DNA of 33,151 bases. It comes from Haliea sp. GTDB lineage: Bacteria > Pseudomonadota > Gammaproteobacteria > Pseudomonadales > Halieaceae. The notes under the pieces are model-generated. The model saw nothing but the letters and a program-made list of their open reading frames with translations. It was not told the origin of the DNA and ran no database searches. The DNA is taken from positions 1 through 33,151 of the forward strand of contig JAHEBL010000035.1 in the NCBI GenBank assembly GCA_024642265.1, written 5' to 3'. Position numbers and translations under genes: made by a program. Each line of letters starts with the position of its first letter. Positions within the stretch are counted from its first letter, which is position 1. Below, piece by piece: positions 1-33,151 of this stretch.

Positions 1-389
1 GCCTGCGGGATTGTGAGCTCAGCGACGCTGAAAGTGGCGAAAAGGTGCTGTCTTACTTTCTCGAGGCCGCGGCGGGCAAGGTGCTGGTATTCCACAACGC
101 GGCCCTCGACGTCGCGTTTCTTGATCGCGTGAGCAGGAAGGCCTTCAAAGCGCCGACCCTGCTGCCCGTGGTGGATACACTGTTGCAGGAAGAAGCCTTG
201 TTGCGGCGCAGGGAGCAACCGATCATGCCGGGTGACCTGCGCCTGCACGCCTGTCGGGAGCGCTACGGATTGCCTCCCTACCAGGGACACAACGCGCTGC
301 TGGATGCGCTGGCGACGGCCGAACTGCTGCTGGCCATGGCAGCGCACCGCAGCGGTGGCAAGCCGTTTCCGCTGCGGCAACTGCTCTGA
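1..389 (+). CDS. DnaQ-like DEDDh 3'-5' exonuclease, C-terminal part (5' end outside window)
   Basis: The reading frame is open from the first bases of the window (codons from position 3) to a TGA at 387-389, so only the C-terminal ~128 residues are present and the start lies upstream. The fragment keeps the later signatures of the DEDDh exonuclease fold: an Exo II-like segment with His-Asn followed by an Asp (VFHNAALDVAFLDR) and an Exo III-like segment with His and Asp five residues apart (HNALLDALATAE). Exo I, with its Asp-x-Glu, would be upstream. Members of this family remove nucleotides from 3' ends, either as polymerase epsilon subunits or as stand-alone exonucleases. The sequence suggests a stand-alone type, possibly behind a CBS/nucleotidyltransferase gene as in relatives, but that cannot be seen here. 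The fold call is firm and the exact role is not. Confidence 0.85.
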   Translation, partial: LRDCELSDAESGEKVLSYFLEAAAGKVLVFHNAALDVAFLDRVSRKAFKAPTLLPVVDTLLQEEALLRRREQPIMPGDLRLHACRERYGLPPYQGHNALLDALATAELLLAMAAHRSGGKPFPLRQLL

Positions 390-414
390 CAATGGCGGCA
401 GCGTCCTGCGCCAA

Positions 415-487
415 TAAATGGGGACATAAATGGGGACAGACCACGATTAAATATAATCGTGGTCTGTCCCCATTTAAGCCCCATTTA
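415..487. repeat. Long nested palindrome (REP-like), copy 1
   Basis: A perfect inverted repeat has 23-bp arms (427-449 and 454-476) around a 4-nt AATA loop. Its core is GGGGACAGACCACGATTA. A second layer lies outside it: the 12-mer TAAATGGGGACA occurs twice in tandem (415-426, 427-438) on the left, and CCCCATTTAAG occurs twice (468-478, 479-489) on the right. The same core recurs at 1460-1513. It sits between the 3' ends of two convergent genes, so it could also act as a bidirectional transcription stop. From memory, motifs with a GGGGACAGACCACG core are dispersed repeats in many Gammaproteobacteria and are associated with REP-associated tyrosine transposases; that link was not tested. Confidence 0.9.
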
Positions 488-500
488 AGCCTCGAACGCG

Positions 501-1367
501 TCAGGCGGGCAGTTTGGCGATAATGGTCTCGGCCAGTGAGGTCAGTCCCGCTACCGGGTCGCTACCCAGCATGAACAGCGGCACGATCACCCGCGATACC
601 CCGATATCCTCGAAGGCCTTGATGGCATCCATGCCTCCCCTGGTGTCCCACATGGAGGTGATTTCCACTGAGCCATAGTCCCGCCCGTGCTTGCTGCAGG
701 CGGCTTTCAGATCTTCCAGCATCGGCGCCAGGCTGGCGGCGTCGTTGGTGGGGGCGAACCAGCCGTCACCAAGGCGGGCGATCCGCTCCATGGCCTTGCC
801 CTTGGAGCCGCCGACAATGATGGGCACGCCGCCTTTCTGCACCGGTAGCGGGTAGCTCTGGAAGCCGGACCAGTTGAGAAAATCACTGTGGTGCTCCACC
901 ACCTCGCCGGACCAGACCTTGCGCATGGCCTCGACATAGTCATCAAAGCGCGCGCCGCGCCGCTCGAACGGCACGCCCATGGCGTCGAACTCCTCCTTAA
1001 GCCAACCGATGCCGGCCCCCAGCATGAAGCGCCCATTGGATAACAGGTCCAGGGTTGCCGCCTGTTTGGCCAGCAACAGGGGGTTGGCCTGGGACAGGAT
1101 ATTCACGCCAGTGCCCAGGCGCAGGGTTTTGGTGTGGGCCGCCACCGCAGTCAGGGCGATGAGCGGGTCGAGAAACGCGGCATCGGCACCCCCGCCCATC
1201 TTGCCGTCCTTGCTGTAGGGGTAGCGGGACTCGTATTCCAGCGGCACCATGACGTGCTCGAACGTCCACACGGACTCGTAGCCCAGGGACTCGGCCAGCT
1301 GGGCGAGGCCGACCACCTGTTCCAGTGATTGCATACCTATATTGATTGGAATGAGCGCGACTTTCAT
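501..1367 (-). CDS. Luciferase-like (LLM-class) F420/FMN-dependent oxidoreductase
   Basis: A 288-residue protein with the (beta/alpha)8 bacterial-luciferase-like fold. It starts MKVALIPINIG, has VWTFEHV in the second strand region and LRLGTGVNILSQANP near residue 100. The segment LSNGRFMLGAGIGWLKEEFDAMG, typical of LLM-class oxidoreductases annotated as F420-dependent, follows. The C-terminal half has PIIVGGSKGKAMERIARLGDGWF, the usual cofactor and phosphate-binding stretch. Length is normal for the family. ATG at 1365-1367 is preceded by GGGAG with good spacing. Substrate and the choice of F420 or FMN cannot be read from sequence. The gene stands alone, 13 bp from palindrome copy 1 at its 3' end and 92 bp from copy 2 at its 5' end. 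Confidence 0.9.
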   Translation of the reverse strand: MKVALIPINIGMQSLEQVVGLAQLAESLGYESVWTFEHVMVPLEYESRYPYSKDGKMGGGADAAFLDPLIALTAVAAHTKTLRLGTGVNILSQANPLLLAKQAATLDLLSNGRFMLGAGIGWLKEEFDAMGVPFERRGARFDDYVEAMRKVWSGEVVEHHSDFLNWSGFQSYPLPVQKGGVPIIVGGSKGKAMERIARLGDGWFAPTNDAASLAPMLEDLKAACSKHGRDYGSVEITSMWDTRGGMDAIKAFEDIGVSRVIVPLFMLGSDPVAGLTSLAETIIAKLPA

Positions 1368-1459
1368 GGTGGGTCTCCCGGGTCAGGAACAGTAAGCCTT
1401 TTATAATGCCCGGGCTGGACACCGGAATAAAGCTTTCCGGCCTCGCAACGGCCGACACA

Positions 1460-1513
1460 CATAAATGGGGACAGACCACGATTTAAAAAAATCGTGGTCT
1501 GTCCCCATTTATG
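1460..1513. repeat. Long palindrome (REP-like), copy 2
   Basis: A perfect inverted repeat with 25-bp arms (1460-1484 and 1489-1513) separated by AAAA. The arms share the core TAAATGGGGACAGACCACG with the copy at 415-487, but without the extra outer tandem layer. It lies in the 289-bp gap between the divergent starts of the luciferase-like gene and the sulfotransferase gene. Apart from a GTG start region near 1657, I see nothing else definite in that gap. Confidence 0.9.
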
Positions 1514-1656
1514 CGAAGCCCGGTTCTGTATCCTGTACCAGGCGCGCCTCAGGCCCGCAAGATCAGTGCGCCTTGCGATTTAATGTCACGGCGGCATTGC
1601 CCGAGCACTGCACTGGTAATAGGCTTGCGGGTTCGTGTGAAGCCGGGGACCTTGGT

Positions 1657-2811
1657 GTGTTGGAGATAGAACAGCTGTTGCAGGCGGCGCGGGAGCAGAC
1701 CGGACTCTCTGACTTTGGCGGCGATGATTTCCGCGAGCCGCTGGACCGCCTGGTCAATGCCCTCAACACCGAGGCCCGCCTGAATGACTTCGGTGTCCTG
1801 CGCGCCCAGATGACAATCAATGCCGGCCTTGCAACCCGACTGGCTATCGTGGATTACCTCAAGAGCCATCCCGAGGTGCGCGACGAGCAGGTGATCAAGC
1901 CCGTGTTTATCGTGGGCCTGCCGCGCACTGGCACTACCGCACTTCACCATATGCTCAACCAGGACAACGGCAATCGCACCCTGCGCTTGTGGGCGGCCCA
2001 GAACCCGGTGCCGCCGCCGGAAGCGGCCAGCTATACAAGTGATCCGCGCATTGCCAAACAGCGCGAGGGAGTAGCGCTTACCGAGGCGTTCCTGCCGGGT
2101 TTCATGGCCACTCACCTGCTTGGCGCGGAGGAGCCTGACGAGTGCTACATGCTGCTCAATCGCAATTTCATGTCGGTGGAGTACTCGGCCATGTTCCATA
2201 TTCCGAGTTATGCCAACTGGCTTTACGCAAACCTTTGCGCCCGCGACAGCTACGCCTGGCACAAGCTGCAGTTACAGTTGTTGCAATCCAGGCACCCCGG
2301 CCGGTGGGTGTTAAAGGCACCGTTTCACCAGCTTGGTCTCGCGGAGATACTGAAGTACTACCCGGATGCGATCATTGTGCAGACCCACCGGGCTCCCATG
2401 AGCCTGGTCGCCTCGGGCTGCAGTTTCAGCGAGGTACTGCGCAAGAGTGGTTCAGACCATATCGACCGGGCCGAAATCGGCCGGGACTGGATGGATATGC
2501 TCAGGATTTACACCCACACCTTCGAGGCGGACCGGGCCCGGCTGGAGCCACGGCACCCGGGCCAGTTCCTGGACCTCTATCACGACGAATTTGTAGCGGA
2601 TCCCTGGCCGGGTATAGAGGCCATTTACCTGCAGCGAGGCACGCCCCTGGGCGCCACCGCCAGGGCGGCGATGGCGGACTGGCTGGCCGCGCATCCCCGC
2701 GGCAAGCATGGCAAGCACGAATACCGGCTGGAAGACTACGACATATCCCGCGCGCAGGTAGAGGCGCTGTTCGGCGATTATGTGAAACGCTATAACCTGG
2801 ACATGGACTGA
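1657..2811 (+). CDS. PAPS-dependent sulfotransferase family protein
   Basis: A 384-residue cytosolic sulfotransferase-like protein (Sulfotransfer_3 type). The PAPS 5'-phosphosulfate loop is FIVGLPRTGTTAL at about residues 84-96. The 3'-phosphate region is LKAPFHQLGLAEILKYYPDA followed by HRAPMSLVASGCS. Such enzymes move sulfate from PAPS to hydroxyl groups of small molecules; the acceptor is unknown. The frame is open back to 1465, but the extra N-terminus would be encoded by palindrome copy 2 and has no family character. GTG at 1657 has GGGGA seven bases upstream and begins the normal N-terminus (MLEIEQLLQAAREQTGL); TTG at 1660 is an alternative. The DUF1214-like gene starts 15 bp downstream, so the two are probably co-transcribed and may act on one substrate (inference). 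Confidence 0.88.
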   Translation: MLEIEQLLQAAREQTGLSDFGGDDFREPLDRLVNALNTEARLNDFGVLRAQMTINAGLATRLAIVDYLKSHPEVRDEQVIKPVFIVGLPRTGTTALHHMLNQDNGNRTLRLWAAQNPVPPPEAASYTSDPRIAKQREGVALTEAFLPGFMATHLLGAEEPDECYMLLNRNFMSVEYSAMFHIPSYANWLYANLCARDSYAWHKLQLQLLQSRHPGRWVLKAPFHQLGLAEILKYYPDAIIVQTHRAPMSLVASGCSFSEVLRKSGSDHIDRAEIGRDWMDMLRIYTHTFEADRARLEPRHPGQFLDLYHDEFVADPWPGIEAIYLQRGTPLGATARAAMADWLAAHPRGKHGKHEYRLEDYDISRAQVEALFGDYVKRYNLDMD

Positions 2812-2826
2812 CATGGTGAAAAGACA

Positions 2827-3927
2827 ATGAACGATAAAAATGTGGAGCAACGGGTACTGGATGGCAAGGCCTGGGCCGACTTCTGTGATGCGCTGAAAGA
2901 GGCGGGCCAGCTGGTTGACTCACCCAAGGCGCCCCAGGATGCCTTCAACCGCGCAGAGGGCTACCGCTACCTGACTCGCATGCTGCGGGCCGGGCTTGAG
3001 AGCTTCCTGGAAAGCGATGGGCCCGATTTCCCGGTGCTGCGCTGCCCGGTGCACGAGACCATCAAAATGGGGGCCGACAATCCCGATAATTTTTACCAGA
3101 GCGCGGCCATCAATCCGAAGTATGACTATCGCATCAGCGGCACCCGCGGCACCGTGGACTACCTGGGATTTGGCACTGTGATCAACCGCTACAGTACCGG
3201 TGGCGGGATGAAAACCGATGGCTTTCTCGATTCCCGTGACATGGAAATCGCCGAGGACGGCAGCCTGGAGATTATCGTCAGCCAGCGCGAGCATCCGGGC
3301 AACTGGCTGCGCATGGGACCTGAAACCAATGCCATCAACGTGCGCCAGACCTTCCAGGACCGCCGCGGCGAAATCCGCGCGGAGATCAGCATTGAGCGTA
3401 TCGGGGCCGAGCAGGAGCGCCCCGCGCCATTATCCGCTGCGCAGCTTGACAAGGCACTGCAGGGCGTAACCCAGTTTGTCCGCAATACCACCGGCCTGTT
3501 CGAGGGCTGGGCCGAGGGTTTTCTGCCCACCACCAATGAGGTGGCCCCCGCTGACCAGGCTTTTTGCCAGGCCATCGGTGGCGACCCGAACATCTATTAC
3601 TTCCACAGCGCCTGGGCACTGGCGGAGGACGAGGCCCTGGTGATCGAGGCGGCAGATATTCCTGACTGCCAGACCTGGAACTTCGTGCTGCAGAACTGGT
3701 GGATGGAGTCGCTGGACTATCGTTATCACAACGTGCATTACAACAAGCACACGGCCCGCTATGAGCCGGATGGCAGTGTCAGGATTGTCGTTGCCCACCA
3801 GCGCCCACCCCAGGCAAACTGGGTGGAAACGGCGGGCCACCGCAACGGCACCCTGTGCTGGCGCTGGATTGGGGCCGACCGTCATCCGCCGGTTTCGGCC
3901 CGGGTAGTGAAGTTCGCCGACCTGTAG
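2827..3927 (+). CDS. DUF1214-like protein, partner of the sulfotransferase
   Basis: A 366-residue soluble protein without a visible signal peptide or membrane segment. The last ~100 residues carry the DUF1214-type pattern: TWNFVLQNWWMESLDYR, then an NKHTARYEPDGSVRIVVA stretch, then NWVETAGHRNGTLCWRWI. The N-terminal half (residues 1-240) has no motif I can assign, although TIKMGADNPDNFYQSAAI resembles the segment seen in relatives encoded beside sulfotransferases. Function is unknown. The gene follows the sulfotransferase at 15 bp and is convergent with the flavin oxidoreductase 20 bp downstream. DUF1214/DUF1254 proteins are often linked to hydrophobic-substrate metabolism. A lipid or steroid role here would be inference. 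Confidence 0.8.
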   Translation: MNDKNVEQRVLDGKAWADFCDALKEAGQLVDSPKAPQDAFNRAEGYRYLTRMLRAGLESFLESDGPDFPVLRCPVHETIKMGADNPDNFYQSAAINPKYDYRISGTRGTVDYLGFGTVINRYSTGGGMKTDGFLDSRDMEIAEDGSLEIIVSQREHPGNWLRMGPETNAINVRQTFQDRRGEIRAEISIERIGAEQERPAPLSAAQLDKALQGVTQFVRNTTGLFEGWAEGFLPTTNEVAPADQAFCQAIGGDPNIYYFHSAWALAEDEALVIEAADIPDCQTWNFVLQNWWMESLDYRYHNVHYNKHTARYEPDGSVRIVVAHQRPPQANWVETAGHRNGTLCWRWIGADRHPPVSARVVKFADL

Positions 3928-3947
3928 CTGAGCGGGTCAGCCAGTAC

Positions 3948-4913
3948 TCAGGCAGCCAGCAGCCTGGCCCTGGCGGCCTGATACTCTCGCTGCAGGCGTG
4001 CCACCATCTCTGCGGTGGGCAACACAGCCTTGACGGCGCCGATACCCTGGCCGCAACCCCAGATGTCTTTCCAGGCCTTGGCACTGGTGTCACCGCCGGA
4101 ACCAAAATTCATCGAAGAGATATCGCCATCCGGCAGCTTGTCCGGGTCCATTCCCGCCGCCACGATCGAGGGGCGCAGGTAGTTGCCGTGTACACCGGTA
4201 AACAGGTTGCTGTTGACGATATCAGCGGATGCGTAGTCGACTATTGCCTGCTTGTAGGCCTGCTCGGCGTTTGCCTCGGTGGTGGCAATAAAGGCGGAAC
4301 CCATATAAGCCAGGTCGGCGCCCATGGCCTGGGCGGCCAGGATGCCATCACCGGTAGCGATCGACCCGGACAACAGCAGGGGGCCGTCAAACCACTCGCG
4401 GATTTCCTGTACAAGGGCGAACGGGGAGGTGGTGCCCGCGTGCCCGCCAGCGCCGGCCGCGACGGCGATAAGGCCGTCTGCGCCTTTCTCCACGGCCTTG
4501 CGGGCAAAGCGGTCGGAGATGATATCGTGCAGGACGATACCCCCGTAGGAGTGCACCGCCTCATTGACGTATTCCTTGGCCCCCAGGGACGTGATAACGA
4601 TGGGTACCTTGTACTTCACGCACATTTCCAGGTCGTGCTTGAGGCGATCGTTGGAGCCGTGCACGATCTGATTCACAGCAAACGGCGCAGCGGGCCGCTC
4701 CGGATTGGCCTCGTTGTAAGCGGCGAGCTCACTGCTTATGCGCTGCAGCCACACCTCCAGTTCGGCGGCGGGCCGGGCGTTGAGGGCGGGAAAAGAGCCG
4801 ACAATGCCGGCCTTGCACTGGGCAATGACCAGGTCGGGGTTGGATATGATAAACATCGGTGCGGCCACCAGCGGCAGTGACAGGGCCTTGCGTAAACTCT
4901 CTGTGAGCGCCAT
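3948..4913 (-). CDS. Nitronate monooxygenase-like NAD(P)H-dependent flavin oxidoreductase
   Basis: A 321-residue TIM-barrel flavoprotein of the 2-nitropropane dioxygenase / nitronate monooxygenase superfamily. Features seen: LPLVAAPMFIISNPDLV at the N-terminus (FMN-facing AAPM), PIVITSLG near 104-111, GAGGHAG at about 154-160, and LLSGSIATGDGILAAQAMGADLAYMGSAFIA near 180-210, which forms the FMN phosphate site. The frame is open to 5087, but the ATG at 4911-4913 (MALTESLRKAL) matches the family N-terminus and has AGGAG ten bases upstream. The longer version would overlap the divergent padR promoter and gene. The family oxidises alkyl nitronates or reduces enones and quinones with FMN; the substrate is not predictable. 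The gene is divergent from a PadR regulator that probably controls it. Confidence 0.88.
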   Translation of the reverse strand: MALTESLRKALSLPLVAAPMFIISNPDLVIAQCKAGIVGSFPALNARPAAELEVWLQRISSELAAYNEANPERPAAPFAVNQIVHGSNDRLKHDLEMCVKYKVPIVITSLGAKEYVNEAVHSYGGIVLHDIISDRFARKAVEKGADGLIAVAAGAGGHAGTTSPFALVQEIREWFDGPLLLSGSIATGDGILAAQAMGADLAYMGSAFIATTEANAEQAYKQAIVDYASADIVNSNLFTGVHGNYLRPSIVAAGMDPDKLPDGDISSMNFGSGGDTSAKAWKDIWGCGQGIGAVKAVLPTAEMVARLQREYQAARARLLAA

Positions 4914-4977
4914 TACTGTCTGTCTCCTGTAGTTTTTGTCGAAATGAACGGTTGGCGCGCAGTTTATTGTGCAAACT

Positions 4978-5015
4978 ATTGCATAGCAATCAAAATATGC
5001 ATACTTTTGCATATT
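4978..5015. promoter_or_regulatory. Candidate PadR operator in divergent promoter region
   Basis: Two dyads lie in the 155-bp gap between the divergent flavin oxidoreductase and padR genes. The first is ATTGC-ATA-GCAAT at 4978-4990. The second is AATATGC-N8-GCATATT at 4994-5015. Published PadR-type operators are typically ATGT-N8-ACAT; the second dyad has the same spacing as ATGC-N8-GCAT. Further ATGC words follow near 5019 and 5032. Position and geometry suggest PadR autoregulation and control of the oxidoreductase gene (inference). Confidence 0.6.
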
Positions 5016-5068
5016 AGAATGCTGGCGGAGTATGCTGTCGGCTGTTTTTCGGGGGAGGGGTTTGGGCC

Positions 5069-5611
5069 ATGGCGCTGGGTCACGCAATAATGACAGCCCT
5101 GCTGGATGATGATCTTTCAGGCTATGAGCTGGCGCGGGATTTCGAAACGTCGCTGGGTTTTTTCTGGCAGGCCTCGCACCAGCAGATCTACCTGGAACTG
5201 CGCAAGCTGTCGGACAAGCACTGGCTCAGCAAACGGGAGGTGACCCAGCGGGGCAAGCCCAACAAGATCGTCTATGGTATGACCAGGGCGGGACGCGAGG
5301 CGCTGGCCGCATGGGTTTTCACCAGCACCCGAACCCAGGTGGCAAAGGACGACCTGTTGGTGAAGCTCTACAACCTCGACTCTGCCAATGCCGCTCACCT
5401 GTCGGGGGAAATCACAGCCCGGCGGGAAGAAATGATGCGGCGGCTGTACCTCTATGAAAAGATTCGCCGGCGGCACTACAGTATTCCCGAGACCTTGCCG
5501 ACCCGGCGCAAGGGCGTGTATCTGGCGCTGTCACTGGGAATTCACCAGGGGGAGCAGTTCCTCGCCTGGTGCGATGAGGCACTGGTGCTGCTTGCCACGG
5601 TCGAAAACTGA
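5069..5611 (+). CDS. PadR-family transcriptional repressor
   Basis: A 180-residue regulator. Residues ~1-75 form the PadR winged helix: LGHAIMTALLDDDLSGYELAR, then FWQASHQQIYLELRKLSDKHWL (recognition helix region) and a KIVYGMTRAGREALAAW wing. Residues ~85-178 are the alpha-helical dimerisation domain of the virulence-activator C-terminal type (DDLLVKLYNL...RREEMMRRLYLYEKI). PadR proteins usually repress a nearby detoxification or catabolic gene and release DNA when an aromatic or hydrophobic ligand binds. ATG 5069 has a GGGGGAGGGG ribosome binding site 12-21 bases upstream. It is divergent from the flavin oxidoreductase, with the dyads at 4978-5015 between them, so that gene is the likely target. 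The ligand is unknown. Confidence 0.9.
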   Translation: MALGHAIMTALLDDDLSGYELARDFETSLGFFWQASHQQIYLELRKLSDKHWLSKREVTQRGKPNKIVYGMTRAGREALAAWVFTSTRTQVAKDDLLVKLYNLDSANAAHLSGEITARREEMMRRLYLYEKIRRRHYSIPETLPTRRKGVYLALSLGIHQGEQFLAWCDEALVLLATVEN

Positions 5612-5628
5612 CCGTCACGGTCCATTAT

Positions 5629-5670
5629 CTGGAGATTTCTCCAGTTATCCTTGGATTTCCCGCTAGCGGG
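5629..5670. other. Two perfect palindromes between padR and the next gene
   Basis: CTGGAGA-TT-TCTCCAG at 5629-5644 is a 16-bp palindrome starting 18 bp after the padR stop. CCCGCTAGCGGG at 5659-5670 is a 12-bp palindrome just downstream. Neither is followed by a proper T-run, so a simple intrinsic terminator is doubtful. They may be protein sites for the small gene at 5725 or a weak transcription stop for padR. Confidence 0.45.
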
Positions 5671-5724
5671 CCCTGTAGGCTGGCGCCTGATGTCATGTCG
5701 CGTGTCAACGCAGGGTGAGGGAGT

Positions 5725-6045
5725 ATGCGGGTTCTGGTATTGATGTTGGTGTTGTTGCCGCAGATGGCCACTGCGGCTGTGTATATGTGCAAGGACCCGG
5801 TGTCCGGTAAAACCACTTTCAGCGACAAGGGCTGCGCGACCTCCGCTACCCGCGAGGAAATACGGATTCAGGACACTAACCTGGACTCAGGGCGACGCAC
5901 CGCCGCTGCCGCGGACCGCAAGGCCTGGGTCAGTGACCGGGATACCAGGAAAACCGGCCGCGATCATTTTGCTGAAAAACGCGATCTGGTGGGCAACCGG
6001 GCTACTGCCAGTGCGGGCGCGCTGGCCTACAGCGAAGACAGCTGA
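5725..6045 (+). CDS. Small exported DUF4124-like protein
   Basis: A 106-residue protein with a Sec signal peptide at residues 1-18 (MRVLVLMLVLLPQMATAA, cleavage expected after ATAA). The DUF4124-type segment follows immediately: VYMCKDPVSGKTTFSDKGCA, in which two cysteines could form a periplasmic disulfide. The remaining ~65 residues are polar and probably disordered. DUF4124 proteins are periplasmic and common in Gammaproteobacteria, and their function is not established. ATG 5725 follows GGTGAGGGAGT, an adequate ribosome binding site. The gene appears to stand alone: 113 bp separate it from padR and 282 bp from the next gene. Confidence 0.75.
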   Translation: MRVLVLMLVLLPQMATAAVYMCKDPVSGKTTFSDKGCATSATREEIRIQDTNLDSGRRTAAAADRKAWVSDRDTRKTGRDHFAEKRDLVGNRATASAGALAYSEDS

Positions 6046-6109
6046 GCCTGCTTCCGGGCGTAAAGCATGGGCTCACCGCGAGACGCCGCCCGTTAGCCTG
6101 AACCGCCAC

Positions 6110-6144
6110 GAATCCCGGATTCATGCCGAGCCGGGGCATTTTTT
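6110..6144 (+). terminator. Possible intrinsic terminator after the DUF4124-like gene
   Basis: GAATCC-C-GGATTC (6110-6122) overlaps a second hairpin, ATGCC...GGCAT (6123-6127/6135-6139), which is followed by a T6 run at 6139-6144. The stems are short. The rest of the 6046-6327 gap holds only the promoter-like region before 6328. Confidence 0.4.
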
Positions 6145-6239
6145 CCCTTTTCGGCACTATTCCCACAATCACCGCATGTCCCGCAATTCGTAAGATACTG
6201 AAAAATAAGAATAAAAGCCTTTTCGATGTGTTGGAGCCC

Positions 6240-6273
6240 AGCAAATTTGCTGCCGCTTTAGTATGTTTATTCT
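6240..6273 (+). promoter_or_regulatory. Candidate promoter and palindromic site upstream of the 58-aa peptide gene
   Basis: AGCAAATTTGCT (6240-6251) is a perfect 12-bp palindrome in an AT-rich patch. It overlaps a -35-like TTGCTG (6247-6252). A -10-like TATTCT follows at 6268-6273 after a short 15-nt spacer. The arrangement would suit a repressed promoter about 55 bp before the start codon at 6328, but the match to sigma-70 consensus is only fair. Confidence 0.35.
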
Positions 6274-6327
6274 AGCTCTGCTTGCTTCAATGGGTGCTCA
6301 AACCAAAACCAAGAGGAGGTTTGAACC

Positions 6328-6504
6328 ATGTTTATTCATTCTATCGTGTACGTCATCCTGACCATGCTGTCGGCTACTGCGGCCTACGCTTCCAGCACGC
6401 CCGTCAACAAGACGCCCCGGGAGCAGCAACTCCCCGAGACGAAGAGGCCGGCAGACAAAACGACCGGGAAGGACGTCGGCGAAGAAACCGACGACACCTT
6501 CTAA
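6328..6504 (+). CDS. 58-aa exported peptide of unknown function
   Basis: ATG at 6328-6330 is preceded by AAGAGGAGGT, an almost ideal Shine-Dalgarno sequence at correct spacing, one of the best in the window. The product is 58 residues. Residues 1-21 look like a Sec signal peptide (MFIHSIVYVILTMLSATAAYA, with AYA before a likely cleavage site). The mature ~37 residues are rich in Lys, Thr, Glu, Asp and Pro with no Cys or hydrophobic stretch, ending GEETDDTF. I recognise no family. A strong hairpin follows at 6528-6566. A palindrome and possible promoter lie ahead at 6240-6273, so it looks like a self-contained unit. The strong ribosome site and signal peptide make chance unlikely. Confidence 0.6.
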   Translation: MFIHSIVYVILTMLSATAAYASSTPVNKTPREQQLPETKRPADKTTGKDVGEETDDTF

Positions 6505-6527
6505 CGACAAGCTAATGCCACCAATCG

Positions 6528-6566
6528 CCGGGTCTGCCGTAGCGCTGTCAGCGCCGGCAGGCCCGG
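6528..6566 (+). terminator. Strong hairpin downstream of the 58-aa peptide gene
   Basis: A 12-bp stem pairs 6528-6539 with 6555-6566 (one T-G wobble, otherwise perfect, mostly G-C). Its loop holds a further GCGC/GCGC pairing. Only TT follows, so it is not a textbook intrinsic terminator, but it sits 24 bp after the stop codon and would be very stable in RNA. Confidence 0.5.
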
Positions 6567-6714
6567 TTCCATCCGCGGTTACTCGCGACGGTCTGCAGAT
6601 TACCTGACTTTATAATCGCCTTGCTGCCACCCCGGCGAAGTACATAGCTTTGGGGTCAGCCCTTGGGCATAATGCAGGCACGTCCTTGCGCACTGGCGAA
6701 TGGCTACAGGCTGC

Positions 6715-8430
6715 ATGTACCACCAATATTTCGGGCTCACTGAAGCCCCATTTTCCATAGCGGTAAACCCGCGTTACCTGTTTATGAGCCCCCGTCACCG
6801 GGACGCTCTGGCGCACCTGCTGTATGGGGTGGGGGCCGGTGGCGGCTTCATATTGCTCACCGGCGAAGTTGGTACCGGCAAGACCACTATCAATCGCTGC
6901 CTGCTGGAGCAGTTGCCGGACGATACTGACATCGCCATCATTCTCAATCCCGCACTGAACGCGATGGAATTGCTGGCCACGGTGTGCGATGAACTGGGTA
7001 TCACTTACGACAGTGAGAAACACACCCTCAAGACACTCACTGACAGCCTCCATCGCTACCTGCTGGAAAATCACAAGCGGGGGCGCAAAACAGTACTGCT
7101 CATCGATGAGGCCCAGCACCTGGATTTTGATGTGCTGGAGCAGATCCGCCTGCTGACAAACCTGGAGACCAACAGCGAGAAACTGTTGCAGATTATCCTG
7201 ATTGGCCAGCCCGAACTGGCGCAGATGCTGCGGCGCCCTGAGTTGCGACAGCTCAACCAGAGAATAACGGCGCGCTATAACCTCGAGCCCCTCAGCCTCG
7301 AGGAAACCGGTGCGTACATTCGCCACCGCCTGCAGGTGGCGGGTATGAACCCCGGGCAGGAGGTATTTCCCGTCGCCGTAATACGCGGAATTCACCGTTA
7401 TACCCGTGGCATTCCCCGCCTGATCAATGTGCTGTGCGACCGTATGATGCTGGGCGCCTATGGTCGCAACATGGGGCGGGCCGACATGAGTATGCTTCGC
7501 ACTGCCGCCATCGAGGTAATGGGGGAGGAGAGCGACGGCTCACGGGACGAGTCGTCCCGGTTCTGGCCACTGGCGGCGGTGGCCGGTTTATTGGTGGCCC
7601 TGGCGGCGGGGTGGTGGTGGCAAAACAGGCAGCTGCCACCCGCGGCGGTGCAGCAGGATACGGCAGCGACCGGGACCGTCGCTCCCGTCGACACAGTTGT
7701 TTCGAATCCTGCTCCCGTTGATAGCGTGCCGGCGCAACCTGCGGCAGCGGCCCAGCCAGTAGTTGTTCCCGCCGCCAGCGAAACTGTCACCCCCGAGGCG
7801 CCCGCCCCCGGGTGGTTGCTGGCCCCTGAGGAGGCCTGGTTACAACTGTGGTCGCTCTACAGCCCGGCGCCACTGCCTGCGACACCCTGTGCCGGTCAGG
7901 TACAGGACGGTCTGGCCTGCGTGGAAGGGTCAGCGCAGACCTGGGATGAATTATCCGCTCTTGATCGGCCCCTGCTGCTGGACATGATCACGCCCGAGCG
8001 TTTCGCCGCGGGGTCCGTGTTCCTTGGCAGTAACGGTCGCTCCGCGTGGTTTGCCGCCAGCGGGGGTGTTGTCGAGGTGCAACTCTCCGAACTGGGCCCG
8101 GCGTGGACCGGCCGCTATCGCCTGCTCTGGCACCCGCCGACAGGCTTTATCCGCCCGCTGGGCATAGGCGATAACAGCCCGGCGGTTGCCGAGGTGGCAA
8201 TGCTGTTTGCGCAACTGGATGGCCAGCAGCAACCGCTCGCCGGTACTCGCTTCACCCCGGGACTGGAGACTCGCGTACGGCTGTTTCAGCGTAAATACGC
8301 ACTGGAAGACGACGGTGTTGTCGGTATGCAGACACTGCTCAAACTCAATGAGGCGTTGGGTATCGACCCGACGGCCGCCGCAGCGCGCGACCTGCTGGCG
8401 CGCCAATCCGGCGACATGGTGAACAGATGA
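6715..8430 (+). CDS. gspA: ExeA/GspA-type secretion AAA ATPase with peptidoglycan-binding domain
   Basis: A 571-residue inner-membrane protein. The AAA domain spans about residues 1-270, with Walker A GEVGTGKT (50-57), Walker B VLLIDEAQ (D131-E132) and a RGIPRLINVL sensor segment. A single membrane span follows at ~284-302 (WPLAAVAGLLVALAAGWWW). A Pro/Ala/Val linker and a periplasmic region lead to a PG_binding_1-like domain at ~493-550 (TRVRLFQRKYALEDDGVVGMQTL). In Aeromonas, ExeA with ExeB helps the type II secretion secretin pass the peptidoglycan and assemble in the outer membrane. The frame is open to 6700, but MYHQYFGLTEAPFSI is the standard family start. gspB follows at 10 bp. Other type II secretion genes are not in this window. 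Confidence 0.93.
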   Translation: MYHQYFGLTEAPFSIAVNPRYLFMSPRHRDALAHLLYGVGAGGGFILLTGEVGTGKTTINRCLLEQLPDDTDIAIILNPALNAMELLATVCDELGITYDSEKHTLKTLTDSLHRYLLENHKRGRKTVLLIDEAQHLDFDVLEQIRLLTNLETNSEKLLQIILIGQPELAQMLRRPELRQLNQRITARYNLEPLSLEETGAYIRHRLQVAGMNPGQEVFPVAVIRGIHRYTRGIPRLINVLCDRMMLGAYGRNMGRADMSMLRTAAIEVMGEESDGSRDESSRFWPLAAVAGLLVALAAGWWWQNRQLPPAAVQQDTAATGTVAPVDTVVSNPAPVDSVPAQPAAAAQPVVVPAASETVTPEAPAPGWLLAPEEAWLQLWSLYSPAPLPATPCAGQVQDGLACVEGSAQTWDELSALDRPLLLDMITPERFAAGSVFLGSNGRSAWFAASGGVVEVQLSELGPAWTGRYRLLWHPPTGFIRPLGIGDNSPAVAEVAMLFAQLDGQQQPLAGTRFTPGLETRVRLFQRKYALEDDGVVGMQTLLKLNEALGIDPTAAAARDLLARQSGDMVNR

Positions 8431-8440
8431 GGAGGCGCTG

Positions 8441-9307
8441 GTGTCGCTGATTCTCGATGCCCTTAACCGGTCGCGCCAGGACAGCGAGCAAATGCCGGGG
8501 CTGTCATCAGTGCACGGCGTCGAAGCGCTGCCGCAGGGTGGTCACTGGTTGCAATGGCTGCTGGTCTCTGCGCTGGGACTGGCCGTGCTCGCCATAGCCT
8601 GGTTGCTGCTCGACCGCGCGCCGCAGCCGGTCGGTGCACCGACAGAGAGCGCTGCGACAGTGGTGCACCCCGCAGCTTCTCCGGAAGCCGGACCGACCAC
8701 CGTGCCAGAGCCAAAACCAAAACCAAAACCAGCGATTGCGCCGCAGGCTGAACCCACCGCAGCGCCCGCATTGCCAGCGCCGGTCGAGGCCGCGCCGTCA
8801 CCTGCTGTCGCGAATCCGCCGGTGAGTGAGGAAATCGCGCCTGCAAACACTGCCGTGGCGGCGGAATCCGGTATCGACCCCGGGGTGGCCGCGCTCTACC
8901 AGCAGCGGTCCGAGCCTATCCGCGCGCAGCCAGTGCCCTCCGTGCGTCGGTCAGGGGCTGAAAGTCCGTCAAATGTCAGTCGCGTGGAAGAGGCCGTGGA
9001 TATAGAAAGTCTTGTGGCGCAGGCGGAGGCCGAACTCAAGGACGCGCGCCTCGTCGAGCACGAGGTGCCGCTGCTCGCGACCCTGTCGCAGCAAACCAAG
9101 GACGATATCCCGACACTTCTGTACGAGCGACACGACTATTCAGGTGACCCGGCCAGGTCCAGCGTTGTCATCAACGGCAAGACCCTGCGCACCGGTGCTG
9201 CGGCCGCTGGTATCAAGGTTGAGGAGATCCTGCCCGACTCCGTGGTGCTCGAGGTGAAGGGCATCCGCTTTCGGCTGCGCGCGCTCAACAGCTGGGTCAA
9301 TCTCTGA
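8441..9307 (+). CDS. gspB: General secretion pathway protein B (ExeB/GspB-like)
   Basis: A 288-residue TonB-like inner-membrane protein that pairs with GspA. It starts MSLILDALNRSRQDSE, the conserved cytoplasmic head of GspB. A membrane span lies at ~36-57, followed by a long Pro/Ala/Lys-rich periplasmic linker. The C-terminal T2SB domain (about residues 226-288) has IPTLLYERHDYSGDPARSSVVINGK and a final IKVEEILPDSVVLEVKG...LNSWVNL. GTG at 8441 is the start: GGAGG lies at 8431-8435, directly after the gspA stop. The linker contains (CCAAAA)3 at 8711-8730, coding repeated Pro-Lys. The C-terminal domain is expected to contact the secretin or peptidoglycan. Confidence 0.9.
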   Translation: MSLILDALNRSRQDSEQMPGLSSVHGVEALPQGGHWLQWLLVSALGLAVLAIAWLLLDRAPQPVGAPTESAATVVHPAASPEAGPTTVPEPKPKPKPAIAPQAEPTAAPALPAPVEAAPSPAVANPPVSEEIAPANTAVAAESGIDPGVAALYQQRSEPIRAQPVPSVRRSGAESPSNVSRVEEAVDIESLVAQAEAELKDARLVEHEVPLLATLSQQTKDDIPTLLYERHDYSGDPARSSVVINGKTLRTGAAAAGIKVEEILPDSVVLEVKGIRFRLRALNSWVNL

Positions 9308-9521
9308 GGGCGTACGCCCGGCAGTTTGTTCGCAGGCAGTCCGCTGTATTGATCAGATGTGTAATGTCCGGGCCAGCGGGCTCGGGTGGAAAAACGCGAG
9401 CGGCTCTTAACCTTTGATGCGCACTGTGGCAGGATTCTCCCCCGGCGGGGCGCGTGAGCAACCCGGCGGCAGCGGGGTTCCGCACCCCGACCGGGGTACA
9501 GGACGGGGACACGCACCATAA

Positions 9522-9890
<369 letters not shown>

Positions 9891-9904
9891 TAAAGGAAAC
9901 CGGC

Positions 9905-11209
9905 ATGAAGAAAATTATATCCCGAGCCGTGATGGCTGTCCTGATGCTCGCTTCTGCAGGAGCCAGTGCACAGGAGATAAACGGAGCAGACACCGCATGG
10001 ATTCTCACCGCTACGGCTCTTGTGCTGTTCATGACGATTCCCGGCCTGTCGCTGTTCTACGCGGGACTGGTGCGTTCAAAGAACGTACTGTCCGTGCTCA
10101 TGCAATGTTTCGCACTGACCTGCCTGATGTCGCTGGTGTGGTTCGCCGTGGGTTACACCATTGCTTTCGGCAGTGATGGTGTCGAGCAGGGCATGTGGAT
10201 CGGTGACTTCGGCAATGTGTTCTTTGCCAATATCGGCATGGACTCCGTGAACGGCACCATCCCGGCGACACTGTTCGCAATATTCCAGATGACCTTCGCG
10301 ATAATCACACCCGCGCTTATCGTTGGCGGCTTCGCCGAGCGCATGCGTTTTTCGGCCATGCTGCTGTTTAGTGCGCTCTGGATGGTACTGGTGTACGCAC
10401 CTGTATGCCACTGGGTCTGGGGCGGGGGTTGGCTGGGTGCCATGGGCCTGCAGGATTTCGCCGGTGGTACCGTTGTCCATATCACCGCAGCGGTTGCCGC
10501 ACTGGTAGCGGCACTGATGATCGGGCCGCGTCGCGGTTTCGGTACAGTGGCCATGCCGCCCCATAATCTTACCCTCACTGTGGCCGGCGCCGGTATGCTG
10601 TGGGTAGGTTGGTTCGGTTTCAACGCCGGCTCCGCGGTGGCGGCAGACGGCAGCGCGGCCATGGCCATGCTGGTCACGCACCTGTCCGCATCGGCAGGTG
10701 CACTTGCGTGGATGACCATGGAATGGTTGCGTCACGGTAAACCCTCAATGCTGGGCACGGTGACCGGAATGGTGGCGGGCCTTGGCACCATCACCCCGGC
10801 CGCAGGCTCGGTAGGCCCGGCTGCGGCGGTGGCAATAGGCCTCACCGCAGGTGTGGTGTGTTACTTCGCCACCGGCTACCTGAAAAACAAACTGCGTGTC
10901 GATGACAGCCTGGACGTATTCCCGGTGCACGGTGTGGGCGGTATCCTGGGCACGCTGCTGGCCGGTATTTTCTGTTCCACCCAACTGGGTATATTCAGCG
11001 GGAACGGTTTTTCAGATGGTATTTCCAGCATCGGTGGCCAGCTTATGGTGCAGGCTACGGGCGTGCTCTCCACTCTGGTATACACCGCCGTGGTCACCTT
11101 TCTTCTGCTGAAGCTGGTCGGTGCACTCGTTGGCCTGCGGGTCGACGGCGATGAGGAAACCCAGGGTCTGGACCTGGTCCTGCACGACGAGCGCGGCTAC
11201 GACCTGTAG
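9905..11209 (+). CDS. amtB: Ammonium transporter
   Basis: A 434-residue Amt/Rh-family channel of the inner membrane. A cleavable signal peptide (MKKIISRAVMAVLMLASAGASA) precedes eleven expected membrane helices, as in E. coli AmtB. Recognisable segments are TIPGLSLFYAGLVRSKNVLS, WVWGGGWLGAMGLQDFAGGTVVHITAAVAALVAA (pore and twin-His region with the family H-x-x), NAGSAVAADG and DVFPVHGVGGILGTLLAGIF. The C-terminal tail is cytoplasmic and ends LVLHDERGYDL; it is where GlnK docks. It starts 14 bp after glnK with a good AAAGGAAAC ribosome site, forming the conserved glnK-amtB operon for ammonium scavenging. Confidence 0.96.
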   Translation: MKKIISRAVMAVLMLASAGASAQEINGADTAWILTATALVLFMTIPGLSLFYAGLVRSKNVLSVLMQCFALTCLMSLVWFAVGYTIAFGSDGVEQGMWIGDFGNVFFANIGMDSVNGTIPATLFAIFQMTFAIITPALIVGGFAERMRFSAMLLFSALWMVLVYAPVCHWVWGGGWLGAMGLQDFAGGTVVHITAAVAALVAALMIGPRRGFGTVAMPPHNLTLTVAGAGMLWVGWFGFNAGSAVAADGSAAMAMLVTHLSASAGALAWMTMEWLRHGKPSMLGTVTGMVAGLGTITPAAGSVGPAAAVAIGLTAGVVCYFATGYLKNKLRVDDSLDVFPVHGVGGILGTLLAGIFCSTQLGIFSGNGFSDGISSIGGQLMVQATGVLSTLVYTAVVTFLLLKLVGALVGLRVDGDEETQGLDLVLHDERGYDL

Positions 11210-11227
11210 GCGCGGCATAACCTCAGC

Positions 11228-11262
11228 CAGGGCCGTTTGCTGCGGCCCTGTTGCAGGGCAAC
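11228..11262. terminator. Hairpin pair between convergent amtB and yciH
   Basis: CAGGGCCG (11228-11235) pairs perfectly with CGGCCCTG (11243-11250) around a 7-nt loop. GTTGC-AGG-GCAAC (11250-11262) follows at once. There is no T-run, but the position just past the amtB stop and before the yciH stop fits a bidirectional transcription end. Confidence 0.5.
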
Positions 11263-11274
11263 TGGAACACTGGC

Positions 11275-11634
11275 TTATCCGCCCGCGAGTTTTACCGTGA
11301 ACCCGCGTTGCTCCAGTTCAGCCTTGATCACAGGCCGCTTGTCTCCCTGTATCTCGATGTGGTCGTCCTTGAGCGCGCCGCCCACGCCGCATTTCTGCTT
11401 CAGGGCGCGCGCCAGTTCCCGCATCTCCTGCTCGGGCAGCGCCAGCCCGGTGATCAGGGTAACCGCCTTGCCGCCGCGACCCTTGGTCTCGCGGCGCAGT
11501 CGGACGATGCCGTCGCCCGTCGCCGCTGGCCTGTCCTTGCCACAAACGCAACCCGCCACCGGCCGATGGCACTGCGGACACAGGCGGCCGGAAGCCGTCG
11601 AGTAGACCAATTGACTATTTTTTCGCTTGTTCAT
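11275..11634 (-). CDS. yciH: SUI1/eIF1-like translation factor YciH
   Basis: A 119-residue protein. The SUI1 fold fills residues ~42-118: IVRLRRETKGRGGKAVTLITGL, then LARALKQKCGVGGALKDDHIEIQGD and IKAELEQRGFTVKLAGG, which are the family signatures. The N-terminus holds a small cysteine cluster (C19-x2-C22, C29-x-C31), seen in many proteobacterial members and possibly metal-binding. YciH is related to eukaryotic eIF1 and has been proposed to influence start-codon fidelity or stress translation; its role in bacteria is not settled. ATG at 11632-11634 has only a weak ribosome site. The gene is divergent from slyX. Confidence 0.93.
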   Translation of the reverse strand: MNKRKNSQLVYSTASGRLCPQCHRPVAGCVCGKDRPAATGDGIVRLRRETKGRGGKAVTLITGLALPEQEMRELARALKQKCGVGGALKDDHIEIQGDKRPVIKAELEQRGFTVKLAGG

Positions 11635-11717
11635 ACGGTAGCCGTGTTTTTCAGGCAGGTCGGCAGTATATTAGTGTTTTGCCAGCCGGAACAGCGACCG
11701 CGAGGGGAGAGTGTCAC

Positions 11718-11939
11718 TTGGCCGATACCGATGACCTGGTACAACAATTGTTCGACATGCAGAGCCAGCTTGCCTATCAGGAAGATGCGGTCCGCGAGCT
11801 CAATGATGCGCTCGCTCTGCAGCAGCAGGAGATACTGCTGTTGCGGCGCCAGTTGCAACTGCTGAAGCAGCGCCAGGACGATATGGGTGCGGGCCACGCG
11901 GCTCCCGACCCCGCAGCAGAGACCCCGCCGCATTATTAG
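11718..11939 (+). CDS. slyX: SlyX-family coiled-coil protein
   Basis: A 73-residue protein typical of SlyX in length and pattern. Residues ~6-50 form a heptad coiled coil (LVQQLFDMQSQLAYQEDAV, then LNDALALQQQEILLLRRQLQLLKQRQDD), and the C-terminus is a proline-rich PHY-type tail ending ETPPHY. Function is unknown despite wide conservation. The start is TTG at 11718, preceded by GAGGGGAGAG seven bases upstream. An upstream ATG at 11679 in the same frame would add residues unlike the family. A GC-rich stretch followed by T6 at 11971-11976 may end the transcript. Confidence 0.88.
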   Translation: MADTDDLVQQLFDMQSQLAYQEDAVRELNDALALQQQEILLLRRQLQLLKQRQDDMGAGHAAPDPAAETPPHY

Positions 11940-12043
11940 CGTGTGCTGAGCCCCTGCGGCAGCGGCGACGTTTTTTGCTTGCCCTGACCGGAGGCGCCGG
12001 TAGAATCCTTCCAGCTCACATTCCGTACTTTTGGAGATGAACC

Positions 12044-13279
12044 ATGTCAGACAGCGCCAGCAAGGACAGCCCCGAACAGGCTGAATTTCGTGAGTACTGC
12101 CGCACCTGGATCGAGGCCAACCGGCCGCCGGATCCCACAGTGCGGCTGCCGCTCAGCGCGCTGGAGATCATGACCACAGAGCAATTGAGCTACCTGCAGG
12201 CGTGGCAGAAGGCGGCGTACGATGCAGGCCTGGTCGGTTGTGATTACCCGGCGGCAGTGGGTGGCGGTGGTCGAAAGGACTGCCAGCGTGTCGCCAACGA
12301 GGAGATGCTGGCCGCCCGTACCCCTTATTTCCCAAACATAATCGGCCTTGGCATGGCCGCCCCCACGGTTTTCTACCATGCCCAGGACGAGTTGAAGGAG
12401 CGCCTGCTGCCGCGGCTTTTTTCCGGCGAGGATATCTGGTGCCAGGGTTTCAGCGAACCGGGCGCCGGCTCGGACCTGGCCAGTGTGCAGACATTCGCCG
12501 AGCGCAAGGGCGACAAATGGGTAATCAACGGCCACAAGGTGTGGACATCCCTGGCGCATTTTGCCGAGTGGATGATCCTGCTTCTTCGGACTGACAAATC
12601 CCACAAGTATGACGGCCTGTCCTATTTCGTCGTGCCGATTCGTGCCGCGCTGGGCAAGGGTGTCACAGTGCGACCCTTGATCAAGATCACCGGCGAGACA
12701 GGCTTCAACGAAGTGATTTTCGATAATCTCGAAGTGGATGACAGCTACCGTCTGGACGAACTGGGCAAAGGCTGGCAGGTGGCGATGACAACCCTGCTGC
12801 ACGAGCGCGGCGCGGGGGAATTGCAGACGCCGCGCGCCGGCGGTCTGAAAAGCAAGGGCAGTCATGCCACCACCGCATACAACCTGATTGACTTCGCCCG
12901 CAGCGCAATACGCGACGGCCATCCCGCCGCACAGGACCCACTGCTGCGCGATCGTATGATGCAGCAACTCATCTGTGAGGCCGGGCTGGCCCAGAACCAG
13001 CGGCGGGCGAGGGTGCCGGCCCTGCTCGATCATCCCATGCGACTGCAACTGCAGAACAAACTGCTGGCCAGTGAGATCAGCCAGGATACCGCCGCCCTGG
13101 CGCTCGAGGTTGCCGGTGCGAGTGCGTCCCTGTACCTGGGCGATCCCAACGCGCCGGCGGGCGGGCAGTGGAATCTTGCCTACATGAACTCATACGGTAT
13201 GACGATCGCCGCCGGGACCAGTGAAGTGCAGCGCAATATCCTGGGTGAGCGTGTGCTCGGCCTGGCAAAGTCCAAGTAA
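12044..13279 (+). CDS. Acyl-CoA dehydrogenase, larger (alpha-like) subunit
   Basis: A 411-residue FAD-dependent acyl-CoA dehydrogenase with all three domains. The N-terminal helical domain leads to the central beta domain with QGFSEPGAGSDLASVQT (134-150) and WVINGHKVWTS. The C-terminal helical domain ends TIAAGTSEVQRNILGERVLGL. At the position of the usual catalytic Glu of medium-chain enzymes (before Gly-Thr) this protein has Ala. Glu254 in TLLHERG may serve as base, as in isovaleryl-type and FadE26-type enzymes (inference). ATG 12044 has GGAGATGA upstream. A second dehydrogenase begins 10 bp after the stop, so the two probably form a heteromeric enzyme for a branched, ring or side-chain acyl-CoA. 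Confidence 0.92.
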   Translation: MSDSASKDSPEQAEFREYCRTWIEANRPPDPTVRLPLSALEIMTTEQLSYLQAWQKAAYDAGLVGCDYPAAVGGGGRKDCQRVANEEMLAARTPYFPNIIGLGMAAPTVFYHAQDELKERLLPRLFSGEDIWCQGFSEPGAGSDLASVQTFAERKGDKWVINGHKVWTSLAHFAEWMILLLRTDKSHKYDGLSYFVVPIRAALGKGVTVRPLIKITGETGFNEVIFDNLEVDDSYRLDELGKGWQVAMTTLLHERGAGELQTPRAGGLKSKGSHATTAYNLIDFARSAIRDGHPAAQDPLLRDRMMQQLICEAGLAQNQRRARVPALLDHPMRLQLQNKLLASEISQDTAALALEVAGASASLYLGDPNAPAGGQWNLAYMNSYGMTIAAGTSEVQRNILGERVLGLAKSK

Positions 13280-13289
13280 GGGGAACAGC

Positions 13290-14426
13290 ATGGCACAGCC
13301 CGATAATTTTGGTTTTGGCGAGGAGGCGGCGCTGCTCAAGGCCTCCGCCCGCAAGTTTTTCAGCGAAAAGTTCCCCACTTCTGACCTGCACGCGCTGGTG
13401 GCGGGGGACCACCGCCCGGAACGGGGCAGTGAATGCCTGTGGAATAGCAAGCTGTGGCAGGAGATGGTCGACCTCGGCTGGACCATGCTCGCGGTGCCGG
13501 AGGCTGCGGGGGGAGTAGGAATGCCGGCGGTGGCAGTGGCGGGGCTGGCGGAGGAACTGGGTCGGGCCGCTTTTCCCTGCCCGTTGCTGGGCACGATTAA
13601 CGCCACCTATGTGCTGGCCGCCTGTGACAGCGCCCAGTCCGCCCTTGCCGAGATCGCCGGCGGCTGCTCCGCAAGCCTGGCAATTACCAACCAGGCAGGC
13701 TCCTGGTCGCCGGGCGATACCGACGTGGTCTGGGCCGACGGGAAACTGAGTGGCACTGCCTGGTATGTGCAGGATGCCCGCAAGGTCGACCGGCTTCTGG
13801 TAAGCGCGAGTTCGACGGCTGGTGTGGGCCTGTACTGGGTTGCCGCCGATGCCCCGGGTATCACTTTGGTCCCCGACACGATCCTCGATCTCACTCGGGA
13901 CCAGGCGCATGTCAGTTTCGATGGGGTCGCCGCCGAGGAGGTCAGTGCCAACGGCCTGGCGGCCCTCGCCGAGGCAATGCCCGCTGTCTGGACGGTGTTG
14001 GCAGCGGATATCGTGGGCGCGGCAGAGTGGCAACTGCAGACCACGGTTGAATACGTCGCTACCCGCCAGCAGTTTGACCGCCCCCTGGGCTTTTTCCAGG
14101 CGGTAAAGCACCCGCTGGTGGATGTGATGCTGCAGATAGACCAGACAAAGTCCCTGGTGTACAACGCCGCCTGCGCAATCGACAGCGAGCCCGAGCGCGC
14201 GCTGCAGTACGCGCATATGGCCAAGGCGTCGGCCAGTGAGACCGCGGCCTATGCGTCCGGTCGCTCGGTGCAGTGTCACGGCGGTATCGGCTTTACCTGG
14301 GAGTGCTACGTGCACCTGTACTTCAAGCGACAGAAGCACAGCCAGATGCTGTGGGGCGATGCCGCGTGGCACCGTGCGCGACTGGCGGATATTGTGATAG
14401 GCCCGCTGGCGCCTGCCGGCAGCTGA
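13290..14426 (+). CDS. Acyl-CoA dehydrogenase, smaller (beta-like) subunit
   Basis: A 378-residue acyl-CoA dehydrogenase-like protein. The N-terminal helical domain has MVDLGWTMLAVPEAAGGVGM, the usual entry segment. The central domain is divergent: the FAD-contacting S-x-P-x-A-G-S-D motif is missing. The C-terminal domain keeps TRQQFDRPLGFFQAVKHPLVD and SVQCHGGIGFTWECYVHLYFKR. No catalytic Glu is visible at the standard site (QMLWGDAAWHR). This matches beta-type subunits that pair with an alpha subunit, as in mycobacterial FadE26-FadE27. The frame opens at 13221, but ATG 13290 after AAGGGGAAC gives the normal start. The gene overlaps no neighbour; the amidohydrolase starts 27 bp later. Confidence 0.9.
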   Translation: MAQPDNFGFGEEAALLKASARKFFSEKFPTSDLHALVAGDHRPERGSECLWNSKLWQEMVDLGWTMLAVPEAAGGVGMPAVAVAGLAEELGRAAFPCPLLGTINATYVLAACDSAQSALAEIAGGCSASLAITNQAGSWSPGDTDVVWADGKLSGTAWYVQDARKVDRLLVSASSTAGVGLYWVAADAPGITLVPDTILDLTRDQAHVSFDGVAAEEVSANGLAALAEAMPAVWTVLAADIVGAAEWQLQTTVEYVATRQQFDRPLGFFQAVKHPLVDVMLQIDQTKSLVYNAACAIDSEPERALQYAHMAKASASETAAYASGRSVQCHGGIGFTWECYVHLYFKRQKHSQMLWGDAAWHRARLADIVIGPLAPAGS

Positions 14427-14453
14427 AGTGATGGCAAATAGAGGGGTGGCAGT

Positions 14454-16163
14454 GTGAAGTGGAAAACCGTACTGGTCGTCACGGCGGCCCTGCTGGTCGG
14501 CTTTGGAGTCGTTATCCGCATGGCCACCCGGCTGCCCCCGCCGCCGGCACACCAGCTGTTTATCAACGGTAACGTGCTGACGATGGATGCTCGCAACAGC
14601 ATCGCCGAGGCCGTCGCAGTGCGTGAAGATCGCATCGAGGCGGTGGGCAGTACCGAAGAGATCATGGCGCTGGCCGAACAGGACAGCGAGGTGGTGGATC
14701 TGCGCGGCCGTACGCTCATGCCCGGGTTTATTGATGCTCACGGACACTTCCCCGGTTCCGGCCTGAAGGTGATCGCCGCCGATCTCAACAGCCCGCCTAT
14801 AGGCACACTCACCACCATGGACGAGGTATTGGCAGCCCTGCGGGAGCAGGCCGCGAAAACCCCCGCCGGTAACTGGGTGTCCGGTTTCGGTTACGACGAC
14901 ACCTTGCTCGCCGAGAACCGTCACCCCACCCGCGCCGAGCTCGATGCGGTTTCCACAGATCACCCGGTGGTGGCAATGCATATCTCCGGGCATATGCTGG
15001 TGGCCAACAGCCTCGCGCTGGAAGAAGTGGGTATCGACGCCAGTACTCCCGATCCCGAGGGCGGTGTCATTGGCCGCCAGGCGGATTCGCGCGAACCAAA
15101 TGGCCTGCTCGAAGAGACCGCGCGGATGGGAGTCCTGGTCAAGATGCAGGATATGAGCCTTACGGACACTTTCCGCCTGATCAAGGCGGCGGCCACCGAG
15201 TACTCTGCCCGTGGCGTCACCACCGCGCAATCGGGCGGTGTCAGTGGCAAGCTCGCCACCGGCTTGTCACTGTTCAGCAAACTGGGTGTCATACCCCAGC
15301 GACTGGTGTTGTTCCCCTTTGAAACCGAGTTTGGCGAGGCGCTGCTCAATGGCGACTACGATCCCGCGGACTACAATGGCGACCGTCTGGAGATGGGCGC
15401 GGTGAAGCTGGTCGCTGACGGCAGCATCCAGGGTTATACGGGTTACCTGAGCCAACCTTACTACACGCCCTATCACGGCGATGCGGACTACCGCGGTTAC
15501 CCGTCGATTCCCCGCGACAAGTTGTTCAGCCAGGTTGCCGCGCTGCACGCAGCGGGCTACCAGATCGCCATCCACGGCAATGGTGATCAGGCCATTGAGG
15601 ATATCCTGGATGCCTTCGAGGCGGCCCAGCGGGAACACCCGGTGGAGGACCCGCGTATGATCCTGATTCACGCCCAGATGGCCCGTGAGGACCAGGTGGC
15701 CCGTATGCGCCAGCTGGGCGTTACGCCAAGTTTTTTCAGCGCCCACACCTGGTACTGGGGTGACCGGCACCGGGACATTTTTCTCGGCCCCGAACGAGCA
15801 GCGATCATCAGCCCCGCCAGATGGGCGCAGGACTACGGTCTGCGCTTCAGTTCGCACCTGGACACGCCTGTGACCCCGATGCTGCCGCTGCAGGCGGCGT
15901 GGAGCGCGGTGCAGCGCATCACCTACGGCGGCGATGTACTGGGCCCGGACCAGCGGATCGGCGTGATGGACGCGCTGCGGGCGGTGACAATCGATGCGGC
16001 CTGGCAGGTCTTCCAGGACGATGACCGGGGCTCGCTGGAGCCGGGCAAGTATGCCGATCTGGTAATACTGTCTGGCAGCCCTCTGGCAGATCCCATGGGT
16101 ATGCGAGACCTGCTGGTGGAGCAGACCATCATCGGAGGCGCTACGATCTATCGCAAGCCCTGA
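14454..16163 (+). CDS. Membrane-anchored amidohydrolase (amidohydrolase_3/YtcJ type)
   Basis: A 569-residue metal-dependent hydrolase. Residues ~5-22 form a hydrophobic N-terminal anchor or signal peptide, so the enzyme likely faces the periplasm. The beta-sandwich start LFINGNVLTMDA is followed by LMPGFIDAHGHF with the metal-binding His96-x-His98. Later family motifs are VKLVADGSIQGYTGYLSQPYY, QIAIHGNGDQAIEDILDAFE, LIHAQMAREDQVARM and FSSHLDTPVTPM. The C-terminus ends SLEPGKYADLVILSGSP, again typical. Members cleave C-N bonds in diverse amides; the substrate is unknown. GTG at 14454 starts the protein behind GAGGGG. It lies 27 bp after the dehydrogenase pair, suggesting a shared transcript. 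Confidence 0.9.
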   Translation: MKWKTVLVVTAALLVGFGVVIRMATRLPPPPAHQLFINGNVLTMDARNSIAEAVAVREDRIEAVGSTEEIMALAEQDSEVVDLRGRTLMPGFIDAHGHFPGSGLKVIAADLNSPPIGTLTTMDEVLAALREQAAKTPAGNWVSGFGYDDTLLAENRHPTRAELDAVSTDHPVVAMHISGHMLVANSLALEEVGIDASTPDPEGGVIGRQADSREPNGLLEETARMGVLVKMQDMSLTDTFRLIKAAATEYSARGVTTAQSGGVSGKLATGLSLFSKLGVIPQRLVLFPFETEFGEALLNGDYDPADYNGDRLEMGAVKLVADGSIQGYTGYLSQPYYTPYHGDADYRGYPSIPRDKLFSQVAALHAAGYQIAIHGNGDQAIEDILDAFEAAQREHPVEDPRMILIHAQMAREDQVARMRQLGVTPSFFSAHTWYWGDRHRDIFLGPERAAIISPARWAQDYGLRFSSHLDTPVTPMLPLQAAWSAVQRITYGGDVLGPDQRIGVMDALRAVTIDAAWQVFQDDDRGSLEPGKYADLVILSGSPLADPMGMRDLLVEQTIIGGATIYRKP

Positions 16164-16182
16164 CACTTTCTTGCCGAGAACG

Positions 16183-16211
16183 TGGACACCCGCGAGCCAT
16201 TCCGATATAAA
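16183..16211 (+). promoter_or_regulatory. Sigma-70 promoter for the gene at 16282
   Basis: TGGACA (16183-16188), a 17-nt spacer, then TATAAA (16206-16211): each box is one mismatch from consensus with ideal spacing. The expected transcript start is near 16218, giving a leader of about 65 nt. Confidence 0.65.
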
Positions 16212-16212
16212 T

Positions 16213-16258
16213 AGCCAAACGGCTTGGGTGGAAATTCCGCTTCGGCTGTTTTCAGCCG
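16213..16258 (+). promoter_or_regulatory. Two small hairpins in the leader of the gene at 16282
   Basis: AGCC-AAAC-GGCT (16213-16224) and CGGCTG-TTTT-CAGCCG (16243-16258) are perfect small inverted repeats. They share the GGCT/AGCC word, so alternative pairing between them is possible. The second ends about 24 bp before the start codon. Confidence 0.4.
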
Positions 16259-16281
16259 TCAGGGGAAACGAGCCGTAACTT

Positions 16282-17979
16282 ATGTATCGCTACAGTGTCG
16301 ATAACGCCGTAACTTATACCTCAGAAGATTTCGTCCTGTTCAGGGAATCTCCCTTCGCCTGCTGGATGGAACGACTCACCCTGGAGAACCCCGACCACGG
16401 TATTCCGCCCGACCTCGGCAGCGTGCCGCCCGGCCGCAGCATCGAGCGCCAGGACGATATGGCAGACACCTTGCGAGCCCAGGGCAAGGATGTCTGCCTG
16501 ATCGACTGGGAGGCGGACGAGGCCTCCCGGCGCAGTGCCACCCTGGAAGCCATGCGCGGGGGATCCGATTTCATCGTGAATGGCCAGTTGGCGCTGGGGC
16601 CACTGTCCGGAGCAGCCAACCTGCTGGTGCGTACCAGCGGGTATTCTGAGCTGGGCGATTTTCTTTACATACCCTGCGACACCCAGGCCAGGAGCAATCT
16701 GCATTCGGCTTTCCGGCTGTGTTTTCTCGCGGATCTGCTGCACAGCCTGCAGGGTCAGTTGCCCCCCCAGATGCTGATTATCCGGGGCGGTGACGACCTG
16801 GTTCCTCTCCAGACCGACAATTACATCTATCATTACAGGGCGGTCAAACAGCGCTTTATGGAGGCCATGCGTGGTTTCCGCAAGCACCGCATGCCCGATC
16901 CCGCGGAATCCTCACATTTTGGCCGCTGGTCTGATTGTGCGCACGAGGTGCTCAAGCAGCGCCTGCTTGGGGAGGAACGGGAACCGGGCGAGGGCGTCGA
17001 TGAGGATTACGCTGAACCTCTGCGCAAGGCCGTTGGCACTGCCGTCACCGGCAGTGCTGCTGCCTTCAGCCCGGGCGACAGCCAACAGGCCGCCAGCCAC
17101 AGTGGCCACCCTGAGGGCGTGACAGCGTCTGCAGCAGCGCACTCCTCAACCGGACAGGTCGCAGCCGTCGCCAGCACGCAGGGCGCCGCCGTGGGCAGTT
17201 TTACCCTTGCCGAGCAGGCGCGGATGCTCAAGCCGGGCACTTACAAACCCGGTCCCGGGGTTTTTCGTCTGGGCCCTCCGCGCGCCGGCAGGGCCGCGCA
17301 GGGCGAACCTGACCGCGAGCGGCGTAGCCAGGAGGCAGCCACAGAATCGGCGAATGAGGCGATTGCCAGCAGCGAAGCCCCGTCATCACCCGAAACAGCC
17401 AGGCCCAAATATAACCGTCGCGCATCGGATGCCGCGCTGCAGAATCTGGAATTTATCGGCAGCAGTGCGCAGATGCCGGGTATCGGTCTCGATACGGCCC
17501 CGCCAGCAGAACTGCCGTCGCTGGTCAACGGCGCACCGTCTCCCAGCCTCCGCGATCCGCGCGCGCGGACGGGTGAGCGGGCAAAAGCAGCTGTCGGGCC
17601 TGGCCCCGGCCCGGTCCGGAAGACTCCCGCGGCCACGGAGCCACGCCCGGCGCAAGTCAGGGAGCCCGCCAGTCCGCCCCCGCCAGCGCTCGATCGCGCA
17701 CCATTGCCCGATCGCTCGAGCATCGATATGGATGACGCCTATCCCGCGTCTCCGCCCGCGGTGTTGAAGACCCACAGCGATGAAAAGCCGGCCCAGACAC
17801 TACTGGACGACAGTGAGGTCCGACACGGTTTTGGCCAGGCAGCAAAACACGGGAAGCCTGGTCAAATCTCCCGGCCCTTCAGTGACAGTATTTTCAACGA
17901 CAGGATTTTTACTGAGGGCTCTACGCAGAAGAGCAGCTTCAGCAGCAACCTGATTACCAGCGAAGACTACGAGGACTGA
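16282..17979 (+). CDS. Degenerate RecB-like (PD-(D/E)XK, TM0106-like) domain with long disordered tail
   Basis: A 565-residue cytosolic protein. Residues ~10-200 resemble the RecB-like putative nucleases of the TM0106 type: YTSEDFVLFRESPFACWMERL at the start, TLEAMRGGSDFIVNGQLALG, SGAANLLVR, LYIPCDTQARS, then LLHSLQGQLPPQMLIIRGG. Active relatives read G-x-A-D-F-L and D-T-K at the metal site. Here these are GAANLL (Asn113) and D-T-Q (Asp133, Gln135), so two catalytic positions are lost and cleavage is unlikely. Residues ~235-540 are Pro/Ala/Ser/Arg-rich low complexity with islands such as LAEQARMLKPGTYKPGPGVFRLG. An acidic end, SNLITSEDYED, closes the protein. The domain assignment is from memory of family motifs. 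It is a single gene with its own promoter. Confidence 0.6.
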   Translation: MYRYSVDNAVTYTSEDFVLFRESPFACWMERLTLENPDHGIPPDLGSVPPGRSIERQDDMADTLRAQGKDVCLIDWEADEASRRSATLEAMRGGSDFIVNGQLALGPLSGAANLLVRTSGYSELGDFLYIPCDTQARSNLHSAFRLCFLADLLHSLQGQLPPQMLIIRGGDDLVPLQTDNYIYHYRAVKQRFMEAMRGFRKHRMPDPAESSHFGRWSDCAHEVLKQRLLGEEREPGEGVDEDYAEPLRKAVGTAVTGSAAAFSPGDSQQAASHSGHPEGVTASAAAHSSTGQVAAVASTQGAAVGSFTLAEQARMLKPGTYKPGPGVFRLGPPRAGRAAQGEPDRERRSQEAATESANEAIASSEAPSSPETARPKYNRRASDAALQNLEFIGSSAQMPGIGLDTAPPAELPSLVNGAPSPSLRDPRARTGERAKAAVGPGPGPVRKTPAATEPRPAQVREPASPPPPALDRAPLPDRSSIDMDDAYPASPPAVLKTHSDEKPAQTLLDDSEVRHGFGQAAKHGKPGQISRPFSDSIFNDRIFTEGSTQKSSFSSNLITSEDYED

Positions 17980-17980
17980 A

Positions 17981-18027
17981 CCGGCGGGGCAACAGGCGGG
18001 GGGGATTACACCTTTACTGCCCGCCGG
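17981..18027. terminator. Inverted repeat between convergent genes
   Basis: CCGGCGGG (17981-17988) pairs with CCCGCCGG (18020-18027) across a 31-nt loop, and extends with one bulge. It lies between the stop of the gene at 16282 and the stop of the epoxide hydrolase. There is no T-run on either side, so termination is only a guess from position. Confidence 0.35.
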
Positions 18028-18036
18028 GCCCTTTGG

Positions 18037-19191
18037 TCAGTCCCGCAGGCCGCGGAAGCAGTTGCGAATCTCCTCAAGGTATAGCTGCGGTTGTTCAAAG
18101 GCTGCGAAATGGCCGCCTTTATCCAGTTCGTTCCAGTAAATCAGGTTGGTAAAGCGTTTTTCCGCCCAGCGGCGACTGGTCCGGAATATCTCTTTTGGGA
18201 AGATTGAGCAGCCCACCGGCATTTCGATCGTATTCAGGTTCGGCTTGTTGAAACTCTCCCAATACAGCCGCGCAGAGCTGGCTGCGCTATTGGTGAGCCA
18301 GTAAAGCATCACATTGTCCAGCAGTTCATCCTTGCTCAGGATGTGTTCGGGATGTTTGACCCCGTCCCTCTCGCAATCGGTCCAGGCGTAAAACTTCTCC
18401 ACAATCCAGGCCATCTGGCCAACGGGTGAATCGGCGAGGCCGTAAGACAGCGTCTGGGGGCGGGTGGACTGCTGCTTCGAGTAGCCTGAATCCCACTCGC
18501 TGTAGAATGTCATGCCCTCCAGGGCTGATTGCTCCTGGGGAGTCAAACTGTCCATTGTGTCCGGGTCGGGCGCGACAATAGGCATATTGATATGTATACC
18601 GGCGCAGTGGGCGGTTTCCGTCAGCGCTATATTCTGGGTAATCATGGAGCCCCAGTCCCCGCCCTGGGCGACGTAACGGTCGTAGCCGAGGCGCGACATG
18701 AGTGTGCCCCACATACGACCAATGGTCTCCACCGAAGTGCCTGTCACTTCGGGCTTTCCGGAAAAGCCAAAGCCTGGCAGGGACGGCACCACCACGTGGA
18801 AGGCGTCCTCGGCCCGCCCGCCATGGGCAACCGGATCGGCCAGGGCGTCGATAACCTTGTGGAACTCAGCCACCGATCCGGGCCAGCCGTGGGAAATAAT
18901 AATCGGCAGGGCATCCGCCCTGGGGCTGCGGCGGTGGATGAAATGGATGTCTATGCCTTCGATCCCGGTGGTGAACTGAGGCCACTGGTTGAGTCGTTGC
19001 TCGAATCTGCGCCAGTCGTAGTCATTGCACCAGTAGTCGGCCAGTTCGCGTGTGTAGGCCAGGGGGGTACCCTGGCTCCAGTCGTCACAGGTCTCATGCT
19101 CGGGCCAACGGGTCTGGCTGACACGGCGCCTGAGGTCCTGCAATTCCGTTTCCGCTATGGCGACCCTGAAGGGTGATATCTTGCTGTTCAT
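18037..19191 (-). CDS. Epoxide hydrolase (alpha/beta hydrolase with EHN domain)
   Basis: A 384-residue protein. Residues ~5-110 match the epoxide hydrolase N-terminal domain (SPFRVAIAETELQDLRRRVSQTRWP), common in juvenile-hormone-type microbial enzymes. HGWPGS (101-106) is the oxyanion-hole motif, and GGDWGS holds the nucleophile Asp179. Tyr310 in SARLYWE is the likely lid tyrosine. His361 in KGGHFAAFEQP is the catalytic base; Glu334 could be the charge-relay acid. These enzymes open epoxides to diols. The frame extends to 19314, but ATG 19189-19191 (MNSKISPF) gives the normal family length; its ribosome site is weak. The gene stands alone, divergent from an exported small protein. Confidence 0.92.
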   Translation of the reverse strand: MNSKISPFRVAIAETELQDLRRRVSQTRWPEHETCDDWSQGTPLAYTRELADYWCNDYDWRRFEQRLNQWPQFTTGIEGIDIHFIHRRSPRADALPIIISHGWPGSVAEFHKVIDALADPVAHGGRAEDAFHVVVPSLPGFGFSGKPEVTGTSVETIGRMWGTLMSRLGYDRYVAQGGDWGSMITQNIALTETAHCAGIHINMPIVAPDPDTMDSLTPQEQSALEGMTFYSEWDSGYSKQQSTRPQTLSYGLADSPVGQMAWIVEKFYAWTDCERDGVKHPEHILSKDELLDNVMLYWLTNSAASSARLYWESFNKPNLNTIEMPVGCSIFPKEIFRTSRRWAEKRFTNLIYWNELDKGGHFAAFEQPQLYLEEIRNCFRGLRD

Positions 19192-19406
19192 AAATGTAAG
19201 TCCGTGTGTGGCCGGGTCGAGGCTCCAACAGTAAGTCAGGGCAGGGCGGCAGGGCAAGTCCGCAGCAAGCCTGCGCTTGTTGCGACCGCTTCCGGCGGGC
19301 GCCGGATTTGACAAATTTTGCCTCAGCCAGCATGGTTCTCGCAGCTGGCGCGCTGTTGCCGTCGTCGCTCAGGTGGTGTCATTCAATCAATTGGGGAGGA
19401 GTTCAG

Positions 19407-19859
19407 ATGATTCGCAGGTTTTTCGGCATAACGGGTCTTGCCCTGGCGCTCGCGGCAGCCGGCGCAGCCGCTGCAGACCAGCCCCGCGGTGCGGTCGAGT
19501 GCACCGACCTCAAGTGGTCAGCTGAGGTGCTTGCGGCTAATCCGGATATCGCGTCGGCCTGCCGGGGCGTGTATGAAAAAGACGGTATCCTGTATGCAAA
19601 GGCCACCATAGAGGTGGTCAGGGTGCTCGGCACTACCCTGCGTTTTCGTACACTTCTCACGGATGGCAAACTGGGCAAACGACGCAGTGTCACCCTTGAC
19701 AGCAAGTGGCGTGTTGCCATCGATGGTCGCGAGTATCGCCTGTCGGATCTGAGCGAGGGGCAGCGACTGAATATCTACCTGCCCGAAGACCGTTTCGCCC
19801 TGACCGTACTGGACAGCAACACGCCCCAGACAAGTGCTATCGAGACGCCGGTCGATTGA
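19407..19859 (+). CDS. Exported protein of unknown function
   Basis: A 150-residue protein. The signal peptide is residues 1-23 (MIRRFFGITGLALALAAAGAAAA), leaving a ~127-residue periplasmic domain. The mature part has two cysteines (ECTDLKW and SACRGV) that could pair, and alternating hydrophobic strands (LRFRTLLTDGK, SVTLDSKWRVAIDGREYRLSDL), which suggests a small beta-rich fold. I recognise no family. ATG 19407 has GGGGAGGAG upstream. The frame is open further, to 19206, but nothing in that extension looks coding and it would remove the signal peptide from the N-terminus. Its neighbours are divergent or convergent, so it is probably monocistronic. Confidence 0.7.
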   Translation: MIRRFFGITGLALALAAAGAAAADQPRGAVECTDLKWSAEVLAANPDIASACRGVYEKDGILYAKATIEVVRVLGTTLRFRTLLTDGKLGKRRSVTLDSKWRVAIDGREYRLSDLSEGQRLNIYLPEDRFALTVLDSNTPQTSAIETPVD

Positions 19860-19892
19860 GCAGCGGCGTCCTGACAGCTGCGTGCGAGCGGC

Positions 19893-20231
19893 TCAGTCGT
19901 CTTCAACCCATACCTTGCGCAGCGGTTCGCCGAAGTCATCGTAAATTACCTTGCGCCGGGGCTGCGGCAGCCGGCTGCGCTTGCGCATCGCACCGCGTCT
20001 GGGTGGGACCCTGCGTCTGGCCTCGATGGCCGCGACGACTTCCGGTACCGGGGTGCGCGGTGTGGGAGGTTCAATGAAAAGGCGGCGATTCAGGAACAGC
20101 GGGGCATCTCCCGGCTCCTTGCCGCTGACGCCGTTGGGGATGTTATTGACCTCACCGCCGCGCTTGAGGAAACGCTCGGTCTCCTGTTCAAGTTCAGCCC
20201 GCACCTCCGCTTTTGACACAGGTTTTTTCAA
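19893..20231 (-). CDS. Small basic protein with SutA-like FLxRGG motif
   Basis: A 112-residue cytosolic protein. The N-terminus (residues 8-33) has AEVRAELEQETERFLKRGGEVNNI. This resembles the short E-x-x-x-F-L-x-R-G-G-x-V-x-x-I motif I recall from the Pseudomonas RNA-polymerase-binding protein SutA and related small proteins. The middle is polar. Residues ~72-90 are very basic (RRRVPPRRGAMRKRSR), consistent with nucleic-acid or polymerase contact, and the end is acidic (EDD). No other domain is seen. The SutA resemblance is limited to this one motif, so the role is speculative. The start is ATG 20229-20231. Confidence 0.6.
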   Translation of the reverse strand: MKKPVSKAEVRAELEQETERFLKRGGEVNNIPNGVSGKEPGDAPLFLNRRLFIEPPTPRTPVPEVVAAIEARRRVPPRRGAMRKRSRLPQPRRKVIYDDFGEPLRKVWVEDD

Positions 20232-20292
20232 GATAACCTGCTCCAGGTATCGAGTTGCACAAACGGCCTAGTATAACGCCGTATCGCAACAA

Positions 20293-21294
20293 TTACAGAG
20301 CAGACCGTGGATTGGCCCCAATTGGTGCAGCCTGCGTCGGGTCCCGGGCAATGTCCCTGCGCAGGCGGGCACCGGGGCCTTGCTCCTGCAGGTATATTTC
20401 CCCGTCTCTGACGTCGATGCCCATGCTGGCAAAAATTCCGGCAAACGGCGGTACGGAGGTTGATTCGGCCACCTCCCTGTAGAGCGTGCCAAACAGCACT
20501 ACCTTGTTCAGCTTGTCCAGCTGTTCGACGATCTCAGGCACTGACAGGCGCTTGTCAGCGCAGCACTGGTTGAGTTTTTGCAGTGCCATATCCAGGTTCT
20601 GGCGCCCGCCGGACTGCAGGCGCAGGCGGGTATCTGCCGCCAGGAAATACCAGGCGCCGCTCCAGTAGACCCGCATGAATCCGCCCTCGTCACGCAACTT
20701 TTCGCTTACCGCGCCAAGGGGCATGCCGTCGAAACGCTTTTCCGCCAGACCGCGCTGGAAACCGTCATACAGTTTTTGCCACATCTGGTCTTCGCTGATG
20801 AGACCCACGCGCGCCTGGAGAACATTCTGGTAATAGCTGGCCAGCCCCTCGCTGAACCAGGCGTCACCCCAACCACGGTAGGGAATCAGCAGGTGAGCCA
20901 ACTCGTGGTAACCGGTCCACGCCCGCCGCAGGTCATCCGGGGAGGCCGAGGCCGCAACAAAAAATTCCACCCTGTTGACCTCGCCCCTGTGCACCTGGGC
21001 CCAGGGAATCGGATCACTGGCGCTCGCGGCGGCAGCCGGAACGACAGATATCTGCCAGCGCCGGTCGGGCCAGTGACCGTAGACCCGGTCGAGTGCTCCC
21101 GCGATATAGTCAGCCCACTGCAACAGGTTTTCGCGCATGGCCGGTGCGTACTGCTTGCTGATCAATACCTCCAGCTGACGGTCATCCTGGCGCAAGACCT
21201 GCCTGGTGCTGGTGGTTTCGGCGGCTGCCGGGGACACCAGCGGCCACAGGGGCAGCCACAGGGCGAGGCAGTAGTGGCAGATGGCACGCTTCAT
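20293..21294 (-). CDS. Exported gluzincin metallopeptidase (M1/M61-like)
   Basis: A 333-residue secreted zinc peptidase. A signal peptide spans residues 1-25 (MKRAICHYC...SPAAA). The zinc motif is HELAH (His130, Glu131, His134), with the third ligand Glu149 in WFSEGLASYY, 18 residues after Glu131. This is the HExxH-x18-E-like spacing of M1 and M61 families, but the protein is much shorter than either, so it resembles an isolated catalytic domain. The ORF extends to 21369, but ATG 21292-21294 places the signal peptide at the N-terminus. It starts 4 bp past the MBL stop, so the two are probably one transcript with translational coupling. The substrate is unknown. Confidence 0.82.
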   Translation of the reverse strand: MKRAICHYCLALWLPLWPLVSPAAAETTSTRQVLRQDDRQLEVLISKQYAPAMRENLLQWADYIAGALDRVYGHWPDRRWQISVVPAAAASASDPIPWAQVHRGEVNRVEFFVAASASPDDLRRAWTGYHELAHLLIPYRGWGDAWFSEGLASYYQNVLQARVGLISEDQMWQKLYDGFQRGLAEKRFDGMPLGAVSEKLRDEGGFMRVYWSGAWYFLAADTRLRLQSGGRQNLDMALQKLNQCCADKRLSVPEIVEQLDKLNKVVLFGTLYREVAESTSVPPFAGIFASMGIDVRDGEIYLQEQGPGARLRRDIARDPTQAAPIGANPRSAL

Positions 21295-21298
21295 AGTG

Positions 21299-22273
21299 TC
21301 AGGGGCGTTTTTCCGGCGCCCCGTTTTCGGTGAAGCCAGCCATTTGGGCCATTCTGGTGAACAGTTCAAAAATGTCTGTCACCGCGGCATTGTCCGAGAA
21401 TTCGCGATACAGCGAGTCCACATTGACGGCAATGCGTTCCGGGTCCGACCAGGAGGAGTACTCGCGCAACTCGATATCGCGGGCCGCCTCGAAGGCGCCC
21501 ATGCCGGCGTCAAACCGCGCCCTGGCCTGGTCGCGGACATATTCAAGGTATTGCCGCACCTTCACCACGCCCTGCTTGTCGGTAATGGGGCCGTGGCCGG
21601 GAACGATATGGTCTACATCCATCGCCTCGATCAGCCGGCAAGCCTTGATCCAGTTGGCCACCGGCCCCTGCCACATGATGGGAGTGCCCTCGATAAACAG
21701 GATATCGCCGGTAAAGACGGTGCGGTCAGCGGGGGAGTGCACCAGCACATCGCCCCGGGTGTGGGCGGGCCCGACCTCGATGAGGTGTACCGGTTTGTCG
21801 CCCACCAGGAGGTCGAGCCGGCCGTCAAACGTGCTGTTGGGCGGGGTATGGGTGATGCCCGAGAATCTGAACTGGCCGAAGCAGTGCAGGAAATACTCGC
21901 CGACCTTGCCCATGGTGGCGGCGGCCTCCATGATAGCGGCCATGGCCTCAGGAGGGAGCTCGTTCATTTCCGCGGCGGAGGCGGAAGAGGCGATAATACG
22001 GGCTCCGGCAACCAGTTCATTGCCGTGGCAATGATCGCCGTTGGCGTGGGTGTTGACCAGGGTGTCGATGGTCGCGCTGCGCGGCTCGGCCTTGCGCATT
22101 GTCCGCAGCATCCTGTCGGTCAGCTCCAGGTCGAATAACGTATCAACCAGCAGCGACTGCTCCCCGTCAACGATAAGGCCCGCATTGCTCCATCCCCAAC
22201 TGCCGTCTGGAGCCAGCCAGGCATAGGCGCTGTCCGTCAGCGGCTGCAGCCCCGGTTTCGGTGTATTGCTCAT
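21299..22273 (-). CDS. MBL-fold metallo-hydrolase with a His-to-Asn change in the metal motif
   Basis: A 324-residue protein of the metallo-beta-lactamase fold. The metal motif, normally H-x-H-x-D-H, reads H76-A-N-G-D80-H81 (THANGDHCHGNE). Further ligands fit: His171 (PAHTRGD), Asp190 (FTGDILF) and His227 (VPGHGPI). The THANGDHCxGN wording is found in a subgroup of MBL hydrolases, so Asn78 is likely native rather than damage. No signal peptide is seen. ATG 22271-22273 has GGGGAG upstream; a longer start at 22306 has none. The peptidase begins 4 bp after its stop. Candidate reactions include lactone or thioester hydrolysis; the substrate is not known. Confidence 0.88.
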   Translation of the reverse strand: MSNTPKPGLQPLTDSAYAWLAPDGSWGWSNAGLIVDGEQSLLVDTLFDLELTDRMLRTMRKAEPRSATIDTLVNTHANGDHCHGNELVAGARIIASSASAAEMNELPPEAMAAIMEAAATMGKVGEYFLHCFGQFRFSGITHTPPNSTFDGRLDLLVGDKPVHLIEVGPAHTRGDVLVHSPADRTVFTGDILFIEGTPIMWQGPVANWIKACRLIEAMDVDHIVPGHGPITDKQGVVKVRQYLEYVRDQARARFDAGMGAFEAARDIELREYSSWSDPERIAVNVDSLYREFSDNAAVTDIFELFTRMAQMAGFTENGAPEKRP

Positions 22274-22318
22274 CTCCTTTCTCCCCGGTCGTGGTGCACA
22301 GACCAATACTACGCAGAT

Positions 22319-22340
22319 TTACGCCCGAATACAGGCGTAA
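22319..22340. promoter_or_regulatory. Dyad in the divergent promoter region of the MBL and acyltransferase genes
   Basis: TTACGCC-N8-GGCGTAA (22319-22325/22334-22340) is a perfect 7-bp inverted repeat with an 8-nt spacer, in the 128-bp gap between divergent genes. It lies just upstream of the promoter-like boxes at 22345. The geometry suits a dimeric regulator; no regulator gene is adjacent. Confidence 0.45.
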
Positions 22341-22344
22341 GGTT

Positions 22345-22372
22345 TTGTCTGGGCAGCACAATCTGGTTTAAT
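22345..22372 (+). promoter_or_regulatory. Candidate promoter of the acyltransferase operon
   Basis: TTGTCT (22345-22350), a 16-nt spacer and TTTAAT (22367-22372), about 30 bp before the start codon at 22402. The fit to sigma-70 consensus is moderate. Confidence 0.4.
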
Positions 22373-22401
22373 GCTCTTCCCGACTGCGCTGGAAGCTATG
22401 C

Positions 22402-23160
22402 ATGAATGCCATTCGTTCGACGCTGGTTTTTACCTGGCTCGTCCTGTCGCTTATTCCCTGCGGCATAGCGCTGCTGGTTGCGTCCCTGTTCCTCAAGGAC
22501 GAGAAGGTATGGTGGTGGTTTGCAGTGCCCTGGCTGAAAGGCGTTGTAGAGGCCGCAAGAATCGTTGGCGGCGTAAAATACCGCCTGCATGGCGAAGATA
22601 ATCTGCCCGCGGCGCACGATATGCGGCGTGTTATCCTTTGTCCCAAGCACCAGTCCACCTGGGAGACTTTTTTCTTTCCCAGTATGACCTCGCATCCGCT
22701 GGCCTATGTGTTCAAGAAGGAACTGCTGCGCATCCCGTTTTTTGGCTGGAGTATCGGTGCCCTGGATATGATTCATATTGACAGGAGCAAGGGCAAGGAG
22801 GCCTGGAACAAGGTGGCAGAGCAGGGCCGGGTACTGATGGATCGCGGCAAGTGGATGATTATGTTTCCCGAGGGCACCCGCACGGAACGCGGCAAGAAAG
22901 GCACATACAAGCTGGGTGCCACGCGCCTGGCTGTTGCCACCGGCGCCTATGTGATTCCCATAGCGGTGACATCGGCCCGCTGTTGGCCCAGGCGCTCGTT
23001 TTCCTTTACCCCCGGGATGATCGATGTGTCAATCGGCCAGCCCGTGAGCGCCGAGGGCAGGGAGCCCGGGGAACTGATGGATGAGATAGAGCACTGGATA
23101 GAGGCAGAGATGCATCGCCTCGATCCGGAAGCCTACGATAAACCAAGGCAGGAGGTATAA
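22402..23160 (+). CDS. 1-acyl-glycerol-3-phosphate acyltransferase-like (PlsC family)
   Basis: A 252-residue inner-membrane acyltransferase. A hydrophobic N-terminal segment (residues ~8-30) anchors it. The catalytic motif is H83-QSTW-E88, the H-x4-E version of the usual H-x4-D found in many bacterial members. FPEGTRTERGKKGTYKLGA (155-173) is the glycerol-phosphate binding block, and YVIPIAVTSARCWP with the final IDVSIGQPV completes the family pattern. It should acylate lysophosphatidate or a related lysolipid with an acyl-CoA or acyl-ACP. ATG 22402 follows a weak GGAAG. The DUF1145-like gene starts 2 bp after its stop, so they share an operon. A genome usually has several such genes, so the symbol plsC is not assigned. 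Confidence 0.9.
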   Translation: MNAIRSTLVFTWLVLSLIPCGIALLVASLFLKDEKVWWWFAVPWLKGVVEAARIVGGVKYRLHGEDNLPAAHDMRRVILCPKHQSTWETFFFPSMTSHPLAYVFKKELLRIPFFGWSIGALDMIHIDRSKGKEAWNKVAEQGRVLMDRGKWMIMFPEGTRTERGKKGTYKLGATRLAVATGAYVIPIAVTSARCWPRRSFSFTPGMIDVSIGQPVSAEGREPGELMDEIEHWIEAEMHRLDPEAYDKPRQEV

Positions 23161-23162
23161 GT

Positions 23163-23420
23163 ATGTCCCCAGGAAAGGTTGGCTGTCTCGTGCTTTATGC
23201 GGCGCTGGCAGCGGTAGCCCTGACCCAGACCGGTACCACCGCCGGCACCGCCGCGGTGTGGGTACTTGGCATACTGGCGGTGGTTCATATCGCTGAGATG
23301 GTAGTGTTGTATCCCTTGTGCCGGCGGGCTGGCGGGTCGCTGCCTGGCAACCTGCTGCAGGTATTTGTGTTCGGCTACTACCACATGATCGAGATGAAAG
23401 CCGCAGTGGGGGAAAAATGA
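23163..23420 (+). CDS. Small membrane protein, DUF1145-like
   Basis: An 85-residue inner-membrane protein with two or three predicted spans: ~5-22 (VGCLVLYAALAAVALT), ~28-50 (AAVWVLGILAVVHIAEMVVLYPL) and a weaker C-terminal one (LLQVFVFGYYHMIEM). The HIAEM and VFGYYHMIEM segments agree with the His-x-x-Glu and Phe-Gly-x-x-His pattern I associate with DUF1145. Function is unknown. It begins 2 bp after the acyltransferase stop with AGGAGGTATAAGT as ribosome site. Its stop overlaps the dienelactone hydrolase start in an ATGA, so the three genes are translationally linked. Confidence 0.75.
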   Translation: MSPGKVGCLVLYAALAAVALTQTGTTAGTAAVWVLGILAVVHIAEMVVLYPLCRRAGGSLPGNLLQVFVFGYYHMIEMKAAVGEK

Positions 23421-24136
23421 CAATCCGGACCCGGCTGGTCGAATACCAGCATGAACATCTGACGCTCGAGGGTTTGCTGGCCTGGGACGACGCCATCGGT
23501 ACCCCGGGGCCAGCCGTTGCCATCTCCCATACCTGGGCCGGGCGCAGCCCCTTTGAAGAGGAAAAAGCCATTGCGCTGGCCCGCCAGGGCTATGTCGGTT
23601 TTGCCATCGACATGTACGGCAAGGGCGTACTGGGGACTACACCCGAGGAAAACACCGCGCTGATGACGCCGCTGATGGAGAACCGCGCGCTGCTGCAGGC
23701 ACGAATCGGCAAAGCTGTGGACGTGTTGCGGCAGCAGGAGGAGGTTGACCCGGCACGGGTCGCTGCCATTGGCTTCTGTTTTGGTGGACTTTGTGTGCTG
23801 GACCTCGCGCGCAGCGGCAGCGATGTCGCCGGAGTTGCCAGTTTTCACGGCCTGTTCGGCGCGCCCGCCAATACCCGTGGCAACACAATAAGCGCCCGTG
23901 TGCTGTGCCTGCATGGCTACGACGACCCGATGGCCGAGCCCCCGGCCATGCTTGAGCTGGCCGCGGAGCTGACAGCGGCAGGTGCGGATTGGCAGATTCA
24001 TGCCTACGGGAATACGATGCACGCCTTCACCAATCCGGCGGCTGACAACCCGGCGATGGGAACGGTGTACAGTCCGGCGGCGGATCGCCGTTCTTCGGCG
24101 GCGCTGGAAGACTTTCTTCAGGAAGTATTTGCCTGA
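23417..24136 (+). CDS. Dienelactone hydrolase family protein
   Basis: A 239-residue alpha/beta hydrolase. The nucleophile is Cys121 in GFCFGG (119-124), as in true dienelactone hydrolases. Asp170 in LHGYDDP and His202 in GNTMHAFT complete the triad. The start LVEYQHEHLTLEGLLAWD and the YVGFAIDMYGKG strand are family-typical. Members cleave dienelactones or other cyclic and aryl esters; many of those not in aromatic pathways have unknown substrates. It starts within ATGA shared with the upstream stop codon. Its 3' end overlaps the convergent alcohol dehydrogenase gene by 19 bp (24118-24136), so no terminator separates them. Confidence 0.9.
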   Translation: MTIRTRLVEYQHEHLTLEGLLAWDDAIGTPGPAVAISHTWAGRSPFEEEKAIALARQGYVGFAIDMYGKGVLGTTPEENTALMTPLMENRALLQARIGKAVDVLRQQEEVDPARVAAIGFCFGGLCVLDLARSGSDVAGVASFHGLFGAPANTRGNTISARVLCLHGYDDPMAEPPAMLELAAELTAAGADWQIHAYGNTMHAFTNPAADNPAMGTVYSPAADRRSSAALEDFLQEVFA

Positions 24137-25134
24137 TCGGCTGCGGCCCAGGGCAGCAGGACCGCGGCACCATTGAAACGCCCATGGCGCAGGTCTTCAA
24201 GTGCCTCGTTGGCGCGCTCCAGCGGGTAGGGGTGCACGGTGGTGGTCACCGGTATCGCTGCCGCCATGGGCAGGAATTCCAGGCCATCCCGGCGGGTCAG
24301 GTTGGCCACTGAACATATGTCTCGCTCACCCCATAGCAGATCATAGGAAAATGACGGTATATCCGACATATGGATGCCCGCGCAGACCACGCGTCCGCCC
24401 TTGCGCACCGCGCGCAACGCCCGGGGCACCAGCTGCCCATCCGGTGCAAAGATAATTGCCCCATCCAGTTCCTCCGGGGGCGACCGGGTGGAGTCGCCCG
24501 CCCAGGCCGCTCCCAGTTCGCGGGCGAAGTCCTGTGCACTCAGGTCTCCTTCGCGCGTAAACGCGTAAATACGCTGGCCGTTATGACGGGCTACCTGGGC
24601 AAGAATATGGGCGGCCGCACCGAAACCGTACAGACCAATTCTTTCGGCCGATTCGACCAACCGGTAGGCGCGATACCCGATAAGCCCCGCACACAGCAGT
24701 GGTGCGGCCTGCAGGTCGTCGTAGTCGTGCGGCAGCTCAAAGCAGTATCTCGCATCGGCAACCGTGTACTGCGCGAAGCCCCCGTTGATCTGGTATCCGG
24801 TATAGCGGGCAGCATCGCAGAGGTTTTCCCGGTCGTGCCGGCAATACCAGCAATTGCCGCAGCTGCCTCCCAGCCAGGGCACACCCACCCGCTGTCCGCG
24901 GGCAAATCCGCTGACGCCTGGTCCTGTGTCCTCAACCTCCCCAACGATCTGGTGGCCCGGCACCAGGGGCAGGGTGGGTTGGTCGAGCTCGCCGTCAACC
25001 ACGTGCAGGTCAGTCCTGCAGATACCGCAGGCGGAGACTCTCAGCAGTACCTGTCCGGCCCCCGCCTTTGGTTTGGGCAGCATCTGCAGGCGCAGCGGCT
25101 CTCCCGGCCCTGAGAACACCATGGCGCGCATCAT
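24118..25134 (-). CDS. Zinc-dependent alcohol dehydrogenase
   Basis: A 338-residue medium-chain dehydrogenase. Catalytic zinc ligands are Cys36 (ACGICRTDLH), His61 (VPGHQIVGEV) and Cys148 (PLLCAGLIGY). Structural zinc is held by Cys92, Cys95, Cys98 and Cys106 (GSCGNCWYCRHDRENLC). The Rossmann motif is GLYGFGAAAHI (167-177). At residue 62 it has Gln where GHE is more usual; the GHQIVGE form also occurs in a known AdhA-like subgroup. It oxidises alcohols or reduces aldehydes with NAD(P). Its ATG (25132-25134) overlaps the stop of the polyphosphate gene as ATGA, so the two are co-translated. A second ATG three bases later is possible. Confidence 0.93.
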   Translation of the reverse strand: MMRAMVFSGPGEPLRLQMLPKPKAGAGQVLLRVSACGICRTDLHVVDGELDQPTLPLVPGHQIVGEVEDTGPGVSGFARGQRVGVPWLGGSCGNCWYCRHDRENLCDAARYTGYQINGGFAQYTVADARYCFELPHDYDDLQAAPLLCAGLIGYRAYRLVESAERIGLYGFGAAAHILAQVARHNGQRIYAFTREGDLSAQDFARELGAAWAGDSTRSPPEELDGAIIFAPDGQLVPRALRAVRKGGRVVCAGIHMSDIPSFSYDLLWGERDICSVANLTRRDGLEFLPMAAAIPVTTTVHPYPLERANEALEDLRHGRFNGAAVLLPWAAADQANTS

Positions 25135-26612
25135 ACTTGCAGGGCCTCGCTGATGGTCTTGCAGAAGGTTTGCAGGATCTGTATCCGTGCGTAGGGTTTG
25201 TGATTGCCAGCCACCAGGGTCCAGGGGGCATGCCGGGTGCTGGTGTGGCTAACCATCTGGTCTACCGCCAGCTCATATTCGTGCCACTTTTCGCGGTTAC
25301 GCCAGTCATCCTCTGTGAGTTTGTGCTGCTTGTGTGGTTCTTTCTTGCGCGAATTGAAGCGCTTCTCCTGCTCATTCTTGCTGATGTGTATCCAGAATTT
25401 CAACACGATGACGCCATGATCAACCAGCTGATGCTCAAATCGATTGATCTCACTGTAGGCCCGCTGCCACTCGGCGGGCGTGGCAAACTCCTCGACACGC
25501 TCGACCAGCACCCGGCCGTACCAGGAACGGTCATAGAAGGTACAGCGCCCATCCCGCTGCAACTGTCGCCAGAAGCGCCAAAGGTAGTGATGGGCACGCT
25601 CCTCATCCGTGGGAGCGGCAAACTGCACCAGGCGAAACAGGCGCGGGTCAATGGCGCGGGTGACCCGCCTGATCGCGGACCCCTTGCCGGCGGCATCCCA
25701 GCCCTCAAACACGGCAACTACCGACCGCTTCTGCTGGTACGCCTGCCAGCCCAGGTCGCGCAACTGTGCCTGGTAATGCTCCAGCTGACTGTCATAGTCA
25801 TCCCTGTCAATGGAGAGGGACAGGTCCACGCTGTCCAGCACGGTCGGCTGACGCCCGGTGATGGTCTCCGTGGCAGGGATATGTGCTCGCGACCCTGCGG
25901 GCTCGCGGCTCGCGCGGTACAGCATGGCGTCGAGGATCAGCTCAGCGGCGGTGATATCGCGATAGTATCTGTCCTCCGCTTCCAGCAGTTGCCAGGGGCT
26001 GTGGCTGGAATCCGTCGCCAGGATGAGCTGCTCCGAGACTTCCAGCGTGCGCTGGTAAACGCCGCGCATTTCATAGGGATGGTCCGAGCTGCGGGGGCTG
26101 CTCTTGCGGTGGGGGGAGTCGTCCTGCAGGCGCGCCCGCTGGCTTTCCTGGCTTATGTGCAGCCAGAGCTTGATGACCAGTGCGCCGTCGTCCGTGAGCA
26201 GGCGCTCAAAGGATTCGATCTGCTTGCAATAGAGGGCAAACTCCTCCGGGGCCATTTCGTCATTGACCGCCGCCTGGGCTGGCCTGGTGTACCAGGAACC
26301 CAGGAAAATGCCAATCTGGCCACGCGCCGGCAGGCTGCGCCAGAAGCGCCAGAAGTAGGGCCTGGATTCCTCCTCGTCGGAGTGTTCCCAGAAGGTATTG
26401 GTTTCAATCCAGCGGGGGTCCATCCATTCATTGAGCTGTTGCACCAGCGAACCCTTGCCCGCACCATCGAGACCCGCAACCACAATTATCACCGGGTAGT
26501 CACGTCCGGCCAGGTCCAGCTGTGCCTGCAATAAACGATCACGCAGCCGCTTCTGCAGCGAACCGTAATCGTCAGCTGTTATGCGCTTACCGACTTCAAG
26601 TGTTTCAAACAT
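25131..26612 (-). CDS. pap: Polyphosphate:AMP phosphotransferase (two PPK2 domains)
   Basis: A 493-residue soluble protein made of two tandem PPK2 domains, the length and layout of class II PPK2 enzymes. Domain 1 (residues ~15-240) has Walker A GLDGAGKGS (47-55) and FLGSWYTRP. Domain 2 (~265-490) has EGWDAAGKGSAIRR (303-316), TDEERAHHYLWRFWRQLQRDG and FYDRSWYGRVLVERVE. The Asp-Arg before Ser-Trp-Tyr, conserved in PPK2, is present only in domain 2 (domain 1 reads Leu-Gly), so domain 2 is probably the active one. The enzyme makes ADP from AMP with polyphosphate as donor. ATG 26610-26612 is the start. The alcohol dehydrogenase gene follows with a 4-bp overlap. Confidence 0.93.
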   Translation of the reverse strand: MFETLEVGKRITADDYGSLQKRLRDRLLQAQLDLAGRDYPVIIVVAGLDGAGKGSLVQQLNEWMDPRWIETNTFWEHSDEEESRPYFWRFWRSLPARGQIGIFLGSWYTRPAQAAVNDEMAPEEFALYCKQIESFERLLTDDGALVIKLWLHISQESQRARLQDDSPHRKSSPRSSDHPYEMRGVYQRTLEVSEQLILATDSSHSPWQLLEAEDRYYRDITAAELILDAMLYRASREPAGSRAHIPATETITGRQPTVLDSVDLSLSIDRDDYDSQLEHYQAQLRDLGWQAYQQKRSVVAVFEGWDAAGKGSAIRRVTRAIDPRLFRLVQFAAPTDEERAHHYLWRFWRQLQRDGRCTFYDRSWYGRVLVERVEEFATPAEWQRAYSEINRFEHQLVDHGVIVLKFWIHISKNEQEKRFNSRKKEPHKQHKLTEDDWRNREKWHEYELAVDQMVSHTSTRHAPWTLVAGNHKPYARIQILQTFCKTISEALQV

Positions 26613-26671
26613 CGTGTGTCAGATTCCTTTTCCCGGGATACATTACCGTATTTTTGCGCTTGCCATCGGAC

Positions 26672-26677
26672 TATAAT
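26672..26677 (+). promoter_or_regulatory. Candidate -10 element of the methyltransferase-tamAB transcript
   Basis: A consensus TATAAT lies 30 bp before the start codon at 26707 in the 94-bp gap between divergent genes. The -35 region 17 bp upstream is T-rich but poor in consensus match. Confidence 0.4.
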
Positions 26678-26706
26678 CGTTCACTTCCAGCGCCGGAGTC
26701 AAAATC

Positions 26707-27327
26707 ATGAGTTTTTACGAGCAACGCATCTTACCGCGATTGATCAATTGCGCCTGTGGCACCGCACCGATAATGAAGCAGCGGGAGAAAGTTGTGCCCC
26801 AGGCCAGGGGCACTGTGCTGGAGATCGGCATAGGTACCGGCCATAACCTGCCGTTTTACGATCCCACCCGGGTCACCCGGCTGATAGGGCTCGACCCCTC
26901 GGGAACATCCTGGAAACTGGCGGGCGGGAGAGCCGCGCAGCTGGCTTTCGATGTGGAGTTCATCGGCCTGCCGTCCGAGCGGATACCGCTGGACGACGCC
27001 AGTGTGGACACTGTTCTGGTCACCTACAGCCTATGCACAATACCCGACGCCGTGGCCGCGTTGCGGGGGATGTCCAGGGTACTGCGTCCGGGCGGCAAGC
27101 TGATTTTCTGTGAACACGGCAAGGCCCCCGATACCGATGTATGCAAATGGCAGGATCGCATAAATCCGCTGTGGAGCAAGCTGCTCGGTGGCTGCAACCT
27201 GAATCGCGATATTCAGGGGCTGCTGGCTGCCGGTGGTTTTCACATTGAGCAGATGGATACCATGTATCTGCCCGGCACGCCGCGCTTTACTGGCTACAAC
27301 GTCTGGGGCAGTGCAGTGCCGGCCTGA
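26707..27327 (+). CDS. Class I SAM-dependent methyltransferase
   Basis: A 206-residue methyltransferase. Motif I VLEIGIGTGHNLPFY (38-51) binds S-adenosylmethionine, and IGLDP follows at about 60-64. The post-II region LDDASVDTVLVTYSLCTIPD and LRGMSRVLRPGGKLIFCEHG are type 11 signatures. SKLLGGCNLNRDIQGLLAAGGF near the C-terminus is a conserved block in this subgroup, whose relatives are often annotated only as methyltransferases. The substrate is unknown. ATG 26707 follows CCGGAG. tamA begins 29 bp after its stop, so a shared transcript is likely. Confidence 0.9.
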   Translation: MSFYEQRILPRLINCACGTAPIMKQREKVVPQARGTVLEIGIGTGHNLPFYDPTRVTRLIGLDPSGTSWKLAGGRAAQLAFDVEFIGLPSERIPLDDASVDTVLVTYSLCTIPDAVAALRGMSRVLRPGGKLIFCEHGKAPDTDVCKWQDRINPLWSKLLGGCNLNRDIQGLLAAGGFHIEQMDTMYLPGTPRFTGYNVWGSAVPA

Positions 27328-27356
27328 TTTTCTCAGTCCGCCACTGCGCCTTGTCT

Positions 27357-29114
27357 ATGCGGCTTGTCTGCAGGTTTTGCCTGCTACTGCTGTTGTTTGT
27401 CGCAGCCGCCGTCAACGCCGCTGAAATCGAGCCCGTGCTTGAGTACAAGCTGGAGGGACTGGAAGGCAGCCTGGAGCACAATGCGCTGGCCTGGCTGGGA
27501 CCGGCACCTGAATCCCCGCAGGACCGGGCCAATTTTCTCGCTACCGCGGAACAGCGTGTCGAGGATAGCCTGAAGGCCATGGGCTACTACAATCCAACTG
27601 TAAAAATTCTGCTGAGCCGTTCGGAGCCTGTCTGGTCGCTGACAATAAGCGTCGCGGCGGGCGAGCCGGTAATTATAGGCGCTGTCGACATACAGCTGTT
27701 GGGCGCCGCAGGCTCGGATGAGGCCTTTTTGCAGCTGTTGAAGAGTGCTCCTTTTGTTGAAGGTGAGATTTTCAACCATGGCGATTACGAGGAATTCAAG
27801 ACCCGCTTGCTGACGCTGGGTCAGGAGCGCGGTTATTTCGACGCGCAGTTGACACAGAGCAGAGTGGCTGTGAATGTGGTCAGCGACCAGGCAGATATCC
27901 ACCTGCACTATGAGTCCGGCCAGCGGTTTCAGTTCGGTGAGGTGGAATACAGCGAAAACGGCGTTGACCCCGCCCTGTTGAAAGAACTCCAGCCTTTCAA
28001 GGAAGGCGAGCATTTTGACCAGTCCCGTCTCCAGTACTTTCAGGCGAGGTTACAGCAGACCCGCTATTTTTCCGGGGTTTTGATCAGGCCGCTGATCGAC
28101 CAGGCGAAGGATTACCGTATACCCCTTTCCGTCACCTTGTACCCGGCCAGGCGCCACAGTTTTGATGTGGGCGTGGGGTATAGCACGGACACCCAGGAGC
28201 GGGTATCGATGACCTGGCGAACGCCGCTACTGAACCGCTACGGGCACAGCCAGCAGACCCGCATATCCTACTCGGCGGTAAATCCCAGCGGTCGCTTCAC
28301 CTATACAATACCGCTGTCCCATCCGCTTGATGACGTGCTCCACCTGTCGGCGCTGCTGGAGCATAACGAGTATGGCGATATCGACAGCGAGCAACGGGAG
28401 CTGGGTGTGGTGCGGGAACTGCGGGGGGGTAAGTGGCTCTACAGTTATTCCGCGCGTGAACTGACCGAGTCCTGGGAACTGAAAAATACCAAGCTTCACA
28501 ACAGCTATCTTTTGCCGGGATTTACCCTGTCCCGCAGTGATCGCGTGGGCTCCCTTGTGGACCCCAGCGGCGGCTTCAGCCAGTTTTACAAGTTCGAGGG
28601 CGGTGCTGCAGACCTTGGCTCAGACATCGACCTGCTCAGGGTCACTGCCAACTTCAGCTATATCCTCACCCCGTTCCCGCTGCATCGTGTCGTGGCGCGT
28701 ACGGCGGTGGGGGCCGTGTTTATCTCCGATAACGACCGTGTGAACCTGGCGCCTTCACTGGGCTTCTTTGCCGGGGGCTCCCAGAGCATAAGGGGTTATG
28801 GCTACCAGTCTATCGGCAATGAGCTGGATGTCACTCGCGATGACGGTAGCAGACAGACGCTTGTTGTGGGCGGCGACAGGCTCGTCACGGCCACCCTGGA
28901 ATACCAGTATTACTTTACCGATAGCTGGCGCGGCGCCCTGTTCGTTGATGCAGGTGATGCATTTGACTCATCCGACTTCAATATCAATGTTGGCCCCGGG
29001 TTCGGTATTCACTATGTTTCTCCCGTGGGCGCCGTACGGCTGGAGTTTGCCAATAGTGCAAGCGATGACGACCCGTCCTGGCGGATGGTTCTGAATATAG
29101 GGGCTGAGTTTTGA
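27357..29114 (+). CDS. tamA: Outer-membrane translocation and assembly module protein TamA
   Basis: A 585-residue outer-membrane protein of the Omp85 superfamily. The signal peptide is ~1-21 (MRLVCRFCLLLLLFVAAAVNA). Three POTRA domains fill about residues 25-265, with GYYNPTVKI, GYFDAQLTQS and RYFSGVLIRP as strand motifs. A 16-strand barrel follows, with the Omp85 signature GSQSIRGYGYQSIGNE and a C-terminal strand ending MVLNIGAEF. TamA with TamB inserts some autotransporters and moves phospholipid to the outer membrane. ATG 27357 is the better start; a TTG lies two codons upstream. tamB overlaps its stop by 4 bp (TTGA). Confidence 0.95.
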   Translation: MRLVCRFCLLLLLFVAAAVNAAEIEPVLEYKLEGLEGSLEHNALAWLGPAPESPQDRANFLATAEQRVEDSLKAMGYYNPTVKILLSRSEPVWSLTISVAAGEPVIIGAVDIQLLGAAGSDEAFLQLLKSAPFVEGEIFNHGDYEEFKTRLLTLGQERGYFDAQLTQSRVAVNVVSDQADIHLHYESGQRFQFGEVEYSENGVDPALLKELQPFKEGEHFDQSRLQYFQARLQQTRYFSGVLIRPLIDQAKDYRIPLSVTLYPARRHSFDVGVGYSTDTQERVSMTWRTPLLNRYGHSQQTRISYSAVNPSGRFTYTIPLSHPLDDVLHLSALLEHNEYGDIDSEQRELGVVRELRGGKWLYSYSARELTESWELKNTKLHNSYLLPGFTLSRSDRVGSLVDPSGGFSQFYKFEGGAADLGSDIDLLRVTANFSYILTPFPLHRVVARTAVGAVFISDNDRVNLAPSLGFFAGGSQSIRGYGYQSIGNELDVTRDDGSRQTLVVGGDRLVTATLEYQYYFTDSWRGALFVDAGDAFDSSDFNINVGPGFGIHYVSPVGAVRLEFANSASDDDPSWRMVLNIGAEF

Positions 29115-32100
29115 GCCGGCTCTGGTGGCGGTTGCTGGCGGCGCTGTTGTTGCTGCCGCTGGTGGCGGTGCTGCTTATGCCATTCACCGGTTGGGGCAGC
29201 AAGCTGGTGCTTTCCAGTGCAGGGCGCATGCTGCCGCTGGACATCGAGTACGGCGCGGGAACCCTGGCGGGAGAACTTGAACTGCGGCGCCTGGCGTGGG
29301 CCAGTGACACTCTGCAGCTCGAGCTGGAGGGCCTCGTGTTGGAACTGGAGCCGGGTTGTTTGTGGCATAGCGCTGTCTGTTTCCGACAATTGTATGCGCG
29401 GCAAATGCTTATCAGCATACTGCCCGGCGTGGCCGGTGAAGCTGAGCCGGCCCCCGCCGACGCAGACAACGCCCTGTTCGAGTTTCCCGTGCCTCTGGAT
29501 GCGCCCTCCGTATACCTGGACGCCCTGCGTGTTAGTTGGCAGGGAGGCGAATGGCGGCAAGGTGCCCTCGAGGGCTCAGTCGCTATCAGCGGCTCCACTA
29601 TACAGGTGGGAAGCACCCGCATGCAGCAAGCGCGGCTGGAGCTCGAGGGGGGTAGCGAATCAGAGGGGCCGGTTGTGCTGCCCGAGATCAGCCTGCCGCT
29701 TGAGCTGCTGGTCGCAGAGCTGGTAGTGGAGGGTGCGAGCTGGGACGTGAACGGGCTGGCCGGAGCGCTCAGCTCGCTCAAGCTTGCCGGGCAGTGGCGG
29801 GGCAGCGCGCTGGATCTGGCTGAGGTGGAGGTGCAATCAGACGCCTATGGCCAGTGGCGGGCCGCCGGTCAGCTTGATTTGAGCGGGCAGTGGCCGCTGA
29901 CGGTCACTGCAGATGGCGCAGTGCCCGAGATTGAGGGTTGGCCTGCCAAACTGGGGCGTGAGCTTGCCGTTAAAGCCGAGGGAGACCTGGCGGCGCTCAA
30001 CCTGCGGGTCGATACCAGGGGCGAGCTGGCCCTCTCCGCTGTGGCCGCCGTGAACACCATCGCGGCCGAACTGCCATTCAGCCTGTCACTCGATGCCGAC
30101 TGGCCGGAGCTGATGGCGCTGTCCGAACTGCTGGAGGTACCTGAATCACTGTCTTCTGTCCTGTTTACCGCGCCCTTGAGGTTGAGCGGCAGCGGCACCG
30201 CCGCTGAGCAGGTATTCCAGTTGGAGACCACCGTCAGCGGGCTTGGCTATGATGCGCTGGCGGTGCGGCTGGCCGGCAGCCACGAGCCGGGCAAACTCGT
30301 GCTGGAAGATCTGAGGCTGCAGGATAAAAGTGCCACCAACACCTTGTGGGGTGCGGGCGTTCTCGATTACTCAGGGCAACTCAGCTGGTCGGCGGTACTG
30401 GAAACCAGCGGTCTCGATCTCCTGCCTCTGCGGCAATACGGGCGCGGCAAAATAGAGGGGCAGTTGCAGCTACAGGGAAAATCTTCCGCTGGGCAATGGG
30501 AGCTTTCCCTTGTTGACGCCGACCTGCAGGGAACACTGAACGGGCTGCCCGCCAGACTCAGTGGCTACGCCGGTATCGACAGTCAGCTGGTATTGCGGCC
30601 CAGTGAACTGGAGGCGGAGGTGAACGGCACCAGGCTGTCACTGCGGGCATTGGCTGATCCCGCATCACCTGCTCGCCTCCAGTTGGCACTGGATGACCTG
30701 GGGAACTGGCTGCCCGGCAGTCATGGGGAAGTGGCGCTGGAAGCCCTGCTGTTACCGGGCTGGGAGGAATTCAGTGTCACCGGGAAGCTCGGGGATATCC
30801 AATGGCAGGAGCTGCGGATCTCCGGCGGCAGGGTTGACGGCCGCTACGTTGCCGGTGATGCACGCGGCGGCAGGCTTGATATTGAGCTGGCCGATTTGTC
30901 CATGGCAGATTTCGAACTCGCGAGCCTGCAAATATCCGGCCGCGGTGACGCCGCGCGTCAGGCCCTGACACTGCGCAGCCGTGGCGATGTTGCGGGTCAG
31001 CTGGAGCTTGCCGGAGGCTTCGACGCCAGTGGCGGATGGTCGGGTCAGCTGACTCCGGCCACCCTGCAGACCGGCGCGGGAAACTGGTACCTGGGAGAGG
31101 CCGTCGCGCTGGACTATTTACCGGACCCGGCGCGCCTGCGGGTGGGAGCGCACTGCTGGCAGTATCGACAGACTCGCGTCTGCCCTGGCGAAGCACTGGT
31201 GGGGGAGGAGGGGAATGTGAGCCTGCTGCTGGACGGCGACCTGGATATTGCTGCCGCATTCCTGCCTGAATACCTGGGGCTGGAAGGCCTGTTGACGGGC
31301 CGTGTCGCCGCCGATTGGTCCGCCGCAAAACCGCTCTCGCTCGAAGCCAGGATCGAGGCCCGTAACCTCGTGTTTACCCGCCATTTCGGTGGTGAGGAAT
31401 CGGGCAGCGTCAGCTGGGAAAGGCTCGATGTCGAGCTTCGCAGCGGCGAACAGGGTCTCTCCCTGATCTCGGGGCTCTACAGCCAGGACAGTCGGATCAT
31501 TGGCCTGGAACTCGCGCTGCCCCTTGATCGCAGCCAGCCCTTGACCGGCATGCTCGAGCTTGCCGGGCTGCAGCTGGCGTCGCTGGCGCCCTTCGCGCCG
31601 ACCATGTCAGTAATTGCGGGGGAGTTGCGCGGCCGGCTGCAGCTGGCCGGCACCGTTGACCAACCCCTGGCGCAGGGTAGCATTAGCCTGGCAGGCGGCC
31701 ACTTCGCCCTGTTGGGCAACCCGACCGAGCTACAGCAACTCGAACTGCAACTGGAGGCACTGGGCGACAGGGCGGCGGTGCAGGGGCGTGGTTTGCTGGG
31801 CGGGGGAGCTCTGACGCTCGATGGCACGGTGCTTTCCGAACCCGAGTGGCGACTCGAGCTGGCCATCGAAGGCGACAGTCACGAGATCCTCCTGCCCCCC
31901 TACACCACAATGCTGGTCTCGGAAAAGCTGGCGATGACACTGACCGATGGCCTGCTGGACCTTAAAGGTGACGTCGTCGTGCTCGAGGGAACGCTGGAGC
32001 ATGAGCAGCTGCCCGAGGGCGCGGTGACACTGTCAACGGATGTGGTGGAAGTGGATCTCGACGGCAATGTGATCTACGAAGCCGCGCCCTTTGACACCAG

Positions 32101-32803
32101 CATGAGCGTCGGACTCCTGATAAAGGAACAGTTCAGGATTGTCGGTGATACCGTCAATGCAACAGTGGGTGGTGATCTGCGCCTGCGGCAGCGGCCGCGC
32201 CAGCCGCTACAGGTGTTCGGCAATCTCAACGTGATAGGCGGCGAAATACGCGCTTACCAGCAGCGCCTGAGAATCGAGCGCGGAACCGTGAGTTTCGCCG
32301 GGACACCGGATAATCCCGAGCTTAACGTGCGCGCCCAGCGCGAGATTTCGGCCGACAACGTGGTGGTAGGCCTGCAATTGCAGGGCACTCTCAAACAGCC
32401 CAAACTGGATGTGTTCTCTGACCCGGTGATGTCGGACGGGGAAACCATGTCCTACCTCGTGCGTGGCAGGGGTCTCGACACCGGCGCAAGTAACGACGGC
32501 ATTGCCATGGCCCTCTCGGTCGGTTCCAGCCTTGTCAACCAGACGGCGCTGGTCGAGGAGCTCAACAGAATTCCGGGCGTCAGTAATCTCGCCTTCGGCG
32601 CCGAGGGCACTACCGAGCAGGATACGGCGGCAACTGTGGGCGGTTATATCGGCGAGCGCCTTTACCTGTCCTACGGTATGGGTATATACGAACCGATCAA
32701 TGTCTTGACCGCCCGCTTGTACCTGAAAACAAGACTGTGGCTGGAGGTTGTCAGTCGGCTGGAGAACTCAGTGGATCTCTACTACTCGTTCGATATCAAA
32801 TAA
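29111..32803 (+). CDS. tamB: Translocation and assembly module protein TamB
   Basis: A 1230-residue AsmA-like bridge protein spanning the periplasm. A single N-terminal membrane anchor (WWRLLAALLLLPLVAVLLMPF) precedes a long beta-helical groove of repeated beta strands. The C-terminal TamB (DUF490) domain occupies roughly residues 850-1230, with NVIGGEIRAYQQRLRIERGTVSFAGTPDNPELNVRA, LSVGSSLVNQTALVEELNRIPGV and GGYIGERLYLSYGMGIYEP. It ends with an outer-membrane-type final strand, SVDLYYSFDIK. It starts at TTG 29111, which overlaps the tamA stop, so coupled translation is likely. Length is near that of E. coli TamB (~1259). Confidence 0.95.
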   Translation: MSRLWWRLLAALLLLPLVAVLLMPFTGWGSKLVLSSAGRMLPLDIEYGAGTLAGELELRRLAWASDTLQLELEGLVLELEPGCLWHSAVCFRQLYARQMLISILPGVAGEAEPAPADADNALFEFPVPLDAPSVYLDALRVSWQGGEWRQGALEGSVAISGSTIQVGSTRMQQARLELEGGSESEGPVVLPEISLPLELLVAELVVEGASWDVNGLAGALSSLKLAGQWRGSALDLAEVEVQSDAYGQWRAAGQLDLSGQWPLTVTADGAVPEIEGWPAKLGRELAVKAEGDLAALNLRVDTRGELALSAVAAVNTIAAELPFSLSLDADWPELMALSELLEVPESLSSVLFTAPLRLSGSGTAAEQVFQLETTVSGLGYDALAVRLAGSHEPGKLVLEDLRLQDKSATNTLWGAGVLDYSGQLSWSAVLETSGLDLLPLRQYGRGKIEGQLQLQGKSSAGQWELSLVDADLQGTLNGLPARLSGYAGIDSQLVLRPSELEAEVNGTRLSLRALADPASPARLQLALDDLGNWLPGSHGEVALEALLLPGWEEFSVTGKLGDIQWQELRISGGRVDGRYVAGDARGGRLDIELADLSMADFELASLQISGRGDAARQALTLRSRGDVAGQLELAGGFDASGGWSGQLTPATLQTGAGNWYLGEAVALDYLPDPARLRVGAHCWQYRQTRVCPGEALVGEEGNVSLLLDGDLDIAAAFLPEYLGLEGLLTGRVAADWSAAKPLSLEARIEARNLVFTRHFGGEESGSVSWERLDVELRSGEQGLSLISGLYSQDSRIIGLELALPLDRSQPLTGMLELAGLQLASLAPFAPTMSVIAGELRGRLQLAGTVDQPLAQGSISLAGGHFALLGNPTELQQLELQLEALGDRAAVQGRGLLGGGALTLDGTVLSEPEWRLELAIEGDSHEILLPPYTTMLVSEKLAMTLTDGLLDLKGDVVVLEGTLEHEQLPEGAVTLSTDVVEVDLDGNVIYEAAPFDTSMSVGLLIKEQFRIVGDTVNATVGGDLRLRQRPRQPLQVFGNLNVIGGEIRAYQQRLRIERGTVSFAGTPDNPELNVRAQREISADNVVVGLQLQGTLKQPKLDVFSDPVMSDGETMSYLVRGRGLDTGASNDGIAMALSVGSSLVNQTALVEELNRIPGVSNLAFGAEGTTEQDTAATVGGYIGERLYLSYGMGIYEPINVLTARLYLKTRLWLEVVSRLENSVDLYYSFDIK

Positions 32804-32817
32804 CGCTGCCGGCAGCG
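32804..32817. terminator. Perfect palindrome right after the tamB stop
   Basis: CGCTGCCGGCAGCG (32804-32817) is a 14-bp perfect palindrome touching the tamB stop codon, between two convergent genes. No T-run follows, so termination is inferred only from position. Confidence 0.4.
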
Positions 32818-32865
32818 TCCCATGCCTTTGCTGCCGGAGCCGCCCCCGCGTTAGCCCCGGACTGG

Positions 32866-33151
32866 TCAGCTGGTTTTCGGCAGGATATACAGCTCTACCC
32901 GGCGGTTTTGCGCCCGGCCCTCGGCACTGCCGTTATCGGCAATGGGCGAATCAAATGCCAGGCCCTGCACAAACATTCGGTTGCGGGCCACATCACGTGT
33001 TACCAGGTATGCTGCCACGGCATCGGCCCGGTGTTCGGACAGGTCCAGGTTGTACTGGCGAGTACCGGTATTGTCGGTGTGTCCTGTGATGCGCAGCGTG
33101 GTATCTGCGTATTTGGCCAGCACGATTCCGACAGAATTGAGTACCGGGTAG
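32866..33151 (-). CDS. OmpA-family protein, C-terminal part (5' end outside window)
   Basis: The minus-strand frame is open from the right edge to a stop at 32866-32868, so only the last ~94 residues are present. They are the peptidoglycan-binding OmpA domain: LRITGHTDNTGTRQYNLDLSEHRADAVAAYL, followed by GLAFDSPIADNGSAEGRAQNRRVELYI. The Asp and Arg that grip diaminopimelate are in GHTDNTG (Asp) and EHRADAV (Arg). The upstream part, needed to tell a lipoprotein (YiaD-like) from a barrel OmpA, is missing. It is convergent with tamB. Confidence 0.9.
   Translation of the reverse strand, partial: YPVLNSVGIVLAKYADTTLRITGHTDNTGTRQYNLDLSEHRADAVAAYLVTRDVARNRMFVQGLAFDSPIADNGSAEGRAQNRRVELYILPKTS

Follow-up and report, generated by a model that had tools for sequence, protein, structure and literature searches.

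What role does a bacterial gene retain when it encodes a nuclease-like domain with a lost catalytic site, followed by a long disordered tail? Such a gene (hereafter the pseudo-nuclease gene) lies in a 33,151-nucleotide stretch of Haliea sp. DNA, the window, which is an entire 33-kb contig. The frame at 16282-17979 on the + strand is open from an ATG start and encodes 565 amino acids, which confirms the intact long frame described in an earlier note on this DNA. No Pfam family matches the 565-residue protein at E ≤ 1, and a comparison of 12 family members with Pfam returned three weak names (best E 0.037). The features discussed below are collected in Table 1.

Table 1. Coordinates of features of the pseudo-nuclease gene and its upstream region in the window.
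Feature	Positions	Strand	Basis
Promoter-like element: TGGACA (16183-16188), 17-nt spacer, TATAAA (16206-16211)	16183-16211	+	Upstream alignment
Possible leader hairpin in presumed 5' UTR, CAAACGGC ... GCTGTTTT	16216-16252	+	Pairing in 22 sequences
Predicted inactivated PD-(D/E)XK (Cas4/RecB/TM0106-type) domain, residues 1-235	16282-16986	+	pLDDT, Foldseek, Z, dN/dS
Former metal/catalytic positions Asn113 (16618-16620), Asp133 (16678-16680), Gln135 (16684-16686)	16618-16686	+	46-orthologue alignment
Disordered Pro/Ala/Ser-rich tail, residues 236-565	16987-17976	+	Mostly pLDDT <55 per 10-residue block
Tail motif 1, LAEQARML, residues 309-316, predicted short helix	17206-17229	+	Regex 27/47 tails; hold-out 26/33
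Tail motif 2, LQNLEFI, residues 386-392	17437-17457	+	Regex 40/47 tails; hold-out 29/33
C-terminal motif, FSSNLIT, residues 553-559	17938-17958	+	44/46 orthologues; hold-out 27/33

The protein has a single NCBIfam match, TIGR03491 (TM0106 family RecB-like putative nuclease; E 5.5e-13, residues 77-199), which scores 48.7 bits against a curated cut-off of 97.45. The TM0106-type RecB-like layout claimed in the earlier note is thus a real resemblance, though one that falls under the curated cut-off. An AlphaFold2 model built from a 53-row alignment has pLDDT values of 85-98 per 10-residue block over residues 1-230, and the model of a short orthologue (L033) has nearly identical secondary structure. 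The top Foldseek matches are two Cas4 structures (4r5q, E 1e-4; 8d3l_I, E 3.2e-4), the only ones to pass 0.001, followed by Dna2 (E 1.1e-3); the match is moderate, with TM-scores on the Cas4 targets of 0.46 and 0.55 and an rmsd above 7. VIA-align ranked Cas4 8d3l_I highest (Z 12.0 over 195 aligned residues; Cas4 4r5q has Z 9.0), with MGME1, EXO5, AdnA, AddB and Dna2 following, down to Z 7, a list to be read with the tool's own warning that middling Z values are common. A sequence search of solved structures with a 12-row profile gave nothing credible (two matches, E 0.33 and 0.42). The Foldseek and VIA-align rankings point to the RecB/Cas4 branch of PD-(D/E)XK proteins, and the core alpha-beta fold of that superfamily is present in the predicted model. 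A Cas4/RecB-type PD-(D/E)XK fold is thereby predicted for residues 1-235 with high confidence, and the structural comparison proposed in the earlier note yielded the fold match that it had anticipated.

Cas4, the best structural match to the predicted model, has four conserved cysteines that hold an Fe-S cluster. The pseudo-nuclease differs from it in lacking both the catalytic set and a conserved four-cysteine cluster. Across 46 orthologues, cysteine is found at position 132 in 46, at 219 in 45 and at 147 in 39; no other column reaches 20, and only C132 and C219 are conserved at 95% or more. A scan of nine neighbouring frames in the window found no Cas family.

Where PD-(D/E)XK nucleases have the metal-binding Asp and the D/E-x-K motif, the window has N113, D133 and Q135, in agreement with the earlier note. 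We extended the alignment it proposed to 46 orthologues (a set without L039 and L071, which are cut by contig ends, the partial L068 and the second copies L064-L066). Position 135 is Q in 33 of these, R in 5, E in 2, T in 2 and D, H, A or C in one each; Lys occurs in none. At position 113 we found N in 30, Q in 6, D in 6, H in 2, E in 1 and G in 1. Position 133 is largely kept (D 35, E 10, N 1), so that 45 of 46 have D or E. The RecB His and Q-x(3)-Y motifs, which we take to lie at positions 56, 145 and 149, are likewise missing: His56 and Tyr149 occur in 0/46 orthologues each, and the former Gln145 is R in 45 and S in 1. By comparison, H56, D113, D133, K135, Q145 and Y149 are all kept in 13 of 13 active relatives from outside the clade, a selection among those fetched that comprises eleven full long frames and two truncated at a contig end.

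A strict D-x(15-25)-[DE]-x-K pattern is present in one orthologue (L053) versus all 13 of these relatives. A loose, shifted D...[DE]-x-K pattern appears in 24 of the 46 because Lys137 occurs in 27 (with Arg137 in another 6); Asp113 is found in none of the 27 Lys137 rows. The earlier note had held that an Asp and Lys intact at shifted positions would count against it. That arrangement holds for the single orthologue with the strict pattern and does not hold for those with Lys137, all of which are without Asp113. The residue counts at positions 56, 113, 135, 145 and 149 indicate that the canonical site is dead throughout the 46-orthologue set, even though the change at position 113 is not always the same. 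Dead catalysis thus survives from the earlier reading, whereas Asp-to-Asn as its lesion is not universal: the changes common to the whole set are the losses of Lys135, His and Tyr, with Gln-to-Arg nearly so.

We next consider where this domain came from. Residues 4-227 align with TM0106 helicase-type proteins (TIGR03491/COG2251) at about 28-37% identity. COG2251 proteins are described in one account as combining a DUF83 domain that resembles PD-(D/E)XK nucleases with an RNase H-like domain and, in many cases, AAA domains in tandem (PMC3985635). An intact relative, L079, has RNase_H_2 and AAA_11/AAA_12 domains; the pseudo-nuclease has no RNase H-like or helicase part (no Pfam match in its 565 residues). 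It differs from TM0106 proteins further in its missing catalytic residues, its long disordered tail and its score below the family cut-off.

In a 71-row tree built without the near-copies L046, L048 and L049, 50 dead-type rows form a single branch with support of 100/100 (43 main copies, 6 labelled as second copies and 1 remote row from G020). One row labelled as a second copy, L071, is a main copy by its gene order. The dead branch has a stem of 2.62 changes per column and is nested among intact helicase-type proteins; together with the sub-threshold TIGR03491 match, this nesting supports common descent with the TIGR03491 family. Support is 94/86, without a star, for the branch by which the dead clade joins Microbulbifer and two helicases from the window's family. 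Because this branch is unstarred and the stem is long, the exact place of the dead clade among intact members is uncertain. The remote row (L014) is placed with little certainty, on an end branch of 3.99, but its locus (L135) shows the gene order of the others.

By eye, TM0106 helicases fall into one subtype with Fe-S-like cysteines (L119, L117) and another that has SPFASWM near the N-terminus instead (L120, L121), a label coined in this analysis. The dead clade groups with the SPFASWM subtype in the tree and has near-invariant residues in common with it, among them S23-P24-F25-A26, W28-M29, Q157-G158, P207 and W216. From the tree and the gene order, the simplest history would be that the N-terminal domain separated once, was then inactivated and has since been inherited vertically.

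Intact TM0106-type proteins are infrequent in the window's family: TIGR03491 matches above the cut-off were identified in 4 of 140 genomes, and the window's genome is not among them. Plasmid records matching intact relatives number 37 of 72,556, and the ten listed of these 37 are annotated as TM0106 family nuclease. Hosts among the matches listed include Piscirickettsia, Rhizobium, Vibrio and Legionella. Because intact relatives sit on plasmids, the active TM0106-type family appears to be mobile. A phage origin of the pseudo-nuclease was rejected, as it has no match in 50,697 phage records (E ≤ 1e-3) and no PHROGs family (E ≤ 0.1). Assignment to a defence family was rejected too, given no PADLOC match to the 565-residue protein at E ≤ 0.1; the helicase part of L079 does match PADLOC models (MkoA and others).

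Several observations suggest that the dead gene is maintained. We identified a dead-type homologue in 56 of the 140 genomes searched within the window's family, a count that takes 57 matches, excludes G420 (whose sole match is a 1156-residue frame) and includes some partial genes. The gene is present in 5 of 5 genomes of the window's own genus and in 8 of 8 in each of two other groups (g11 and g135). We call the whole group Halieaceae after its named members; many of the orthologues come from metagenome bins assigned just to Gammaproteobacteria. In 12 of 12 chosen pairs the domain has a dN/dS of 0.036-0.111, against 0.18-0.36 in the tail (Nei-Gojobori with Jukes-Cantor correction, some pairs being near silent-site saturation with pS up to 0.73).

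Domain residues conserved at 95% or more yet rare in the active relatives include T33, N36, H39, G40, R83, R117, L128, P131, C132, R145, F148, R200, K201, H202 and C219. P131, C132 and K201 are found in 46/46 orthologues, R145, H202 and C219 in 45/46 each and R117 and R200 in 44/46 each. R145 occupies the position of the former Gln, and P131-C132 stands immediately before Asp133. Such near-invariant residues are what a new function would look like. Since the domain dN/dS is low and these residues are present, the gene, as judged from sequence comparison, is not a decaying pseudogene. The retained role proposed in the earlier note gains support from this purifying selection and from the conserved tail motifs described below. 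That the protein is both non-catalytic and functional is, on this comparative evidence, well supported. The net charge of the domain is -7 in the window and averages -5.3 in orthologues, with the 13 active relatives more negative (-11.3); a negative domain charge does not favour DNA binding.

The tail makes up the remainder of the protein. Its composition (47% P/A/S/G in the window protein) and mostly low pLDDT agree with the Pro/Ala/Ser-rich disorder claimed earlier, and the acidic end was also correctly read, the final 20 residues of the window protein having a net charge of -3. The length past residue 232 ranges from 112 to 472 residues across the 46 orthologues. Within this variable region, regular expressions composed after inspecting the sequences recur in 47 tails (LAxQAxxL in 27, LxxLxFI in 40 and HPLDxxGF in 19, against shuffle means of 0.04, 0.27 and 0.0), a hindsight that the following hold-out test counters only in part. 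Profiles built from 10 orthologues were scored on 33 others, and p ≤ 0.01 relative to shuffled tails was reached by the C-terminal motif in 27, by LxxLxFI in 29 and by LAEQAR in 26. The near-copies L046, L048 and L049 were left out of the hold-out, and L037 is absent from the 47-tail scan (the end of its N-terminal domain was not recognised). The conserved-looking islands that the earlier note pointed to, and whose conservation it proposed to check, thus recur in 26 to 29 of 33 held-out orthologues. In the AlphaFold2 model, motif 1 is helical at residues 309-314, and block 311-320 has a pLDDT of 73. In the model of orthologue L033, residues 281-300, which hold HPLDxxGF, reach a pLDDT of 65-67, above the remaining tail.

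The C-terminal motif, [FI][SDGN]xx[LIV]xT (F-S-x-S-L-x-T-like), is found in 44 of 46 orthologues. It lies 11-17 residues from the C-terminal end in 41 of these 44, and 13 residues from it in the window, where its own score (p=0.014) misses p ≤ 0.01. This near-constant distance from the end suggests that the motif behaves like a C-terminal docking peptide. Elsewhere in five genomes of the genus, its profile gave four matches besides the pseudo-nuclease gene, all weak (E 0.30 to 3.6); the profile contains this gene's own motifs, and the self-match arises by construction.

The gene neighbourhood is largely fixed. In 37 of the 46 main-copy loci that have at least 1.8 kb of upstream sequence, a same-strand amidohydrolase gene lies no more than 600 nt upstream (L021 by a partial match). 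In the other nine loci, an acyl-CoA dehydrogenase is directly upstream in five (L045, L055, L058, L059, L071), an extra gene intervenes in two (L035, L050) and neither arrangement is found in two (L022, L053). The extra frame of L035 and L050, between the amidohydrolase and pseudo-nuclease genes, is about 630-695 residues long. Downstream, an epoxide hydrolase is encoded on the opposite strand in 43 of 52 loci, a set that includes short flanks and three second copies. A domain scan of the window identified acyl-CoA dehydrogenases, the amidohydrolase and the epoxide hydrolase as neighbours. These metabolic genes give no hint of a DNA or scaffold role.

The gap upstream of the gene holds a conserved TGGACA-17-TATAAA-like element and a possible leader hairpin. 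T-A-T-A-A is invariant in a chosen set of 16 aligned upstream regions, and a TGGACA-like hexamer precedes it in most. A scan for consensus sigma-70 sites listed no site at this element, which we infer from the alignment to be a candidate promoter. The leader alignment comprises 22 of 26 upstream regions (L035, L040, L041 and L052, in which the element is not evident, were left out). In these 22 chosen sequences, 88.6% of cells pair in the hairpin versus 32-42% when the partner is slid by 1-3 columns. Covariation is weak: shuffles equalled the count of two-sided pairs in 149 of 500 cases and the score in 18 of 500. Of nine sequences folded, seven have the consensus hairpin as their minimum-energy structure, the exceptions being the window and L020, and no Rfam family matches it. 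In the window, the hairpin runs CAAACGGC...GCTGTTT, after the promoter-like element (16183-16252 together). With both elements in this gap, the pseudo-nuclease gene is probably transcribed from a promoter of its own rather than just by read-through from the enzyme genes. A regulon sharing the leader dyad was also considered and rejected: of 12 matches in five genomes, four are the gene's own leader, and the other eight compare with seven in a reversed control.

We identified a divergent second copy of the pseudo-nuclease in five genomes (L129 6790-9519, L130 5893-8598 and L064-L066). The next gene downstream of it encodes an HDOD-GGDEF protein in every case, and a FlgN-type gene comes after that. 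The four contigs that are long enough continue with FlgA-type and other flagellar genes, and a FlgM-type gene is found in two. Pfam names at this locus (HDOD, GGDEF, FlgN, FlgM, FlgA, rod protein) come from L129 only; other genes nearby are presumably FlgC to FlgE. The link of the second copy to flagellar and HDOD-GGDEF genes is suggestive.

Other genes accompany the second copy. A small conserved protein is encoded upstream of it (L129 6353-6769; related frames in L130 5495-5875 and in L064), and the L129 protein has a lipoprotein-like start, an HELAH motif and no Pfam match. In G330 and G331, the second copy also adjoins a region that resembles a lasso-peptide cluster (L129 2403-6034; L130 1502-5187). 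In L129, where Pfam names were obtained, this region encodes a transglutaminase-core protein and, below the Pfam cut-off, an HPr-kinase-like protein; the lasso-peptide reading, like that of an asparagine synthase, is our assumption.

We favour, with moderate confidence, a reading of the pseudo-nuclease as a domesticated, non-catalytic anchor or adaptor. In an ancestor of part of Halieaceae, the N-terminal domain of a TM0106-type protein would have split from the RNase H-like and helicase parts and then, in this presumed order, lost its metal site. The domain would have acquired a long flexible tail and newly fixed residues (P131-C132, R117, R145 in place of the former Gln, and the basic patch R200-K201-H202). 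The folded part may now serve as an anchor that binds one ligand; since the invariant residues include basic ones, this ligand could plausibly be nucleic acid, a nucleotide or a phosphorylated partner. The tail may recruit partner proteins through short linear motifs, chiefly the C-terminal F-S-x-S-L-x-T-like peptide. The computed basis of this explanation consists of the predicted fold, the relatedness, the catalytic loss, the purifying selection, the tail motifs, the locus and the promoter-like element. A broader version is improbable as a whole. It would have a mobile nuclease-helicase donate the domain to the chromosome of a single marine lineage, where the protein turned into a new type of core regulatory hub. 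The dead site would have been rebuilt as a pocket for a nucleotide or phosphate ligand, the three to four tail motifs would pass that signal on to partner proteins, and the second copy would have joined a flagellar/c-di-GMP locus.

The retention of Asp/Glu133 and the frequent Lys137 are more than a pure loss of metal chemistry requires, and they count against a non-catalytic protein. They would fit an enzyme, a nuclease or other hydrolase, whose rearranged site uses Asp/Glu133 with Lys137, Arg145, His202 or Cys132. Catalytic residues are known to migrate in PD-(D/E)XK families, Arg137 adds to the basic residues at that position, and Cys132, Arg145 and Lys201 are near-invariant. The losses weigh more heavily: Asp113 is gone from 40 of 46 orthologues, Lys135, His, Tyr and Gln from every one, and Lys137 never coincides with Asp113, which makes a surviving enzyme quite unlikely. 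We find a decaying remnant or a passenger frame kept open by chance hardly credible; the vanished catalytic residues and the low-complexity, variable tail are what one would expect of it, and it is contradicted by the domain dN/dS in all 12 pairs, by the presence of the gene throughout its own genus, g11 and g135 and by the conserved promoter-like element.

The second-copy loci raise a different prospect, that of a signalling adaptor for c-di-GMP or flagellar control that works with HDOD-GGDEF-type proteins. The gene order is constant in all five genomes, each of which has FlgI. However, FlgI is missing from some genomes that carry the main copy, among them G178 (one contig, 100% complete) and the genome of the window (fragmented, 242 contigs), and a flagellar role of the main copy was rejected on this ground. 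A close HDOD-GGDEF homologue (E ≤ 1e-60) is found in just 8 of 140 genomes; in one of these, G401, the gene stands beside FlgN- and FlgM-like frames, and no second copy was seen by eye within 4.5 kb. The second copies also lack the C-terminal tail motif (0/5), and such an adaptor is, on balance, unlikely. Intact relatives occur on plasmids, and a copy without catalysis might in theory block its partner. The pseudo-nuclease could on these grounds act on intact TM0106 helicases, or on mobile elements that encode them, as a dominant-negative or antidote-type partner. We regard this as very unlikely, the few above-cut-off matches in the family meaning that a resident target is usually absent.

The favoured anchor or adaptor has a precedent in kind. 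RecC, in the account given in PMC1185551, carries an inactivated RecB-type nuclease domain that is reused for DNA guidance. The C-terminal domain of RecC and the pseudo-nuclease have in common a RecB-family fold, a lost metal site and reuse, the new role being putative here. They differ in setting: RecC acts within a helicase-nuclease complex, as one of its subunits, and the pseudo-nuclease is a separate gene with a disordered tail and metabolic flanking genes. The kind is therefore already known. The protein is not described among the matches listed in a literature search on TM0106/COG2251/TIGR03491, inactive RecB nucleases, Halieaceae nucleases and pseudoenzyme scaffolds, and none of these matches showed a dead version that stands alone as a chromosomal gene throughout a clade and has a motif-bearing tail.

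Dead domains of the RecB type are known, in the account cited above, inside larger machines such as RecC; here one appears to stand free of its helicase, as a separate gene under strong selection. It can be traced across a marine bacterial family, and its intact relatives are still found on plasmids. The pseudo-nuclease thus offers a clean case for how a dead active site acquires a new ligand, and its short C-terminal peptide could be used directly as bait for the partner.
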